The notes under the pieces are model-generated. The model did not search any database. It saw nothing but the letters and a program-made list of their open reading frames with translations, and was not told the DNA's origin. A DNA stretch of 64,000 bases from Myxococcales bacterium (GTDB lineage: Bacteria > Myxococcota_A > Bradymonadia > Bradymonadales > Bradymonadaceae): positions 1 to 64,000 of the forward strand of contig SKON01000036.1 in the NCBI GenBank assembly GCA_007120035.1. Reading direction: 5' to 3'. Shown here piece by piece: positions 1 to 64,000 of the stretch (the stretch's first letter is position 1; every line of letters starts with the position of its first letter). Position numbers and translations under genes: made by a program.

Positions 1-150
1 GATCCATACCGCCGCGAACCCCGACCCCACGATCCATACCGCCGCGAAGCCCGACCCCACGATCCATACCGCCGCGAACCCCGAGCCCACGATCCATACC
101 GCCGCGAACCCCGACCCCACGATCCATACCGCCGCCAACCCCGACCCCAC
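1..150. repeat. 30-bp tandem repeat, five copies
   Basis: Five head-to-tail copies of a 30-bp unit that begins gatccataccgccgcgaa run from the window edge, so the array may continue leftward. Copies differ at one or two positions (for example gaacc/gaagc and gaccc/gagcc). A degraded sixth copy follows at 151-180. The unit length is a multiple of three, but no convincing gene covers the array on either strand within the window. It may be the 3' end of a repetitive coding region or an intergenic minisatellite. Confidence 0.9.
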
Positions 151-249
151 GATCTATGCGGCCGCCAACATTGCCGATGCGGATCGCCTCGGTGAGGCGT
201 TCCCGAACCCACCGACGGAAACCGATCACACCCTGGCGGGGGAGATTTC

Positions 250-278
250 TTGACAAGGTGCGTCAAACCCTTTACCCC
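250..278 (+). promoter_or_regulatory. Candidate sigma70 promoter for the acidic lipoprotein gene
   Basis: A perfect TTGACA -35 hexamer lies at 250-255. About 17 bp downstream there is only a poor -10 match (taccccc region, 273-278). It sits about 80 bp upstream of the ATG at 358, in a stretch without other coding signal. The -35 match is strong and the -10 is weak, so this is tentative. Confidence 0.4.
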
Positions 279-357
279 AGAGCGATGGCACCTTCCGTGA
301 TGACGCAATCTCGGTTGGTGAGTGCGCAAGTCGACAGGACGAAGAAAGAGGAATGTC

Positions 358-612
358 ATGCTGAGGATTCTCGCGTTGGTTTTTGTTGGTCTGCTCGTGT
401 TAGCCGGTTGTGATGACCCGCCTGCCGAGCCTGCGGAAGAGCCTGCGGCTGCTGAAGAGGAGGCCCCTGCGGAAGAGCCCGAGGAAGAAGCTGAAGAAGC
501 GGAAGCCGAGGAGGAAGCCGAGGAAGGGGACGAAGCAGCCGAAGGTGAAGAAGCGGCCGAAGACGAAGAAGGCGAAGACGAAGACGAAGAAGGCGAAGAA
601 GAAGCCTACTGA
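358..612 (+). CDS. Small Glu/Ala-rich acidic lipoprotein
   Basis: An 84-residue protein. The ATG at 358 is chosen over the in-frame one at 322 because a purine-rich Shine-Dalgarno stretch (gaagaaagagga) precedes it and because the protein then starts directly with a lipoprotein signal: MLRILALVFVGLLVLAGC, lipobox LAGC, lipidated Cys at residue 18. The mature part is almost entirely Glu and Ala, with Asp/Gly toward the end and a C-terminal EEAY. This is a low-complexity, extremely acidic, probably disordered tail. No enzymatic domain is visible. A strong terminator follows at 635-669, so it is probably monocistronic. The function is unknown; the polyanionic tail could bind cations or basic envelope components. 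Confidence 0.75.
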   Translation: MLRILALVFVGLLVLAGCDDPPAEPAEEPAAAEEEAPAEEPEEEAEEAEAEEEAEEGDEAAEGEEAAEDEEGEDEDEEGEEEAY

Positions 613-634
613 TGTCTGTGCGCTGGAACGCGTG

Positions 635-669
635 AGCCGACCGGGGCGTTCGTCCCGGTCGGCTTTTTT
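635..669 (+). terminator. Rho-independent terminator
   Basis: A perfect 11-bp GC-rich stem (635-645 pairing with 654-664) with an 8-nt loop is followed by a run of six T residues. It separates the acidic lipoprotein gene from tgt. Confidence 0.9.
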
Positions 670-684
670 CATGCCTTGAGGTGA

Positions 685-1976
<1,292 letters not shown>

Positions 1977-1977
<1 letters not shown>

Positions 1978-2681
1978 TGGGAGAGCGAAGGGCGATGGTG
2001 TTCGGGGCGACGGGGTACACCGGGCGCGAGGTGGTGCGCCTGCTGGTGGAGACCGGGGCACAGACTGTGGCGCACGTGCGGCCCGGGTCTTCCCGGGGGG
2101 CCGAGTGGGCCGAGGTGTTTCGGGAGCAGGGCGCCGAAGTGGTGGAGTGTCCCTGGGAGGAGGGGGTCCTCATGGAGGCGCTGCGGGAGGCAGAGCCCGA
2201 GGTGGTGTTCTTTCTGGTGGGGACCACGAAGAGCGCGGACCGACGAAGCGAGGAGGACTTGAGCTACGAGGCGATCGACTACGGCCTGTGTCGGATGCTC
2301 GTGGACGCCTGCGTGGCGACCGGTCTGGGCCCGCGGTTTGTGTACCTGTCGGCCATGGGGGTCCGGGAGGGGAGCCGGTCGGCATACTATCAAGCCCGGT
2401 ATCGGGCCGAAGAGGCGGTGAAGGAGAGCGGTCTCTCTTATGTGATCGCCCGGCCGGGGATGATCACCGGGCCCGATCGGGATGAGTCGAGGCCCATGGA
2501 GCGGGCCGGGGGGGTGGTCTCTGACGTGATCGCCGGCGGGCTCCGTCTGATGGGGGCCGGGCGGCTCGCCGACCGCTACGGAGCCACGGATAACACGGAG
2601 TTGGCCACGGCGTTGGTGGAACTGGGGCTTGGCGAGGGGGAGAGTCAGGTGGTGGAGGCCGAGGATCTGAAGCGGCACTGA
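1977..2681 (+). CDS. NAD(P)-binding NmrA/atypical SDR-type protein
   Basis: A 234-aa single-domain Rossmann protein. The N-terminus carries GATGYTG (GxxGxxG dinucleotide-binding loop, about residues 10-16). Further on are a YLSAMGV strand, a YYQARYRAEE stretch at the place of the SDR Tyr-x3-Lys (here Tyr-x3-Arg) and an IARPGMITGP segment, as in atypical SDRs of the NAD(P)H-binding/NmrA group. Substrate cannot be told from sequence; relatives act as quinone or isoflavone reductases or as redox sensors. The ATG overlaps the tgt stop by one base, so it is translationally coupled to tgt. Its 3' end overlaps the convergent M23 gene by about 37 bp. Confidence 0.8.
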
Positions 2682-3250
2682 CGGCGCAGATGATCACCCC
2701 GTTGAGGGACGGCGCCGTTGAGGGTGGCCTTCTGGGAGGGGCACCACCAGCTATTGCAGGTGCGCTGCACCTGCATGTGGAGGTGAGTACCGCAGGTCCA
2801 ACCGGAGTTGCCGACCCGGGCGATGGGGTCGCCGGGGGCCACCTGATCTCCCACGGAGACCAAGGCGGAGTCGGCCTGTAGGTGGAGGAGGAGCACCTCG
2901 TGGCCGTCCTCGAGATCGATGACGACGTAGTTGGCGTCCCAGCCGTAGCGAGGATCGCAGCCGTAAAGGGTGGAGTCGTCGCGGACCTTGCGGACGACGC
3001 CGGCGGCGGGAGCGGTGATCGGGGTGCCCTCGGGGAGGGAGAAGTCCCAGGCGTATTTTCCGTAGCCGGCGTGGGTGGTGCCGTCGTGGCCCTGGGTGAC
3101 CCGGAAGGTGTACCCGCACTCCCAGGGGGGCTGGAGGCTCGGGAGATCCGAGTCGGGTGCGGGGGTGGGGAGCGCGCCGGCGGTGATGGCGAGGAGCGCC
3201 AGGGCGCTGGCGAGGAAGATGGCGATGGCGAGGGGGGTGGTGCGACGCAT
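2645..3250 (-). CDS. Secreted M23-family (LytM-type) peptidase
   Basis: A 201-aa exported protein with an N-terminal signal peptide (hydrophobic residues 6-26). The domain carries the M23 metal site: His60 and Asp69 in THAGYGKYAWDF (spaced wider than the classic HxxxD), His123 in the LLHL strand, and the HLH motif (His156, His158). The GTPITAPAAGVV turn after the Asp is typical. Active members cut peptidoglycan cross-links. The unusual His-Asp spacing leaves activity uncertain; the fold call is firm. It overlaps the 3' end of the convergent NAD(P)-binding gene. A good promoter candidate lies just upstream. Confidence 0.85.
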   Translation of the reverse strand: MRRTTPLAIAIFLASALALLAITAGALPTPAPDSDLPSLQPPWECGYTFRVTQGHDGTTHAGYGKYAWDFSLPEGTPITAPAAGVVRKVRDDSTLYGCDPRYGWDANYVVIDLEDGHEVLLLHLQADSALVSVGDQVAPGDPIARVGNSGWTCGTHLHMQVQRTCNSWWCPSQKATLNGAVPQRGDHLRRQCRFRSSASTT

Positions 3251-3285
3251 GGAGGACCGCTGCGAGAGAGATCGTTCAGCGGGAC

Positions 3286-3313
3286 ATGATACTCTGCGCT
3301 TGGGTCTTGTAAA
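3286..3313 (-). promoter_or_regulatory. Candidate sigma70 promoter for the M23 peptidase gene
   Basis: On the minus strand, TTTACA (3308-3313) and TATCAT (3286-3291) are separated by 16 bp in a locally AT-rich patch 36 bp upstream of the ATG. Confidence 0.5.
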
Positions 3314-3351
3314 TGGCTGTTTTTATTGCTGTTTGGTTGTATGGCGCTCGC

Positions 3352-4719
3352 CTATTGGTCGGTGGGCTTTAGTGGCCAGAGGGCGGCGGTCTGCGCCAGA
3401 TCTCCCTGGGTCTCCTCGAAGGAGGCGGCCAAGAGATCTGCCCAGCTTCGGCCCTCGTCGAGGCGAGTCCGCAGAGGGGCCAGGAACGTGGCTTCCGAGG
3501 AATGGTTCTCTGAAGCGGCGATGCGATCCAGGGCCCGCTCGGAGATCTCGACCAAGGCGGTGGCGAGCTCGGCGATGGGGCCGAAGGCGGAGGTGCCGTG
3601 GATACCGTCGGTGTAGGCCGCGGTGGTCAGCCGTCGATGATCGCCCTCTGAGAAGGGGTAGAAGAGGTCTCGGATCTGGCGGCGGGCGTCGTCGTCGTAG
3701 AGGAGGCCTTTCCAGAGGGCCGGTAGGGCGAGGACGGCGTCGCGGGAGCCGCCGTCGGCGCTGCGGACCTCGACGAAACGCTTCAGGCGCACGTCGGGGA
3801 AGAGCGTCGAGAGGTGGAGCTCGAAGTCACCCATGGTGGCGGTGTGCCCCTGGTAGCCCTCGTTCAGAAACTGTCGGAAGGAGTACCCAGCGGTGTTAAG
3901 ATACCGATCGTCGCGGCGAATGAAGAACATGGGGACGTCGAGGACGTACTCCAGGTAGTCGCGGAAGCCCCAGTCCCGATGGTACATGAAGGAGGGGACG
4001 CCGGTGCGGTCTGGATCGGTGCGGGTCCAGATGTAGTTGCGTGTGGACTGCATCCCGGTGGGTCGGCGCTCTCGGATGGGGCTGTTGGCGAAGAGGGCCC
4101 CCACGACAGGGCTGGCCAGGACGGCGGTGTGGATCAGGTCGACAGCGTCTTCTTCGGTGCAGAAGTCGTAGTTGGCCTGGATGGTACAGGTGGTCTTCAT
4201 CATCCAGTGGGCGAGATCTCCCCGGGTGGGGAGGTAATCCCGCATGATCCGGTACCGGGACTTGGGCATCCAGGGGACGTCGTCGAGGGTCACGCAGGGG
4301 TTGAGGCCCCACATGGTGAAGAGGAGGTCGTCGTCGGCGACGGCGTAGAGCTCGGCGAGGTGAGTGTCGAACTCTTCGGCGGTCTGGAAGACGGTCTTCA
4401 AGGGGGCGCCGGAGAGCTCCAGTTGGCCACCGGGCTCCAGAGTCACGGCGCCCTTGGGTCCGACCAGGGCGACGACGTGGCCTTCGTCAGGGGGAGTGAG
4501 CTCCCAGTCGAAGCGGTCGGCCAGTGCGGCGAAGAGGTCGCCGAAGCCGCCGGGTTCCTCGAAGGAGAGCATCGAGGAGGTGCTCTTTCGGAGGACGAAT
4601 TTCTCGGTCTCCGTGCCGATGAGGCGGTCTTCGGGGCGCTTGGCGCCGCTCTTGAAGAACTCCAGCATTCGGGAAGGGTCATCGATGGGCTGAAGGTTCG
4701 GCGCTTGCTCGCGGGACAT
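3352..4719 (-). CDS. gshA: Glutamate-cysteine ligase, plant/proteobacterial type
   Basis: ATP-dependent formation of gamma-glutamylcysteine, the first step of glutathione synthesis. The 455-aa length matches the plant-like GCS2 family rather than the ~520-aa E. coli enzyme. Recognisable segments are GTETEKFVL near residue 35 (start of the catalytic fold), LEPGGQLELSG, FTMWGLNP, MPKSRYRIM, TCTIQANYDF and FVEVRSADG, all typical of this family. I start at the ATG at 4719 (MSREQAPN). The longer reading frame to 4842 would add 41 residues that lack family similarity. No glutathione synthetase gene (gshB) is nearby. Confidence 0.9.
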   Translation of the reverse strand: MSREQAPNLQPIDDPSRMLEFFKSGAKRPEDRLIGTETEKFVLRKSTSSMLSFEEPGGFGDLFAALADRFDWELTPPDEGHVVALVGPKGAVTLEPGGQLELSGAPLKTVFQTAEEFDTHLAELYAVADDDLLFTMWGLNPCVTLDDVPWMPKSRYRIMRDYLPTRGDLAHWMMKTTCTIQANYDFCTEEDAVDLIHTAVLASPVVGALFANSPIRERRPTGMQSTRNYIWTRTDPDRTGVPSFMYHRDWGFRDYLEYVLDVPMFFIRRDDRYLNTAGYSFRQFLNEGYQGHTATMGDFELHLSTLFPDVRLKRFVEVRSADGGSRDAVLALPALWKGLLYDDDARRQIRDLFYPFSEGDHRRLTTAAYTDGIHGTSAFGPIAELATALVEISERALDRIAASENHSSEATFLAPLRTRLDEGRSWADLLAASFEETQGDLAQTAALWPLKPTDQ

Positions 4720-4897
4720 CGACTGCTCGTGGAAAGGACAACGAAGGCGCCCGGGGAGGAGCCCTGGGTGGCCGGACGGGAAGGCTAGTGCAGGGCAAGC
4801 GCAGAAGCAACGGAATTTGCGACCCCCTCGGGGCCCTTCCAATCCCCGGGAGCCGTGGTTAGTATTGCTCGGCTAAATCAAGACCGTTTCCGGAGGA

Positions 4898-7246
4898 ATG
4901 ATGAGAGAGGTGAAGGTGGCGAGGGAGGCTCGATGGGGACTGTGGGTCGGGCTCTTCCTGGTGGCCGGGGCCATGGGGTGTGCGACGGGGCCGGAGACGT
5001 TGACGGGGTGGCCCGATGTGGAAGTGGGGACCTCGGAGGTGTTCGAGGACACAGGCGGTGAGCCCCGGTTTCTCAGAGGGCCCGACGGATTCTTGTACAT
5101 CGCCGGAGACTTCGAGACCGAAGTGCGGGTCGGTCAGGTGGTGCTCGGCCGGCATAGCGGAGCCTGGCCTCTGGAAGAGACGGCGCCGCCCGCCCTCTTC
5201 GCCGGCGAGGTGGTGAAGGTGCTCTCTCCGAGGCTGGCGAGGGTTCATCATCACCTGACGTTGCCCGACGTGGAGGTGAAGGAGCTCTCCGTGGAGGTGC
5301 GCGATGAGCGGGCCACCGGTGCCCTGGGCAAGGGGATCGGAGAGGTGAAGGACGTGGACTTCAGCGGTCCCACCCACTTGACCCTGGACCTGGGTGGGGG
5401 GACGGGGATCCAGCAGGGGGATCTCTACGGGATCCTGCGGCCTTCGGAGGAGGGAGCGGGGGCGGGGCAGTTAACCCGGCGGCTTTTGGGGGTGTGCATG
5501 ATCGTGGACGTGGAGCGTGACGAGAGTACCTGTCGGCTGTGGCAGGGTCATGCCGACTATCGATGGGGCGGGACGATCGCCGCCGGCCAGGAGGTGATCT
5601 TCATGGAGCCTACCTTCGGGACGGCGCCGGGGTCGGCGACGCTCCTGGTGGCGCCCTCGGGGGACGAAGAGGTGGACGCCTGGCTGATGGAGCACCTGAC
5701 GAACTATGTGGACCGGTTCCCCGGGGCCGCCGTGGAGGTGGAGCTCTACGAAGAGCCTGTGGATGCCGAGGACGTGCACTTCTACCGGTGGGGCCGGCAT
5801 CTCGATCCCGGCGGATCAGGGGTGTTCCTGGGGGTCTCGTTGGTGGAGCGGGATCGAGGGCGCCACCTGGTGCTGAACTACACCGGGCTGGGCTCGGTGA
5901 TCGGGTCGGCGATGGTGGCCGCCCCCCCTGAGGGAGGCGTGGATATGGGACCCGTGGATCGGGTCCGGTCCGATCGGATGCGAGGGGTCGCGGGGGTGTT
6001 GATGGCGGGGATCATGGTGTACCGGGGCCAGACGTCGATGGCCTTGATGCACCTCCACGAAGCCCTGGGGGACGAGGGGTTGCGAGGGCCCTGGCGATGG
6101 CACGCAAGAGATCAGTACGCCATGCGGTGGGGAGCGTTGGACAACTACGAGGAGGCGATGTGGTTGGTCCTGGAGGACGAGGCCGTAGCCCAGAGGCGGG
6201 AGGACGAGAAGGCTTACCTGAACGCGCTGGGGACTCGGGTTCGGCTCCACGACTTCCTGGATCAGCCCGAGGAGGCGCTCGTCGCGGCTGAGGAGTATCT
6301 GGAGGCCCAGGAGGAGGGATCGACGGCGTATCTCTGGGCGTTGGCGATGTACGGGGAGATGGCGGCCCAGAACGAGATGTCCGACGAGGTAGAGGCTGTG
6401 ATCCGGGCCCTCGACGAGGGGTGCAGCGATGGGTGCGAGGGGGATCTGATCTCCATGTTGGCCGGGATCTACTGGGCGGCGTACGACTGGGACGAGGTGC
6501 TGCAGGACCGGCTGGTGACGAAGATCCTGGGGGTGAGCCGGATGCAGCGCGGGGCAGCGATGGCGAGCGCCCGGATGTTCGAGGGGTGGAACTTCTTGCG
6601 GGATCGGAACCTGACGCAGTCGTTGATCGCATTTCTGGAAGCTCGGCGGGTGTACGAGGCCGAGGGGATGACCTACGGGGCGGCCCGGGCGGGGTTTTAT
6701 ATCACCTTGATCCAGATCGGGCGTGATGAGCCGCAGGAGGCGTTCGCCGAGGGGGTGGCTACCGCGGAGTATCTTCGACGGGTCGGTGACTACCGGGGCG
6801 TGGCTCGGATCTACGATCGGCTCGGGCAGCTCTTCGTGGATCCCGATCCCCGGCGACAGGGCCCGGAGGTGCTGTCGGCGGGGCCGCAGGTGCTGCAGAT
6901 GGCGGTGCAGACGGCCCTGGGGCAGGGGAACTTCGGGGCGGCGTCGGAGTCGAGCTTCACGTACGGTCATTTTTTGATGCGGTTCGGGCAGCTCGAAGAG
7001 GCTCAGGTGAGTCTTCAGCATGCGGTGATCTACGGCCTGCGGACCGCCCGTTTCGATACGGTGGCGCTCTCCCATCTCTTCCTGGCGGCCATCGCCCGAC
7101 AGCAGGGAGACATGGCGCTTTTTGAGGCGGAGGTGAGTCGGGCTCGGGTGATGGCCGAGGCGGCCGACGATCCCGTGGTGGACGAGCTCATGGAGAGCCT
7201 GCTCTCGCCAGGGCAGGAGCCGGAAGACCCCACACAGTTGCTCTAG
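4898..7246 (+). CDS. Large TPR-like lipoprotein
   Basis: A 782-aa exported protein. The N-terminus (WGLWVGLFLVAGAMGC) is a probable lipoprotein signal with Cys at about residue 28, although Met before Gly-Cys is not ideal. Residues ~30-340 are a beta-rich region with no family I recognise. From ~350 on, the sequence is helical with repeated Ala/Leu/Tyr patterns of tetratricopeptide type (for example GQTSMALMHLHEALGDEGL, QPEEALVAAEEYLEAQEEG and EEAQVSLQHAVIYGL). The Shine-Dalgarno cggagga sits right before ATG-ATG, so the second Met (4901) may be the actual start. It ends ten bases before manA on the same strand. The function is unknown; an envelope scaffold role is likely. Confidence 0.75.
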   Translation: MMREVKVAREARWGLWVGLFLVAGAMGCATGPETLTGWPDVEVGTSEVFEDTGGEPRFLRGPDGFLYIAGDFETEVRVGQVVLGRHSGAWPLEETAPPALFAGEVVKVLSPRLARVHHHLTLPDVEVKELSVEVRDERATGALGKGIGEVKDVDFSGPTHLTLDLGGGTGIQQGDLYGILRPSEEGAGAGQLTRRLLGVCMIVDVERDESTCRLWQGHADYRWGGTIAAGQEVIFMEPTFGTAPGSATLLVAPSGDEEVDAWLMEHLTNYVDRFPGAAVEVELYEEPVDAEDVHFYRWGRHLDPGGSGVFLGVSLVERDRGRHLVLNYTGLGSVIGSAMVAAPPEGGVDMGPVDRVRSDRMRGVAGVLMAGIMVYRGQTSMALMHLHEALGDEGLRGPWRWHARDQYAMRWGALDNYEEAMWLVLEDEAVAQRREDEKAYLNALGTRVRLHDFLDQPEEALVAAEEYLEAQEEGSTAYLWALAMYGEMAAQNEMSDEVEAVIRALDEGCSDGCEGDLISMLAGIYWAAYDWDEVLQDRLVTKILGVSRMQRGAAMASARMFEGWNFLRDRNLTQSLIAFLEARRVYEAEGMTYGAARAGFYITLIQIGRDEPQEAFAEGVATAEYLRRVGDYRGVARIYDRLGQLFVDPDPRRQGPEVLSAGPQVLQMAVQTALGQGNFGAASESSFTYGHFLMRFGQLEEAQVSLQHAVIYGLRTARFDTVALSHLFLAAIARQQGDMALFEAEVSRARVMAEAADDPVVDELMESLLSPGQEPEDPTQLL

Positions 7247-7256
7247 GAGCCCGTCG

Positions 7257-8288
7257 ATGAGCGCGGAGAAGCCCTACGTCTTTCGGACGGCGCCGCTTTT
7301 GGTCCCCAAGGTGTGGGGGGGAAGGAGGTTGGCGGAGTATTGCGGCAAAGCGCTGGGCCCCGGGAGGTATGGTGAGTCCTGGGAGGTGGCCGACCTGGAG
7401 GAGGGGCAGTCCCGGGTGGACACTGGGCCAGCGAAGGGGCGAGCCCTTGGGGAGGTGACGAAGGCCTGGGGGGCCGACCTGGTGGGGTCTTCCGCTGAGG
7501 GAGACCGATTTCCGCTGCTGTTGAAGCTCTTGGACGCCGAGATGGATCTGAGCGTGCAGGTGCACCCGGGGCCGAAGGATCTGAAGAGGATGCCGGGTGC
7601 CCAGAGCAAGGACGAAGCCTGGTTCGTGTTGAGCTCCGAGGAGGGGGAGATCATCCACGGCTTGAGTCAAGATGGGATGGTCCCCGGAGAGCTGCGAGTC
7701 GCCGTAGAGGCCGGGGAGGTGGAGCGGTTTTTGGAGCGACACCCGGTACGAGCCGGGGATGTGGTTCGGGTGCCGCCAGGGACGATCCACGCGATCTGTG
7801 GGGGTGTTCTTCTGCTGGAGATTCAGGAGCCCTCGGATACGACGTACCGATTCTATGATTACCGGCGGCCCGGGCTCGACGGGGAGCCCCGGGAGTTGCA
7901 TCTGGAGAAAGCGTTAGAGGTGGCACGGTTGATGCGATCCCTTGAGGTGTTCCAGGAGCCCGTGCAGATCGGGGACGGGCTGGATCTTCTAGTGGAGTCT
8001 CCGAGCTATCGGGTGGAGCGGCTGGCGTCGGGAGACGGCGCTGAGCTGAGATGGGCCGTAGGGGAGGAGTCGGTGCAGCTCGTGCACGCGCTGGGTGGTG
8101 AGTTCGCCATCGGCGACGGCATCGGGGGCAGGGTGAAGCTGCTCCCGTTTCAGACGGCGGTGATCCCCGCAGCGACGGAGACCGTCGACGTGACGGTGGT
8201 CAAACCGGGAGCGCTGTTAGTGCTGGGGTTGAGCTCGCCGCGAGGGCTGGTGCGGGAGCTGATGGTTCGGGAGCGCACCTCGGTGTGA
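7257..8288 (+). CDS. manA: Mannose-6-phosphate isomerase, class I
   Basis: Interconverts fructose-6-phosphate and mannose-6-phosphate, the entry to GDP-mannose and polysaccharide synthesis. At 343 aa it is the short bacterial form. The zinc ligands of the cupin fold are visible: Gln101 and His103 in VQVHP, Glu120 in SKDEAW and His178 in PPGTIHAI. The catalytic Arg region follows as YRFYDYRRPG. The N-terminal VWGGRRLAE motif is also typical. It lies ten bases after the TPR lipoprotein gene and may be co-transcribed. A hairpin (8332-8358) sits between it and the convergent lipoprotein gene. Confidence 0.95.
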   Translation: MSAEKPYVFRTAPLLVPKVWGGRRLAEYCGKALGPGRYGESWEVADLEEGQSRVDTGPAKGRALGEVTKAWGADLVGSSAEGDRFPLLLKLLDAEMDLSVQVHPGPKDLKRMPGAQSKDEAWFVLSSEEGEIIHGLSQDGMVPGELRVAVEAGEVERFLERHPVRAGDVVRVPPGTIHAICGGVLLLEIQEPSDTTYRFYDYRRPGLDGEPRELHLEKALEVARLMRSLEVFQEPVQIGDGLDLLVESPSYRVERLASGDGAELRWAVGEESVQLVHALGGEFAIGDGIGGRVKLLPFQTAVIPAATETVDVTVVKPGALLVLGLSSPRGLVRELMVRERTSV

Positions 8289-8331
8289 GCTTGGGGTGTG
8301 AAGGAGGAGGGCAAAGGCGGGCAAGAAATGA

Positions 8332-8358
8332 GATCGCCACCCCGGGAAGGTGGCGATC
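8332..8358 (-). terminator. Hairpin terminator between convergent genes
   Basis: A perfect 10-bp stem (gatcgccacc / ggtggcgatc) with a 7-nt loop lies between manA (plus) and the Cys-rich lipoprotein gene (minus). On the minus strand it is followed by tcatttcttg, moderately T-rich. On the plus strand there is no T-tract. It probably serves the minus-strand gene and may also block read-through from manA. Confidence 0.65.
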
Positions 8359-8396
8359 GTCGACGAGTGGTCCTTAAGGTTGTTGAGATGGATCCC

Positions 8397-9590
8397 TCAG
8401 TCGGGCAGGCACCAGGGCGAGCCCAGGATCAGGGTGATCCACTCGCAGGACTGGCCATCGGGACATCCGTCGGGGGAGCCGAAGGGATTGCAGCCAGTGC
8501 ATACGAAGCCGGCCTCACAGGTCAGCCCCGAGGGGCAGGTGCAGTCGGGGTTGCAGAACCCGCAGCCCTCTTCACCGCCGGCGGCTTGACAGGTGCCGGA
8601 GTCGAAGTCGCAGAACTGGCCTGCGGGACAGTCGTTGGGGCCGCTGCAGGAGCTTCCCGTGGCTGGCGGGACGCACTCCCCGGCGGCGTTACAGTCATAT
8701 CCAGCCGGGCAAGCGTTGGGATCGGTATTGCAGTCCGGGGGCGTACCACAGTAGCCATCAAGGCAGAGTTCGCCGGGGCCGGTGCAGTCTGCGGCGCCGA
8801 GGCACTCCACACAGCAGTCGTCGATGCAGTAGGGGAAGCCCGTTCCGGAGCAGTCACCGGGGGAGCTTGCGGAGCAGGTGTGCTGGCAGGCCTGAGCGGT
8901 CTGGCAGACGCCGCCGGAGCAGGTCTGGCCGCCGCCACAGTGGTCTGAGGAGGTGCACTCGTCGCAGGTGCAGGTGGTGGCGTTGAAGTGGGGGGTGGCG
9001 CCAGTGCAGTCCGAGGGATCCAGGTCAGGGCAGTCCGAGGGGTCGCAGGAGCCCGTGGCGCTGCAGAAGGTGCCGGCCGGGCAGGGCTCACCGGAGAGGT
9101 TGCAGTCAAAGCGACAGGTGCCGTCGAGGCAGACTTCGCCGGGGCCGCAATCGGTGGCTTCCGTGGCCGTGGTGCATTCGGGATCACCGTTGTTCTGGTT
9201 CTGGTTTTGGTTCTGGTTCTGGTTCTGGTTCTGATTCTGGTTGGTCCCACCTGGCGGGGTGCACTGACCGCCGATGCAGAGCTGACCCTCTTTGCCGAGG
9301 AGGTCACAGTCTTCGGCGAGCTGGCACTCAGGCGCGGAGCAGGTACCGTTGGGGTTTTCGGGGGTGATCAAGCAGATCTGGTCTTCCGTGCAGAGATCGC
9401 AGGTGGCCTCGATGCAGGTACCTTGGAAGCCGCAGACCAGCCCGAGATCACAGTCGGTGTCGAGGACACAAGAGTCGTTACCGGCGACGTCGTCGCCGTT
9501 GCAGGCGGTCAAGGCGAAGAGAAGAGCCCCCAAAAGAAGACACTTCAGGGCGATGGCCCGTAAGAAAGAGGGGGACGAGAGGGTGTTCAT
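8397..9590 (-). CDS. Cysteine-rich lipoprotein with (NQ)n linker
   Basis: A 397-aa lipoprotein. The ATG at 9590 is preferred (MNTLSS, AGGT six bases upstream); in-frame starts at 9596 and 9620 are possible. The lipobox is LTAC at about residue 30. The mature protein is a chain of ~40-residue Cys-rich modules of the type C-x-D-C-P-x-G-x-x-C-x-x-x-x-C (for example CGPGEVCLDGTCRFDC), resembling Dickkopf/EB-like disulfide modules common in myxobacterial surface proteins. An Asn-Gln dipeptide repeat (DNA about 9191-9244) joins an N-terminal and a C-terminal set of modules. The protein would be rigid, disulfide-bonded and surface-exposed. There is no catalytic motif. It is divergent from parA. Confidence 0.8.
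   Translation of the reverse strand: MNTLSSPSFLRAIALKCLLLGALLFALTACNGDDVAGNDSCVLDTDCDLGLVCGFQGTCIEATCDLCTEDQICLITPENPNGTCSAPECQLAEDCDLLGKEGQLCIGGQCTPPGGTNQNQNQNQNQNQNQNQNNGDPECTTATEATDCGPGEVCLDGTCRFDCNLSGEPCPAGTFCSATGSCDPSDCPDLDPSDCTGATPHFNATTCTCDECTSSDHCGGGQTCSGGVCQTAQACQHTCSASSPGDCSGTGFPYCIDDCCVECLGAADCTGPGELCLDGYCGTPPDCNTDPNACPAGYDCNAAGECVPPATGSSCSGPNDCPAGQFCDFDSGTCQAAGGEEGCGFCNPDCTCPSGLTCEAGFVCTGCNPFGSPDGCPDGQSCEWITLILGSPWCLPD
9191..9244. repeat. Hexanucleotide repeat encoding Asn-Gln
   Basis: About eight tandem copies of a 6-bp unit (ggttct on the plus strand, encoding Asn-Gln on the minus strand) with scattered third-position changes. The same protein repeat occurs in the hydrolase gene at 36627-36686. 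Unit changes stay in frame, so slippage would alter linker length rather than switch the gene off. Confidence 0.9.
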
Positions 9591-9779
9591 AGCCATACCT
9601 GCAGTTGGGTTTTCGGTCATTTTTCGGCCGTAATGGTCGAGACGATGCGGAGTATAGTGGACCGAAGGGTCGGTTTCAAATCAGTGGCGAGCATAGCGGT
9701 AAAGGGTTGTCTGTCAAACAGTTCTGTGGTCAATTGCCCGCGGCAAGCCAGGGAGAGGGCTGAACACAAGGGAGTGACG

Positions 9780-10652
9780 ATGCGGAATCTGATCAAATCA
9801 CGGCTGAAGAAGCTGGTGAAGACGGAGTCGAGGTACACCCCGGGAGGTCGGCAGGGAGTGGTGGTGGCCGTGGCGACCGTGAAAGGCGGGGTGGGGAAGA
9901 CGACGACGGCGGTGAACCTGGCGGCGGGGTTGGCGGAGGAGCACGGCCTGAAGGTGTTGCTCGTGGATTTAGACGCCCAGGGGCATTGCACGACGAGCCT
10001 GGCCGGGGTGGTCAGTCCGTCGGCGAGGGCGGAGCTGCCGATCAGCGAGATCTTGTTGTCCGAGGAGGAGCGAGAGCTCTTGGATGCGTGTGTGGAGACC
10101 GAGATCGGGGGGTTGTGGATCACGCCGGCCGACCCCGGGTTGGCCGACGCCGAAGGGCGGATCAGTCAGAAGATCGGAAAGGAGCTCCTGTTGCGGGACG
10201 CGCTGGAGATGACCCGGACCCACTTCGACGTGATCCTGGTGGATTGTCCGCCGAACAAAGGGAACCTGACGTTGAACGCGCTCCTGGCCGCCGATCAGGT
10301 GCTGATCCCCACGGACCTGTCACCCCTGTCGGTGCAGGGAGCGGATCAGCTGGTGGACACGGTACTCACGGTCCGGCAGCGGCTGAACCACCAACTGGAG
10401 GTGCTGGGGGTGGTGCTTACACGTGTAGACGGTCGGACGGTGACGATCAACGAGGAGATGCGGCAGACCATTGAGGAGGCCTGGGGCGGGTTGGTGCTGG
10501 ACCAACAGATCGGGATCAACACGGCGTTGTCTCAGGCCCAGATGAAGGGAGAGCCGATCTTTGTGCACGCCCCGCAGAGTCGCGGCGCCGAGCACTACAA
10601 GGCGTTGGCCGAAGAGGTGCTGCAGCGTCTGGAGATCCCGTCGCGGCGATGA
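9780..10652 (+). CDS. Orphan ParA-family ATPase
   Basis: A 290-aa ParA/MinD-type P-loop ATPase. A basic N-terminal extension (~24 aa) precedes the deviant Walker A KGGVGKTT (Lys35 signature lysine, Lys40 P-loop lysine). The switch region VDLDAQGHCTTSLAG and the Walker B strand VILVDCPPNKGN follow, so all nucleotide-binding motifs are intact. The start is ATG 9780, with Shine-Dalgarno aaggga; the open frame extends upstream to 9633 without ribosome-binding support. No parB, parS-like repeat or replication gene is adjacent, so this is an orphan. Such proteins position chromosomes, chemoreceptor arrays or other cargo on the nucleoid. gcvPB follows 43 bp downstream. Confidence 0.9.
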   Translation: MRNLIKSRLKKLVKTESRYTPGGRQGVVVAVATVKGGVGKTTTAVNLAAGLAEEHGLKVLLVDLDAQGHCTTSLAGVVSPSARAELPISEILLSEEERELLDACVETEIGGLWITPADPGLADAEGRISQKIGKELLLRDALEMTRTHFDVILVDCPPNKGNLTLNALLAADQVLIPTDLSPLSVQGADQLVDTVLTVRQRLNHQLEVLGVVLTRVDGRTVTINEEMRQTIEEAWGGLVLDQQIGINTALSQAQMKGEPIFVHAPQSRGAEHYKALAEEVLQRLEIPSRR

Positions 10653-10695
10653 GCGGTGAGATGGATGAACGAAAGAACGACAGAAGGAGTGGCCG

Positions 10696-12225
10696 GTGAG
10701 TGATCAGAAGAGATTTCGTCCCGAAGAGCGAGTGTCCCAGGGGTTGAAGTTCGAGGAGCCCCTGATCTTTGAGCGGAGCCGTCCGGGCAAGTGTGGGTTC
10801 GTGCTGGGCAAGGCCGACTGGGACGTGGAGCCCGTCGATGAGGTCGCGGCGCTGGGAGATCTCTATCGGGAGGAGGCGGCGGAACTCCCGGAGGTGACCG
10901 AGCCCGAGGTGGTGCGGCACTTCACCCGACTGAGCCAGTGGAACTACTCCATCGACACCGGTTTGTACCCTCTGGGGTCGTGCACGATGAAGTACAACCC
11001 GAAGGTGAATGAGGCGATGGCCCGGCTGCCGGGGTTCGCCAGGCTACACCCCTACGCTCCCGACGAGTGGTGCCAGGGGGCGTTGGAGCTTCTCTATGAG
11101 CTGGAGCGGCTGCTCTGCGCCGTGTCGGGGTTGCCGGCCTGCTCCCTGCAGCCGGCGGCGGGTGCTCAGGGGGAGCTGACGGGGTTGATGTGCATTCGGG
11201 CCTATCACGAAGCCCGGGGGGATTCGGAGCGGACCAAAATTATCGTGCCCGACTCGGCCCACGGGACGAACCCGGCGTCGGCGGCGTTCAACGGGTTCAG
11301 CGTGGTGGAGCTTCCGTCGGGGCCCGACGGGACGGTGAGCCCCGAGGCCGTGGCCGCGGCGATGGATGAGACCGTGGCGGGGTTGATGATCACTAACCCC
11401 AATACCATGGGGATCTTCGAGAAGGAGATTCAGGAGATCTGCCAGATCGTCCACGACGGGGGCGGGAAGGTCTACATGGACGGGGCGAATATGAACGCCA
11501 TCCTGGGCAAAGCGCGGCCCGGGGACTTCGGGATCGACGTGATGCACTTCAACGTGCATAAGACCTTCTCGACGCCCCACGGCGGCGGCGGGCCTGGCGG
11601 CGGGCCGATCTGCGTGGGCGCTGACCTGGAGCCCTTTCTGCCGGTGCCTCGGATCGAAAAGGTGGAGGGAAAAGAGAGCCCTCGATATTCGCGGGTCTAC
11701 GACCAGCACCCCCAGACCCTGGGGAAGGTGAAAGCCTTCTTCGGGAACTTCCTGGTGTACGTGAGGGCCTACACCTACCTGCGGGAGTACGGCAGCGATC
11801 TGCCGAAGGTGAGCGAGCGGGCCGTGTTGAACGCCAACTATGTGCGGGCTCGGCTGGGGGAGACCTATCATGTGGCCTATCCCGGCCGGTGTATGCACGA
11901 GGTGGTCTTCGATGACTCCTCGTACAAAGGACTGGGAGTGAGCACCCTGGACGTGGCCAAGCGGTTGATCGACTACGGGTTTCATCCGCCGACGACCTAC
12001 TTTCCGCTGAACGTGGAGGGGGCGCTGATGGTGGAGCCCACGGAGACGGAGTCCTTGCAAGAGGTGAAGGACTTCATCGCCGCCATGGAGGCCATCCACG
12101 AGGAGGCCGAGGCCAACCCGGAGTTCTTGCACGAGGCGCCGAAGAGCGCGTTCCGCGTGCGGCTGGATGAGACCCGGGCGGCCCGAAAGCCCGTGCTGAC
12201 CTACCGACAGTTCAGAGATTCATGA
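10696..12225 (+). CDS. gcvPB: Glycine dehydrogenase (decarboxylating) subunit 2
   Basis: The PLP-dependent P-protein beta subunit of the glycine cleavage system. It decarboxylates glycine and passes the aminomethyl group to lipoyl-GcvH. The 509-aa length and the motifs LGSCTMKYNPK, QPAAGAQGELTG, DSAHGTNPASA, NPNTMGIFE and HFNVHKTFSTPHGGGGPG are diagnostic; Lys289 in VHKTFS is the PLP lysine. The start is GTG 10696, behind agaaggag. The partner genes gcvPA, gcvT and gcvH are not in this window, although two-subunit P-protein genes normally lie side by side. It overlaps the convergent acyl-CoA dehydrogenase gene by 14 bp. Confidence 0.95.
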   Translation: MSDQKRFRPEERVSQGLKFEEPLIFERSRPGKCGFVLGKADWDVEPVDEVAALGDLYREEAAELPEVTEPEVVRHFTRLSQWNYSIDTGLYPLGSCTMKYNPKVNEAMARLPGFARLHPYAPDEWCQGALELLYELERLLCAVSGLPACSLQPAAGAQGELTGLMCIRAYHEARGDSERTKIIVPDSAHGTNPASAAFNGFSVVELPSGPDGTVSPEAVAAAMDETVAGLMITNPNTMGIFEKEIQEICQIVHDGGGKVYMDGANMNAILGKARPGDFGIDVMHFNVHKTFSTPHGGGGPGGGPICVGADLEPFLPVPRIEKVEGKESPRYSRVYDQHPQTLGKVKAFFGNFLVYVRAYTYLREYGSDLPKVSERAVLNANYVRARLGETYHVAYPGRCMHEVVFDDSSYKGLGVSTLDVAKRLIDYGFHPPTTYFPLNVEGALMVEPTETESLQEVKDFIAAMEAIHEEAEANPEFLHEAPKSAFRVRLDETRAARKPVLTYRQFRDS

Positions 12226-13360
12226 CCTTGGAGAGGATCTCCTTCATGATCTCCGTGGTGCCGCCGCCGATGGAGAGGAGCCGGGTGTCGCGCCAGGCTC
12301 GAGCCACGGGGCCTTCTTCGACATAGCCCATGCCGCCGTGGAGCTGCAGGCAGCCGTCGATGACGGACATGGCTGTCTCGCCAACCATCAGCTTGGCCAT
12401 GGAGATCTCCCGCTGGGCGGGGATGCCTCGACCGAAGAGGTCGGCGGCGTGGTAGGAGAGGGTCCGGCAGGCCTCGAGCTGGGTCTCCATGTCCACGAGC
12501 TTGTGGCGAGTGACCTGGAAGCCCGTCAGCGGGCGGCCGAAGGCGTTGCGCTCCTGGCAGTACTCGATGGTCTTGTTGAGGATGATCTGGGCGCCGGCGG
12601 TGCCCGTCAGGGCGCCGACGAGGCGCTCGCCCTGGAAGTTCTGCATGATGTAGTAGAAGCCGGCTCCTTCCTGTCCCAGGAGGTAGCGGCTGGGGATGCG
12701 GCACTCGTCGAAGAAGAGTTCGGCCGTGTCGGAGCAGTGGTTGCCGATCTTCTCGAGCTTCTGGCCGACGGAGAACCCGGGGGTGTCCGTGGGGAAGAGG
12801 AAGAGGCTGATGCCGCCGTATCGGTCGTCGGGGTTGGTGCGGGCCGCGAGGGTAATGAAGTCTGCGCGGGTGCCGTTGGTGATCCAGGTCTTCTGGCCGC
12901 TGATCACGTAGTCGTCGCCGTCTTTCTTGGCCACCGTGCGGATGCCGGCGACGTCGCTGCCGGCGCCGGGCTCGGAGACGCCGAGGGCGGCGATCTTTTC
13001 GCCCTGGATGGCGGGGACGAGGAACTCCTCTTTCTGCTCCTGGGTGCCGATCTCGTTGATGATCGGCGTGGCCATGTCGCTCTGGACGAGGATCGCCATG
13101 GCGAGTCCGGCCATGGTGCATCGGGGGAGCTCTTCGGCGAGGACGACGGTGTACCAGATGTCGCCGCCGGAGCCGCCGACGTCTTCGGGGTATCGGCAGC
13201 CCAGAAAGCCCAGCTGGCCCATCTGCTGGAAGACCTCGCGGGGGAAGGACCGGGCGTCTTCCCACTCCTCGGCGTGGGGGGCGAGCTCGTTGGTGCAGTA
13301 GTCCCGCAGGGCCTTGCGGAACATGTCGTGTTCGTCGGTGAACTGGGGGTATTTGGACAT
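12212..13360 (-). CDS. Acyl-CoA dehydrogenase (long-chain/isovaleryl type)
   Basis: An FAD-dependent alpha,beta-dehydrogenation enzyme of fatty-acid or branched-chain acyl-CoA oxidation, 382 aa. FAD-binding motifs are visible: ALGVSEPGAGSD (residues ~125-135) and KTWITNGTRAD. The C-terminal LSIGGGTTEIMKE has Gly where medium-chain enzymes carry the catalytic Glu. Instead Glu245 in FQGERLVGA sits where long-chain and isovaleryl-CoA dehydrogenases keep theirs, so the enzyme should be active and of that subgroup. A 16-bp near-palindrome (13384-13399) lies just upstream of the ATG and is a likely TetR-type operator. No electron-transfer flavoprotein or other beta-oxidation gene is adjacent. Confidence 0.93.
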   Translation of the reverse strand: MSKYPQFTDEHDMFRKALRDYCTNELAPHAEEWEDARSFPREVFQQMGQLGFLGCRYPEDVGGSGGDIWYTVVLAEELPRCTMAGLAMAILVQSDMATPIINEIGTQEQKEEFLVPAIQGEKIAALGVSEPGAGSDVAGIRTVAKKDGDDYVISGQKTWITNGTRADFITLAARTNPDDRYGGISLFLFPTDTPGFSVGQKLEKIGNHCSDTAELFFDECRIPSRYLLGQEGAGFYYIMQNFQGERLVGALTGTAGAQIILNKTIEYCQERNAFGRPLTGFQVTRHKLVDMETQLEACRTLSYHAADLFGRGIPAQREISMAKLMVGETAMSVIDGCLQLHGGMGYVEEGPVARAWRDTRLLSIGGGTTEIMKEILSKVMNL

Positions 13361-13383
13361 CGTCGGTGTCTCCGCGGGTGTAG

Positions 13384-13399
13384 GTTAGTGAACGCTAAC
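13384..13399. promoter_or_regulatory. Near-palindromic operator candidate, TetR-like
   Basis: gttagtgaacgctaac forms two 7-bp arms with one mismatch around a 2-bp centre. It lies 24-39 bp upstream of the acyl-CoA dehydrogenase ATG, where it would overlap a promoter. Size and symmetry fit TetR/FadR-type repressors that control fatty-acid or branched-chain oxidation genes. The regulator itself is not in the window. Confidence 0.5.
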
Positions 13400-13429
13400 T
13401 TCCGTGGGGGAGAGTGTAGACGACGGGTG

Positions 13430-13730
13430 TGGTGAGGGCAAGGGGTGGTTTGTGAGGGAGCCCTGCCGCCTCCGGCGCAGGTGTTCGCCGAGTGTGCAAG
13501 TGAGCGGTGGAGGTGGAGCCGACCTCGAAGGTGGCGGCTCTCGGCGTAAGAAACGGCGGTGTGCGGTGTGGGGAGGCTGGCGCGGGGCTTGGGGAGTGGG
13601 GATGTCGTGGGGAGGACACCTGCGCCGGAGGCGGCAGGGCTCCGGAGGCAGGCTCGAGTCGGAGGTGGCAGCTCTCGGCGTGAGAAAGGGTGGTTTGCGA
13701 GGGAGCATCCGACACCGAGATCGCAACGCC
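13430..13730. repeat. Intergenic modular repeat with 26-bp inverted arms
   Basis: The ~400-bp gap between the acyl-CoA dehydrogenase and the first His-rich lipoprotein has no convincing gene. It holds a perfect 26-bp inverted repeat (13458-13483 and 13617-13642), a ~32-bp direct repeat with four mismatches (13529-13560 and 13663-13694), and an 18-bp direct repeat with one mismatch (13443-13460 and 13688-13705). The nested direct/inverted arrangement resembles a REP/MITE-like non-autonomous element. No terminal target duplication is obvious. Confidence 0.75.
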
Positions 13731-13758
13731 CAAACTCGACGCCATCACTGCGTAGGGG

Positions 13759-14604
13759 TCACTCGGCGACGAGGATCTCGATGTCGATGGGGGGGGACTC
13801 GAAGTGGGCGATGCCGTGGAACATGAGCTGGAAGACGAGGGTGGTGGTGCCCATGTCGGAGCCCGGGATGAGGTGGACGTGGTTGCCGTGGGAGTCGATG
13901 TCGAGGAGTTCGGGGGCGCCGTCGGCGAACCGGGCGTGGAAGACGAAGTGTCCGTAGTCGATGTCGAGCTCGTCGCCGTCGCCGTCGAGCCAGATGGCGC
14001 CGAAGGAGTGGTGGGGGCCGTCGGCCTCCAGGGGCATTAACTCGCCGTTCCAGGAGTCTCCGTCGGTGGAGGCGAAGGGGGTTTCGCCGTCGGCTCGGTC
14101 CAGAAGTGTGAGGTCGTGGACGTCGGGCATGTCCGGGGCCTGGTTGGCGTTGTCGGCGTCGTCGACGACGTTCACGGGGAGGCTGACGGTCTCGTAGATC
14201 AGGCCGTCGTTTCGGTAGAGTGCGACGAAGATGGCCGTGGTGCCCGGTTCATCGCCGGGAACCAGGTGGAAGTGATTGCCGTGGTTGTTGATCTCGATGT
14301 AGGTGTCACCTTCGACGGCGATGCGGGCCCTGAGTTCGTACACGTCGTAGTCGATGTCGATCTCGTCGCCGTTTGCGTCGTTGAACTGGGCGCCCAGGGA
14401 GAGGTGGTCGCCGTCGACCTCCAGGCTCGGCAGGGAGCCGTGCCAGTGGTCGTGGTGTGCGGCGGCGACGGCCTCGTTGTCAGGTCGGACCAGGAGGACG
14501 AGCTCGTCGATCTCGGGGTCGGGGCCGTTCTCGTCTTCGCCACAGGCGACGAGGGGGATGGTGAGGAGGGCGATGAGGGCGACGATGAGTAAGCGAAACG
14601 GCAT
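13759..14604 (-). CDS. His/Asp-rich lipoprotein, two-repeat (paralogue 1)
   Basis: A 281-aa lipoprotein. ATG 14604 has ggag nine bases upstream; the longer frame to 14673 lacks support. The signal is MPFRLLIVALIALLTIPLVAC with lipobox LVAC. The mature part contains two copies of a ~100-residue module. Each has a start like HDHWHGSLPSLEVDG, an acidic core (DANGDEIDIDYDVYEL) and an end like NHGNHFHLVPGDEPGTT. The His clusters and Asp-rich loops suggest metal binding, which is inference. The next gene upstream on the same strand encodes a clear paralogue, so the pair arose by duplication. I do not recognise a named family. Confidence 0.8.
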   Translation of the reverse strand: MPFRLLIVALIALLTIPLVACGEDENGPDPEIDELVLLVRPDNEAVAAAHHDHWHGSLPSLEVDGDHLSLGAQFNDANGDEIDIDYDVYELRARIAVEGDTYIEINNHGNHFHLVPGDEPGTTAIFVALYRNDGLIYETVSLPVNVVDDADNANQAPDMPDVHDLTLLDRADGETPFASTDGDSWNGELMPLEADGPHHSFGAIWLDGDGDELDIDYGHFVFHARFADGAPELLDIDSHGNHVHLIPGSDMGTTTLVFQLMFHGIAHFESPPIDIEILVAE

Positions 14605-14700
14605 GGAACAGACTCCGAGAGGACAAGGTAGACCAGCGGATGGTTGGGTATCTGAATTCTGGCGGGGTTTCAAGAAGTACGGTCAGAACCAGAACCGCGA

Positions 14701-14732
14701 CCGCCCCCGCCAGACGAATCCGGCGAGGGCGG
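14701..14732 (-). terminator. Hairpin between the two His-rich lipoprotein genes
   Basis: An 11-bp stem with one mismatch (14701-14711 with 14722-14732) lies between the paralogues. No proper T-tract follows on the minus strand (tcgcggttctgg), so it could be an attenuating hairpin or an mRNA stabiliser rather than a terminator. Confidence 0.35.
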
Positions 14733-14783
14733 CGGTTTCCCCTCTGGAGGGAAAATGTCGGTGCCGAGGCACCAGGTGTGAAC

Positions 14784-15656
14784 TCAGTCGACGACTTCGA
14801 GGCCCAAGGCCGGGGCTTCCCACTCGACGTCGCCGTCGTGGAGGAACTGAATGATGATCGAGGTGGTGCCGACGGCTTCGCCGTCGATGTCGAGGTGGTC
14901 GCTGTGGGCGTGGACGTCGACGATGGTCTCGTCGGCGCCGTCGGCGTACCGATAGCCCACGGAGTAGTGGTGTCCGTCGAGGGCGATGAGCTGGCCGTCT
15001 TCGTCATAGAAGTTGGTGTCTACTTCGAGCTCGCCGCCGAGGGAGATGGTGAGCGGTGAGCCGTGCCAGTGGTTGCCATGGACGTCGGCGAGCTCGTTGG
15101 TGGTGCCCCGCTCCACGAGGACGAGTTCCGAGATGTGGATGTGGTCGTGGCCGTGATTGTTGTTGTTGGTGTTGTGGTGGTCATCGCCGGCGACGGTGAC
15201 GGCCAGCGGGGGCGTCTCGTAGACGGGATCGTCGTGGTGGAGGAGCTGGAAGACCACGGCGGTGGTGCCGGCGGTGTCGCCCGGTCGAAGGTGGAGGTGG
15301 TCGCCGTGGGAGACGAGCTCGATGAGCTCGTCGGCGCCGGACTCAAAGCGAGCGGAGAAGCTGTAGTGGGAGTAGTCGATCTCGACTTCGTCGTCGTTCT
15401 CGTCGAGCCAGCGAGCGCCGAGGGAGAGGCGGTTTCCGTCGACCTCGAGGGCCGGGAGGCTCCCGTGCCAGTGGTCGCCGTGGGTGTCGGCTGCGACTGC
15501 ACCATCGTCGTCTCGGTTGAGGAGCTCGACGTTGACGACGGTCGGGTCGTCGCCGTGGTTGTCGTGGTTGTCGCCCTCTTCTTCGCCGCAAGCCGTGAGG
15601 CCGGCGGAGAGGAGGAGGGCCATGGCGAGGAGTAGCGGTTTGGAGTGGGTGAGCAT
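14784..15656 (-). CDS. His/Asp-rich lipoprotein, two-repeat (paralogue 2)
   Basis: A 290-aa lipoprotein. ATG 15656 is preferred because ggagaag lies eight bases upstream; a TTG precedes it directly. The signal ends in the lipobox LTAC (Cys at about residue 23). Two modules like those of the downstream neighbour are visible (GDHWHGSLPALEVDG ... SHGDHLHLRPGDTAGTT, and GNHWHGSPLTISLGG ... HAHSDHLDIDG). They are joined by a very His/Asn-rich linker (DDHHNTNNNNHGHDHIH). High His content in linker and loops is typical of periplasmic or surface Zn/Cu/Ni chaperones, but no defined site can be assigned. A strong sigma70 promoter with an overlapping palindrome lies upstream. Confidence 0.8.
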   Translation of the reverse strand: MLTHSKPLLLAMALLLSAGLTACGEEEGDNHDNHGDDPTVVNVELLNRDDDGAVAADTHGDHWHGSLPALEVDGNRLSLGARWLDENDDEVEIDYSHYSFSARFESGADELIELVSHGDHLHLRPGDTAGTTAVVFQLLHHDDPVYETPPLAVTVAGDDHHNTNNNNHGHDHIHISELVLVERGTTNELADVHGNHWHGSPLTISLGGELEVDTNFYDEDGQLIALDGHHYSVGYRYADGADETIVDVHAHSDHLDIDGEAVGTTSIIIQFLHDGDVEWEAPALGLEVVD

Positions 15657-15713
15657 CAATACTTCTCCATGTGAATGACTCAGGAACAGGGCTACGTGAG
15701 CCGAGTGGGGGTG

Positions 15714-15742
15714 GTTATAGAGGAGGCATGATTTAAATGCAA
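15714..15742 (-). promoter_or_regulatory. Sigma70 promoter with overlapping palindrome
   Basis: On the minus strand, TTGCAT (15737-15742) and TATAAC (15714-15719) are separated by exactly 17 bp, 58 bp upstream of the ATG at 15656. The AT-rich imperfect palindrome gcatgatttaaatgc (15726-15740) lies in the spacer and -35. That is where a repressor such as a metal sensor would sit. Confidence 0.6.
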
Positions 15743-15749
15743 GTTGTTT

Positions 15750-15954
15750 GCGTTTTTATCGTGGGGCCGGAGCCCTGCGGCCTCTGGCCCGGGTTCGCGG
15801 TGGCGACGGTCCGGGCGGCGCGGGACGACCCCTCCGCCCTTCGGGCACCTCCCCACAAGTGGGGAGAAGGCTCGGGGCTTCGCTGTTTCTCATTGGGTTC
15901 GCGGTCCGCTCTCACTATTCAAAGAGCAGAGAGGATCCGGATCGGCCGCAATGG
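15750..15954. repeat. Intergenic repeat-like stretch with hairpin
   Basis: This gap between the His-rich lipoprotein gene and the motor-operon end has no convincing gene. It holds a perfect 8-bp stem with a 2-nt loop (ctccccac-aa-gtggggag, 15849-15866) and two copies of gggttcgcgg (15789 and 15896). It also carries a gccctgcggcc block that resembles part of the inverted arms of the element at 13430-13730. The hairpin core resembles short palindromic intergenic repeats known from other Proteobacteria. It could also serve as the 3' end of the minus-strand operon. Confidence 0.45.
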
Positions 15955-16503
15955 TCAGAGGGTGAGGCGGAAGACCACGCGATCTTGTTCGGGGACAAGG
16001 GAGTCGGGGATGTTCCAGTCGGCGATGCGGGTCCGGATGCAGCGGTGGAGATCGGGGGGGAGTTCGCTGTCGTCGGCGTTGATGGAGACGTCGTCGATGA
16101 GGCCGTCGCGGACGTGGAGGGTGACGGCGATGCGGTAGGTTGTGCCAGGGTCCCGAGGGCAGGCTTGCAGGGAGGTGGCTTCGCCGCGGGCCCAGCCGAG
16201 GAGGCGGCTTCGCTGTCGAGGGTCCGGGGGAGGAGGACTGTCGGGGAGGGCACGGCCTGAGGGGCCGGGGTCTCGTTGGGCCGGTTGGGACCGGGGGGGT
16301 GGGGCTTCGGCGAGCTCTTCCGGTTCGGGTTCGGTGGGGCAGTCGAGGACGATCTGGGGAGAGGGATCGGGGCATTCGACCTCGGCCACCGGAGGGGGCT
16401 CGTCGGGCTCATGGCAGAACTCGCCGCCGAGGAGCATGCCGACCAGGAAGGCCATGACGACGGCGGCGGCGGTGCCCGCTCTCTGTGCCCAGGGGTTCTC
16501 CAT
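15955..16503 (-). CDS. Membrane-anchored TonB/AgmX-like C-terminal domain protein
   Basis: A 182-aa protein with one N-terminal TM helix (about residues 10-27), a Pro/Glu-rich periplasmic linker (~35-100) and a C-terminal ~70-residue domain. That domain has the pattern of the TonB/AgmX C-terminal family: YRIAVTLHVRDGLIDDVSI, then LPPDLHRCIRTRIADW and IPDS. Two Cys (~119 and ~157) may pair. The family links inner-membrane energy to the outer envelope; AgmX is known from myxobacterial gliding. It is the last gene of the minus-strand motor operon, three bases after the preceding stop, so a coupling role in that machine is a reasonable inference. Confidence 0.75.
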   Translation of the reverse strand: MENPWAQRAGTAAAVVMAFLVGMLLGGEFCHEPDEPPPVAEVECPDPSPQIVLDCPTEPEPEELAEAPPPRSQPAQRDPGPSGRALPDSPPPPDPRQRSRLLGWARGEATSLQACPRDPGTTYRIAVTLHVRDGLIDDVSINADDSELPPDLHRCIRTRIADWNIPDSLVPEQDRVVFRLTL

Positions 16504-16506
16504 GGG

Positions 16507-17457
16507 TCAGCGGAGCATCCGGCCGATCTCGGCGGCCACGGAGATCGCGGCGTTCTCGCGGCGGTTGGAGAAGGCCGTGCAGAGGTCCACGAGCTGACCG
16601 TGGCCGCCGTTCTGGCGAAGCTGGCTCATCATGGGGCCGAAGAAGGCGTGCTCCGAGGGTTCGAGGAGGTCCAGGTGATTGGCGGGGAAGTTGGGCTCTC
16701 GCATGCAGCGGTCGACGAAGGCGTCGTAGCTCGCGCCTTCCTCGGTGGCGACGGCGACGTGCATGATCTGGGAGGGGGCGACGCCGGAGGGACCGGGCAA
16801 GGAGAGCCAGGAGGCGAAGCCCGTGTCGTCGTCGACGTCGGTGAGGTAGTGAGCCGGTCGCTGGCCGTCGACGGCGCAGCTGGAGCTGTCGTGGGCGCAG
16901 TGTCGGGAGCTGCCGGTGAGGTAGAAGACCACGAAGCCGTCGGCGGCGTCGCGGTAGTAGGGGATGGCCTCGGGAGGGGACTGGAAGGGCTGGAAGATGG
17001 TCTCTCGGTCGAGACGAGCGCCGAGAGTGGCGAGGTTCTCGGTGTCGTTTGATGCCTGGCCGTCGAGGTGGGCGAGGCCGTCGTCGGAGACGTAGTAAAC
17101 CAGGGCTTCTTCCAGAGAGTGGAAGGGCGCGTGGGGGTCGTCGTAGCCGTAGATCAGGGGGGGGCGATCGGACTGCTGGCGGTACATGGGGGCTACTGCG
17201 ACTCTGTTGATGGTGATGAGCTGAGCCGCCAGGCCGGCCTCGACGTAGGCCATGAAGGCGGCGTAGCCGGGCATGATGTTGACGGCGCCCCGAGGGAGAT
17301 CGACGAGGATCAGGGCGTCGACGACCCGGGGGATGGGGTCGCCGTTGCCGCCGTTGGAGCTGTTGGCGGGGTCTCGATCCCGGATCAGGGTGCAGGCCGT
17401 CAGGGAGGAGGCCAGGAGCAACATGGCCAGGGAGAGTGCGATTCGTCGAGCGTTCAT
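16507..17457 (-). CDS. Lipoprotein of the motor operon, unknown family
   Basis: A 316-aa lipoprotein with lipobox LTAC (Cys at about residue 22). After a short Ser/Asn/Gly linker, the core begins VVDALILVDLPRG, followed by alternating strands and helices that look like a von Willebrand A-type alpha/beta fold but lack a clear DxSxS metal site. Four or so Cys (around HCAHDSSSCAVDG and RCMREP) suggest disulfides. The start overlaps the preceding FliF-FliG-like gene by four bases (ATGA), which argues for tightly coupled expression with the motor. I cannot assign a function. Confidence 0.75.
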   Translation of the reverse strand: MNARRIALSLAMLLLASSLTACTLIRDRDPANSSNGGNGDPIPRVVDALILVDLPRGAVNIMPGYAAFMAYVEAGLAAQLITINRVAVAPMYRQQSDRPPLIYGYDDPHAPFHSLEEALVYYVSDDGLAHLDGQASNDTENLATLGARLDRETIFQPFQSPPEAIPYYRDAADGFVVFYLTGSSRHCAHDSSSCAVDGQRPAHYLTDVDDDTGFASWLSLPGPSGVAPSQIMHVAVATEEGASYDAFVDRCMREPNFPANHLDLLEPSEHAFFGPMMSQLRQNGGHGQLVDLCTAFSNRRENAAISVAAEIGRMLR

Positions 17458-19238
17458 CCGATCACCTCGGTGGTGTCCTGCGCCTGGCCCCGGGGTTGGG
17501 CGCCACGGCGCAGAGCGTCAGCGTTATAGGTAGTGATGTCGTAGCCCTCACGACGCAGTCCGGCGAGCACTGCAGAGGAGAACCGGTTGCGGGCCTCCAA
17601 AAAGTCCGCGCGGGAGCTCGGGAGGTCCAGGGAGAGCTCCGTGGAGAGGGCCTGCCGGCGTGACGCCGGGGCCATTCGGAGCAGGTGGTCCGCCGTGGCG
17701 GAGTCGATGCCGCGGAGGAAGTCCGTCATGGTGTTGACAGGGAGGCGGTGGACGGCGTTGGCCAGGGACTCTTCGGGGAGGAGGGGCAGGGCCGACTCCA
17801 GGCAGATCTGGCCCAGGACGGCCTGGGCGACGTCGGGCTTCTTCTTCTGGAGGTCCCGCAGGACCTCTTCCTGTTCCTGGAGAGACATGGCGTCGACCAT
17901 CTCGACCAGGAGGTTTGCCTGGCCGGCAGCCTGACGACCGGCGTCGATGAACTCTTCGGCGATCTGGCGCAGGCGGCCGGAGAGCTCCCGAGACTCGGAC
18001 TTGGAGAGAGTCTCCGAGGAGCTGGCCTCGAGGAGCAGGCGCCGGCGCTCGTCGGTGCCGAGGCTCTCGAGATAACGGGAGCGGAGCACGGGGGCGATGC
18101 GGGAGAGGACGAAGCCCCGCTCTTTCTGGGTGGTGCTGGCCAGGAGGGCGTCGACCTGCTTGAGGTTGAGGCTCTCCAGGAAGTCCCACTCCGTGTCGGA
18201 GCCGCCGTCATCGACGACGAGCTGGGCGGCATGGCGAGACCGGGCCCGCTCGGCGATGTCGTTGGCCTGCTCCACGGAGAGGGGTTCGTGGTGGCGGCCG
18301 ACCTCTTCGCTGACCTCGGCGAGGCGGGCACGGAACTCGGGGTCCCGGCGGAGGTCGGCTATGATCTCGGGGCCCACCAGGCGGATCAGGAGGGCGACCT
18401 CGGCGGGGTCGTCGTCGATCCACCGTCGGAGCATGCGGTTGAGGACGGACCGGGATCGGGTGAGATCGGCCCGAAGCTTCTCGGCGTCGGGCATGGTCGG
18501 GGACGCCGGGGAGCCCTCATCGTCTTTGTCGGCCCGGGGCTCGGCGGCCTTGTCGTGCATGGCGGCGAGCTGGCGGAGGAGGAAGAGAATCAAAGCGACG
18601 AGGATGAGGAGGGTGAGGATCAGGGGGATCCAGGGGAGGATCTCACGCCACAGAGGGGCCTCTTCGGCCTGGGCCTCGACGACCTCCGGGGCGGGCTCCA
18701 CGGGGGTCGGCTCGGCGATGGGCTCCGGGACAGGGGGGAGCTCGGGGAGCTGCCGGGGCGGCTCCGGGGTCCGGGGCGGCGGCGTGGGCATCGGCGGGAG
18801 CTGGGGCTGGGGGAAGTCCAGAAACTCGGGGCGGACTTCAATAGTGGGGGCCAGGTATTGGAGGCGGAACTGGAGCATCCGTGGGATGTTGGCCTGGAAG
18901 CTCTCGGGGAGGTTGCTGTCCATGAGGACCGTGGCCTCGATGCGCTGGACCTCGACCTCGAACCGGGATCCCGCGGCGCCCTCGAAGCCGGGGAGGACCT
19001 CGCCGACAGACCGGGGCTGGCCGACGACGGCGCGGAGCTCGACGAGCTCGCATCGGCCGGGGCAGAGCCGGCTCAAGACCGACTCGATCTCGGCCCGAGC
19101 CTGGGCTTCGGCGCTGGACCTGGCGTTCTCCCGGGCCATGTTGCCGGCCCCGCGTTGGGCCTCGGCCTCGGGGAGCCCCATCAGGGCTGCCAGGGCGCAG
19201 AGGGCAACGAAGAGACCTATGTTAAGGAGTTTCTTCAT
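17454..19238 (-). CDS. FliF-like/FliG-like fusion membrane protein
   Basis: A 594-aa candidate rotor protein. Signal peptide at residues 1-27. A periplasmic domain (~40-145) contains VQRIEATVLMDSNLP, matching the RLSVAVLVDG strand of FliF, followed by a helix and strand as in the FliF membrane-proximal ring domain. A Pro-rich linker covers ~145-195 and a TM helix ~203-222. The cytoplasmic part has a FliG-N-like DPAEVALLIRLVGPEIIADL (~277-296) and a FliG-M-like LKQVDALLASTTQKERGFVL (~359-378), where the usual EHPQ is NLKQ. A FliG linker and C-terminal domain cover ~436-568, ending with RRQALSTELSLDLPSSRA and EARNRFSSAVLAGLRREGYD. It overlaps motB (17 nt) and the next gene (4 nt). No FliM, FliN or separate FliF is nearby. 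Confidence 0.85.
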   Translation of the reverse strand: MKKLLNIGLFVALCALAALMGLPEAEAQRGAGNMARENARSSAEAQARAEIESVLSRLCPGRCELVELRAVVGQPRSVGEVLPGFEGAAGSRFEVEVQRIEATVLMDSNLPESFQANIPRMLQFRLQYLAPTIEVRPEFLDFPQPQLPPMPTPPPRTPEPPRQLPELPPVPEPIAEPTPVEPAPEVVEAQAEEAPLWREILPWIPLILTLLILVALILFLLRQLAAMHDKAAEPRADKDDEGSPASPTMPDAEKLRADLTRSRSVLNRMLRRWIDDDPAEVALLIRLVGPEIIADLRRDPEFRARLAEVSEEVGRHHEPLSVEQANDIAERARSRHAAQLVVDDGGSDTEWDFLESLNLKQVDALLASTTQKERGFVLSRIAPVLRSRYLESLGTDERRRLLLEASSSETLSKSESRELSGRLRQIAEEFIDAGRQAAGQANLLVEMVDAMSLQEQEEVLRDLQKKKPDVAQAVLGQICLESALPLLPEESLANAVHRLPVNTMTDFLRGIDSATADHLLRMAPASRRQALSTELSLDLPSSRADFLEARNRFSSAVLAGLRREGYDITTYNADALRRGAQPRGQAQDTTEVIG

Positions 19239-19992
19239 GTTCCGGGCTCGGTGCAGGAGGAGTCAGGACCTGTCGGGTCGGTGTGTTCAGGATGTGTTCG
19301 ATGCGCTCCGCCGGGAGGGTGTCGATACGGATCACTACTCGGCGGTTGGCGGAGCGGGCTTCTTCGAGCTCCTCGGGGGTCAGGGTGGCCAGGTGGCCTT
19401 CGTCGAGGAGGTCGATGTCCGTGGCCGGGCGGGTGTCGGCGAAGCCCTCGACGGACATGCGGCGCTTGTCGAGGCCGGCGGCGGCGAGCTCTTCCATAAC
19501 GTGGATGGCCCGGGAGGTGGAGAGCTCCCAGTTGGATCGGAACCGGCCGGAGGCGATGGGGACGTCGTCGGTGTAGCCCTGGATGACGAGGCCGTAGTTG
19601 GGGCCGAGCTTCTCGGCCAGGTGCAGGCGGATAGGCCCGAAGACCTCCTCGGCCTCGGGGCGAAGCTCGGCGCTGCCGGACTCGAAGAGCAAGGCGTTGG
19701 AGAACTCGATCTTCAGGCCGTCGTCGTCGAGGAAGGTACGGACCTCGCCGGTGAGGGTCCGCTCTTCGACGATCTGGTCGATGGTGTCCTGGACCTCGTG
19801 GAGGTTGCCCAGGCGTTCTCCGGTGAACGCCTGGATCAGGAGGTCGTACTTGGTCTGGGCGATGGTGGAGATCGAGAGCAAGAGGATCATGAAGGTGAGG
19901 ATGATGGTCATCATATCGGCATAGCTGATCATCCAGCCGATATTCTTCTCCTCTTCGTCCCCGCCGAAGCGATCGTGAGCCAGGAAGTTCAC
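19222..19992 (-). CDS. MotB-type stator protein with OmpA-like domain
   Basis: A 256-aa B-subunit of an ion-driven stator. A short cytoplasmic N-terminus is followed by one TM helix containing WMISYADMMT, where Asp26 corresponds to the ion-binding Asp of MotB/PomB. The periplasmic OmpA/MotB domain shows GYTDDVPI, SNWELSTSRA, RMSVEGFADTRP and ANRRVVIRI, the peptidoglycan-binding signature. A ~40-residue segment after the TM helix could be the plug/linker. This is a genuine MotB, not ExbD/TolR, because it carries the peptidoglycan-binding domain. Its start overlaps the MotA stop by four bases (ATGA). Confidence 0.93.
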   Translation of the reverse strand: MNFLAHDRFGGDEEEKNIGWMISYADMMTIILTFMILLLSISTIAQTKYDLLIQAFTGERLGNLHEVQDTIDQIVEERTLTGEVRTFLDDDGLKIEFSNALLFESGSAELRPEAEEVFGPIRLHLAEKLGPNYGLVIQGYTDDVPIASGRFRSNWELSTSRAIHVMEELAAAGLDKRRMSVEGFADTRPATDIDLLDEGHLATLTPEELEEARSANRRVVIRIDTLPAERIEHILNTPTRQVLTPPAPSPEHEETP

Positions 19993-20771
19993 CGGGAGGT
20001 CCCTCCCCGGGTGCCGTCGGCGCCGTTGATGGCGCGGGCGCCCTCCTTGCCGACGATCTGCTGGATCTCGTGGAGGGGGCGGCGACGGGCGATCTTGAGC
20101 ATGGTCTCGGCGACGAGGTTGAGGTTCTCGGCGCGCTGAGAGCGGCGATCGGCGATGAGCCGGGCGATGGGGAGGTAGAGGAGGTGGGCCAGGAGGAGAC
20201 CGTAAAAGGTGGTCAAGAGGGCGATAGCCATGCCGGGGCCGAGTTTTTCGAAGTCCCGCATGTTGGCCAGGAGGAGGATAAGGCCGATGACGGTACCGAT
20301 CATGCCCATGGCGGGGGCGAAGTCGCCGAGGCTCTTGAAGACCTTCTCGCCGGCCCGGTAGGTGTCGAGCTGTCGGCGGCCGACGATGAGGGCGTCGAGC
20401 TCGATCTCTTCGGGGTCGTCCTGCTGGATCACCTGCTGGCCGAGGTGTCGAAAGAGGGCGTCTTTCTCGCCATCTACGATGGCGGCGGCCTCGGAGGGGC
20501 GATCGGAGCGGACGGCTCGGCCGAAAGCGATGAGGTTCTCGGCCAGGCGGCGACGTTCACGCATGGGGTTGTTGATCAGGCCGTGACCCAGCGCCTTGAT
20601 GGCGCGGCCGAGGGTGGAGAACCGGTAGGTCATGATGGCGAGGCCCAGAGGGGTCCCGCCGAGGAGGATCAAGGCGTAGTAGTTCAGGAACCCGTCGAAA
20701 TCCATCGACATGTACCGGAAGGCGAGGAGGAAGCTCGCCACGATGATCATTGCGCCGATGAGAACGTGCAT
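19989..20771 (-). CDS. MotA/PomA-type stator protein
   Basis: A 260-aa A-subunit of an ion-driven stator with four predicted TM helices (about 3-18, 30-49, 150-172 and 180-202). Family motifs are YYALILLGGTPLGLAIMTY after TM1, then FAPAMGMIGTVIGLILLL and LGPGMAIALLTTFYGLLLAH in TM3-TM4. The last two are characteristic of MotA/PomA rather than TolQ/ExbB. The cytoplasmic loop between TM2 and TM3 is charged, as needed for contact with FliG. It lies directly upstream of motB (ATGA overlap) and 53 bp downstream of a TPR lipoprotein gene in the same operon. Confidence 0.93.
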   Translation of the reverse strand: MHVLIGAMIIVASFLLAFRYMSMDFDGFLNYYALILLGGTPLGLAIMTYRFSTLGRAIKALGHGLINNPMRERRRLAENLIAFGRAVRSDRPSEAAAIVDGEKDALFRHLGQQVIQQDDPEEIELDALIVGRRQLDTYRAGEKVFKSLGDFAPAMGMIGTVIGLILLLANMRDFEKLGPGMAIALLTTFYGLLLAHLLYLPIARLIADRRSQRAENLNLVAETMLKIARRRPLHEIQQIVGKEGARAINGADGTRGGTSR

Positions 20772-20824
20772 GGTGAATCCGGGGAAGAAGAATGCTCCAA
20801 CAAGGGGGCAGTGATGCTCCGAGG

Positions 20825-21574
20825 TCAGTCGTCGTCGTCATCGCCGTAGGAGTCGAGGCGCCGAAGAGCCTCGATGATCGGTTCGTTGTCGGGATCTATC
20901 TGCAAGACCTGTTCCCAGGCTTCTCTGGCGAGGGCTTCGTTGCCGAGTCGGAGCCAGAGGGTGCCCTTCATGGACTTGATGCGGACGTCGTTGGGGTAGG
21001 CTTCTTCGAGGTCGACGAGGTGGATCATGGCGGTCTCGTAGCGTCCGGCCTCGAAGAGCTCTTGGACCTCGGAGATGCCGCGGAGGTAGCTGGGACGAGA
21101 GGGGGCGGGGCCGGCCTCGGGGCGGTCCCGTTCGCGGCGCTCCACGTCGGCGCCTTCGCGGCGGGCCTGTCGGTCCAGGGTGTGTTCGCCGTCGACGTAG
21201 ACGCCCTCGCGCTCGAAGTCGGGGTCGGTGCGGCGGAGGTGGTCGATGAGCTCGCGGTCGGCGCGGGTGAGGCTGTCGTGGGCCCGGCGGACGTCGCGAT
21301 CGCCGTCTCGCAGGGGGATGCGGACTTCGTAGCCGCGGGCGACCTCGGGGAACTCGACCTCCCAGTCCCGGGCGCCGTCGCTCATGCGGATCACGTAGCG
21401 TTGGGGCGGCACGGAGCCGTCGCCGCGGTACTCCGGGGCCGTGGTGGCGGCGCTGGGGACGACGATGGTGGTCTCCGGCTGCTGCTGTGGCGAGAGGGCC
21501 GAGCAGCCGGCGAGGAGGGTCGCAAACGACCCGGCGAAGGCCAGGGTGAGGAGTCGGTGCAGGGGAGCTCTCAT
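20825..21574 (-). CDS. Lipoprotein with C-terminal TPR repeats
   Basis: A 249-aa lipoprotein (lipobox LLAGC, Cys at about residue 24). The middle is a charged beta-rich region (YVIRMSDGARDWEVEFPEV, RGYEVRIPLRDGD). The C-terminal ~80 residues form two TPR-like helix pairs (AGRYETAMIHLVDLEEAYP, LGNEALAREAWEQVLQIDPDN), ending in an Asp run. It lies between the FlgO-like gene (gap 7 bp) and motA (gap 53 bp). TPR lipoproteins often hold multi-protein envelope machines together; the exact role is unknown. Confidence 0.8.
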   Translation of the reverse strand: MRAPLHRLLTLAFAGSFATLLAGCSALSPQQQPETTIVVPSAATTAPEYRGDGSVPPQRYVIRMSDGARDWEVEFPEVARGYEVRIPLRDGDRDVRRAHDSLTRADRELIDHLRRTDPDFEREGVYVDGEHTLDRQARREGADVERRERDRPEAGPAPSRPSYLRGISEVQELFEAGRYETAMIHLVDLEEAYPNDVRIKSMKGTLWLRLGNEALAREAWEQVLQIDPDNEPIIEALRRLDSYGDDDDD

Positions 21575-21581
21575 GGTCGTC

Positions 21582-22811
21582 TCACCAGTTGAAGGTGGCC
21601 CGGGCTTTCCAGCCCAGGCCCCCGAGGTCGAAGCCCGCGAATTCGGTGGGCATGAAGTAGAAGAGGCTGGCGCCGGCGCCGAGGCGGAACTGCATCACGG
21701 CGTCGAAGCCCCATTCGGCGTAGAAGGAGTTGCCCTCGGTGCCGGCGAAAAAGCCACCCACGGCGGGTCCGGTCCGGAAGGTGGGCTGGTTGAGATTTCG
21801 TTGGAAGAGCTCGACCTGGAAGGTTCCGTGGACGAAGGTGCCCAGGATGCCGTTTTCGGAGAAGTTGGCGAAGCCCTCGGCGCCGACGCCGAAGGAGTAC
21901 CGAAGGTCTGGGCCGAACCGTTCGTAGAGGCGGTAGCCGATGGTGGCGCCCGCCAGCCCGCCCAGGGGCGAGTCGTAGGGGATGTAGCCGGCGCCGCCGT
22001 AGAGGATGTGGCCGTAGTAGGGCCGGGCTTCGAGCTTTCTCTCGAGCTCCCGGACCCGCTCGGAGCGGCTGACGACGCGGTCGCCTGTGCGGAGGATGGC
22101 CGCCGTGGTGGCGTCGGATCGGTAGGTCTCGGTCCAGAGGACGGCGCCGTCGTCGGCGCGGAAGATCTCGACCTGCATGGCGACGATGTTGGTGCCCGGG
22201 AAGAAGGAGAATCGGGCGTCGAGGAAGGCTTTGGCGCCGATGCGCTCGGCCTCGGCGACGAGTTCCTCCTGGTGGACCAGGCCCATGGTGACGACCCAGT
22301 CGCCGTCTTCGACACGGGAGCGCATGGAGTTGCAGGCCACGCACCGTTTGACTGTGACGTCCGTGTGGGTCGCCAGCGCGGTGATCAGGGTGCTCTCGAC
22401 GAACTCGCCGAATTGGGCGCTCAGGTTGGGGGTGAGGTTCATGGTGCGGAAGGCCACCGGCGAGAAGGCCCGGACGTTTAAGGTGGAGACGTCGGCGATG
22501 ACCTCGTCGATCATCTCCTCGGCGAGCTGGTAGATGTGGATCTGGTGCTGGCCGGTCTGGATCTGGCGTTGAACGGTCTCGTGGATCTCGCGCTGGGTGG
22601 GGCGGGCCCGCTCCTGGGGGCGGACCTGCTCTTCGGGCTCTTCGGCCCGGGGCCGCTCCGGTTGGGGCTCGGGCTCCTCGTCGGTGTGGTGTTCCACGGA
22701 GACGTCGTCGCCCCAGTCCTGGGCGGCGGCGGGTCCTGCGAGGAGCAGGCCGAGGGCGACGATCAGGGCGATCAGCGCCGGTGGGAACCCGTTGTTGGGG
22801 GGAAAGCTCAT
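21582..22811 (-). CDS. FlgO/CsgG-like domain plus outer-membrane beta-barrel
   Basis: A 409-aa exported protein (signal peptide ending AAA-Q about residue 31), then an acidic/Pro linker. Residues ~85-235 resemble the FlgO/CsgG/TolB-like fold: LAEEMIDEV, FGEFVESTLITAL, RCVACNSMRSRVEDGDWVVTM, then AERIGAKAFLDARFS and VEIFRADDGAVLWTETY. FlgO belongs to the outer-membrane ring of some flagella. The last ~140 residues alternate in the Gly/Tyr/Phe pattern of an outer-membrane beta-barrel and end in NW with an aromatic terminus. The start is the ATG at 22811, overlapping the upstream stop by one base; an in-frame ATG at 22823 is possible. This is a likely outer-membrane part of the motor complex. 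Confidence 0.7.
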   Translation of the reverse strand: MSFPPNNGFPPALIALIVALGLLLAGPAAAQDWGDDVSVEHHTDEEPEPQPERPRAEEPEEQVRPQERARPTQREIHETVQRQIQTGQHQIHIYQLAEEMIDEVIADVSTLNVRAFSPVAFRTMNLTPNLSAQFGEFVESTLITALATHTDVTVKRCVACNSMRSRVEDGDWVVTMGLVHQEELVAEAERIGAKAFLDARFSFFPGTNIVAMQVEIFRADDGAVLWTETYRSDATTAAILRTGDRVVSRSERVRELERKLEARPYYGHILYGGAGYIPYDSPLGGLAGATIGYRLYERFGPDLRYSFGVGAEGFANFSENGILGTFVHGTFQVELFQRNLNQPTFRTGPAVGGFFAGTEGNSFYAEWGFDAVMQFRLGAGASLFYFMPTEFAGFDLGGLGWKARATFNW

Positions 22812-23830
22812 CAGAAAGCCCATCCGAGGGTGAAGTCTACGCCCATGAGGCCACGGCGTTGCATGTACTCCCCCAGTGACCCCCGGAGGGGTATATCATA
22901 GGAGCCGGGCCCGTAGCGCGCTTGATTGTAGATGACGAAGCCGTGGCGAAACCCGAGGCGAACCAGGCCGCCGAAGTCAGACTGGGCTTCGGCGCCGACG
23001 GCGGCGGTGAGGAGGTGATAGATCACCTGGAGGTCGGCGGGGCCACCGGTTTCGCCGGGACGGGTGGTCATGCCCCGGGGGCGAAGGTGACCGCGGCCGT
23101 AACCGACGCCGACGGAGATGAAGGGGCTGAACCAGGCGCGGGAGGGCAGGAAGGTGCCGTGGATGAACCCGTAGGAGACGGCGTGTGAGCCCTCGACAGA
23201 GGGGAGTTGGGCGTCTTCCGGGAAGTAGGAGATATCGAAGAAGTCCCGGACCCAGGTGGCCTCGACGCGAAAGTGGGTGTGGAGGGTGCGGCTGCCGATG
23301 AACCCCAGGCCCGTGGGGTGGACCTGACCGCCGAGCATCCAGGGCCTGTCGAGGCGGCGGACCTCTTCGACCCGGCGGGTTTGTAGCCGCTCGACCTGGC
23401 GGTAGACGGCCTGCTCTTGTTCGGCGATCTCCAGGTGGCGGCGGTGACGGTTGCGGGCTTTCAGGCGTTCGATGCGACACCGACGATCGGCGCCGCAGGC
23501 GGCGTCGGCGCCGCCGTCGTCGAGGGGGGAGGCGGCGACGGGCTCCGGTTCGGGGGGAGGCGCGGGCGCGGGAGCAGGAGCCGGCGTCGGCTGGGCCTGG
23601 AGCATCTGCTCGGAGTCGTCCCACTCTCCCTGCTGGAGGCGGGCGATCTGCTCCGGGGAGAGGCAGACGGACTGGAAGCATTGGAGGCGGCCCTGGCAGT
23701 CGCTGGCGAAGGCGCAGTTCTGGCCGCGTCCGCCGGGGGTCATCAGGCAGGCCAGGGCGACGGCCGGGGCGAGCCCGACGGTCAGGAAGACCAGAATCGC
23801 CAAGAGGTCTGTGATGGTTCGACGTCTCAT
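22811..23830 (-). CDS. Outer-membrane barrel protein with Cys-rich N-terminus
   Basis: A 339-aa exported protein. The signal peptide ends near ALA (residue ~27). A small disulfide-type module follows (CLMTPGGRGQNC...CQGRLQCFQSVC). Then come a Pro/Ala linker, a charged coiled-coil-like stretch (~115-160, RRCRIERLKARNRHRRHLE) and a ~170-residue C-terminal region with beta-barrel alternation ending LGWAF, an outer-membrane insertion-type terminus. It overlaps both neighbours (ATGA with the upstream TPR lipoprotein, TGATG with the FlgO-like gene). Together with the two other predicted barrels it suggests an elaborate outer-membrane base. Confidence 0.75.
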   Translation of the reverse strand: MRRRTITDLLAILVFLTVGLAPAVALACLMTPGGRGQNCAFASDCQGRLQCFQSVCLSPEQIARLQQGEWDDSEQMLQAQPTPAPAPAPAPPPEPEPVAASPLDDGGADAACGADRRCRIERLKARNRHRRHLEIAEQEQAVYRQVERLQTRRVEEVRRLDRPWMLGGQVHPTGLGFIGSRTLHTHFRVEATWVRDFFDISYFPEDAQLPSVEGSHAVSYGFIHGTFLPSRAWFSPFISVGVGYGRGHLRPRGMTTRPGETGGPADLQVIYHLLTAAVGAEAQSDFGGLVRLGFRHGFVIYNQARYGPGSYDIPLRGSLGEYMQRRGLMGVDFTLGWAF

Positions 23831-25701
23831 GGTTCGACCTCTCGCTGAAAGTCATGAACCAGGGTCGTCGGCGGGATGGGATCGACGGGGATCAAGAGCA
23901 GGGAGTCGATGGGAGCCCACCGCAGGCGTGGCGCCGGGGCCTCGTCGTCGGGGGGGGCCAGGGAGACGGAGACCGTGCCGAGGACCAGGGCGGAGGCGTA
24001 GGACTCATCGCCCACGCGGCGGGCGTAGCCCCGGGGGTGGTCCTCCAGGAGCTGGCTCGCCAGGGTGTAGAGGTCCGTGAGTTGGTCGCTGACGGCGCTC
24101 TCCGGGGCGTCGCGGAGGAACCGCTGTGCGTGCTCGACGATCCGGACCAGCCAGACCTGCCGGAGCGCACGGGCGGGGCCGTCGTCGCCCCACTCGGCCA
24201 TCATGGGGAGCATGGCCCGCAGGACCCGGGCTAGCTCGGCGTCGCGGTGGGCGTAGAACTGGGCGCGACGCTGGCGAGGGATGGCGCTCTCCAGGGCGTC
24301 GCTGCGTCGGGTGAGCTCGTGGAGGTGGTCGTCGAAGGCCCGGCGGTCGTCTTCCAGGAAGGCCGCCAGGGCCAGGACGGCGTGGATTCGGGGGAGCCGG
24401 CGGGCGTCGCGGGTCTCTTCCAGGAGCGGGGTGGCGAGCTCCCGGGCGACCTCGGGGCGGCCGGCGTCGAGGGCGACCTCGGCGAGCTCTCGGCGTCGCT
24501 CGGAGAGGCCCGCCCGCGGGCCGAGTTCCTCCAGGAATTCCAGGGTGCGCTCGTCGACGTCGAACCGGACCAGCTCCTGGAGGACCTCTTTGTAGAGGGC
24601 TCCCAGGAAGGGGTCTCGGGGACGCTGACGGTCGGAGAGGGCCTCCCTGGCGAGGCCCAGGAAGCGATCGCTGTGGCCGAGGTATCGGTTGGCCGAGGCG
24701 GTGAAGTAGAGGTGGGCGTTGAAGAGCGGCGAGGATCGGCGAAGGGGGGTGGCGTCGTCGGCGGCGACTTCGAACCAGCCCTGTCGCCAGGCGATGCGGG
24801 TGCGGAGGTATCGGGCGGTCTCGGCGACGTCGATGACGGGGTGATCCGTGAGCTCCGAGAGGGCGTAAGTGGCGGCCTGGGGGTCATCGAGCTCGATGGC
24901 GAGGCGAGCTTTGCGGAGGGCCTGGCCCCATCGGGTGATGGCCAGGCGCTCGTGCTCCTCGGGGGCCTCGGTGTGTCGGAGGTCTTCCAGGGCTTCTGCG
25001 GCCATTTCAAGGGCCTCGTCGCGGCGATCGTCGTCGAGATCGAAGTCGCCGTCGAGGATGGCGAGGACGAGATCGGCGCGATGGACCTTGACGAGGAGAT
25101 CGTCGGGATCGGCCCGGAGGATGTCTCCCGTAAGGGCCCACTCGGTGAAGAACTCGTCGAGGAGATCGTCGCTGAGGCGGTCGAGGAGATCCTCGCACTC
25201 GTAGGGGACCTCCGATGGGGCGGGCCACTCGTCGGGCCAGCGCTCGTCCGACGGGGGCCACCGGATCAGGTCGTCTTCAACGGCGGCGGGGTCGCGGGAG
25301 AAGTAGGTCCGAGAGGCCAGGCGGGTGTGGATCGTGCCTCGGTGCCACTGCCGGTCCCCGCCGAGGCGCGAGGTGGCGACCAGGCGCAGCCGGCGTTGGT
25401 CTTCCAGGCGGAGGCGGCGGTAGATGGCCAGGGCTTCGTCGTCGTTGGCGAGCAGGGCAGAAGGAGGGGAGATCTCCTGGCAGTTCGCCAGCTGAAGGAA
25501 GGCTCGCCCCAGCTCGGTCCAGGCGTCGGGCCGGTGGGAGTGCTCCTCCAGAGAGAGGGCGTGGTCGAAGCGGGAGAGGTCGGCCTGATGAAAGGCGGTG
25601 AAGAGCTCCCGGCGCTCCGGCCCGTCGGCCGTGAGGGGCACGCAGGCCGAGAGGGACATGGATGCCAAGAGCGCCGCAGGCAGCCAGAGACCGGGCTTCA
25701 T
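23827..25701 (-). CDS. Large TPR/solenoid lipoprotein
   Basis: A 624-aa lipoprotein. The ATG at 25701 is used because it overlaps the upstream stop (ATGA) and is followed at once by a signal with lipobox LSAC; upstream in-frame codons to 25836 add unrelated residues. The mature protein is helical throughout with irregular TPR-like pairs (for example DAWTELGRAFLQLANC, FNAHLYFTASANRYLGHSD and ELAEVALDAGRPEVARELA). It probably acts as a periplasmic scaffold in the motor operon. There are no catalytic motifs. Confidence 0.75.
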   Translation of the reverse strand: MKPGLWLPAALLASMSLSACVPLTADGPERRELFTAFHQADLSRFDHALSLEEHSHRPDAWTELGRAFLQLANCQEISPPSALLANDDEALAIYRRLRLEDQRRLRLVATSRLGGDRQWHRGTIHTRLASRTYFSRDPAAVEDDLIRWPPSDERWPDEWPAPSEVPYECEDLLDRLSDDLLDEFFTEWALTGDILRADPDDLLVKVHRADLVLAILDGDFDLDDDRRDEALEMAAEALEDLRHTEAPEEHERLAITRWGQALRKARLAIELDDPQAATYALSELTDHPVIDVAETARYLRTRIAWRQGWFEVAADDATPLRRSSPLFNAHLYFTASANRYLGHSDRFLGLAREALSDRQRPRDPFLGALYKEVLQELVRFDVDERTLEFLEELGPRAGLSERRRELAEVALDAGRPEVARELATPLLEETRDARRLPRIHAVLALAAFLEDDRRAFDDHLHELTRRSDALESAIPRQRRAQFYAHRDAELARVLRAMLPMMAEWGDDGPARALRQVWLVRIVEHAQRFLRDAPESAVSDQLTDLYTLASQLLEDHPRGYARRVGDESYASALVLGTVSVSLAPPDDEAPAPRLRWAPIDSLLLIPVDPIPPTTLVHDFQREVEP

Positions 25702-26345
25702 CGAAGCCTCCGCTCGGGGGACCAGCCCACGCCGATCAGGGGGGCGAACCCGAAGGAGGGCGTCCAGCCCCGTTGTCGTCTCTCCAGTTGTGCCGTCCAT
25801 TGCAGGTCCAACTTGATCTGGATGCCGTGCCGCCAATGAGTCAGAAACGCGATCCCCGGCGTCACCGTGGGGATGACCCGTCGCTCAGCAAGGGTGATGC
25901 CGCCGTGGAAGCTCACCTGAGGATCGAAGTGGACGACGAAGCGGTCAAGGGTAAGCACCTTGCCGTAGCCCCAGGACCAACGGACGCCGCCTGTGAAGAG
26001 TGCGTCCGGGGCCCGCAGGTCGGGGATCAGGCTCGTCTCGTCGCGGATCCCTTCAGCGGTTGGACTGAGCCAGCTATGAAAATTATGCCCACGAAGTTCT
26101 ACGCCGAGGTTCTCGGAGAGGAAGAAGGAGACGTCGGCCCCGTAGCCGACGGTACGATAGAAGTCGTCTCGGAAGAGGGTGACGAAGGTGGCGTGGGCGG
26201 CGATCCGGCCTTCCTTTTCGGCGAATCGGGGCTGCACGGTGGCCCGAGAGGTATCGTCGGCGGCGGCCTCCAGAGATCCCAGGAGTCCGACGGCCAAGAT
26301 CAGCAGGGCGGTCAGCGATGTCGCTGGTCTCATCGCCATTGGCAC
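25698..26345 (-). CDS. Predicted outer-membrane beta-barrel protein
   Basis: A 215-aa exported protein with signal peptide (residues 1-28, AAADD cleavage region). The rest alternates polar and hydrophobic residues with Tyr/Trp/Phe girdles (VGYGADVSFFLSENLGVEL, GGVRWSWGYGKVLTLDRF, LQWTAQLERRQRGW), as in small ~8-10-strand barrels. Related barrel proteins often sit next to myxobacterial motility or secretion genes. The start overlaps the upstream lipoprotein by 16 bases and the stop overlaps the next gene by four. Confidence 0.75.
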   Translation of the reverse strand: MPMAMRPATSLTALLILAVGLLGSLEAAADDTSRATVQPRFAEKEGRIAAHATFVTLFRDDFYRTVGYGADVSFFLSENLGVELRGHNFHSWLSPTAEGIRDETSLIPDLRAPDALFTGGVRWSWGYGKVLTLDRFVVHFDPQVSFHGGITLAERRVIPTVTPGIAFLTHWRHGIQIKLDLQWTAQLERRQRGWTPSFGFAPLIGVGWSPERRLR

Positions 26346-27937
26346 CTCTCGGCGTCCAGCCAGGACTCGTAGCGCTCACCGTTGGCGGCGATGAAGGGAG
26401 CTTCGCAGTAGGCGTCGCAGACCTCATAGACGTAGAGCACGGACTCTCGGCGGTAGGTGGTGAAGCTGACGAAGTCCTGTCGAGGGATGGTGGCGGTGAT
26501 GCCGATGTCTCTTCGCCAGGCCCAGGTCTCGCGATAGAAGAACTGAAAGTAGCCGGGACCGACCATGGCCTCGATGGTCGGAGAGTGGCTGCAGAACCGG
26601 ACGTACTCCGGGTCGGGGGCAGCGTTGGGGGGCGGGATCGTCAGGGGCATCATGCCCTCGCCGTCGGTGGTCCTCAGGGGGAAGTGGAAGTGGACCACGC
26701 TCTCCAGAGCGGGCAAGAAGTTATCGTCTTCCAGGGGAGCCCAGGGGACGCCCTCGTCGCCGATGTAGAGAGCCCGGATGGTGTTGGAGGCGATCAGCCA
26801 GGTGAAGAGCTCCGTGTCCGGTCGGTCTTCGACGTAGAAGGCCAGGTTACCCAGATCCTGAAGGTGGTTGTTTGGCGGCGCGAGCTCCACGTTGTTCAGG
26901 TAGACCAGGACCACCGTGGTGTCTTGATCCCAGATCTCGGCTCGTTGGTCGATGGCGGCCTGGATCTGCTGGATCGGTAGGGTGGAGTGGGGGTTTTGAG
27001 AGCAGCCGTTCTCTTGCTGGCCCTCTTGATCGAGGGGGCGGAAGGTGCCCAGGACGTGATGGGGCGCCGGGCGTTGGCTCAGGGCGTCGGCGATGGTGGA
27101 GGTGATCTCGGAGATGATGCGTTCACAGCGGGATTCGTTGACCACCTGGAGATCGGCGATGAAGGCGATCATTGTGGGGTGGTTGATGACGGGGACGTCC
27201 TCGTCGATGCGTTCGCCGTAGAGCATGGGCCCCGGTTGTAAGTGGGCCGAGACTTGATCGCCGTCGCGGTCGGAGCGGTGGGGTCGAACCACCATACATG
27301 GAGTGTCTTCACTCCACCCCTGGGGCAGAGGGACCGGATCGTGGAGGGAGGAGAAGTCGACGTTCGGGATGGTGACACCCTCGGCTCCACAGCCGTGGTG
27401 GACGGGGACGTCGGCCATGCCCCACTGAAAGGATCGGCGCAGGGGGATGTCCTCATCGGCGAAGAAGTCGAAGAGGTAAGGGCGGACGGACCGGTTGTTG
27501 TCGATGGCGATGGGATCGATGGCGAAGGTCACGGGGGCTTCGTGGAGCCGGGGCTCAGTGGCGTTGAAGATCCCGTGGCGGCGGTCCACGGCCCGAAGGG
27601 CCGGGCCCGACTCAGGGGGCTCCCACCGACCGGGGATCTGAAACTGGACACAGGTGTAGATCCGGTCGCAATCGAAGGGCTCGTGGGGAAAGGCGGTATC
27701 GGCGAGGTCGAGGGGCTGAAACTCGCCGTCGATGAAGAGCTCGAAGTGGACCCTCCGGAGCCGGGCGTCGTCCTGGATCCGCCACACCAGAAAGGTCAGG
27801 TCCTCCTGGTCGGAGTAGACCACGTCGAAGCCCCGGGGGGCGTAGGGGCTGCGCTCGAACTCAACGAAGGAGCAGCTCGTCAGAAAGACAGAGAGACCCA
27901 GCGCGACGGGGAGGAGTGATGTATGGGGACCGCCCAT
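26330..27937 (-). CDS. Lipoprotein of unknown family, first gene of motor operon
   Basis: A 535-aa lipoprotein with lipobox LTSC (Cys about residue 22). The N-terminal ~130 residues are beta-rich, possibly an Ig-like domain (GFDVVYSDQEDLTFLVWRI). The central part (~240-420) is alpha/beta with a core resembling vWA-like folds (HPTMIAFIADLQVV, TTVVLVYLNNVEL), and scattered Cys may pair. It resembles the other unknown lipoprotein (16507-17457) in layout but not in detectable motifs. It heads the tightly packed operon; a 78-bp gap separates it from the WH-TM2 gene upstream. Confidence 0.7.
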   Translation of the reverse strand: MGGPHTSLLPVALGLSVFLTSCSFVEFERSPYAPRGFDVVYSDQEDLTFLVWRIQDDARLRRVHFELFIDGEFQPLDLADTAFPHEPFDCDRIYTCVQFQIPGRWEPPESGPALRAVDRRHGIFNATEPRLHEAPVTFAIDPIAIDNNRSVRPYLFDFFADEDIPLRRSFQWGMADVPVHHGCGAEGVTIPNVDFSSLHDPVPLPQGWSEDTPCMVVRPHRSDRDGDQVSAHLQPGPMLYGERIDEDVPVINHPTMIAFIADLQVVNESRCERIISEITSTIADALSQRPAPHHVLGTFRPLDQEGQQENGCSQNPHSTLPIQQIQAAIDQRAEIWDQDTTVVLVYLNNVELAPPNNHLQDLGNLAFYVEDRPDTELFTWLIASNTIRALYIGDEGVPWAPLEDDNFLPALESVVHFHFPLRTTDGEGMMPLTIPPPNAAPDPEYVRFCSHSPTIEAMVGPGYFQFFYRETWAWRRDIGITATIPRQDFVSFTTYRRESVLYVYEVCDAYCEAPFIAANGERYESWLDAERCQWR

Positions 27938-28015
27938 GATCGGATCCTTGAAGACACATGGCGAGAGCCATGGAGAAAGGCTACCCGATCAAAGGGATTG
28001 AAAAAAGCGAGCCAA

Positions 28016-29059
28016 TCAGGTGGACGATGAGGACTGGCGATTGATCCGCTCGGCGACGACGACGGCGTCGACGATGGACCAGATGTGGACGACCCACCCG
28101 AGGAAGACGAACCACAGCAGGAAGGTCAGGATGAGCATGATGATGCCCTTGCTGACCTCGCCGTTGTAGATCTGGCCGGTGCCGCAGAGGATCAGGCTCA
28201 AGAGGAGAGCCATGCCGGGCTGATGCTCGGGCTGATCGATATGATCGGCGGAGAGGGCGAGCTCGCCGGAGGCCGTGGTGGTGGCCAGGGCTGTGGACTG
28301 AGTGGGGGCGGTGAACCCGAAGCCACCGTAGTCCTGGGACTGGGAGAAGGGGGCGGTGTCGACCTCGGCGCAGGTGGTGACCGTGGGGCGAGCGTTGGCC
28401 AGGGGCTTGGGCTCGCAGGTCACGCCGGCGTCGACGACGACCGAGGTGGGGCCGCACCGGTTGGGGCGAGCGTCGGGGCGGCCCAGGCGGCTGGTAGAGC
28501 CGTCGGGGAGGCCATCGAATCGGGAGGTGAAGGTCTCCCGGGTGGATCGGCGGGTCGGGGGCTGAGAGGTGCCCTGGAACCAATCGGGGGTCGGCTGTTG
28601 GTAGGACTGGTGGGAAGGGGCCTCGTCGGGACGGCCGAAGCCGCCGTCAGCCCCCGGATAGGGGCTGAAGTCCGTGGGGGAGAGGGTCTCCGAGGGGCCG
28701 CTCTCGTTGATGGAGGTGGTGAACCGCTCGGCGACGACGGGGCTCTTCGGGGTCGGGGCGTTCTCTTTGCCAGCGGCGGCGTCGGCGGCGGCGGCCACTT
28801 CTTCCCAGCCGTCTTCGGCGGGGTCGAGCCGGGGCGGCGTGGGGGCGTCCCCGGACCGGTGGTCGGGGACAAAGTAGTAGAGGTTGCCCTCTTCGTCGCT
28901 GTCGAGCTCCAGGACTCCCTCTTCCAGGAGGGTCTCCAGGAGTTGGTTGGCTTTTCGGGAAGGGATGCCCAGGTAGTAAGCGACCGAAGCAGTCGTAATT
29001 CGGGCGTCAGTCTCGAAGGCCATTTTCAAGATGGCTTGTTCAAATCGTTGCACTTCCAT
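28016..29059 (-). CDS. Winged-helix plus TM2-domain membrane protein
   Basis: A 347-aa protein. Residues ~1-70 look like a winged-helix module (ATVAYYLGIPSRKANQLLETLLEEGVLELD-type helix-turn-helix and wing ending NLYYFV). A long low-complexity Ser/Pro/Thr linker follows (~75-265). The C-terminus is a TM2 domain: two TM helices around GTGQIYNGEVSKG, preceded by PGMALLLSL. The combination places a putative DNA- or protein-binding head on a membrane anchor. It is on the same strand and 78 bp upstream of the motor operon, so it may regulate it or belong to it. Confidence 0.75.
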   Translation of the reverse strand: MEVQRFEQAILKMAFETDARITTASVAYYLGIPSRKANQLLETLLEEGVLELDSDEEGNLYYFVPDHRSGDAPTPPRLDPAEDGWEEVAAAADAAAGKENAPTPKSPVVAERFTTSINESGPSETLSPTDFSPYPGADGGFGRPDEAPSHQSYQQPTPDWFQGTSQPPTRRSTRETFTSRFDGLPDGSTSRLGRPDARPNRCGPTSVVVDAGVTCEPKPLANARPTVTTCAEVDTAPFSQSQDYGGFGFTAPTQSTALATTTASGELALSADHIDQPEHQPGMALLLSLILCGTGQIYNGEVSKGIIMLILTFLLWFVFLGWVVHIWSIVDAVVVAERINRQSSSST

Positions 29060-29196
29060 TGGGCGCCACCCTCTCGGTTACCACTTCGCCGTCATGGGCG
29101 AAGCCTTCGTAGCTTTGAACCATCGTACCCGGGGAGTTTGTTCCCCACAAGGCAGGGGATCGAAGGGATCCCACGGGAGGAGGTCCTGCACAAACC

Positions 29197-29220
29197 GTGC
29201 CTGACGTTCGTCTCAGGCAC
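29197..29220 (-). terminator. Hairpin downstream of the nusB operon
   Basis: A perfect 8-bp stem (gtgcctga / tcaggcac) with an 8-nt loop lies about 60 bp after the stop of the last gene of the rib/nusB operon. The trailing sequence (ggtttgtg) is only weakly U-rich, so factor-independent activity is uncertain. Confidence 0.4.
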
Positions 29221-29277
29221 TTCCTGAGAACCTAATCATTGAACGCAGAGGTTCAACGAATGGATCTGAAGAAGAAT

Positions 29278-29970
29278 TCAGATCTCGTCGGAGGTTCGGT
29301 CTTCGTGGAGGTGATGGGTGGCCCATCGGGCCAGGGTGGCCCGGGGGCCCGGGGGGAGGTCCGTGAGGTGGAAGGCGAGGACCTCCAGAGGAGAGAGCTC
29401 GGCCCGGGTCGCCAGGGCCCGGCGGCCCTGGGGGTCGCGCAGGAGGGTGGTGTAGGCGCCCTGGGCGTCGGTGTCCACGGTGTAGACCCGGGTGTCACCG
29501 TAGCTGTCCCGCGCTACCCATCGGGATTCGCCGTCGTCGACGCCGTCGCCGGCTCGGTCCTCCGGGGGCTGTAGACGCCAGAGGGCCAGGAGCTCTCCGT
29601 CGGCGTTGAAGACATCCCAGCCGTTGTCGGCGCGCTCCACTCGCCAGGCCCCGTGCAGGACAGCCACGTCGGGTTGGAGCCACTCGGGCGAGATCGGATC
29701 TTCGCCGGGGACGATGAGGGCGACGTTGCCTTCGTCGTCGAAGGACACCCGACCCACGGGGCGAGAGAGTTCGTCGTAGACCCGGAGCCCGGATCGCCGG
29801 GTGCGCATCTTCATGGTGGGGCCGTCGGGCCCCTCCAGGACGATCCGTTTGCCCGGGGAGGTGAAGCGATCGTAGAGGGGCTCGCCAGGGGCGAACCGGG
29901 GCGGCGGCTCCGGCGGCGGGAAGCACCCGGCGCAGAGGAAGGCGATCAGGACCAGGAGGGTCGGTCTCAC
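29278..29970 (-). CDS. Lipoprotein, last gene of the rib-nusB operon
   Basis: A 230-aa lipoprotein. The GTG at 29970 overlaps the nusB stop (GTGA) and gives a clean signal, MRPTLLVLIAFLCAGC (lipobox CAGC); longer in-frame starts inside nusB are unlikely. After a Pro-rich neck there are repeated beta-strand units (RSGLRVYDELSRPVGRVSFDDEG, NGWDVFNADGELLALWRLQ), like small WD/beta-propeller-type or RHS-like strands, and a helical C-terminus. The function is unknown. Translational coupling to nusB suggests co-transcription rather than shared function. Confidence 0.75.
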   Translation of the reverse strand: MRPTLLVLIAFLCAGCFPPPEPPPRFAPGEPLYDRFTSPGKRIVLEGPDGPTMKMRTRRSGLRVYDELSRPVGRVSFDDEGNVALIVPGEDPISPEWLQPDVAVLHGAWRVERADNGWDVFNADGELLALWRLQPPEDRAGDGVDDGESRWVARDSYGDTRVYTVDTDAQGAYTTLLRDPQGRRALATRAELSPLEVLAFHLTDLPPGPRATLARWATHHLHEDRTSDEI

Positions 29971-30398
29971 CGCGTGACGGGGATGTCGCGATTCTTGCAG
30001 CATTGGTCCAGGAGGCCATTGATGAACCCGGGGGTGCTCTTGGAGCCGAACTCCTTGGCGAGCTCCACGCAAGCGTTGATCACCACCAGCGGCGGGGTCT
30101 CGCCATGGATCAGCTCTTGAATTCCCAGGCGAAGGAGGTTTCGATCCACGGCGGCCATCCGCTCGATTCGCCAGGTAGGGCTGAGCTCAGTGATCTCCTG
30201 ATCGAGGGCCTCCAGATTGTTCGTGACCGCGGCGACCCGACGCTCCACGTCGGCCCAGAACTCCTGGACGGGCTCCCCGTCGTCCTGGAGGGAGTCGGCC
30301 AGGTCCGCCAGGGCGTCGGGGGCCGAGAGGCCGGAGACGTCGATGGCGTAGAGGACCTGAAGGGCTGCTCGTCGGGCCTTTCGGGGGTAGTCGGTCAT
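29967..30398 (-). CDS. nusB: Transcription antitermination factor NusB
   Basis: A 143-aa all-helical RNA-binding protein that, with NusE (S10), binds boxA of rRNA transcripts. Typical features are RKARRAALQVLYAIDVSG at the N-terminus, WRIERMAAVDRNLLRLGIQEL in the middle and the VVINACVELAKEFGSKSTPGF segment near the end. The start ATG overlaps the ribH stop (ATGA). Its place after ribH is the common arrangement in many bacteria. Confidence 0.95.
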   Translation of the reverse strand: MTDYPRKARRAALQVLYAIDVSGLSAPDALADLADSLQDDGEPVQEFWADVERRVAAVTNNLEALDQEITELSPTWRIERMAAVDRNLLRLGIQELIHGETPPLVVINACVELAKEFGSKSTPGFINGLLDQCCKNRDIPVTR

Positions 30399-30868
30399 GA
30401 GTTCCCCAGGGCGGCGTAGAGGTTGGCCATCTCGAGGGCTGCCAGGGCCGCCTCGGCGCCCTTGTTGCCCGCCTTGGAGCCGCTGCGCTCCACGGCTTGC
30501 TCCAGGGTGTCGCAGGTGATCACGCCGAAGGCCACGGGCAAGGAAGAGTCGCGGGCCACGGCGCCGATCCCCTTGGCGGCCTCGGCGGCGATGTAGTCGA
30601 AGTGAGGGGTGGAGCCCCGGATCAGGACGCCGAGGCAGATCACGGCGTCCACGTCGAGGTGAGCGGCGGCCTTGGCGGCGGCCTGGGGCAGCTCGAAGCT
30701 CCCGGGGCATCGGAGGATCACCAGATCGTCGTCGGCGGCCCCGTGGCGGGTGAGGGTGTCGATGGCGCCGGCCACGAGCTGGTCGGCGAAGATGGAGTTG
30801 AAGCGGGCGGCGACGATAGCGAAGCGTTTGCCCTTGGCGGAGAAATCGCCTTCGATGATGCGGGGCAT
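30395..30868 (-). CDS. ribH: 6,7-dimethyl-8-ribityllumazine synthase
   Basis: Joins 5-amino-6-ribitylamino-uracil with dihydroxybutanone phosphate to give lumazine, the penultimate riboflavin step. The 157 aa contain the family signatures ARFN (residues ~21-24), PGSFELP, GVLIRGSTPHFDYI and PVAFGVITCDTLEQA, followed by AGNKGAEAA. It assembles into icosahedral or decameric shells in relatives. It sits between ribBA (10-bp gap) and nusB (4-bp overlap). Confidence 0.97.
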   Translation of the reverse strand: MPRIIEGDFSAKGKRFAIVAARFNSIFADQLVAGAIDTLTRHGAADDDLVILRCPGSFELPQAAAKAAAHLDVDAVICLGVLIRGSTPHFDYIAAEAAKGIGAVARDSSLPVAFGVITCDTLEQAVERSGSKAGNKGAEAALAALEMANLYAALGNS

Positions 30869-30878
30869 CGGGGCCTCC

Positions 30879-32033
30879 TTACGAGGTGGGTTCGGGGATG
30901 GGCACCTGATCGACGATGGTGATGCCGAAGCTCTCGGTGCCGACGATCTTCTTGGGTCGGTTGGTCAGGACGCGGACGGCGCCGCACCCGGCGCTGCGCA
31001 GGATCTGGGCGCCAACGCCCAGGGCTCGGAGGGTTTTCTTGGGCTGGTTGGCGATCTCCTCGGGGGTCTGCTGCGGGGGGGCCTCCTCGTCGAGGACCCG
31101 CTGGCGGACCAGGTCGGAGGCCGAGACCTCCTGCTTGTCGAGGTAGACCAGGACGCCGCAGCCCTGGCTGGCGATGAACTCCATGGTCCCCGAGAGCTGG
31201 CGAGCCGAGGGGCTGCGGTGATGGGTGAAGACGTCGAAGGTGTCCCATCGAGGCTGGACCCGCACCGGGGTGGGGACGTCGGGGTCGGGGGTCCCGCAGA
31301 TAAAGCAGAGGTGTTCGGCGCCGTCGAGGCGGCTCTTGTAGACCCGTACTCGCCAGTCGCCGTCGTACTCGGTGTGGAGCGGGGCCTCCTCGACGACCTC
31401 CAGGAGGCTCTCGTGCTGGAGGCGGTACTGGATCAGGTCCGAGACGGAGAGGAGGATCAGGTCGTGACGGGCGGCGAATTCTTGAAGGTCCGGGAGCCGG
31501 GCCATGGTTCCGTCTTCGTTCATGATCTCGCAGATCACCCCGGCGGGGGTGAGACCAGCCATTCGGGCCAGGTCGACGCTGCCCTCGGTCTGCCCTGTGC
31601 GGACCAGGACGCCGCCGTCGCGGGCCCGCAGGGGGAAGACGTGGCCGGGCATCACAATGTCGTTAGGCCCGGCGTCGGGGGCGACGGCGGCCTGGATGGT
31701 CCGAGATCGGTCGGCGGCGCTGATGCCCGTGGTGACGCCCTCGGCGGCTTCGATGCTGACCGTGAAGGCCGTGCCGAAAGGGCTGGTGTTCTGGTCGACC
31801 ATCATGGGGATCTTCAGGCGATCGATGTGGTCCCCCGTCAGGGTCAGGCAGATCAACCCTCGCCCGTAGGTGGCCATGAAGTTGATCTGCTCCGGGGTGA
31901 CCTTCTCGGCGGCCATGCAGAGATCGCCTTCGTTCTCGCGCTCCTCGGCGTCGATGAGGATGACGATCTGGCCGTCGGCGATGGCCCGGAGGGCTCGCTC
32001 GACCCGTTCGATAGGTTCGGTGTTCTCGTTCAC
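30879..32033 (-). CDS. ribBA: RibB with degenerate RibA domain (RibBA)
   Basis: The N-terminal half (to ~205) is dihydroxybutanone-4-phosphate synthase, with DAEERENEGDL, the GRGLICLTL strand, SPFGTAFTVSIEA and HVFPLRARDGGVLVRTGQTE all intact. The C-terminal half aligns with GTP cyclohydrolase II but has lost its active site: the zinc Cys triad region (VHSECLTGD...LRCDCG) reads VRVQPRWDTFDVFTHHR, and the GRNIGL loop is absent. The terminal fold (LGVGAQILRSAGCGAV) remains. It likely makes only the four-carbon precursor, as shown for Helicobacter RibBA, so GTP cyclohydrolase II must be encoded elsewhere. The GTG at 32033 is chosen for its GGAGG at five bases; an upstream GTG at 32060 is possible. 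Confidence 0.9.
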   Translation of the reverse strand: MNENTEPIERVERALRAIADGQIVILIDAEERENEGDLCMAAEKVTPEQINFMATYGRGLICLTLTGDHIDRLKIPMMVDQNTSPFGTAFTVSIEAAEGVTTGISAADRSRTIQAAVAPDAGPNDIVMPGHVFPLRARDGGVLVRTGQTEGSVDLARMAGLTPAGVICEIMNEDGTMARLPDLQEFAARHDLILLSVSDLIQYRLQHESLLEVVEEAPLHTEYDGDWRVRVYKSRLDGAEHLCFICGTPDPDVPTPVRVQPRWDTFDVFTHHRSPSARQLSGTMEFIASQGCGVLVYLDKQEVSASDLVRQRVLDEEAPPQQTPEEIANQPKKTLRALGVGAQILRSAGCGAVRVLTNRPKKIVGTESFGITIVDQVPIPEPTS

Positions 32034-32061
32034 ATGTACCTCCAGAAGAGAGGGCGCCACC

Positions 32062-32700
32062 TTACGCGGAGAACCCGGCCTTCGCCAGCGCTTCCATGGT
32101 CAGGGCCGTCGAGGCGGGATCTACGAACTTTCGTACGTACTTACCGAGGACGTCACCCTCGAGGTTCACGGCTCGCCCGGGATGATAGTCACCGAGGTTG
32201 GTCTTCTCCAGGGTGTGAGGGATGATCGCCAGGGAGAAGAGGGCTCCGTCGACGGAGTTGACCGTGAGGCTGACGCCGTCGACGGCGACGGAGCCCTTGT
32301 CGATCAGGTAGGGCCGGACCTCCTCGGGGGCTTCGATGGTGAAGAGGATGGCGTTGTCGTCCCGGGATCGGGATCGGATGGTGCCGACGGCGTCGACGTG
32401 GCCGAGGACAATATGGCCGCCGAGACGATCGCCCACCCGGAGGGCCCGCTCCAGGTGGACCCGGGCGCCCACGGGGCGGTCCCCCAGGGTGGTCCGGGAG
32501 AGAGTCTCGGGGCTGGCGTCGATGGAGAAGGAGTCGCCGTCGAAGGCGGTGACCGTCAGGCAGGCCCCGTCGACGGCGATGCTCTCGCCGATCTCGAAGT
32601 CCGAGGTGTCGAAGCCGGTGGCGATGGTGACCGACCAGTTTCGGCCGCCCTGCTTGCGGGCACGAACGGTGCCGATGTCGGCGATGAGTCCTGTGAACAT
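32062..32700 (-). CDS. ribE: Riboflavin synthase, alpha chain
   Basis: Dismutates two lumazine molecules to riboflavin. The 212 aa form two lumazine-binding barrel repeats: MFTGLIADIG at the start, IAVDGACLTV and GHIVLGHVDAVG in repeat one, then VAVDGVSLTVNSV and VNLEGDVLGKYV in repeat two. The ATG overlaps the ribD stop by one base (TGATG). The operon order ribD-ribE-ribBA-ribH is the classic one. Confidence 0.97.
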   Translation of the reverse strand: MFTGLIADIGTVRARKQGGRNWSVTIATGFDTSDFEIGESIAVDGACLTVTAFDGDSFSIDASPETLSRTTLGDRPVGARVHLERALRVGDRLGGHIVLGHVDAVGTIRSRSRDDNAILFTIEAPEEVRPYLIDKGSVAVDGVSLTVNSVDGALFSLAIIPHTLEKTNLGDYHPGRAVNLEGDVLGKYVRKFVDPASTALTMEALAKAGFSA

Positions 32701-33830
32701 CAGGAGTCCTCCTCGGGAGGAGCGGTGACGCAGGGGCCGTGGATCAACCAGTCGTTCCCGACCTCCTCGAGCTGCGGGGGCTGGATCGTTCGGCGCTCGC
32801 GCATGGCGGCGAGCCCCAGGGCCTCCAGCGGGGTGGGTGCGTCGGCGCCGCCCACCAGGACGGGGGCGATGAAGGCGTAGGCGTAGTCGATCAGATCGGC
32901 GTCGAAGAGGGATCCCAGGAGGGCACCGCCGCCCTCGACGAGGACGCTCATGCGCTCCCGGTGATGGATCGCCTCCAGGATGGCCCGGGGGGAGAGCCAG
33001 CCCCGGTCGTCGGTGGGGATCTCCTGGATCTCGACGCCGCGGTCTGCCAGGGCTGCCCGCTTGTCGCGATCCGACGGGGAGCCGTCTGGGACCGCGGTGA
33101 GGACGACGGTCTTCTCCGGGGAGTGATCGGCCTGAAAGACCTGATGGGTCAGGGGGGCCTCGAGGCGGGCGTCGACGACGAAGCGCAGCGGATCGCGGCC
33201 GCCTTCGATGCGGCAGGTCAGGGCCGGATCGTCGCGCAGGAGGGTGGCCTTCCCGACCAGGATCGCGTCGTGCTCGTCTCGAAGCTGGTGGGTTCGCCGG
33301 CGAGCCTCGGGTCCTGTGACCCAACGGGAGTCGCCGCTGCGGGTGGCGATCTTGCCGTCGAGGCTCATGGCCCACTTGGCTGCCACCCAGGGGAGCTTCT
33401 GCTGGATGTACTTGAAGAAGGGGGCGTTCAGGGCCCGGCTCTCTTCTTCAAGGATGCCGTAGATCACTTCGACGCCGGCCTCCCGCAACACCTCGAGGCC
33501 GCGGCCGCTGACCCGAGGGTCGGGATCGATGGTGCCCACGACGACCCGGCGAATGCCAGCCTCGAGGATAGCGTCCGTGCAGGGCGGGGTGCGGCCGTGG
33601 TGGCAGCAGGGCTCGTGATTGACGTAGAGGTCGGCTCCCCGGGGATCTTCGACGCAGGCCTTCAGAGCGTCGACCTCGCCATGGTCTTCGCCGGCCTGAC
33701 GGTGGAATCCCTCCCCGAGGACCTCCCCGTCGCGGACGATCACGCAGCCCACCAGGGGGTTGGGGTGGGTGCGCCCCCGGGCGCGGGCGGCGAGCTCGAT
33801 AGCTCGGGCCATGTGCCGCTCATCATTCAC
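32700..33830 (-). CDS. ribD: Bifunctional pyrimidine deaminase/reductase RibD
   Basis: Carries out the second and third riboflavin steps. The N-terminal deaminase domain (1-~145) shows HGEVDAL (His50, Glu52; Ala is usual where Gly51 is) and EPCCHHGRTPPC (Cys75, Cys84 zinc ligands). The C-terminal reductase domain (~150-370) has WVAAKWAMSLDGKIATRSGDS, a DAILVGKATLLRDDPALTCR segment and VLVEGGGALLGSLFDADLID. The 376-aa length is normal. The start overlaps nrdR by four bases (ATGA). Confidence 0.97.
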   Translation of the reverse strand: MNDERHMARAIELAARARGRTHPNPLVGCVIVRDGEVLGEGFHRQAGEDHGEVDALKACVEDPRGADLYVNHEPCCHHGRTPPCTDAILEAGIRRVVVGTIDPDPRVSGRGLEVLREAGVEVIYGILEEESRALNAPFFKYIQQKLPWVAAKWAMSLDGKIATRSGDSRWVTGPEARRRTHQLRDEHDAILVGKATLLRDDPALTCRIEGGRDPLRFVVDARLEAPLTHQVFQADHSPEKTVVLTAVPDGSPSDRDKRAALADRGVEIQEIPTDDRGWLSPRAILEAIHHRERMSVLVEGGGALLGSLFDADLIDYAYAFIAPVLVGGADAPTPLEALGLAAMRERRTIQPPQLEEVGNDWLIHGPCVTAPPEEDS

Positions 33831-34315
33831 GACTCTTCCTCGTCGTCGGTGGCCTCGGCGCTGGTGGTGTCGCCGAGCTCTCGGAGCTCGTGGAGGAACT
33901 CCTCGACCTCGCTGAAGCCTCGGTACACGCTGGCGAAGCGAATATAGGCGACGGGATCGAGATCGCGCAATTCTGCGGTGATCGCTGTCCCCAACCAGTC
34001 GGAGCTCACCTCCCGGACGCCGGTCTCCAGGAGCTTTTCCTCGACGCGATCGACGACCTGATCGATGTCGGAGGTGGGGATCTGTCGCTTGCTACAGGCC
34101 AGGCGGATCCCCCGGATGGCTTTGGCGCGATCGTACTCTTGCCGAGCGCCGTCGCGCTTGATGATCTGTGGGAAGGCCTCTTCGATGATCTCGTAGGTGG
34201 TGAACCGCCGTTCGCAGGCCAGACACTCCCGGCGACGACGAATCGCCGCGCCGTCGCGAGCCTGTCGGGAGTCGACGACGCGGTCTTGGAGGTGGCCGCA
34301 GAAGGGACAGCGCAT
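33827..34315 (-). CDS. nrdR: Transcriptional repressor NrdR
   Basis: A regulator of ribonucleotide reductase genes that senses ATP/dATP. The N-terminal zinc ribbon MRCPFCGHLQDRVVDSR...CLACERRFTTYE is followed by an ATP-cone domain (VIKRDGARQEYDRAKAIRGI-type, here IIKRDGARQEYDRAKAIR). The 162 aa are normal length, with a slightly acidic C-terminal tail. It lies directly upstream of ribD, as in many bacteria. Confidence 0.97.
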   Translation of the reverse strand: MRCPFCGHLQDRVVDSRQARDGAAIRRRRECLACERRFTTYEIIEEAFPQIIKRDGARQEYDRAKAIRGIRLACSKRQIPTSDIDQVVDRVEEKLLETGVREVSSDWLGTAITAELRDLDPVAYIRFASVYRGFSEVEEFLHELRELGDTTSAEATDDEEES

Positions 34316-34339
34316 AACGCCTGTGGGGAGGGGGATGCC

Positions 34340-35059
34340 TCAGGAAGAGCCGTCGGAGGGCTCCAGGTCGTGAATTCGGCGGACACGGCGGTGGTGCCGC
34401 CCGTCGTCGCCGGGGTCGAAAGAGGTGTTCAAGAACACGCGGACGCAGGCTTTGGCCAGGTCCGGACCGGTGAGACGCTCGCCGAGACAGAGGACGTTGG
34501 CGTCGTTGTGTCGGCGAGAGAGCTCGGCCTGCAGGGTGTGAGTGGCCAGGACCGCCCGGATCCCGGGGACCTTGTTGGCGGCGATGGACATGCCCACTCC
34601 GGAGCCGCAGATCAGGATGCCCTTGTGGGCGTGACCTTCGGCGACGAACCGGGCGACGCGCTCGGCGAAGTCGGGGTAGTCCACGGCGGTGGTGTCGGCG
34701 GGGCCCAGATCGCGGATGTTGAGGCCGTCGGCCTTCAGGGCCTCCACGAGGGTGGCCTTCAACCCCACGCCGGCGTGGTCCGCGGCGAGGGCGACGTCAA
34801 AGACTTCGACGACCTCGGAGGGATCACCCTGGCGAGAGTCGACCAGCTCGGCGAGATCGGCGAGGGTCTCCACGGACTTCAAGCTCTCTTCGTCGAGCTC
34901 GCCCAGAGAAAACACCTCCTCGATGCGCCACACCAGGGTGACTACGTCGAGGCTGGTGGCGCCCAGATCGTCGCTGAACTTCATCTCCCCCGAGAGCTCG
35001 TCGGCAGAGGTCTCAAAGACCTCGGCGACGACCTCAATGACCCGGTGTAGGGATGACAT
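34340..35059 (-). CDS. Acyl carrier protein-RpiB fusion
   Basis: A 239-aa single reading frame. Residues 1-~78 are an acyl carrier protein: helix, then FSDDLGATSLDVVTLVWRIEEVF, where Ser36 is the expected phosphopantetheine site (TSL in place of DSL). Residues ~88-239 are ribose-5-phosphate isomerase B: LAADHAGVGLK, a DYPDFAERVARFV helix, ILICGSGVGMSIAANKVPG (Cys151 is the catalytic Cys of RpiB), and the RRHNDANVLCLGERL segment. No ATG or GTG exists near the junction to start a separate RpiB. In many deltaproteobacteria acpP, fabF, rpiB and glyA lie between rpmF and nrdR, so this fusion probably arose by loss of the genes between. Confidence 0.9.
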   Translation of the reverse strand: MSSLHRVIEVVAEVFETSADELSGEMKFSDDLGATSLDVVTLVWRIEEVFSLGELDEESLKSVETLADLAELVDSRQGDPSEVVEVFDVALAADHAGVGLKATLVEALKADGLNIRDLGPADTTAVDYPDFAERVARFVAEGHAHKGILICGSGVGMSIAANKVPGIRAVLATHTLQAELSRRHNDANVLCLGERLTGPDLAKACVRVFLNTSFDPGDDGRHHRRVRRIHDLEPSDGSS

Positions 35060-35075
35060 CAGTCAGGCCCGGATC

Positions 35076-35264
35076 TTAGAGGACGTCCCACTTCTCGACG
35101 ACTTGCTCGTCCCGATAGTACCCGCATTCCATGCAGGCCCGGTGGGGCTGCTTGGCCGCGTAGCACTGGGGGCAGCGCTGGAGGTTCGGAGCCGCGGTCT
35201 TGTCGTGGTTGGCACGACGAGAGCGGGTCTTGGCCTGAGATTTTCTTTTCTTCGGTACCGCCAT
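35076..35264 (-). CDS. rpmF: 50S ribosomal protein L32
   Basis: A 62-aa zinc-ribbon ribosomal protein. The N-terminal MAVPKKRKSQAKTRSRRA is the signature, followed by the Zn ligands CPQC and CMECG. It lies between the DUF177 gene and the ACP-RpiB fusion, consistent with the widely conserved yceD-rpmF-fatty-acid-gene order. Confidence 0.97.
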   Translation of the reverse strand: MAVPKKRKSQAKTRSRRANHDKTAAPNLQRCPQCYAAKQPHRACMECGYYRDEQVVEKWDVL

Positions 35265-35282
35265 GGCGTCCTTCCTTTGCGT

Positions 35283-35864
35283 CTAATCACCATCGTCCAA
35301 TTGAATGTCCCGCAGCTTGGCCCACCGCAGGTCTATGGAGTTGGCTTCGTTTTCAGCGAGCTTTTCCTCACCGACGACCGCCTCGTAGTCTCTGTCGCAG
35401 GCTTCCCGGAGGGACTCGGGACAGAGGGGGAAGCCAGGTACTTCAAGGAGCAAGGCTTCCCGTAAGAGGGGGCGAAGGTCAAGGATTTCGCCGTCGTAAT
35501 AGCTCACGTCCAGGTCGGCTTCGTCGAGGGCGATCTCATCGTTTCCCTCGTAACGGTCCTCCCAGGAGGCGCGAGACATCAACACAAAAGCGACCTCTTC
35601 GTCAAGTTCAAACGGTCGCCACTGCAAGCACCGGCCGCATTTGAGGTGGAAGTCGCCAGAGATCGAGCCGTCGAGGTAGACCGTGGAACCGATAAGTTGA
35701 GCGCGGAGTTCGGTCCGAAAGGCGCCGTCTTCGTCGAGGCGCACAGGGACGTCGACGCCGTCGAAGAGCCAGGTGGCGGCCTCGGCCGGGGCTTCAAAGG
35801 AGAGCTCCAGGGCTTCACCGTGGAAGTCGAGGAGGTCGAGCTCGAAGGATTGTTCTTTGTTCAT
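35283..35864 (-). CDS. YceD/DUF177-family protein
   Basis: A 193-aa protein of the DUF177 family almost always found upstream of rpmF; in E. coli it is linked to 23S rRNA accumulation. Family features are CGRCLQW (zinc-like Cys pair), the acidic stretch EVAFVLMSRA, and the C-terminal DLRPLLREALLLEVPGFPLC with later Cys and the (N/D)P-like tail. ATG 35864 is used; upstream frame extension to 35966 lacks family similarity. A sigma70-like promoter lies 40-66 bp upstream. Confidence 0.9.
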   Translation of the reverse strand: MNKEQSFELDLLDFHGEALELSFEAPAEAATWLFDGVDVPVRLDEDGAFRTELRAQLIGSTVYLDGSISGDFHLKCGRCLQWRPFELDEEVAFVLMSRASWEDRYEGNDEIALDEADLDVSYYDGEILDLRPLLREALLLEVPGFPLCPESLREACDRDYEAVVGEEKLAENEANSIDLRWAKLRDIQLDDGD

Positions 35865-35903
35865 CGTAACACCTGGGGGAGCCGGTGGGGCTGAGGGGCA
35901 GTT

Positions 35904-35930
35904 TGTATAGAGGTGGGGGGCGTGCGTCAA
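35904..35930 (-). promoter_or_regulatory. Candidate promoter of the rpmF-rib operon
   Basis: On the minus strand, TTGACG (35925-35930) and TATACA (35904-35909) have a short 15-bp spacer, 40 bp upstream of the DUF177 start. It would drive the whole ten-gene run down to 29278. Confidence 0.45.
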
Positions 35931-36037
35931 CGGAGGGCGGTGCGCCCTCGGGCGCTGGTGGATCACACCTGGATATTCGACCCCGTCCCGGCGATAATCG
36001 ACGACGAGCGATGAGAAGCCTTGAATCTGGAGTGAGC

Positions 36038-36496
36038 ATGAATCGCCGCGGTTGGTCGATGGTGGTGGGGCTGTTGAGCCTCTTGATGGCGGGGGTGTTC
36101 GCCGTGAGTTGTGTGGCGCCCCAGGCGGAGGTCCGGCAGGTGGAGTTGCAGCGGTTGACCTGGGAGACCCTGGACATCGGGCTCTTGTTGAATCTGCATA
36201 ACCCCAATGACATCGAGATGCCCCTGGATCAGGTGGATTGGAACCTGAACCTTTTCGAGTCGGCCATGGCCCGCGGGGTGGTGCGGCCCCAGGCCCGGAT
36301 CCCGGCGAAGGGTCGGGAGCAGGTGCGGGTGCCGATCTCGGTGGCCATCACGGAGCTGGTGGGAGCCGCCGAGGCCCTGGTGCGGTCGGATCGGATCCCC
36401 TGGGATGTGGGTGGTACCTGTCATTTCGGCACCGCCGCCGGGCCGATTACGGTAGACTTTTCCCGTTCTGGAACGTGGACGAACCCCTTGCGTTGA
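36038..36496 (+). CDS. LEA14/WHy-type lipoprotein
   Basis: A 152-aa exported protein (signal ending AVSC, Cys about residue 24). The core LNLHNPNDIEMPLDQVDWNL and the following FESAMARGVVRPQARIPAKG are the hallmark of LEA14-like (WHy) beta-sandwich domains, known from desiccation-related proteins in plants and envelope proteins in bacteria. ATG 36038 is selected for its ggag seven bases upstream. It is followed ten bases on by the alpha/beta hydrolase gene. Confidence 0.85.
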   Translation: MNRRGWSMVVGLLSLLMAGVFAVSCVAPQAEVRQVELQRLTWETLDIGLLLNLHNPNDIEMPLDQVDWNLNLFESAMARGVVRPQARIPAKGREQVRVPISVAITELVGAAEALVRSDRIPWDVGGTCHFGTAAGPITVDFSRSGTWTNPLR

Positions 36497-36506
36497 GAGA
36501 GTACCC

Positions 36507-37945
<1,439 letters not shown>

Positions 37946-37946
<1 letters not shown>

Positions 37947-38674
37947 TGTTCGCGACCCGATTCTCTGAAGGACCCGTGCAGGTCCTGAGCACTGATCGGC
38001 GAGGAGGGATCAGTGTAGGGCCCTATGAGTCATTGAACCTCGGGGACCATGTGGGCGATGACCGTGAGGCGGTGCGGGAGAATCGCCGACGGGTCTTCGA
38101 GCCCGAAGGGGTGCGCCCGGTCTTCTTGAGCCAGGTACACGGCACCCGGGTGGTGGACGCCGCAGCCGTCGTCGGGGAGGAAGAGGCCGACGGCAGCGTG
38201 TGCCGAGAGGAGGGGGTGGCCTGCGTGGTGATGACCGCCGACTGCCTGCCCGTGGTGCTGTGGTCCAAGGACTTCGAGGTCGTCGCGGCCGCCCACGCCG
38301 GGTGGCGGGGGCTCGTAGATGGGGTGATCGAGGCGACGGTACAGGCCATGGGGGGGAATCCGGAAGAGCTGGTCGCCTGGCTCGGTCCCTGCATCGGACC
38401 GGAGCGCTTTGAGGTGGGGCCCGAGGTCCGAGAGCAGTTCCTCGCCAGGGATCCCGAGGCCGACGCCTGCTTTGGGGCGTCGCCGTGGCACCCGCAGGAG
38501 CGGTTCGTCGCCGACCTGCACGGCCTGGCCCGTCAACGGTTGGCCCGGCTGGGGGTGATGGAGATCCGTGGCGAGGAGCGGTGCACCTATGCGGAGGAGG
38601 AGTTCTTCTCCTATCGTCGTGATGGGGTGACCGGGAGGATGGCCACAGCGGTGTGGATCGAGCGCCGGGAGTAG
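37946..38674 (+). CDS. pgeF: Peptidoglycan editing factor PgeF (YfiH/laccase-domain)
   Basis: A 242-aa protein of the DUF152/YfiH family, which removes misincorporated serine-containing muropeptide precursors in E. coli. The conserved metal/active-site triad is visible: His65 in SQVHGT, Cys100 in TADCLP and His117 in HAGWRG, plus the GPCIGPERFEVG segment. ATG 37946 overlaps the preceding stop. Confidence 0.93.
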
Positions 38675-38686
38675 GAGGAGGCAAGG

Positions 38687-39808
38687 ATGAAGAGAGTCTT
38701 GAGCTGTGCTGCCATCGTCGTCGGTCTGACCTTGATGTGGGCTGTGGGCTGTGGCCCTGACGGGTCCGGTGGCGCGACGGTGGACGTGCCGAACCCGTAC
38801 ACAGACCCCGCTGATGGTCCTCCGGCGGGCACGGACCGAGGATGCCCGGTGCCGGCTGAGGCAGGGCTGGAAGACGTCAGCGATCCCACGACCGTGGTGG
38901 GCGACGGCTCGCCAGAGAGCTGTACCGGTGAGGCGTTCATCGACGCCGTGACCGCCGGAGGGGTGATCACCTTTGATTGCGGTGATGAGCCCGTAGTGAT
39001 CACCGTGGATCGGCCGGCCCGTGTGTTCAACAACGTCTCCGAGGAGGTCGTGATCGACGGGGGCGGTCTGGTGACCCTGAGCGGCGGTGGCTCCACCCGG
39101 ATCTTGTACATGAACACCTGCGACGAGGAGTTGGTCTGGACCACGCCTCATTGCCAGAACCAGGATCACCCGCGGCTGACCCTCCAAAACCTGACCTTCG
39201 TGGACGGAAACTCTCGCAGCGAAGGGGAAGGGCAGACCGGAGGCGGCGGGGCGGTGTGGGCCCGCGGGGGGCGGCTGAAGATCATCAACTCGCGGTTCTT
39301 CAACAACGTCTGCGCCGACGAGGGCCCCGACGTGGGCGGGGGCGCGGTCCGAGCGTTCAGTCAGTACGAAGGCCGCCCGGTGTATGTGGTGAACAGCACC
39401 TTCGGGGGGAGCGACGAGCTGGGCAACCAGTGCTCCAACGGCGGGGGGATCAGCAGCATCGGGGTCTCCTGGTCGATCTACAATTCACGATTCTCCCATA
39501 ACCGGGCCGTGGGCAACGGAGGCAACCCGGCCCAGGCGGGCACCCCCGGGGGCGGCAGTGGAGGCGGGATCTACAACGACGGGAACACCATGACGCTGTC
39601 GCTCTGCGGCGTGGAGATCGAGGAGAACTCCGTCAACGCACACGGGTCGGGGGTCTTCTTCGTCACCAACGACAGGTCCGGAGACATCGTGATCCGGGAC
39701 ACGGTGATACGAAACAACCACGGGGGCTCCTGGTACCACCTCCCGGGGATCTCGATGCATTCCGACACGGCGGTGGACATCGACGACGCGTCAGAGCTTT
39801 CGGACTGA
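38687..39808 (+). CDS. Right-handed beta-helix lipoprotein
   Basis: A 373-aa lipoprotein (signal ending AVGC, Cys about residue 22). From ~residue 90 the sequence shows short beta-helix coils with N/G-rich turns: VVIDGGGLVTLSGGG, LTLQNLTFVDGNS, LKIINSRFFNNVC, VYVVNSTFGG and VIRDTVIRNNHGG. This is the pattern of pectate-lyase-like or polymorphic outer-membrane repeats. Several Cys may form disulfides. No catalytic residues are evident; a surface binding or polysaccharide-acting role is possible. Confidence 0.85.
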   Translation: MKRVLSCAAIVVGLTLMWAVGCGPDGSGGATVDVPNPYTDPADGPPAGTDRGCPVPAEAGLEDVSDPTTVVGDGSPESCTGEAFIDAVTAGGVITFDCGDEPVVITVDRPARVFNNVSEEVVIDGGGLVTLSGGGSTRILYMNTCDEELVWTTPHCQNQDHPRLTLQNLTFVDGNSRSEGEGQTGGGGAVWARGGRLKIINSRFFNNVCADEGPDVGGGAVRAFSQYEGRPVYVVNSTFGGSDELGNQCSNGGGISSIGVSWSIYNSRFSHNRAVGNGGNPAQAGTPGGGSGGGIYNDGNTMTLSLCGVEIEENSVNAHGSGVFFVTNDRSGDIVIRDTVIRNNHGGSWYHLPGISMHSDTAVDIDDASELSD

Positions 39809-39845
39809 GGGGCAGTCACCTGGAGGGCCGGGCACCCGCTGAACG

Positions 39846-41771
39846 CTACTCCCGGCATGGCCGGGATTCGTCGGGCCACCAGATCCAGGCCAGGAGGCCC
39901 ATGCCGACCACGTTGGCCGTGGCGAAGGCCCAGAGCACTACCGACGGGGCGGCGGCCCCCACGATGGCGGCGATCAGGAGCGGTGCGGCGATGGCGATCA
40001 GGCGCCGGTCCACGGTGGCGGCCAGCACCAGGGCTGCCGTCCCGTAGAGGAGAATCTCACTGGCCAGAGCGGTGCGGTGGGGGATCTCCATGAGCCAGCT
40101 CATGCCTCGGAAGAGGCTGGCGCAGAGGAAGGTGGCGAAGACCCCCCGGATCATCCGGGTGTTGACTTCGTTGGCGAAGAATCGGTCCCGGAAGAGGTAG
40201 ATCACCACCCCGAGGAGGGCTGTCACGAAGAGAATGTGGGCGAGCATCCGTGGGGGGGAGATCTCAACGAGGTCCTTCTGGACGAACATGGCCAGCCCGA
40301 AGGTAAGGATGCCCCACAGGGTCCCCATGATAGCGGCGAAGAGGGCCCGGGAGGCGCGGCCCACCTCGAGGTCTGTGTCGTGGCTGATCTGCTGGAGGCG
40401 CTGGAACTCCTCTTCTCGGGCCGACAGGGACTCGGAGAGCTCGACGAGCCGATTCTGATACTCCAGGGAGGGGGTCGGGAAGTCGGTGATCAGGAGCTGA
40501 GCGGCGTTGAGGGCGCCACGGCGCAGCTCCCGATCGGCCATGGTCTGAAGGGCGGCCTGGAGGCCCCGGGTGGCCCGATCGTTGCCGGGATCGATCTCCA
40601 GGGACTGCTCGTAGGCGAACCGGCACTCGCCGAAGATCTTGTAGAGGTCGCGGTCGTCGGTCTCCTCCTCGGACTCCGCCTGTAGCGCCGCGGTCAGCTC
40701 CTGACGGCGGGCGTCAGCGCGGTCGGCGAGTCGTCGGGCCTGGCGGGTGCGGCGAAAGTCCTGGAGGGCCTCTCGAAAGGCCGACGCCGAGGGGTATCGG
40801 TCCTGGGGCTCCCGGGCCATGGCCCGTCGGCAGATGGCGGCCAGCTCTTCGGGGATCGAGTCGTCAAAAGTTGGGGGGTGGCAGTCGTGGGCCTCGATGA
40901 GGATCGCGAAGAGGCTCTTGCCGGAGTAAGGCGGCTCCCCGGTGAGGACCTCGTGGAGGGTGGCGCCCAGGAGGAAGATGTCCGTGGTGACGCCGATCTT
41001 TTCGCCGTCGCCGTCGACCATCTCGGGGGCCATATAGGCCGGGGTGCCCGCCGGCTGGGAGATATCTCGTGCCAGGGCCAGGCGGCCCCGTGGGTCTTCT
41101 TCGAGGGCCACGGCGATGCCCCAGTCCAGGACGTAGACCTCCCCGAACTCCCCGATCATGACGTTCTCGGGCTTGAGATCGCGATGGATGATCCCCCGGG
41201 CGTGGGCGAAGGCTAAGGCGTTACAGATCTGGCTGAGGATCTCCAGGTGGAGGTCCAGGGGAGAGAGGTTCTGGAAGGGCTCGGGGGCCAGCGACGGGTC
41301 TTCGATGATCGAGAGCCAGGAGGTCCCGCCGATCTTCTTCATGACGATCAGGGGTTCGCCGTCGTCGTCGCGTCCCAGAGAGTACACGGGCACGATGTTG
41401 GGGTGCTCCAGGAGTCCCGTGGTCCATCCCTCTCGCAAGAGGACCAGAGTGGTGCGGTCCGACCGGGAGTCTTTGCGGACCTTCTTGACGGCCACCTCGC
41501 GGCCCAGGGAGAGCTGCTCGGCGAGCTCGACGCGGCCCATACCGCCCTCGCCAAGGGTGCCCATGATCTTGAGCTCCGGGACGGTGTCGCGGTCGCCGTC
41601 CCGGAGCAGTCGGGGGAGCTTGGCGACGAGGTGCTGGGCGGTCTGCTCGGCGATCAGAGGGGCGCCGACGGTGACTGTGCGGGCCTGGTCGACGGGGCGG
41701 TCCTCCAGTCCCATGGTCTTGAAGACCAGGGTCAGGGCGTGGTCGTCGATGTCTGTGAGGTTGGTGGTCAT
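39846..41771 (-). CDS. Hanks-type Ser/Thr kinase with C-terminal membrane domain
   Basis: A 641-aa protein. The kinase domain (~65-340) has GTLGEGGMGRV (glycine loop), EVAVKKV (ATP lysine), HRDLKPENV (catalytic Asp) and LDWGIAV, where Trp replaces Phe of DFG, as in several bacterial kinases. A helical linker with a TPR-like pair follows (~360-480). The last ~160 residues form about five to six TM helices. ATG 41771 (MTTNLT) is used; longer frames start inside the upstream gene. The catalytic set is complete, so it should be active. It is probably co-transcribed with the gene upstream (41777-42604). Confidence 0.9.
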   Translation of the reverse strand: MTTNLTDIDDHALTLVFKTMGLEDRPVDQARTVTVGAPLIAEQTAQHLVAKLPRLLRDGDRDTVPELKIMGTLGEGGMGRVELAEQLSLGREVAVKKVRKDSRSDRTTLVLLREGWTTGLLEHPNIVPVYSLGRDDDGEPLIVMKKIGGTSWLSIIEDPSLAPEPFQNLSPLDLHLEILSQICNALAFAHARGIIHRDLKPENVMIGEFGEVYVLDWGIAVALEEDPRGRLALARDISQPAGTPAYMAPEMVDGDGEKIGVTTDIFLLGATLHEVLTGEPPYSGKSLFAILIEAHDCHPPTFDDSIPEELAAICRRAMAREPQDRYPSASAFREALQDFRRTRQARRLADRADARRQELTAALQAESEEETDDRDLYKIFGECRFAYEQSLEIDPGNDRATRGLQAALQTMADRELRRGALNAAQLLITDFPTPSLEYQNRLVELSESLSAREEEFQRLQQISHDTDLEVGRASRALFAAIMGTLWGILTFGLAMFVQKDLVEISPPRMLAHILFVTALLGVVIYLFRDRFFANEVNTRMIRGVFATFLCASLFRGMSWLMEIPHRTALASEILLYGTAALVLAATVDRRLIAIAAPLLIAAIVGAAAPSVVLWAFATANVVGMGLLAWIWWPDESRPCRE

Positions 41772-41776
41772 AGGAG

Positions 41777-42604
41777 TCAGGGACGGGAGTAGACGTCGGG
41801 GTCCCAGTCGCGGGTCAGGAAGAAGCCCAGGGCGAAGGCCGCCGTGGTCGTGCCCAGGATGGTGGCCCACCGAAGACAAGAGCTATCGGTGTCGATGGTG
41901 GCGAGCATGCCGAGGAGGCCGCCGCCGAAGGCGGTGAGCTGTACCAGGCCAAGGCGGCTACGGGACATCGGCATGTAATAGGTGGCCACCGCGGCGCCGG
42001 TGCCGGCGGTCAGTGTGGTGGTGAGGAGGCCCACGGCGCGGGCGCGGTCGGTCTGATCTCGGTCCATGATCCCCTCGACGATCATCAGATAATAGAGAAG
42101 GGACCAGATGCCGGCGGCGTTGACCATGGCGACGTCGCCGGCGGTGGGGCGCAGAGCGTCGGCGATGAAGTAGCTGCCGCCCAGGGCGGCGGACATTCCG
42201 ATGATTCGAGACCCGGCGACGGCCCGGGCGGAGAGGCCGGCGATATGGCCGGTGGCGAGCCCGATCCCCCATCCCCAGTTGGGAGCGGAGTTGAAGGTGT
42301 TCGTGAGTCCTGGATAGGTACCTTCGCTTCCGACGGCGAAGAGCGATGCCGAGGTGCCGATGACGGCCAGGAAGAGGGGTAGGCCCACCCAGGCCTGGGC
42401 AGAGTTGCACTCAAAGGAGACACAGGCGTCGAAGCCCACGACCAGGCCGTGGAAGGCCTGGCCCAGGGCGAGCTCGGTGGCGGCCCATTCGGAGCGGGGC
42501 TCAGCGCCGAGGCGGTCCCAGGTGTCGGGGCTGTCCTGAGCGGCGGCGACCGACGAGGAGAGGGCGACCACGAGAGCGAAGAGAAGGGGGATCAGAGACT
42601 TCAC
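41777..42604 (-). CDS. Exported/multi-TM membrane protein of unknown function
   Basis: A 275-aa protein with an N-terminal signal (residues 1-22, AAAQ cleavage region) followed by about six or seven Gly/Ala-rich hydrophobic segments (for example VGLPLFLAVIGTSASLF, GLLTTTLTAGTGAAVATYY and TILGTTTAAFALGFFL). The signal plus weakly hydrophobic segments suggest a membrane protein. No named family is recognised. It ends six bases before the kinase start, so the two probably form an operon. Confidence 0.7.
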   Translation of the reverse strand: MKSLIPLLFALVVALSSSVAAAQDSPDTWDRLGAEPRSEWAATELALGQAFHGLVVGFDACVSFECNSAQAWVGLPLFLAVIGTSASLFAVGSEGTYPGLTNTFNSAPNWGWGIGLATGHIAGLSARAVAGSRIIGMSAALGGSYFIADALRPTAGDVAMVNAAGIWSLLYYLMIVEGIMDRDQTDRARAVGLLTTTLTAGTGAAVATYYMPMSRSRLGLVQLTAFGGGLLGMLATIDTDSSCLRWATILGTTTAAFALGFFLTRDWDPDVYSRP

Positions 42605-42668
42605 GCCAGACCTCGGTGGAAGAAGGTCCGGGAAGAGTAGGTCTGATCCGATAGCAGTGCAAACCTCT

Positions 42669-43019
42669 CTAGGGCATGGCGCGCCCGGGGCTCGGCAGGG
42701 GCAGGGCCCGGGTGAATCGAGCCAGGTGTTGCCGGCCCTCGCCGTCGATCACCTGGATGGAGAGCAGCCCCCGGGGCTCCTCCTCGACGAAGATCTCCGT
42801 GGGTGCTGTGATCCGATGCTCCACAGAGCCGGCGAGGATCGAGAAGGCGTCGTCGTGGGGATCGTAGGAGAGGCCCCGGAGCTGGACGGCGGTGAGCTCC
42901 GGTTGAGAGCCCATGGTGGCCGAGGAGACCTCCACGTCGACGGTCATCACCGTGAGCTGTCGGGTGACCTCCTCGAAATAGGATTGCCATTCATGGCGTG
43001 GTATTTCGCGCGTCAGCAT
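42669..43019 (-). CDS. DUF5335-family protein
   Basis: A 116-aa cytoplasmic protein. The N-terminus LTREIPRHEWQSYFEEV and a later LRGLSYDPHDDAFSILAG and VEHRITAPTEIFVEEE are typical of the DUF5335 family. The start at 43019 (MLTREIP) is chosen because family proteins begin there. The function is unknown. Divergent from crcB. Confidence 0.75.
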   Translation of the reverse strand: MLTREIPRHEWQSYFEEVTRQLTVMTVDVEVSSATMGSQPELTAVQLRGLSYDPHDDAFSILAGSVEHRITAPTEIFVEEEPRGLLSIQVIDGEGRQHLARFTRALPLPSPGRAMP

Positions 43020-43090
43020 TGTCTCTCCCTCCCGATTCGGTATGGTCCATGGGTTCAAGCTAGCCACCGGTGAGGTGAGGACAACGACGG

Positions 43091-43501
43091 ATGAAACGGT
43101 CGATAGTGCGGGAGACGGTTTTTGTCGCAGCCGGGGGGGCCCTGGGAACGCTGCTGAGGTACGGCCTGAACGTGTGGCTTCATCACCCCTCGGTGCCCCT
43201 GGCCACAGGGGTGGAGAACGTCACCGGGGCGTTCTTGCTGGGGTGTGTGACGGGGTATCTGGCCACCCACGAGGGGGCTCCGGCGTGGCTGCGGACCGGC
43301 GTGGGGGTGGGGTTCTGCGGGGGGTTCACGACGATGTCGACCTTCGCGGCGGACGCCTTCCTGGTGCTCCTGCGACAAGATCTCCTGGTCTTGGGCCTCT
43401 ATGTGGGGTTGTCGTTGATCGGGGGGATCTTGATGGCCCGGTGGGGGATCAAGCTGGGGGAAGCTGTGGGTCACTCCAAAGCCGCAGAGGAGGGGGCATG
43501 A
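43091..43501 (+). CDS. crcB: Fluoride channel CrcB/Fluc, first subunit
   Basis: A 136-aa four-helix fluoride exporter. Motifs are GGALGTLLRYGL (TM1), ENVTGAFLLGCVTGY (TM2) and GFCGGFTTMSTFAAD (TM3), where the usual FTTFST reads FTTMST. It overlaps the second crcB by four bases (ATGA). No fluoride-riboswitch consensus is seen in the short leader. Confidence 0.92.
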   Translation: MKRSIVRETVFVAAGGALGTLLRYGLNVWLHHPSVPLATGVENVTGAFLLGCVTGYLATHEGAPAWLRTGVGVGFCGGFTTMSTFAADAFLVLLRQDLLVLGLYVGLSLIGGILMARWGIKLGEAVGHSKAAEEGA

Positions 43502-43878
43502 GCCTGGTGGCGATACTGCTGGTGATCGTCGGCGGGGCGATGGGGGCGGTGGCCCGGTTCTGGATCGCCACGGCCTGGGCCAAGAGAAAGCCCCGGTTTC
43601 CGGCGCCCACGCTCTTCGTCAACGTTACGGGGAGCCTCTTGCTCGGGGCCCTCTTCGGGGCCCTGGAGCCGGACGTCACCAAGGTGATCGACGCCCCGGT
43701 CCTGGTCTTTGCCGGGGTGGGGTTCTGCGGAGCCTACACGACGTTCTCGAGCTTCTGCACGGAGTGGTTGGGGCTCTTGGACGAAGGGATCGGTAAGGCG
43801 ATGGCCTATCTGGGGGTCACCGTGGTGGGCTGTGGCGTGGCGTTCGGGGCCGCTTTCTGGACTCTGCAACTGTTCTAG
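43498..43878 (+). CDS. crcB: Fluoride channel CrcB/Fluc, second subunit
   Basis: A 126-aa paralogue of the preceding gene: GGAMGAVARFWI, LFVNVTGSLLLGALFG and GFCGAYTTFSSFCTE. Single Fluc genes form homodimers; tandem pairs are usually obligate heterodimers, so these two probably act together. The stop lies four bases into the convergent RND gene's end. Confidence 0.92.
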   Translation: MSLVAILLVIVGGAMGAVARFWIATAWAKRKPRFPAPTLFVNVTGSLLLGALFGALEPDVTKVIDAPVLVFAGVGFCGAYTTFSSFCTEWLGLLDEGIGKAMAYLGVTVVGCGVAFGAAFWTLQLF

Positions 43879-46800
43879 CCCTCGTCGGGCTCCTTCGATG
43901 GGGCGAAGGTCGTGGCGATCCCGGGCAGGAGGAAACAGGCCACGGGGATGGAGATCAGGAGCGCTCCGGTGAGGGCGATCGCAAGGGGTTGGAGGAGGCC
44001 GAAGACCTCGGCGCCGCCCAGGAGGAGGGGGCTCATCCCCAGGACTGTGCTGGCGGCGGTGAGGACGATCGGGCGCAGTCGTTCGCGAGCCGCCTGGTTC
44101 AGGGCTGTCGGCAGGGAGATTGTGTCCGACTCCTGGGCCAGAGTTTGTGCCTGAGAGAGGACGAGGATCACGTTGTTGGCGACGATTCCCGTGGCGATCA
44201 GAAGCCCCGCCAGGACCATGGCGTCCAGGGGGCGGCCGAGGACCATGAGGAGCAGGAGGGAGCCGGCGGCGCAGAGGGGGATCGTGAGGAGCCCCGAGGC
44301 GGCAAACGAGAGGGATCCGTACTGCAAGAGGAGGAGGGTGAGGACCATCAGCAGGGCCAAGAGGAGGGCCGTGAGGAAGGTCCGGCTGGTCTCTTCCAGG
44401 GCTTCGACTTCACCCTCCAGCCAGAAGCTCACGCCGTCGGGGAGGTCCAGATCGTCGAGGCGATCCTCGACGGCGTCGGCGGTGGCCCGGGCGCCGGGGC
44501 CGGCCGGGTCGAAGGCTCCGGCGATCCGCACCACCCGCTGCCCCTCTCGACGCTCGATGTGGGTCGGCTCTTCGATGAACCGAAACTCGCCGAGCTGCCC
44601 CAGGGGCACGCCGCCGGCCGAGGAGACCAGGACCTGCAGGTCCTCGAGCTGGTGGGGGCTGCCGGCGTAGCTGCGGTCGAATCGGGCCCGGAGGGCCAGC
44701 GGCTCTCCGCCGTCCATCCGCTCGCGCAGCACCCGCCCGTCCAGGGCGTATTGGAAGACCCGTGAGACGTCGGCAGGTCGAAGATCATGGCGAGCCAGCT
44801 CCTCGTGATCCAGGACCAGCTTCCACCGGGGGCTGACGCCGCTGCGGAGCCGGGAGATGTCGATCAAGCCCTCCACCTCTCCCAGGGCGTCGGCGACCTC
44901 TCCCTCGACCTCACCGAGGGCTAAGAGATCGCCGTCGTCCCGGGTCAGGACGACCACCAGATCGGAGTCGGAGAGGCGAGTCTGGACGCCCCGGATCCGG
45001 GGGAGCGTGACCGAGAGGTCGAGCTGAGGGATCCCGAGATCGTCGACGGCCTCCCGGGCCATGTCGGCCCACGCCGCGGAGCTCTGCTGGTCGGTGTCGA
45101 CGTGGACCATGAAGTTCGCCGTGCCCGGACGGAAGGACGGGAGCCCCTCTCGGAAGTACCCGCCGGAGGTGCTGAAGACCGTCTCTGTTCCGTTGACCGC
45201 TGAGAGAGCCTCGGAGATCTCGGTGGTGAGCTCGTCCATCTGGGCCGCCGTGATCCCTGCCGGGTGGGTGGCCCGGACCTCTACGAACCCGTCGTCGACG
45301 ACGGGGAGGACCTCAAAGGGGAGGCTCGTGAAGCCCCACCACAGCACTGCCAAGAGCGCCGCGGTAAGCCCCCACCGCAGGGGGATCCAGCGGGGGCCGC
45401 TGGAGGCCGCCGGGGTGGTGACCTCCTCCCCGGAGGGCTTCCGAGAGGCGAAGCAGGGCAGGAGGACCAGAGCGAAGGCGAAGCTCGTCAGGGCGCAGAC
45501 GACCACGGTGAGGATCAGAGGCCGGAAGAGGAGGGCGACCATCCCTTCCACCAACAAGAAGGGGAGCACCGCGGCCAGGGTGGTCAGCAGCGCCCCGAAG
45601 AGTGGGCCTGCCACGTCGATCATGGCGTCGATAGCGGCCGCGGATCGACCCGAGAGACGGTCGAGGCGATCCAGGTAGATGATGGCGTAGTCCAGGCCGA
45701 GGCCCACGGAGAGGAGGAGGCCCGCCAGGGTCAGGAGGTTCAGGGTTTGGCCCGCAGCTCCCAGGACAATGATGGCGGCGCTGAGGCTGGTGAAGACCAC
45801 GAAGCCCACGAGGGGGACATCTCGGCGGCGAGCCTTCAGGGCGAAGAAGAGCAGGAGGATCGCCAGGAGGCATCCGCCGACGGTGGCGACGATCACGCTC
45901 TGGATGGCGCTGCGGGTGACCTGGGAGTCGTCAAAGAGGATGGTGGCGTCGATGCCGTCCAGTCCATCAGACCGGCTGGCGGAGTCGACGATCCGGTGGG
46001 CGTCGTCGGCGATCCGGAGCGCGTGGGCGTTGGGGGCGCGGTGGATGGTGACCAGGACGGCGTGATCGCCGTCGATCCGAGTCCGCAGGCTCTCTTCGGA
46101 GCGGGACCTCCGGATGTTGGCGATCTGGTCCAGGGACACCGGTGACCGGTCGTCGATATAGACCCGGCGCTTCAAGAGCTCCTCGGGATCCCAATGGCCG
46201 CCGTCGAGGACCCCGAGCCCTTCGAAGGAGGCTGCCCGGAGGGTTCCGCTCGGGGGCGGGGAGGTGGCCTCCTGGAGGGACTCCTCGATGGTCGCAAGAT
46301 CGACGTGGCGGTCGATCTGATGGCCAGGGTGGACATCGACGACGAGCTCGGGGACTTCCTCGCGGCCGATGTAGACGGCGTCGACGCCGGTGATCCCTCG
46401 CAGTCGCGGGATCACCGAGGAGCGAAGCCGTCGCCGGATCTCCGGCGCCGAGTGGGTGGAGGACTGAAAGGCGATCTGGAGAGCCGGCTGCTCCACGGTG
46501 GAGACGGCGAAGATCCGGGGCTCTGGGAACTCGTCGGGGATCTGGGACCGGGCTCGCTGGGAGGCCTGGGTCACGTCCCGCAGGGCTCGGTCCAGGTCGT
46601 AGCCAGGCTCAAAGAAGAGATCCAGGTAGGCTCGGCCGTCGCCGGACCGGCTCTCCAGGCGAACCACTCCGGGGGTCCCGGCCAGGGCGGCCTCCATGGG
46701 CTCGTTGATCGCCTCTTCGATGATGCTCGACGTGTAGCCCGGGAGGTCGCCGATCACCCGGATCTGGGGGTACTGGATCTCGGGGAGGAGCTGCACGGGC

Positions 46801-46919
46801 ATCTGATAGAGCGTCAGAGCTCCCAGGACGAGGATCACTCCCGCCAGGGCGCCGACGGCCACCCGTCGTTCGGCCAGGGCTTGCAGGAGCGCTCGCAGAA
46901 GCGAGGTGGGGTGGATCAT
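43875..46919 (-). CDS. RND-family efflux pump inner-membrane protein
   Basis: A 1014-aa AcrB/HAE1-type secondary transporter with 12 TM helices and two large periplasmic loops. The N-terminal half shows MPVQLLPEIQYPQIRV and TM4 LLSVGLGLDYAIIYLDRL, with one of the two usual Asp retained (LDYA for VVDDA). TM10 reads GIVANNVILVLSQ, with Asn for the usual Lys, seen in many HAE1-like pumps. Its start overlaps the membrane-fusion gene (ATGA). The substrate is unknown; the loss of one TM4 Asp may change proton coupling. Confidence 0.93.
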   Translation of the reverse strand: MIHPTSLLRALLQALAERRVAVGALAGVILVLGALTLYQMPVQLLPEIQYPQIRVIGDLPGYTSSIIEEAINEPMEAALAGTPGVVRLESRSGDGRAYLDLFFEPGYDLDRALRDVTQASQRARSQIPDEFPEPRIFAVSTVEQPALQIAFQSSTHSAPEIRRRLRSSVIPRLRGITGVDAVYIGREEVPELVVDVHPGHQIDRHVDLATIEESLQEATSPPPSGTLRAASFEGLGVLDGGHWDPEELLKRRVYIDDRSPVSLDQIANIRRSRSEESLRTRIDGDHAVLVTIHRAPNAHALRIADDAHRIVDSASRSDGLDGIDATILFDDSQVTRSAIQSVIVATVGGCLLAILLLFFALKARRRDVPLVGFVVFTSLSAAIIVLGAAGQTLNLLTLAGLLLSVGLGLDYAIIYLDRLDRLSGRSAAAIDAMIDVAGPLFGALLTTLAAVLPFLLVEGMVALLFRPLILTVVVCALTSFAFALVLLPCFASRKPSGEEVTTPAASSGPRWIPLRWGLTAALLAVLWWGFTSLPFEVLPVVDDGFVEVRATHPAGITAAQMDELTTEISEALSAVNGTETVFSTSGGYFREGLPSFRPGTANFMVHVDTDQQSSAAWADMAREAVDDLGIPQLDLSVTLPRIRGVQTRLSDSDLVVVLTRDDGDLLALGEVEGEVADALGEVEGLIDISRLRSGVSPRWKLVLDHEELARHDLRPADVSRVFQYALDGRVLRERMDGGEPLALRARFDRSYAGSPHQLEDLQVLVSSAGGVPLGQLGEFRFIEEPTHIERREGQRVVRIAGAFDPAGPGARATADAVEDRLDDLDLPDGVSFWLEGEVEALEETSRTFLTALLLALLMVLTLLLLQYGSLSFAASGLLTIPLCAAGSLLLLMVLGRPLDAMVLAGLLIATGIVANNVILVLSQAQTLAQESDTISLPTALNQAARERLRPIVLTAASTVLGMSPLLLGGAEVFGLLQPLAIALTGALLISIPVACFLLPGIATTFAPSKEPDEG

Positions 46920-47944
46920 CGATCTCCCTCGCGCTCCACGGGCTCCACAGTCCGTCCTTCGGCCACAGAACGGGGATCGTACCGGAGAATCACGGCCCCC
47001 TCAGAGAGGCCGTCGAGGACCTCCACGCCGTCTCGATGGGAGCGGCCGAGCTCCACGTCGGTCCGGGTGACCTCGGGAGGGTCGCCTTTGAGGAGACCCA
47101 CCCAGGGGACCGCGTCCTCCGTGGCCAGCGCTGTCCAGGGGATCAGGAGGGCGTCGTGGGTCTCCACGGCTCGGATAGTGAAGGGTTTCATCAGGGCGTC
47201 GTCGGAGGCGTCGATGTAGATCTGAGCTCCGATCATCCCCGCTTCACCAGTGGTGGTGACCACCTGGAGGAGCTCGAAGGTGTCCTCCCCGGAGGTGATC
47301 CGGAGATCCCGGGCGCCGACGAGGGTGGCGGCGTCGGTGGGGGAGAGGGAGAGCTCGATCATGGGCGTGGCCTCGGCGATCTCGACGAGGACCTCGCCGG
47401 GCTGGACGTGGGAGCCCGAGGGGGCGTGGATGGCGATGACTCGGCCGGCGACAGGGGCCCGGACCGAGGGGGCCCGGGAGGCCTGGAGGCTGGAGAGGGT
47501 CTCCTGAACTTCCAGGAGCTGGAGGCGGGCCTGGTTGACTTCGGCGGGGCCGGCGGCCTGGATCTCCTGGAGAGACTCCCACCGTTGGACTTCCTCGCGG
47601 AGGCGCTCCTCCCGCTGGGAGAGCACGTCGATGCGGGCGGCGAGCTCCGGTTCGGCGATCCTCAAGATCTCGTCGCCGGCCTCGACGGCGTCCCCTCGGG
47701 CGACCTGGACTCGGGTGACCTGGCCGCTTCGGGGCGCCTTCAGGGTCAGCTCCTGGGCCGGGCGGGCCGTCCCGTGCCAGGTGGACTCTCGTCGAATCTC
47801 CTCGGCTGTGACCCTGTGGGCGGCGACGGCCAGAGCCTGCGTGGACCCCGACTCCTCGGAGGCCGGCGGGCCATCGTCGCCGCATCCCACGAGGAGAGTC
47901 GAGAGGGCGGCCAGGAGTAGTGAGGTACGAAGTGAATGACCCAT
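46916..47944 (-). CDS. RND periplasmic membrane-fusion lipoprotein
   Basis: A 342-aa adaptor of the efflux complex. The start ATG 47944 gives a lipoprotein signal (LLVGC, Cys about residue 21). The two half-lipoyl segments (LKAPRSGQVTRVQVARGDAV and VRAPVAGRVIAIHAPSGSHV) flank a ~60-residue coiled hairpin (~100-150). Beta-barrel and membrane-proximal parts follow. It lies between the TolC-type and RND genes in one operon. Confidence 0.92.
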   Translation of the reverse strand: MGHSLRTSLLLAALSTLLVGCGDDGPPASEESGSTQALAVAAHRVTAEEIRRESTWHGTARPAQELTLKAPRSGQVTRVQVARGDAVEAGDEILRIAEPELAARIDVLSQREERLREEVQRWESLQEIQAAGPAEVNQARLQLLEVQETLSSLQASRAPSVRAPVAGRVIAIHAPSGSHVQPGEVLVEIAEATPMIELSLSPTDAATLVGARDLRITSGEDTFELLQVVTTTGEAGMIGAQIYIDASDDALMKPFTIRAVETHDALLIPWTALATEDAVPWVGLLKGDPPEVTRTDVELGRSHRDGVEVLDGLSEGAVILRYDPRSVAEGRTVEPVEREGDR

Positions 47945-47948
47945 GAGG

Positions 47949-49217
47949 TTAGTCCGTAAGGGGCGTGAGGGTCCCGGTGGCGGCCGCCCAGGAGACATTC
48001 ACCTGGCGGAGACGTCGGGACGCGTCGGAGTAGCGGTTCTGAAGGGTGTAGAGGCGATCGGCGGCGTCGAGGACGTCCGACCAGGGGGCGACGCCCTGTT
48101 CCCAGCGGCTGCGGACGCGTTCGAGTTCGCCCTCTTCGGCTGCGATGGCCTCGCGGAGGTCGTCGATCTCGGCGGTGAGGGTCGCCGCCTCCGTGGCGAG
48201 CTGAGAGGCTCGTTGGTCGAGCTGGTCTTGGCGGCGGTGGGCTTCGTCCCGAGCGGCTTCGGCGAAGACCTCGAGGCTCTCGGCCCGAACCCGACGGACC
48301 CCGAAGAGATCCGGTTGCCACCGCGCCGTGACGCCCAGGAAGTACTCCGGTTCGATGGGTCGGTCGTAGGCCCGGGAGGCGTAGAGACCGGCGGCGCCGA
48401 AGGCCCGGGCCGAGAAGGCGTCTCGGCTCCGAGCGGCGTCGGCCTCGGCGGAGAGGCGCTCAGAGCGCCGCAACAAGTGGGTGACCTCCGGGGTCTCCGA
48501 TGGGGCGTCGCTGTCGGCTCCCGGAGGCGCCGGGCCGCGCTCGACGTCATCGACAGGGTGAACACAGCGGCCGATCGTGGCAGCGAGTCGGGCTCTGGCG
48601 AGCTCCGTCGCCGTGGCGGCCTCAGAGAGCGCCTGGCGGGCATCCCGGCGAGATCGCTGGGCCCGGGCTGCGGCGCTGGGAGTCTCTACGCCGGCCTCCA
48701 CGCGGCGCTCCACGACGTCTGCCACGGCGTCTACCAGCTCGACTCTGGACCGTGCGGCCTTCGTCTGATCCTGGGCTGCCAGGAGGTCAAAATAGAGGGA
48801 CGAGACGGCCCTGCGCTCCAGATCGGCCTCGGAGAGGGCGCTCGCCAGGGCTTCTTCGACCTGGAGGCGGGCCGACCGCTGGTCGCCGTGAGCTCCGGGA
48901 TCCAGAAAGACCCACTCCGCCCGGGCGTGGACGTTGGCCCGCGCCGAGATCCCGAGGGCGCGTTCCTCGCCGGGGCTGACTCTTTGGCCTCCGTCGGCGG
49001 TGCTCTCCACGTACAAGCTGGGGAGTCTCTCACGATCTTCTCCGCGGGCCGCCAGCTCGTAGGCTCGAGACTCCATGAGGCGGCTCTGGACGGAGGGAGA
49101 CTCCTCCTCGGCCCAGGCCCAGACCTGCGCGAGGGTGGCCTCCTCCCAGGTGGTCTCGTCGGCGCAGAGGGCCCCGGCGGTGCCGATGGCCAGGAGTAGA
49201 GAGACGATGGGGTACAT
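47949..49217 (-). CDS. TolC-family outer-membrane efflux protein
   Basis: A 422-aa exported protein with signal peptide ending ALCAD (ATG 49217; an upstream TTG is less likely). The two-fold TolC pattern of long Ala/Arg/Glu-rich helices is clear (EEALASALSEADLERRAVSS, RRVEAGVETPSAAARAQRSRRDA in the first half; the same motif again in RSRWEQGVAPWSDVLDAADRL). It completes the tripartite pump. Divergent promoters lie between it and the next plus-strand gene. Confidence 0.92.
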   Translation of the reverse strand: MYPIVSLLLAIGTAGALCADETTWEEATLAQVWAWAEEESPSVQSRLMESRAYELAARGEDRERLPSLYVESTADGGQRVSPGEERALGISARANVHARAEWVFLDPGAHGDQRSARLQVEEALASALSEADLERRAVSSLYFDLLAAQDQTKAARSRVELVDAVADVVERRVEAGVETPSAAARAQRSRRDARQALSEAATATELARARLAATIGRCVHPVDDVERGPAPPGADSDAPSETPEVTHLLRRSERLSAEADAARSRDAFSARAFGAAGLYASRAYDRPIEPEYFLGVTARWQPDLFGVRRVRAESLEVFAEAARDEAHRRQDQLDQRASQLATEAATLTAEIDDLREAIAAEEGELERVRSRWEQGVAPWSDVLDAADRLYTLQNRYSDASRRLRQVNVSWAAATGTLTPLTD

Positions 49218-49244
49218 AGAAGGCCCAGGGTACAAGTCGACGAT

Positions 49245-49272
49245 AGTGTAGTGCCCGAGCGGTGGGTGTCCA
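49245..49272 (-). promoter_or_regulatory. Candidate sigma70 promoter for the efflux operon
   Basis: On the minus strand, TGGACA (49267-49272) and TACACT (49245-49250) have a 16-bp spacer, 28 bp upstream of the TolC-type start. Confidence 0.45.
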
Positions 49273-49301
49273 CAGTGGTGAAGGCGTTGACGGAGGTAAC
49301 T

Positions 49302-49330
49302 TTGCGTATCGCCGTCGGTAGGTCTATGAT
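49302..49330 (+). promoter_or_regulatory. Candidate sigma70 promoter for the solenoid/kinase/MoxR cluster
   Basis: TTGCGT (49302-49307) and TATGAT (49325-49330) have a 17-bp spacer, 54 bp upstream of the first gene of the right-hand cluster. Back to back with the efflux-operon promoter. Confidence 0.5.
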
Positions 49331-49384
49331 GGCCGTCCTCAGTTCCAATTTTCGAGTTCCCACCGGCGGCCCCGGTCGTGTTTC

Positions 49385-51274
49385 ATGAGTGAAGGCATCG
49401 AAGACATCGCAGACGAGGCGGCCTCGGACGGTGCTTTGGAAGTGCCCGTGGACGGCCTCTCCGAGGTCAGCGTCGACGAGGATCGGTCCGAGCGGGCCGC
49501 CCTGACCCGGTTCTTCCAGGCCCTGGAGCGCCTGGTCACGGTGCTGCGGGTGTATCCGGCGCACCATCCGGTGGCGGAGACCCTGGCGGCCCGATCCCTG
49601 GAGCGGCTCCGAGAGCTCTTCGAGAAGGGGGAGGTGTCGGTGCTGCTGACCCCCTCGGAGGTGCAGACCCTGAGCGGTGAGATGGTGTTCTCCCGGGAGC
49701 TGGCGGAGTCGAAGAAGTTCTTCTGGTACGCCGCCCACTCTGACGGGTTGCGGGAGATGACCTTCGAGCCCGGGTTCGACACGGAGTCTCTGCAGCGGCT
49801 GATGCGGGTGATCGACCGGGTGTCCCAGGGGTCTGTGGGCGCCGATGACGACGCGATCACGCTCTTGTGGGAGCTCCACCTGCCGTGCTTCCACTACCGG
49901 TCCGTGGACTCCTTCGTGGACACCGAGATCTTGGAGGAGTTCAACGGGAGGACCGCCGACGAGGCCGTGGATCTCGTGATAGACGCGGCGATCGCCCCCG
50001 ACGAAGAGGCGGGGCGGGAGCTGGGAGATCTCTTCGGCGTGGTGGGGTTGGAGGGGCTGGACTGGTTCAGCAACCAGCGGGTGCGGCACGCGCTGGCGGT
50101 CCGGGAGGAGGCCGTGGAGAAGGAGCACCTGGACTTCGGGCTGGCGCAGACCCCGGAGAAGCTCGACCGCCTCTTGGAGGAGTGGGACAGCGGCGAAAAC
50201 CTGGAGTTTCGGTTTATCCAGGCCCTGCTGGGGATCTTGAGGACGAACCCGGGCAGCGCCGCCGCCGAACACGCCCGCCAGGTGATCGAAGTGATGACCC
50301 TGGAGATGATCGACCGGGAGATGTACGGCTCGGCGGCGCGAGTGCTGGAGCTCTTAGAGAAGAACCAGGAGCTCTTCGGGGGAGACGAAGACCCCCTGGC
50401 CAAGATTCAGGCGGCGATCTCGGATCCCCTGGTGGTGGAGGGGCTCCTGTGGCGGGTTCAGTCCTCGGAAGAACATCGAGGGTCGCTCCTTCGGTTGGTG
50501 CCGCTCTTGGACGTCGAGGCCGTTGAGGCGCAGGTGATCAAGGTGGTGGCGGAGAACGACGACCTGCCGGCCATGGCGCCGCTTGTGGACCTCCTCTTTC
50601 GGGAGCTTCCCCCGCAGACAGCGCGGGCGCCTCTTCCCGAAGAGTATCTGGAAGATCTGGGGTTCGTAGGTCGAATGATCGAGCACCTCGACGGTCGTCA
50701 GCTTCGCCGGTGGCCGCCGTCACGAGAGGTGGTCCTGGCGGGATTGAACGCCCAGGACCAGGGGCTGCGGCGGTCCACACTGGGGCTGGAGGCCACCTTC
50801 TGGAACGATGAGGAGGTGGCCCGGCGAGGCCTCCTGCCGCTGACCAGAGATGGCGACGAGGGGATACGGCGGCTCACCTACGGTCTCCTCGCCGACTACC
50901 AGCCCCTGCTCTTCGCCGAGGACCTCGGGCGGGTTCTGGAGGCGGGAGATCTGAAGGACCGGACCATCGGGGAGCTGAAGTTCCTCTTCGAGGGGTTGAT
51001 GAAGGCCGACCCGACCCGGGTGGGGACGATCCGGGAGTTCTTGAAGGGGACCCGGGGATGGCTGGATCTTGGAGGGAGGCGTCGAGCCGCCGTGGCCGCG
51101 GCCCGGGTGCTCGCGCCCCTGGGGGATGAGGAGGCCCTGGCGATGATCCGAGACCTCGCTTCGGGGAAGCTGAACTCGCCGAAGCTGCGGACGTCGATGA
51201 AGCAGGTGTTGGAGCGCTACGACACCTCCTCGGGACCTGTCGGGGACTCGGGACCTGTCGCGGAGGAAGACTGA
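49385..51274 (+). CDS. Alpha-solenoid (HEAT-like) cytoplasmic protein
   Basis: A 629-aa protein without signal or TM segments. After an acidic N-terminus, a segment AALTRFFQALERLVTVLRVYPAHHPV resembles the N-terminus of the neighbour at 51276. That region is shared in myxobacterial HD-GYP-associated proteins. The C-terminal half (~450-610) consists of HEAT-like helix pairs (SREVVLAGLNAQDQGLRRST, RRRAAVAAARVLAPLGDEEA). It looks like a scaffold or binding protein. It is one base before the next gene, so the two are co-transcribed. Confidence 0.75.
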   Translation: MSEGIEDIADEAASDGALEVPVDGLSEVSVDEDRSERAALTRFFQALERLVTVLRVYPAHHPVAETLAARSLERLRELFEKGEVSVLLTPSEVQTLSGEMVFSRELAESKKFFWYAAHSDGLREMTFEPGFDTESLQRLMRVIDRVSQGSVGADDDAITLLWELHLPCFHYRSVDSFVDTEILEEFNGRTADEAVDLVIDAAIAPDEEAGRELGDLFGVVGLEGLDWFSNQRVRHALAVREEAVEKEHLDFGLAQTPEKLDRLLEEWDSGENLEFRFIQALLGILRTNPGSAAAEHARQVIEVMTLEMIDREMYGSAARVLELLEKNQELFGGDEDPLAKIQAAISDPLVVEGLLWRVQSSEEHRGSLLRLVPLLDVEAVEAQVIKVVAENDDLPAMAPLVDLLFRELPPQTARAPLPEEYLEDLGFVGRMIEHLDGRQLRRWPPSREVVLAGLNAQDQGLRRSTLGLEATFWNDEEVARRGLLPLTRDGDEGIRRLTYGLLADYQPLLFAEDLGRVLEAGDLKDRTIGELKFLFEGLMKADPTRVGTIREFLKGTRGWLDLGGRRRAAVAAARVLAPLGDEEALAMIRDLASGKLNSPKLRTSMKQVLERYDTSSGPVGDSGPVAEED

Positions 51275-51275
51275 G

Positions 51276-52697
51276 ATGGAGGAAGGTCATCAGAAGTCGC
51301 TGCTCACGGAGCGGCGGACCGACGTCTCCGAGGCCGAGGACCTGGAGATCGGACAGCCTCTGTGCTCACGCCTGGTGCGTTTGTGGCAGTCCGGGCGGGT
51401 CTTCGCTCGAGACCACCAACAGACCATTCAGGCCGCCGAAGAGCTGGCGCAGTGGCTGGAGGCGTACTTTGAAGGGGCCCGGCGGGAAGAGGTACACCTG
51501 CAGCTCACGGAGCATAACGTGTTCCTCGACGGGGCGCTGGTGTCCATCGACGAGCGAGGCCAGGAGCGGGTCGTGCAGCTTCGGCAGTCCTTCCTGAAGA
51601 GGAAGGTCAACGTCCTGGAGCTCAGGCGTGGAGTCACCGCCGAGGACCTGCTGGCATGGCTGGACGCATGGCTGGAGGAGCCCGACGGGGAGAGCTCCCT
51701 GAACGGCTTCGCGACGGATCACCTGGCGCTGCGCATGTCTGCTCAGAGCCAGGAGGCCGCCGAGGTCGAGAGCGATGAGCGGCGGGACGTGATCGCTCTC
51801 TACGCCGGCCTGCTGATCCGGACGCGGGCCTACTTCGAGGCAGTGCGGCGGCGAAACAACCCGGGTTTGCGGGACGTGAAGCGCCTGATCCAGCGGATCG
51901 CTGACGTGGTGGACCAGCGGGCTGATGTGTTCATCGGCCTGATCCACATGCGGCTGATGACCGGAGAGGACTACGTCCACGCCGCTCACTGTGGGATCTA
52001 CGCCGTGGTTCTGGCCGACGTGGTGGGGTTGAAGCCCGAAGACGTGGTCCGATGCGGGCTCACAGCCCTGGCCCAGGACGTGGACAAGCTCGATGACGAT
52101 GCCACCGATCTGGATCTCGCCGTCGGCGATCAGACCCACTTCCAGACCAATATGGCCTCCGTGATGACCCTGACCCAGACGGGGACCCGAGACGTGTTGT
52201 CGGCGCTGCGGCTGGTCACCAACTACGAGCGGGGGTTTCCGTGCAACCGGCCCTTGCCGCCGGCCTGGTACGACGAGGAGCTCTCGCCTCACCTGCTGAC
52301 CCGGATCGTGGAGATCGCCCGGGACTACGATATGCTCACCCAGGGGCTGGGAGATCTGGAGCCTCTGACCCCGGACATGGCCTTGCAGGCGCTGATGATG
52401 AAAATGGGCTCCTTCTACGACCCCATACTGGTGAGGCTCTTCGTCAACGCCATCGGGATCTACCCGGCGGGCAGCGTGGTGCGGCTCACCGACGGCCGGG
52501 AGGCGTTGGTGGTCCGCAGCAATCGGACCCCGGACCACCGGGGAGTGCCCCGGTCCAGCCTCCCCGTGGTCCGTTTGTTGGGGAGCTCCGAGGAGTTGAT
52601 CGACCTGGGGGATCCCTCCAACTATCCCCTCCAGGTGGAGCGGGTGCTCAATGAAGAGGAGCGGCAGGTGCGCCCCAGCGCGCTCCTGCTCTTCTAG
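51276..52697 (+). CDS. HD-GYP-like protein with degenerate active site
   Basis: A 473-aa protein. The N-terminal ~150 residues (LCSRLVRLWQSGRVFARDHQ..., then LTEHNVFLDGALVSID) resemble the N-terminus of the preceding solenoid protein. Residues ~195-380 have the helical layout of an HD-GYP phosphodiesterase: HAAHCGIYAVVLADVVGL followed by VRCGLTALAQDVDKL. The catalytic HD of LHDIGK is lost (AQDVDK) and no GYP motif is seen, so c-di-GMP hydrolysis is unlikely. The C-terminus has a small beta domain (SVVRLTDGREALVVRSN), as in the HD-GYP accessory region. It may bind nucleotides or act as an adaptor. The kinase gene begins 11 bases later. Confidence 0.75.
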   Translation: MEEGHQKSLLTERRTDVSEAEDLEIGQPLCSRLVRLWQSGRVFARDHQQTIQAAEELAQWLEAYFEGARREEVHLQLTEHNVFLDGALVSIDERGQERVVQLRQSFLKRKVNVLELRRGVTAEDLLAWLDAWLEEPDGESSLNGFATDHLALRMSAQSQEAAEVESDERRDVIALYAGLLIRTRAYFEAVRRRNNPGLRDVKRLIQRIADVVDQRADVFIGLIHMRLMTGEDYVHAAHCGIYAVVLADVVGLKPEDVVRCGLTALAQDVDKLDDDATDLDLAVGDQTHFQTNMASVMTLTQTGTRDVLSALRLVTNYERGFPCNRPLPPAWYDEELSPHLLTRIVEIARDYDMLTQGLGDLEPLTPDMALQALMMKMGSFYDPILVRLFVNAIGIYPAGSVVRLTDGREALVVRSNRTPDHRGVPRSSLPVVRLLGSSEELIDLGDPSNYPLQVERVLNEEERQVRPSALLLF

Positions 52698-52708
52698 AGG
52701 ACGCCACG

Positions 52709-55700
52709 ATGACCAAAGAGGACCAGATCATCGGCAAGACCCTCAACGGGATCAAGATCCGCAAGCTCCTGGGGGAGGGAGGCATGGGAGCGGTGTACGA
52801 GGGATATCAAGAGCGGCTGCGGCGCAAGCTGGCGGTGAAGGTGATGACCGGGGAGCACGCCAAGAACCCCATCGCCGGGGAGTACTTCTTGCGGGAGGCC
52901 CGGTCGGCGAGCCAGCTCCGCCACCCCAATATCATTCAGATCTACGATTTTGGGGAGATCGACGGGTTGCTATACATCGCCATGGAGTTCGTCCCCGGCC
53001 GGCCGCTGGGAGAGCTCATGAAGGAGGAGTTTCCCCTTGAGCCGGCGCGGATCGTCGATCTCCTGGGGCAGGTCCTCTCGGCGCTGGAGGAGGCGCACGC
53101 CCACGACATCATCCACCGGGATCTCAAGCCCGAGAACCTGATGGTCGAGGCCGGGCGTCAGGGGGAGCGGGTGAAGGTGCTGGACTTTGGGATCGCCAAG
53201 CCCACCGACGAGGCCGGGCCCCTGACCCGTCAGGGAGCTGTGCTGGGGACGCCACACTACATGAGCCCCGAGCAGGCCACCGGGGATCCTGTGGATGGTC
53301 GAAGCGACCTCTTCTCCGTGGGGATCTTGCTCTACCAGATGCTCTCCGGGGAGCTCCCCTTCTTGGGCAAGGGGCTGGTGCAGGTGATCTACAAGATCGT
53401 CCACGATGATCCCCGGCTGCCGTCGGCGGTGACCGACGATGTGGCGGTTCATCCCGGGCTGGAAGCGGTGTGTCTTCGGGCGCTGCGCAAAGATCGGGAC
53501 CTGCGGTACCAGTCGGCCTCGGAGTTTAAAGAAGCCCTGGAGGGGGCGTTGATCGGGGCCGTGGAGAAGGAGGCGAAGCCGGCGCCGGGGATGTTCGTAT
53601 TCAAGGGGCGAGGGGGCACCAAGGTCGGCGTTAGGGAAGAAGCCCCGGAGTCGAGACCAGGGATCGCGCCGGCGTTGGATCTAGGGAGTATTCGGGAGGA
53701 TCTCCTGGGGAGTCAGGCTCTGGCGACGCTCCTGGTGGTGCATCAGCGGTCGGGGAGGCGGATGGACGTCGAGGAGCAGCGTGCTCTTCGAGCCTGGGTG
53801 GATCGGGCCATGGAGGAGGCCGCGGCGGCGCACGGGGGGGTGGTGTTGCACCGGCGGGGGTATTGCGTGGCTCTAGCCTTCGGAGTGCCTCAGGCCACGG
53901 GAGACGAGGCTCGCCGAGCCGTGGAGGCGGCGCTGCGGCTTCGGGTGGCGCTGCGGCGGGAGAAGCCCGAGGAGACCGGCTTTGCCTTCGGGCTGGGGCG
54001 GGGGAAGGTCTATGTGTCTGAGGATCCGCTGAAGGTCAGCGGGGCGCCCGTGGACGAGACCGCCGAGCTGGCTCGGGCCGCCGAGGACGAGTTGGTCCTG
54101 GTGTCCGGGCCGGAGTTGATCGCCGAGATCAGCGGCGAGTTCGACGTGAGCGAAGGTGCTGACGGTGCTGACGAGCCCGCTGTCGTGCTCGGTCTTCGAT
54201 CCCTTCCCGGAGACCGGCACCGGGTCGATCTGGTGGGCCGAGATGACGAGGTGGGTCACCTCTTGGAGGCGCTGGCGACCGTGGGCAGCGGTCAGTCCCG
54301 GTCGGTGTGGATCGTCGGGGAGGCGGGGATGGGCAAGACGGCGCTCCTCGATGAGCTCAGCTATCTGGGCCGCCAGCGAGGGTTTCGATCTCTGCGAGCT
54401 CTTCACCGGCTCTCCGGCGCCGCCGGCGTCAACGACGTGCTGCGGCAGTGGGTGGACCGTGCCTGGTCGGATTCGGTGGACCTCGTGGCCGAGTTAGGGG
54501 TTCGGCCGGAGTCCGCCGAGGTGTTGAACCGGTGGCGATCCGGCGATCTGGCTGAGCTCCTCGGACCGGGGAGCGCCGAGGTGGTCGCCGACCTGGAGTC
54601 GGGAGCCGAGCAGGCCGTGCTCGCTGTGGTCGTGGAGTTCATGGAGCGCATGGTGGCGACGGGAGGTCCCCTGGTCTTGGAGCTCGACGCCGTGGGCGAC
54701 GGCGACCACGAGATGGCTCGTTTTCTCGCGGTCTGGGTAGGGCTGACCGAGGGACGCGGGGTATTGACGGCCGCCGCTCTTCGGACTGTCCCGGCGGAGG
54801 TCCCAGAGGAGGTCCAGGTGCTCCCCGTGAGCCCCCTCGGGGAAGAGAGCGCCCGACGGCTGCTCAGGCACCTTGTGGCAGGTCAGGCGCCGGGATGGCA
54901 GGTCGACAACGTCGTCGGTGTCGCCGGGGGGAGTCCGGCCTATCTGGTGCAGCTTGCCCGAAGGTTGGAGGAAGCCCGGGGGTTGGAGGGAGCCGAGTTC
55001 GAGGAGTGGCTTCGGGGCCTGGACTCTCTCGGCGGTTCGCTACGGACACGGGTGTATGGGATGCCGAAAGAAGCTCGGAACGTCCTGGCGCTCCTCTCGG
55101 TGTTGGGGGACGGGGCGCCTCTGCAGTGGCTCGATGATCTGGCGTCGCCGTCATGGCGGCCAGCGAAGGCGATGCAATCCCTCCAGGACGATGGGCTCTT
55201 ACGGGTCGTCGAGCCCGGGCCGCGGGTGGAGTTTACCCCCGGGCTCGTGCGCCAGATCGCCTACGGAGAGCTGCCTCCGGCAGGTCGAACCAGGGCCCAC
55301 CAGAGGGCCGCGAAGTACCTGGAAGGGAGGCTCGCGAAGGCCGGCGAACGAGAGAGCAGTGACCTGGAGCCCCGGCTTTTGGAGCACCTGGTCCGGGCCG
55401 GTCAGAAGGTTCGGGCGCTGGAGGCGGCCGAGAAGTTCGGAGACGAGGCGATTCGCCGATTCGAATACGAGTTGGCCGGGCATTTCCTCCGCCAGGCGGT
55501 GGCGCTCGCCGACGAGGTCGAAGGTGTCGCGGCGATCCGGTTGGCTCGGCTGCGGCTGAAGTTATGCCGCATCGAGGTCTACGCCGGGCGACGGGACGCA
55601 GCTATAGACCTCGCCAGGATCGTTCGCGGCGATTCGGAGCTACCGGAACTCCTGCGCCAGGAGGCGACATTGGATCTGGCCGAGCTCTGGTTGGATTCGG

Positions 55701-56341
55701 AGGACACAGCCCAGGTGGAGTCCATGGTGGCGAGGGCCGTGGAGTCTATTCGTGGCGAGTCTCGGAAGGGGAGCTGGTTGCTGATCCGGGCGTTGAAGGT
55801 CCGCGCCGAGGCGCTGGAGAAGCTCGGGAAGATCGGGGCCGCTGCTGATATCCTCTTAGAGGCCCTGGAGATGGGAGCGGGGCTCCAGGATCAGGTGGGG
55901 GACGACGGCTGGCGGGGCCGCTTACTCTGGGAGCCCGTGAACCAACTGGGCCGGCTGCAGCTCAAGCTCGGCGAGGTCGATCGGGCGAAGCGAAGCCTCG
56001 AGGAGGCGCTGCGCCTTGCCCGGGCGTTCGCGGACCCCCGAGGAGAGCTGGCGGTGAAGGCCAACCTGGCCGCTCTGGAGCAACACCGGGGGAACGCCGC
56101 CGAAGCGTTTCGGTACCTCGCCGAAGCCCTGGCCATCGCCCGCGGTCTGGTGGACCTAGGCGCTGAGGCTCGACTACAGTACAATCTGGGCCTCTTGTAT
56201 ACCAAAGAGTGTCGGTGGGAGGAGTCCCGGGACGCTTACCAGGAGTGCTTGCGGCTGGCTGAGCTGCGGGGTTGGCGGGAGGGAGTGGTGCTCGCCAGGG
56301 ATGGTCTGCGACAGGTCCGAGGAGAGATCGATGACGAATGA
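52709..56341 (+). CDS. Ser/Thr kinase-cyclase-like-AAA-TPR signalling protein
   Basis: A 1210-aa multidomain protein. The kinase domain (~14-280) has LLGEGGMGAVY, LAVKVM, HRDLKPENLM, LDFGIAK and GTPHYMSPEQ, all intact. Residues ~330-480 resemble a class III nucleotidyl-cyclase homology domain without the metal Asp pair (ATLLVVHQRSG, then DEARRAVEAALRLRVAL and FAFGLGRGKVYV). A STAND/AAA-type ATPase follows with VGRDDEV and GEAGMGKTALLDEL (Walker lysine Lys543). The C-terminal ~450 residues are TPR-like repeats (AGHFLRQAVALADEVEG, GEVDRAKRSLEEALRLARAF). The layout matches myxobacterial kinase-coupled regulators related to AfsR/MalT logic. It overlaps the next gene by 11 bases. Confidence 0.9.
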   Translation: MTKEDQIIGKTLNGIKIRKLLGEGGMGAVYEGYQERLRRKLAVKVMTGEHAKNPIAGEYFLREARSASQLRHPNIIQIYDFGEIDGLLYIAMEFVPGRPLGELMKEEFPLEPARIVDLLGQVLSALEEAHAHDIIHRDLKPENLMVEAGRQGERVKVLDFGIAKPTDEAGPLTRQGAVLGTPHYMSPEQATGDPVDGRSDLFSVGILLYQMLSGELPFLGKGLVQVIYKIVHDDPRLPSAVTDDVAVHPGLEAVCLRALRKDRDLRYQSASEFKEALEGALIGAVEKEAKPAPGMFVFKGRGGTKVGVREEAPESRPGIAPALDLGSIREDLLGSQALATLLVVHQRSGRRMDVEEQRALRAWVDRAMEEAAAAHGGVVLHRRGYCVALAFGVPQATGDEARRAVEAALRLRVALRREKPEETGFAFGLGRGKVYVSEDPLKVSGAPVDETAELARAAEDELVLVSGPELIAEISGEFDVSEGADGADEPAVVLGLRSLPGDRHRVDLVGRDDEVGHLLEALATVGSGQSRSVWIVGEAGMGKTALLDELSYLGRQRGFRSLRALHRLSGAAGVNDVLRQWVDRAWSDSVDLVAELGVRPESAEVLNRWRSGDLAELLGPGSAEVVADLESGAEQAVLAVVVEFMERMVATGGPLVLELDAVGDGDHEMARFLAVWVGLTEGRGVLTAAALRTVPAEVPEEVQVLPVSPLGEESARRLLRHLVAGQAPGWQVDNVVGVAGGSPAYLVQLARRLEEARGLEGAEFEEWLRGLDSLGGSLRTRVYGMPKEARNVLALLSVLGDGAPLQWLDDLASPSWRPAKAMQSLQDDGLLRVVEPGPRVEFTPGLVRQIAYGELPPAGRTRAHQRAAKYLEGRLAKAGERESSDLEPRLLEHLVRAGQKVRALEAAEKFGDEAIRRFEYELAGHFLRQAVALADEVEGVAAIRLARLRLKLCRIEVYAGRRDAAIDLARIVRGDSELPELLRQEATLDLAELWLDSEDTAQVESMVARAVESIRGESRKGSWLLIRALKVRAEALEKLGKIGAAADILLEALEMGAGLQDQVGDDGWRGRLLWEPVNQLGRLQLKLGEVDRAKRSLEEALRLARAFADPRGELAVKANLAALEQHRGNAAEAFRYLAEALAIARGLVDLGAEARLQYNLGLLYTKECRWEESRDAYQECLRLAELRGWREGVVLARDGLRQVRGEIDDE

Positions 56342-58121
56342 GTTGACGACAAAGTGGTCGGAGTGGGTCGAGGAGTTTCGCCGAGACGAGGGGCGAATCA
56401 AGAAAGTGGTCAAGCGTACCCCGCCGACTCGTAACAGCTACGCGAAGGTCAGCGCGATCCGCAACGCGGTCGACTACGAACAGGGCGCCGCCTTTGCGAT
56501 CTTCCTTCACCGGGAGGGGCACCGAGATCTCGCCGCCGACCCGGACCTCTGGGAGCTGGTCCTGGAGGCTCAGGAGCTATTGACCGGCGAGGAGCTGGTC
56601 GAGTTTTTGCGACGAGCCCCCGTGCCGGAGTGGACTTACGGGCCTTTGCCGGGATGGCCCGTGGTCCTCGATGAGCTGGTGATGCGAGTATTCCTTCGCG
56701 ACCCCGACCCACTGCGGGATGTCACGGGGCTGAGCCGGGAGTACCAGGAAGGAGTCCGGTTGGTCCGTGCTCGGTGCGGTGACGAAGTCGAGGTGGGCGA
56801 CCCATCGTCATTGGCTGAGCGGTTCGCCCGGACGTACTTTGTAGATCAAAGGATCGGCGAACGGGTCTTCTGGCCTACGGAGGACGGCGTCGAGGAAGTC
56901 GACCTCGACCTCTTCCGGCTCGTCGAACTCTTCACGACGAGAGAGCTCTTCGCAAAAGAGGTCCTGGCCCTGGCGCTCGAGGAGGCCGAGGAGACGGTCT
57001 CTCGGGTGTACTTCCCGCGGGCTCGAGCGGCCATCGAGATCGCCTCCGAGGAGCAGATGGTTAGGCTCTTGGAGGGCGTCGCGCTGACGAGCTTCACTGA
57101 GACCGAGGTGGAGAGGGCTCTCTTGGAGTGGCGCAACGACGATCCCCAGACCCTGCGACGGATGGCGCTCGCCGTCGACGACACGGGGCTGCGAAAGTTC
57201 CCCGTCGTGATCGCCGCCATGCACCGGCTCTTGGAGGCTGGCGAGGAGGTCGACGGCGATCTGGTGGACGCTCTCCACCTGAGCTTCAGTCCGTCCCTGA
57301 GCTGGATCAGCCAGGAGATCTACAAGCTGCCCGAGGATCATCGCTCCGATCTGGCGGCCATCGACGAGGCGGTGTCCTTCGGGCAGCCCGGCTACGCCTT
57401 TCGCCGCACGGGGCGGCTCTTTCCCACGGTGGAGCGGCTCTCACCTGAGCACCATCGGCGCCTGATCGATAGGCTCTTGGAGAGCCGATACGAAAAGGAG
57501 AGGGCGATCCCCTTCTTCTATCTCGTCGACGACGAGGACCTGTGGCGCCAGGGAGTGGAGGTGATGCTCGCCGCGGAGCACGAACAGGACACGGCGTTCT
57601 ACGGCGTCACCCATCTGCCGCTGAAGGCCCTCCCGCTCTTGGCCGAGGGGAAGGAGCGAGCAGCTTCCGAGAAGAAGGCGAAGTTCTTTCAGCGGTCCAT
57701 CGTGGGTCTGATGGCCGCGGCCCTGGATCGGGGGGAGGTCCCGGGGACTGAATGGGATGACGAGGTGAGCTTTGACCTCGTGGAGGAGGAGTTCAACTAC
57801 CACAAGGTCCGACCCCTCCTCGGAAAGGTGATCCACAGACTGCCGGGTCCCAGGGCGGAGGCCATCTTGCGCCGAGAGATCGACGAACTGACCACCTTCG
57901 GTCGGGCCTTCGCGTTTCTGGGAAGCCACCCCTCGCCGGACCTCTTGGAGTTCGCTTTTCATAAGCTGGTGGAGAACGAGGGGAAGATCCGGAACGTAGA
58001 TCAGAAGGAGATCGAGGCCGGCCTGCGGGGGCTTCCGTCGGCCAAGGAGTGGGCCGAACGGGCGAGAGCAGCCGGCAGCGGACCGATCTTGGAGGAGATC
58101 TTCGGCTCGGTTCGTCTCTGA
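56331..58121 (+). CDS. Alpha-helical solenoid protein of the MoxR cluster
   Basis: A 596-aa soluble helical protein. ATG 56331 (ggagagatcg upstream) overlaps the kinase stop by 11 bases. Repeated helix pairs (for example FTTRELFAKEVLALALEEAEE, DPQTLRRMALAVDDTGLRKF and ALPLLAEGKERAASEKKA) suggest an irregular HEAT/ARM-like array. I recognise no named domain. The next gene encodes a second such protein, and both lie directly upstream of the DUF4132/MoxR/DUF5682 genes. A role as substrate-recognition or scaffold part of that system is inference. Confidence 0.75.
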   Translation: MTNELTTKWSEWVEEFRRDEGRIKKVVKRTPPTRNSYAKVSAIRNAVDYEQGAAFAIFLHREGHRDLAADPDLWELVLEAQELLTGEELVEFLRRAPVPEWTYGPLPGWPVVLDELVMRVFLRDPDPLRDVTGLSREYQEGVRLVRARCGDEVEVGDPSSLAERFARTYFVDQRIGERVFWPTEDGVEEVDLDLFRLVELFTTRELFAKEVLALALEEAEETVSRVYFPRARAAIEIASEEQMVRLLEGVALTSFTETEVERALLEWRNDDPQTLRRMALAVDDTGLRKFPVVIAAMHRLLEAGEEVDGDLVDALHLSFSPSLSWISQEIYKLPEDHRSDLAAIDEAVSFGQPGYAFRRTGRLFPTVERLSPEHHRRLIDRLLESRYEKERAIPFFYLVDDEDLWRQGVEVMLAAEHEQDTAFYGVTHLPLKALPLLAEGKERAASEKKAKFFQRSIVGLMAAALDRGEVPGTEWDDEVSFDLVEEEFNYHKVRPLLGKVIHRLPGPRAEAILRREIDELTTFGRAFAFLGSHPSPDLLEFAFHKLVENEGKIRNVDQKEIEAGLRGLPSAKEWAERARAAGSGPILEEIFGSVRL

Positions 58122-58228
58122 ACCTCATAAACGGAGCCGAAGCCGATCGACATTTCGTGGGACCCCGTGGGGTGGTAAGGATAGGTGCCTGGAGAGAAAA
58201 CTACGGGAACTCTTGCACAGAGGTCGAG

Positions 58229-59536
58229 ATGACAGAAGCCACGGTAAGCATTGAAGATCTGGAGAAGATCGACAAGAAGTACTCCGATGGTTGGAGTGCT
58301 TTTGACAAGATGAAGACCCTGACCCGAGGGGCCCCGGAGGGGACCCTGGGGCGACTCCTCTGGGAAGCCTACGGGGATGGGAAGATAGGGCTGGCGAAGT
58401 TTCACAACAATCTTCGGGACCTGGTGTCTGTCGGTGAAGCCTACGATGGACCGATGGTGTTTCGTCTCCTGGAGGAGCTCGTAGCGTTCGACAACGAACG
58501 GGGCTACGCGATGAGCTACTCGAGCTTCGATCTTCCCGGGTCGCCGGAGTTTCTGTTTCGGGCTCTGGAAGCCAAGGAGGGGGATCCCTCCTTCGGGGAG
58601 TACTTGGCGTCTCGTTGGGAGGAACTGCCCGAACCCTATGCGTCGGGGTTGGCCGCCGTCCTGGCGAAGAAGGGACACCTTCCGGTGGAGAGCCTTCGGG
58701 ACGGGCTCGCCAGAGAGTTGGCCGTCGCGTTTCTCGAGGATTCCAGTGCTCGGCATTGGCAGGACCGAATTCCATTCGTAGGGAAAGAGTGGGCCGAGAT
58801 CCTGGTCGCCGCAGTGCAGAGCGATGACGTCGATTGGGTTGGGACAGACGAACATGTCCGTGTGGTCCGGGAGCATGTGTCTCCCACGGAGTTGGTGTCT
58901 TTTCTGGGGAAGGTCGATCTCGGTTATGACCACAGGCTCCCGATCGTGGAGGAGGTCGCCCCCGCCTTCGTGGACCACCTCGAAAAGGTCGAGGAGGCGA
59001 TCCTGAAGCTCCCTGAGGCCGAACCGGATCCGTACAACCCCAAAGTGCCCGCTTTCGTCCCCCTCGTGTGTTACTACCGGGCGTGCCAACTCGCCGACGA
59101 GGTCCCCTCGGAAGAACTGGACGAGGCGCTCAGAGAGACGTTGGCAGCCTATCGGCCCCGATGGAGTGGGAGTAACTTCGACCAACATCACCAGCGGTTG
59201 CATGAGATCCTGAAGGCCGTCCCGGAAGACCGCCTGGAGGAGGCGCTCCTGTCTGCGGAGAACGTCCCCTGGTTGCTGATCGGGGCGGCGCCGACCAGGA
59301 AGGTCTGTGAGCGTGTCGCGGCAGGCCTCGCCGAGATGGACAAGATCAATGTGCCCCATAATTTTGAGTCCCACCGGTCATTGGCGCTCGCTTCCGGTGG
59401 AGCCGATATGGCGAAGGCTCTCAGCGAGGTGCTCAAGCCCGGCAAGGGCTGGCAGCGGGAGCCGCTGACCGCCGCGTTGGGGATGCTCAAGGATCCCGTG
59501 GCGGCGCCTTGCCGTGGTTGGGATGCTCGCCGATAG
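58229..59536 (+). CDS. N-terminal part of a frameshifted DUF4132 protein
   Basis: 435 aa, ATG 58229 with gagg six bases upstream. All-helical solenoid with no recognised domain. The last ~13 codons after about 59500 look out of frame (ending in CRGWDARR). The protein-like sequence continues in a frame shifted by one base ([14 protein letters not shown]...), giving a smooth helical repeat across the junction if one C in the ggcgcctt stretch near 59507 is removed. It is therefore probably the first third of one ~1260-aa protein with the next entry. A real disruption, a sequencing error or programmed frameshifting are all possible. Confidence 0.75.
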   Translation: MTEATVSIEDLEKIDKKYSDGWSAFDKMKTLTRGAPEGTLGRLLWEAYGDGKIGLAKFHNNLRDLVSVGEAYDGPMVFRLLEELVAFDNERGYAMSYSSFDLPGSPEFLFRALEAKEGDPSFGEYLASRWEELPEPYASGLAAVLAKKGHLPVESLRDGLARELAVAFLEDSSARHWQDRIPFVGKEWAEILVAAVQSDDVDWVGTDEHVRVVREHVSPTELVSFLGKVDLGYDHRLPIVEEVAPAFVDHLEKVEEAILKLPEAEPDPYNPKVPAFVPLVCYYRACQLADEVPSEELDEALRETLAAYRPRWSGSNFDQHHQRLHEILKAVPEDRLEEALLSAENVPWLLIGAAPTRKVCERVAAGLAEMDKINVPHNFESHRSLALASGGADMAKALSEVLKPGKGWQREPLTAALGMLKDPVAAPCRGWDARR

Positions 59537-61994
59537 CACCAAAGGGGTGACCGAGGCGGCGAAGGCGGGATTGATCGCTCTTCCGCCGGAGGTGGTTCTC
59601 GAGCATCTCGAAGATGCTCTCGGGGCGGGCAAGAAAGGGACCCGCCTGGCAGCCGCCGAGGTGCTCCAGGCGTTGCCGCCGTCGTTGAAAGCGTGGGAGC
59701 TGGCCCAGGAGGCGTTGGAGTCGGAGAAGACCGCCGATGTGAAAGAGATCCTGGCCAGCGTTCCGAAAGGGGAGGCCGGGGGCGGGCCCACCGTCGACGC
59801 CGGTCTGAAGGATGAGATTCGGGCTGCCCTGGAGGCCGATTCGGAGGCCTGGACGAAGTACGTGGAGGAGCCCGAGGCGGCGATGGAAGCGGCCATCGAG
59901 GTCTTCGGCGCCCAATCCGCCGAGCGAGCCCTGGCCTATGGTCACGGGTTGTGGAGAAATTTCGTGCCCGTGCTCCTGGAGGCCGGCGCCGATTCAGCCC
60001 ACCAGCACAGACTGGTGACCAAGATTCTCGGCGGGTTTTATCCCGCCGCCGCAGAGAAGCTCCTCGATGACTGTGTGCGAGTGGTCCCCTCCTTTGCCGA
60101 TTCTGTGGCTGTGGCGTTCATCCAGGGAAGGATCAGCCGGCCTCCGGAGTTCGGTGCGCCCCCGAGGTGGGGTGATGCCTTCGAGGGGAAGGACGCTCTG
60201 CAGTGGTTGATCGCAAACGCGCCGGAGGCGGCTCGGCCCGCGTGCCTGGCGGGGCTGCAGGACTCGAGCAAGGTGATCCGCGACATGAGCGTCGAGTTCC
60301 TGACACAGGATCCGGGTCAGCTCGATGTGGACGCCGACGTACTACCCCTCCTGGAGGCCCGGACGAAAGACTCCCGCGAGGCCGCGGTGAAGCTGTTGGC
60401 GGCCCTCGGCGATCCGTCGTACCTCCCGGTGCTGAAGAAGGCGGCGGAGAAGGAGCGGTCCAAGGGGGTCAAGGAGTTGATCCAGGACACCCTGGTCGCT
60501 CTGGAAGTACAGGATCTGGATCTGGGCTCCTTCGCCGATGATGCCGAAGGGAACGCCGGGTTGGTCGAGGCCCTGGCAGGGCTGCCTGAGGCGGGGCTCC
60601 CCGGGCCTGTGGAGGAAGGGTTCGACGACCTGCCGGGGATCAGCTTCCGAAACGGCGGGACCCTTCAGGGGTCGGCGCTGCGGTGGTTCTTGTCGGAGAT
60701 CTTCGGGTCTGGCGATGAAAAGGCCCAGTTGGTGCGAGACCGGCTGGTGGACGAAGAGTGCCACCACCTCTGCGATGTACTGATCGAACTCAACGGGGGG
60801 AGGGACGACCTGGGTTGGGCTCTTCAGATGCAAGGGTATCTGGCGGGGCCCGAGCAGGTGGAGTCCCTGGGGAGACGGTTGGAGGACTTCGCCTCCTCCC
60901 AGATGTACGGGTGGGGTGATTTCGCGGTGAACGCCCTGGTGAAATTGGGCACCAACCAGGCCGCTCGAATCCTCGATGATTGGGCTCAGCGGACCCGCAA
61001 GAACGCGTTGAAGAAGCGAGCCGGCTCCGGAGTGTATCGGATCGCCGAGGCTCGGGGGATCTCACGAGCGGAGCTCATGGAGCAGGCCGTGGGGACCCTG
61101 GGCTTCGATGAGGACGGCACGCAACGGTTCGACTACGGGGCCCGGACCATCGTGGTTCGGCTGAGTCCATCGGGGGATGAGCTCCTCTACGAGGACGAGG
61201 AGGGCGCTTCCTTTAAGTCGATGCCTCAGGCGCGAAAGGCCGACGACGACGCGCTCGCCGCAGCCGCCCGGTCCCGCGTGTCCCAAATCAAGAAGGACCT
61301 TCGGCGAGTTCGACGTGCCCAGACGCGAGGGCTGCAGGGATCGATGACCTCCGGCCGTCGATGGATCCCATCGGTGTGGCGAGAGCGGTACGTGGAGCAC
61401 CCCTTGATGCGGAGCTTCGGGTTCGGGCTGGTCTGGGGGATCTACGATGGAGAGGGCCAGTTGGTCGACGCGTTTCAGCTCGATGACGACGCGGTGGCGG
61501 TCAATCTGGACTTCGAGGAACCCGAGATCTCGGAGGAGGTGCACCGGATCGGCATCGCTCATCCCCTCGAGCTGGGAGACGACGTGGAGGCCTGGTTGAC
61601 CACTCTGGCGGACTACGAGCGGGTGCAGCCCTTCGAGCAGTTGCAACGCCCTGTGTATTCTCGGGAGGAGTTCCCGGACGTGTCCAAGTTCCTGGCTCGT
61701 CGTGTGGGCGTGGAGGCGGGGCGATTTCTGGGGGCCTTGAACCGGCTCGGCTACGACCTGGGGCCTCGGGAGGACGCCGGGGCCATCTACTTCAGTCAAC
61801 GGTATGTGGGAGACGTCGCGATCTCCGTGAACCACGGAGGGTTCGCCCCGGAGTGGCTGGATGGGGCCGGATTGGTCGACGTGGACAGCGTGAGTGTGAC
61901 GCTGGATGGCACGTCGAAAGCGCTGAAGGACCTCTCCGATGTGATCTACAGTGAGATCCTTCACGACCTTCATGAGCTGACCGACGGAGACTGA
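59514..61994 (+). CDS. DUF4132-domain protein, C-terminal part
   Basis: An open frame of 826 aa whose apparent starts (GTG 59514, ATG 59523) have no ribosome-binding site, consistent with it being the continuation of the previous reading frame. The first ~540 residues are HEAT-like repeats (for example [20 protein letters not shown] and [20 protein letters not shown]). From ~600 on is the DUF4132 core: [54 protein letters not shown] and [17 protein letters not shown]4132 proteins (including E. coli MolR relatives) occur beside MoxR and DUF5682 genes. The stop is five bases before the MoxR gene. Confidence 0.85.
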
Positions 61995-61999
61995 GGACG

Positions 62000-63109
62000 A
62001 TGACCACCGACGAACGTCAACTGCAACGCCCGCCGGCGGAGCTCCTCTACGCTGAGGAGCTCGCGGCGATGCGGGAGGCCGACGCCGACAGGCCGCGGCC
62101 GCCGGGGTGGTCCGTCGCTCCCGATTCGGTGGTTCGGTTCGTGTTGGGCAGCCCTGCCGACGGGGTAGCCCCCAAGTTCGTGGGGAGCCGCCGGTTCGTG
62201 GAGCGCTGCGTGGTGAGCCTGGCCACCAACCGAGGGCTGATGTTGATCGGAGAGCCCGGCACGGCCAAGAGCTTCCTCAGCGAGCTCCTGGCGGCGGCGA
62301 TCAGCGGCGACTCGACCCTCACGGTCCAGGGCAGCGCGGGCACTACGGAGGACGACATCAAGTACTCCTGGAACTACGCCCTCTTGCTGGCCGAAGGACC
62401 CACGGAGCGATCCCTCGTGCCGGCGCCCCTGTATCGGGGCATGACCGGGGGAAAGCTCGTTCGGTTCGAGGAGATCACCCGGTGTCCCCTGGAGGTGCAG
62501 GACACCCTCCTGTCGGTGCTCAGCGATCGGGTGCTCCATATCCCGGAGTTCGACCACGACGCCCGCACCCTCTACGCGAAGGAGGGCTTTAACGTGATCG
62601 CCACGGCGAACACCCGGGATCGGGGTGTCCATGAGATGAGCGCCGCCCTGAAGCGGCGGTTCAACTTCGAGACGGTTCACCCCATTGCCGATGTGGCCCA
62701 GGAGGTGGAACTCGTGCGTCGACAGACCGAGGCGCTCCTGGAGCAGGCGGGAGTTCCCCTGCGGCCCACGCCGGATCTGACCGAGGTGCTGGTCACGACC
62801 TTTCATGAGCTCCGATCGGGGCGCACCGTGGAGGGCAGCGCCCTGGAGCCGGTCTCGGTGATGATGAGCACCGCCGAGGCCGTGGCGGTGGCGTTCTCGT
62901 CGACCCTGCAGGCTCATTACTTCGGTGGTGGACCGGTGGAGGCAGCCCACGTGCTGGATAACCTGGTCGGGTCGGCCTTCAAGGAAGACACGGAGGACCG
63001 CAAGCGCCTGCAAAATTACCTCGAGCAGGTGGTCCGCAAGAGGCGTGGGGACCAGTGGGAGGCGCTCTACATGGCGAGCCGGACGGCGGAAGCCCTCGAT
63101 GTCGACTGA
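62000..63109 (+). CDS. MoxR-type AAA+ ATPase
   Basis: A 369-aa AAA+ protein. Walker A GEPGTAKS (Lys90), Walker [12 protein letters not shown], sensor 1 [12 protein letters not shown] and the Arg-finger region [11 protein letters not shown] are all present, so it should hydrolyse ATP. MoxR proteins usually act as chaperones with a VWA partner. The 4-5 base spacing to the DUF4132 gene and the overlap with the DUF5682 gene (11 nt) show a tight operon. Confidence 0.93.
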
Positions 63110-64000
63110 GCCGCTCTTCTTCCCGGTCCGTCATTTCAGCCCGATGGCGGCCCATCTGGTCGGCCAGGCGGTGCGGCAGGAGCGGTTCGACGCCGTTCTG
63201 ATCGAGGGGCCGTCGGAGTTCAACGACAGGATCGACGAGCTCCTCCTGGACCACGAACTGCCGTTGGCGCTCTACAGCTACGCGATCTTGAGAGGGGGGG
63301 CTCGGCGAGGGGCGTTCTATCCGTTCTGCGAGTTCTCTCCGGAGTGGCAGGCCCTGAAGGTCGCCGCTGAGGTGGGCGTGCCGGTGGCGTTCATCGACCT
63401 CCCCTGGCGGCATATGGCCGCCGGGAGTCATCGCCGCCACCGGTACAGCGACGAGAACTTCCAGGGGAACCCATACATCCTGAGCCTCTGTGAGAGGCTC
63501 GAGGTGGAGGGCTTCGACGAGCTCTGGGATGTGGTGATCGAGCTTCAAGAGTTTCCCCACTGGCGAGACTACGTGACCCGCACCCGGGCGCTCTGCGACC
63601 GGATGCGTCAGGCTGACCCCGTGGCTGACACCGAAGAGGATGGCGAGAACCTGTGTCGCGAGCGGTTCATGGCCGAGGCGATCCGCCAAGCGCAAGAAGC
63701 CCACGGGGAGCGGGTCCTGGTGGTCACCGGTGGGTTTCATTGTTCAGGAATCGAAGCATATCTGGCCGGGGAAGGGCTGGAGGTCCCAGAGCGGGAAGGG
63801 GGAGAAGAAGAGGAAGCGGAGGTGCTGGGCCACGGGATCGAGCTGACCCCGTTTACCTATCACCGGGTGGACTCCCTCAGCGGGTACCGTGCCGGGCTTC
63901 AGGGACCGGCGATCTACGAGGAGCTCTGGAGAGGGCTTCAGCAGGGGGAGGGGTTTCGGTCCGAGAGGGTGCTGGCGCAGATCGTCCAGGCTCTGCGGGA
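63099..64000 (+). CDS. DUF5682-family protein (partial, runs off window)
   Basis: An open frame from ATG 63099 (MSTEPLFF), without a stop up to the window edge, 300 codons visible. Family features are [41 protein letters not shown] and [13 protein letters not shown], followed by [20 protein letters not shown]5682 belongs with TIKI/ChaN-like (EreA-type) folds and is found beside MoxR, DUF4132 or SWIM genes. A VWA (CoxE-like) gene is expected next to the right. Confidence 0.9.

Follow-up and report, generated by a model that had tools for sequence, protein, structure and literature searches.

The window analysed here, a stretch of 64,000 nucleotides, carries an operon of 11 ORFs between positions 15955 and 27937, all of them on the minus strand and all found at the coordinates given in a first-pass annotation of this DNA. 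Listed from the first gene to the last, they are:

26330..27937, minus strand: 535-aa lipoprotein of no known family, first gene (lipobox LTSC; orthologues at the same position in 11 genomes)
25698..26345, minus strand: 215-aa outer-membrane beta-barrel (TIGR04565 OMP_myx_plus; possible start ATG at 26333)
23827..25701, minus strand: 624-aa lipoprotein of no known family (lipobox LSAC; ORF open to 25836, 669 aa)
22811..23830, minus strand: 339-aa exported protein (signal peptide) with Cys-rich N-terminus and a possible C-terminal barrel
21582..22823, minus strand: 413-aa exported protein with an LpoB/FlgT/GNA1162-like (CsgG-type) domain and an 8-stranded OmpA-like barrel (predicted from model and Foldseek)
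20825..21574, minus strand: 249-aa TPR lipoprotein (lipobox LAGC; Pfam TPR_14, 2.9e-5)
19989..20771, minus strand: MotA of the PomA/MotA type (PF01618; Pro153, Thr188, Pro201 and Arg88 conserved)
19222..19992, minus strand: MotB with Asp26 and an OmpA-like peptidoglycan-binding domain (MotB_plug, OmpA)
17454..19238, minus strand: candidate rotor of 594 aa, FliF/FliG-like (by profile, fold and profile-profile comparison)
16507..17457, minus strand: 316-aa lipoprotein of no known family (lipobox LTAC)
15955..16503, minus strand: 182-aa protein with a single TM, a Pro-rich linker and a C-terminal domain weakly AgmX/PglI (TonB-like) (NF033768)

The first-pass annotation described nearly all gene ends as overlapping. 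This holds for 7 of the 10 junctions, but the other three have gaps of 3, 7 and 53 bp, taking the ATG at 25701 as the start of the 669-aa ORF, which leaves a product of 624 aa with the lipobox LSAC. All four lipoproteins it counted have a lipobox, and none of the 11 ORFs encodes FliM, FliN, export apparatus, rod, hook or filament, just as it had claimed. In Pfam, no family was found for the operon proteins other than MotA, MotB, the TPR protein and, below threshold, the rotor. Downstream of the operon (13759-15659) lie two tandem lipoproteins rich in histidine, with HGDHWHGS-type repeats and a weak match to Strep_his_triad. These proteins and an upstream HTH/TM2 gene were excluded from the system because they accompany the operon in the nearest relatives only.

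Among 58 genomes searched, the window's own included, the rotor was present in 17. When the whole neighbourhood was looked for in relatives, as the annotation had proposed, all 11 genes turned up with their order unchanged in 11 further genomes, which belong to two families (G005, G006, G010, G012, G013, G016, G018, G019, G043 and G049, plus G002, where they are spread over two contigs); further cases are interrupted by contig ends. Since all 11 genes recur in this order, the set is not the product of chance. The upstream and downstream neighbours are not common to G005, G010, G012, G043 and G049, and this change of flanking genes between genomes sets limits for the block that agree with those of the annotation.

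The stator proteins are the most clearly recognizable part of the operon. MotA matches PF01618 (MotA_ExbB) with 1.4e-22, and MotB matches MotB_plug (1.1e-12) and OmpA (1.4e-13). Against the PDB, the MotA profile finds PomA/MotA structures with values from 1e-28 to 1e-25 (PomA, 1.5e-28) and TolQ/ExbB only at about 1e-4. The maximum-likelihood tree places operon and flagellar MotA together against 23 ExbB/TolQ-type sequences (support 100/100), with the branching order inside the MotA side unresolved and some branches long. An ExbB/TolQ-type stator was rejected on the basis of this ranking and this tree. Pro153, Thr188, Pro201 and Arg88 are conserved in MotA; the equivalent of the second torque charge, Glu98 in E. 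coli numbering, is not kept. MotB conserves Asp26 and the peptidoglycan motif TDD..SNWELS..RA, in line with what the annotation had said of MotB. By these sequence comparisons, the stator is of the flagellar PomA/MotA type with ion-path and peptidoglycan-anchor residues kept, and a MotA pentamer around a MotB dimer is to be expected from homology.

The 594-aa protein was called a FliF/FliG-like rotor in the annotation, and the comparison with both families was carried out by profile, fold and profile-profile searches. Its layout comprises a signal region or helix, an RBM-like domain (~40-140), a Pro-rich linker, a TM (~203-232) and a FliG-like N-M-C part (~250-580). In Pfam, the window protein has only sub-threshold matches to FliG_C (0.0018) and MgtE_N (0.0034); in its orthologues FliG_C passes the cut-off (e.g., 4.7e-7 in G002). 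A profile built from the alignment of 16 orthologues matched FliG M-C structures in the PDB (3ajc, 2.3e-6; 1lkv, 3.5e-5; 4fhr, 5.2e-5) over about 205 columns and no MgtE structure. The AlphaFold model (mean pLDDT 79; pTM 0.40, which makes the domain placement uncertain) has an alpha-beta domain at ~40-140, a Pro-rich linker of low confidence, a membrane helix at 203-232 and, on the cytoplasmic side, helices only. When it was compared with the PDB by Foldseek, full-length FliG ranked at the top (8umx_B, 346 columns, 9.3e-7), and FliF RBM3 structures came second and weaker (E from 0.012, for 7d84, to 0.03; probability 0.99-1.00). The RBM3 assignment is a result of the fold search only (E ~0.01), in which other ferredoxin-like folds follow at 0.07. 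No YscJ_FliF match was found at the rotor locus, and the full FliF MS-ring (RBM1-3, two TM) is not matched, the rotor having a single RBM-like domain and a single TM beyond its signal region.

Natural fusions of flagellar FliF and FliG were found in two operon-bearing relatives, G043 and G049, each as one open frame within the flagellar cluster (L120:1014-3626, 870 aa; L121:993-3572, 859 aa). In a profile-profile comparison, the rotor is collinear with the natural fusion from TM2 through FliG (E 1.5e-6, probability 90), the sequence identity between rotor and FliG being about 14%. The fused rotor may have evolved from such a flagellar fusion. At the positions aligned with EHPQ, the FliM-binding motif of Thermotoga maritima FliG, the rotor consensus reads differently. 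In the torque helix, the acid equivalent to Asp289 (Glu534) is invariant in all 14 rows covering the position, and the Arg281 and Arg297 positions are not kept in register. Taken from profiles and model together, the protein appears to be a full-length FliG joined to a shortened FliF, of which one RBM-like domain and TM2 remain.

On the outer-membrane side, the annotation had named a FlgO/CsgG-like protein and two further barrels. The first description stands for the fold of the 413-aa protein but not for its sequence, which has no match, FlgO, FlgT and CsgG included. In the model (mean pLDDT 72), a domain similar to LpoB, FlgT and GNA1162 precedes an 8-stranded OmpA-like barrel (Foldseek: LpoB 4.4e-5, OmpA 5.2e-5, FlgT 1.1e-3). 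As for the two barrels, the 215-aa protein matches TIGR04565 OMP_myx_plus (8.7e-13, below the family cut-off, which the G043 orthologue exceeds), but the 339-aa protein has a signal peptide and no family match, and calling it a barrel is a guess. The weak AgmX/PglI-type tail of the 182-aa protein was detected as a sub-threshold match with NF033768, which served to look for a GltG/GltJ-type TonB-like C-terminal domain: the window member has an E of 0.057 (below cut-off), and 5 of 12 orthologues reach E<=0.1, with 0.0031 as the best value. Searching the PDB with the profile of the 316-aa lipoprotein (A6) gave nothing useful, and a search of a viral fold library gave no match below 0.001.

Weak rotor matches beside MotB led to a divergent version of the system in 24 more Myxococcota genomes (families f3, f19, f22, f24, f27, f29 and f51). 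Its gene order, taken from three loci read at length (G029, G035 and G051), is CsgG-like protein, TPR lipoprotein, MotA, MotB and rotor, with a few clade-specific genes; L073, L074 and L076 are loci of this second clade. Its rotor aligns with that of the first clade over nearly the whole length (hhalign probability 98.5, 3.5e-15). The second-clade rotor profile (A5) did not find FliG in the PDB, and the protein has a weak MgtE_N match only. The hosts are mostly flagellated, with FliG absent from 6 of the 24, three of which are at least 90% complete. The first-clade core, from the CsgG-like gene to the 182-aa gene, was also found over two contigs in a genome of family f54 (G364) that has no true FliG.

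The annotation regarded the operon as one without a flagellum. This is true of the operon itself and of many hosts, but the host of the window does have a flagellum: a cluster on another contig (C199) contains FliF, FliG, FliM, FliI, FlhA, FlhB, FlgI and FlgK with its own MotAB, and no basal-body genes are linked to the operon. In that cluster, a second MotB-like gene (L038:10618-11286) does not have Asp at the ion-binding position (FTALSMIL). Five genomes contain the operon and no other MotB, flagellar FliG or flagellar FliF: G002 (93% complete), G006 (99%), G013 (96%), G016 (99%) and G018 (99%). The sole MotB match in G002 belongs to the operon itself, whose two halves lie on separate contigs. 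Operon and flagellum are both present in G005, G010, G043 and G049; G011 has the flagellum only and G008 neither. We read the operon as separate from the flagellum because the same block is found with changing flanks and because hosts without flagella keep it; as far as gene content can tell, it is independent of the flagellum.

The genomes without flagella keep a second FlhA, a FliP, a short SctJ-like protein and a FliN-like protein. At L069 (contig C123 of the window's genome), L070, L079 and L080, an FlhA-like gene lies away from other flagellar genes, with FliP, SctJ-like and FliN-like genes on other contigs. Since this set is also present in G008 and G011, which have no operon, and is unlinked to the operon elsewhere, we interpret its genes as the scattered core of a separate type III secretion system.

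From these data, we consider it probable, at the level of sequence and model comparison, that the operon encodes an ion-driven rotor-stator machine built from the engine of the flagellar motor and separate from any flagellum. MotA5MotB2 units anchored to the peptidoglycan would conduct ions and turn, with their cytoplasmic face pushing on a ring of rotor subunits at its FliG part, a step in which we have fairly good confidence. The periplasmic domains of the ring, with the lipoproteins and the TonB-like protein, may transmit a turning or pulling force to the complex of outer-membrane barrels, for which we see even chances. The machine could tentatively serve for gliding on surfaces, or for displacing surface adhesins or structures of prey contact. 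The motor is likely to have no switch, since the operon has no FliM or FliN and the EHPQ motif is not kept. We infer rotation, force transfer and gliding from sequence and structure comparison. With both Myxococcota clades considered, we lean slightly towards the view that the flagellar engine has been put to a second, widespread use. MotAB would turn a fused FliF-FliG ring that drives an outer-membrane complex; export gate, rod, hook and filament would all be missing from this machine, which would serve for gliding, for moving adhesins or for contact with prey.

The same genes could be arranged otherwise. MotAB could act as a Tol/Ton-like energiser, powering outer-membrane transport, assembly or constriction via the TonB-like protein and the lipoproteins, with the FliF/FliG-like protein as a fixed scaffold or load sensor. 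The TonB/AgmX-like C-terminal domain, the LpoB-like domain and the several lipoproteins and barrels would suit this role, but we think it unlikely, given a MotA of flagellar rather than ExbB/TolQ type, a MotB with a peptidoglycan anchor and a FliG fold beside MotA that has no known role in Ton/Tol systems. The presence of a flagellar cluster in the genome of the window, and of the second FlhA, FliP, SctJ-like and FliN-like set in the tested family-f1 relatives, could point instead to an accessory or alternative motor part of the flagellum or of the scattered secretion core. Both versions are disfavoured and were rejected, the flagellar one by its distribution, many hosts having no flagellar FliG or FliF, and the other because that core occurs in the operon-less G008 and G011, is unlinked and has its own SctJ-like ring protein, which makes a part of this kind very improbable.

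Another possibility concerns the rotor itself, whose cytoplasmic domain could be an unrelated helical repeat or an MgtE_N-type domain, with no FliG rotor at all. In the window protein, MgtE_N does come close to the score of FliG_C, and it is the only match, a weak one, in the divergent clade. Against it, the orthologue profile matches FliG and no MgtE structure, the fold search puts FliG first over 346 columns, and the alignment from TM2 through FliG is collinear; we give this interpretation a very small probability. As the flagellar cluster is absent from many hosts, the operon could also be the decaying remnant of a lost flagellum. This is hardly credible, since the 11 genes are intact and collinear across two families with key residues kept, and the operon is present beside flagellar genes in the window's genome (G000), G005, G010, G043 and G049. 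A reading in which FliF or FliG had no counterpart in the predicted structure, which the annotation itself had considered, is not what was found, as FliG ranks at the top by fold and FliF RBM3 follows more weakly.

Published phenotypes include flagella and gliding in Persicimonas, weak gliding in Bradymonas and gliding in Lujinxingia (PMC7188933). Lujinxingia-like genomes carry the operon but no flagellum, and gliding there would agree with a role as gliding motor, provided that the phenotyped strains, a tiny sample, correspond to these genomes as we infer; type IV pili would explain the gliding of Lujinxingia-like bacteria equally well. In a 2025 survey, 11% of non-motile species had a rotor protein but no filament, and the question was raised whether such rotor proteins serve another function (PMC12199754). 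The operon offers a concrete and conserved test case, a stator and a FliG-type rotor with fixed partners kept in lineages without flagella. Should the rotor prove to turn, MotAB would have a use in a rotor-stator machine other than the flagellum. Gliding or predation in Bradymonadia-like bacteria would then have a possible motor, and discussions of flagellar evolution would gain a case bearing on the "half a motor" question. No description of the operon was found in the open-access full texts searched, most subscription papers and preprints being beyond reach.

Among known systems, the Agl-Glt machinery of Myxococcus xanthus has the same general plan, with an ion-driven stator, a TonB-like protein, TPR proteins and outer-membrane barrels (PMC3169522). 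AglRS fall in the ExbBD/TolQR-type (GIT) clade, and the known non-flagellar MotAB relatives lie outside the flagellar stator clade (PMC12505986). AglR, AglQ and AglS are of TolQ/TolR (GIT) type, whereas MotA and MotB of the operon are of flagellar type. We know of no FliG-like rotor in the Agl-Glt machinery. The channel subunit likewise separates the operon from ExbBD-TonB and Tol-Pal, not being of ExbB/TolQ type. The operon MotB resembles ZorB models of Zorya, but a Zorya identity was rejected, since MotA barely matches ZorA (0.0084) and no ZorC, ZorD or ZorE match was found in the ten operon proteins scanned, which did not include the 215-aa barrel. GldLM of Type 9 secretion and gliding is an ion-driven 5:2 motor driving an outer-membrane machine (PMC13104615), a likeness to the machine predicted here; the stator of the operon differs in being of MotAB type, and no Gld/Por family match was found in its proteins. 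The 413-aa protein shares an FlgT/LpoB-like fold with the Vibrio H-ring proteins FlgT and FlgO, but it has an integral 8-stranded barrel and no sequence match to them or to CsgG. The flagellar motor has the same stator type, FliF TM2-like and FliG-like rotor parts and a MotB anchored to peptidoglycan. The differences are that FliM/FliN, export gate, rod, P/L ring, hook and filament are missing from the operon, that a single RBM-like domain and a single TM are all that remains of FliF, that the FliM-binding motif is not kept, and that there are hosts without flagella. While its parts have known relatives, the machine predicted from sequences and models fits no known system, and it is probably an undescribed motor of the cell envelope.
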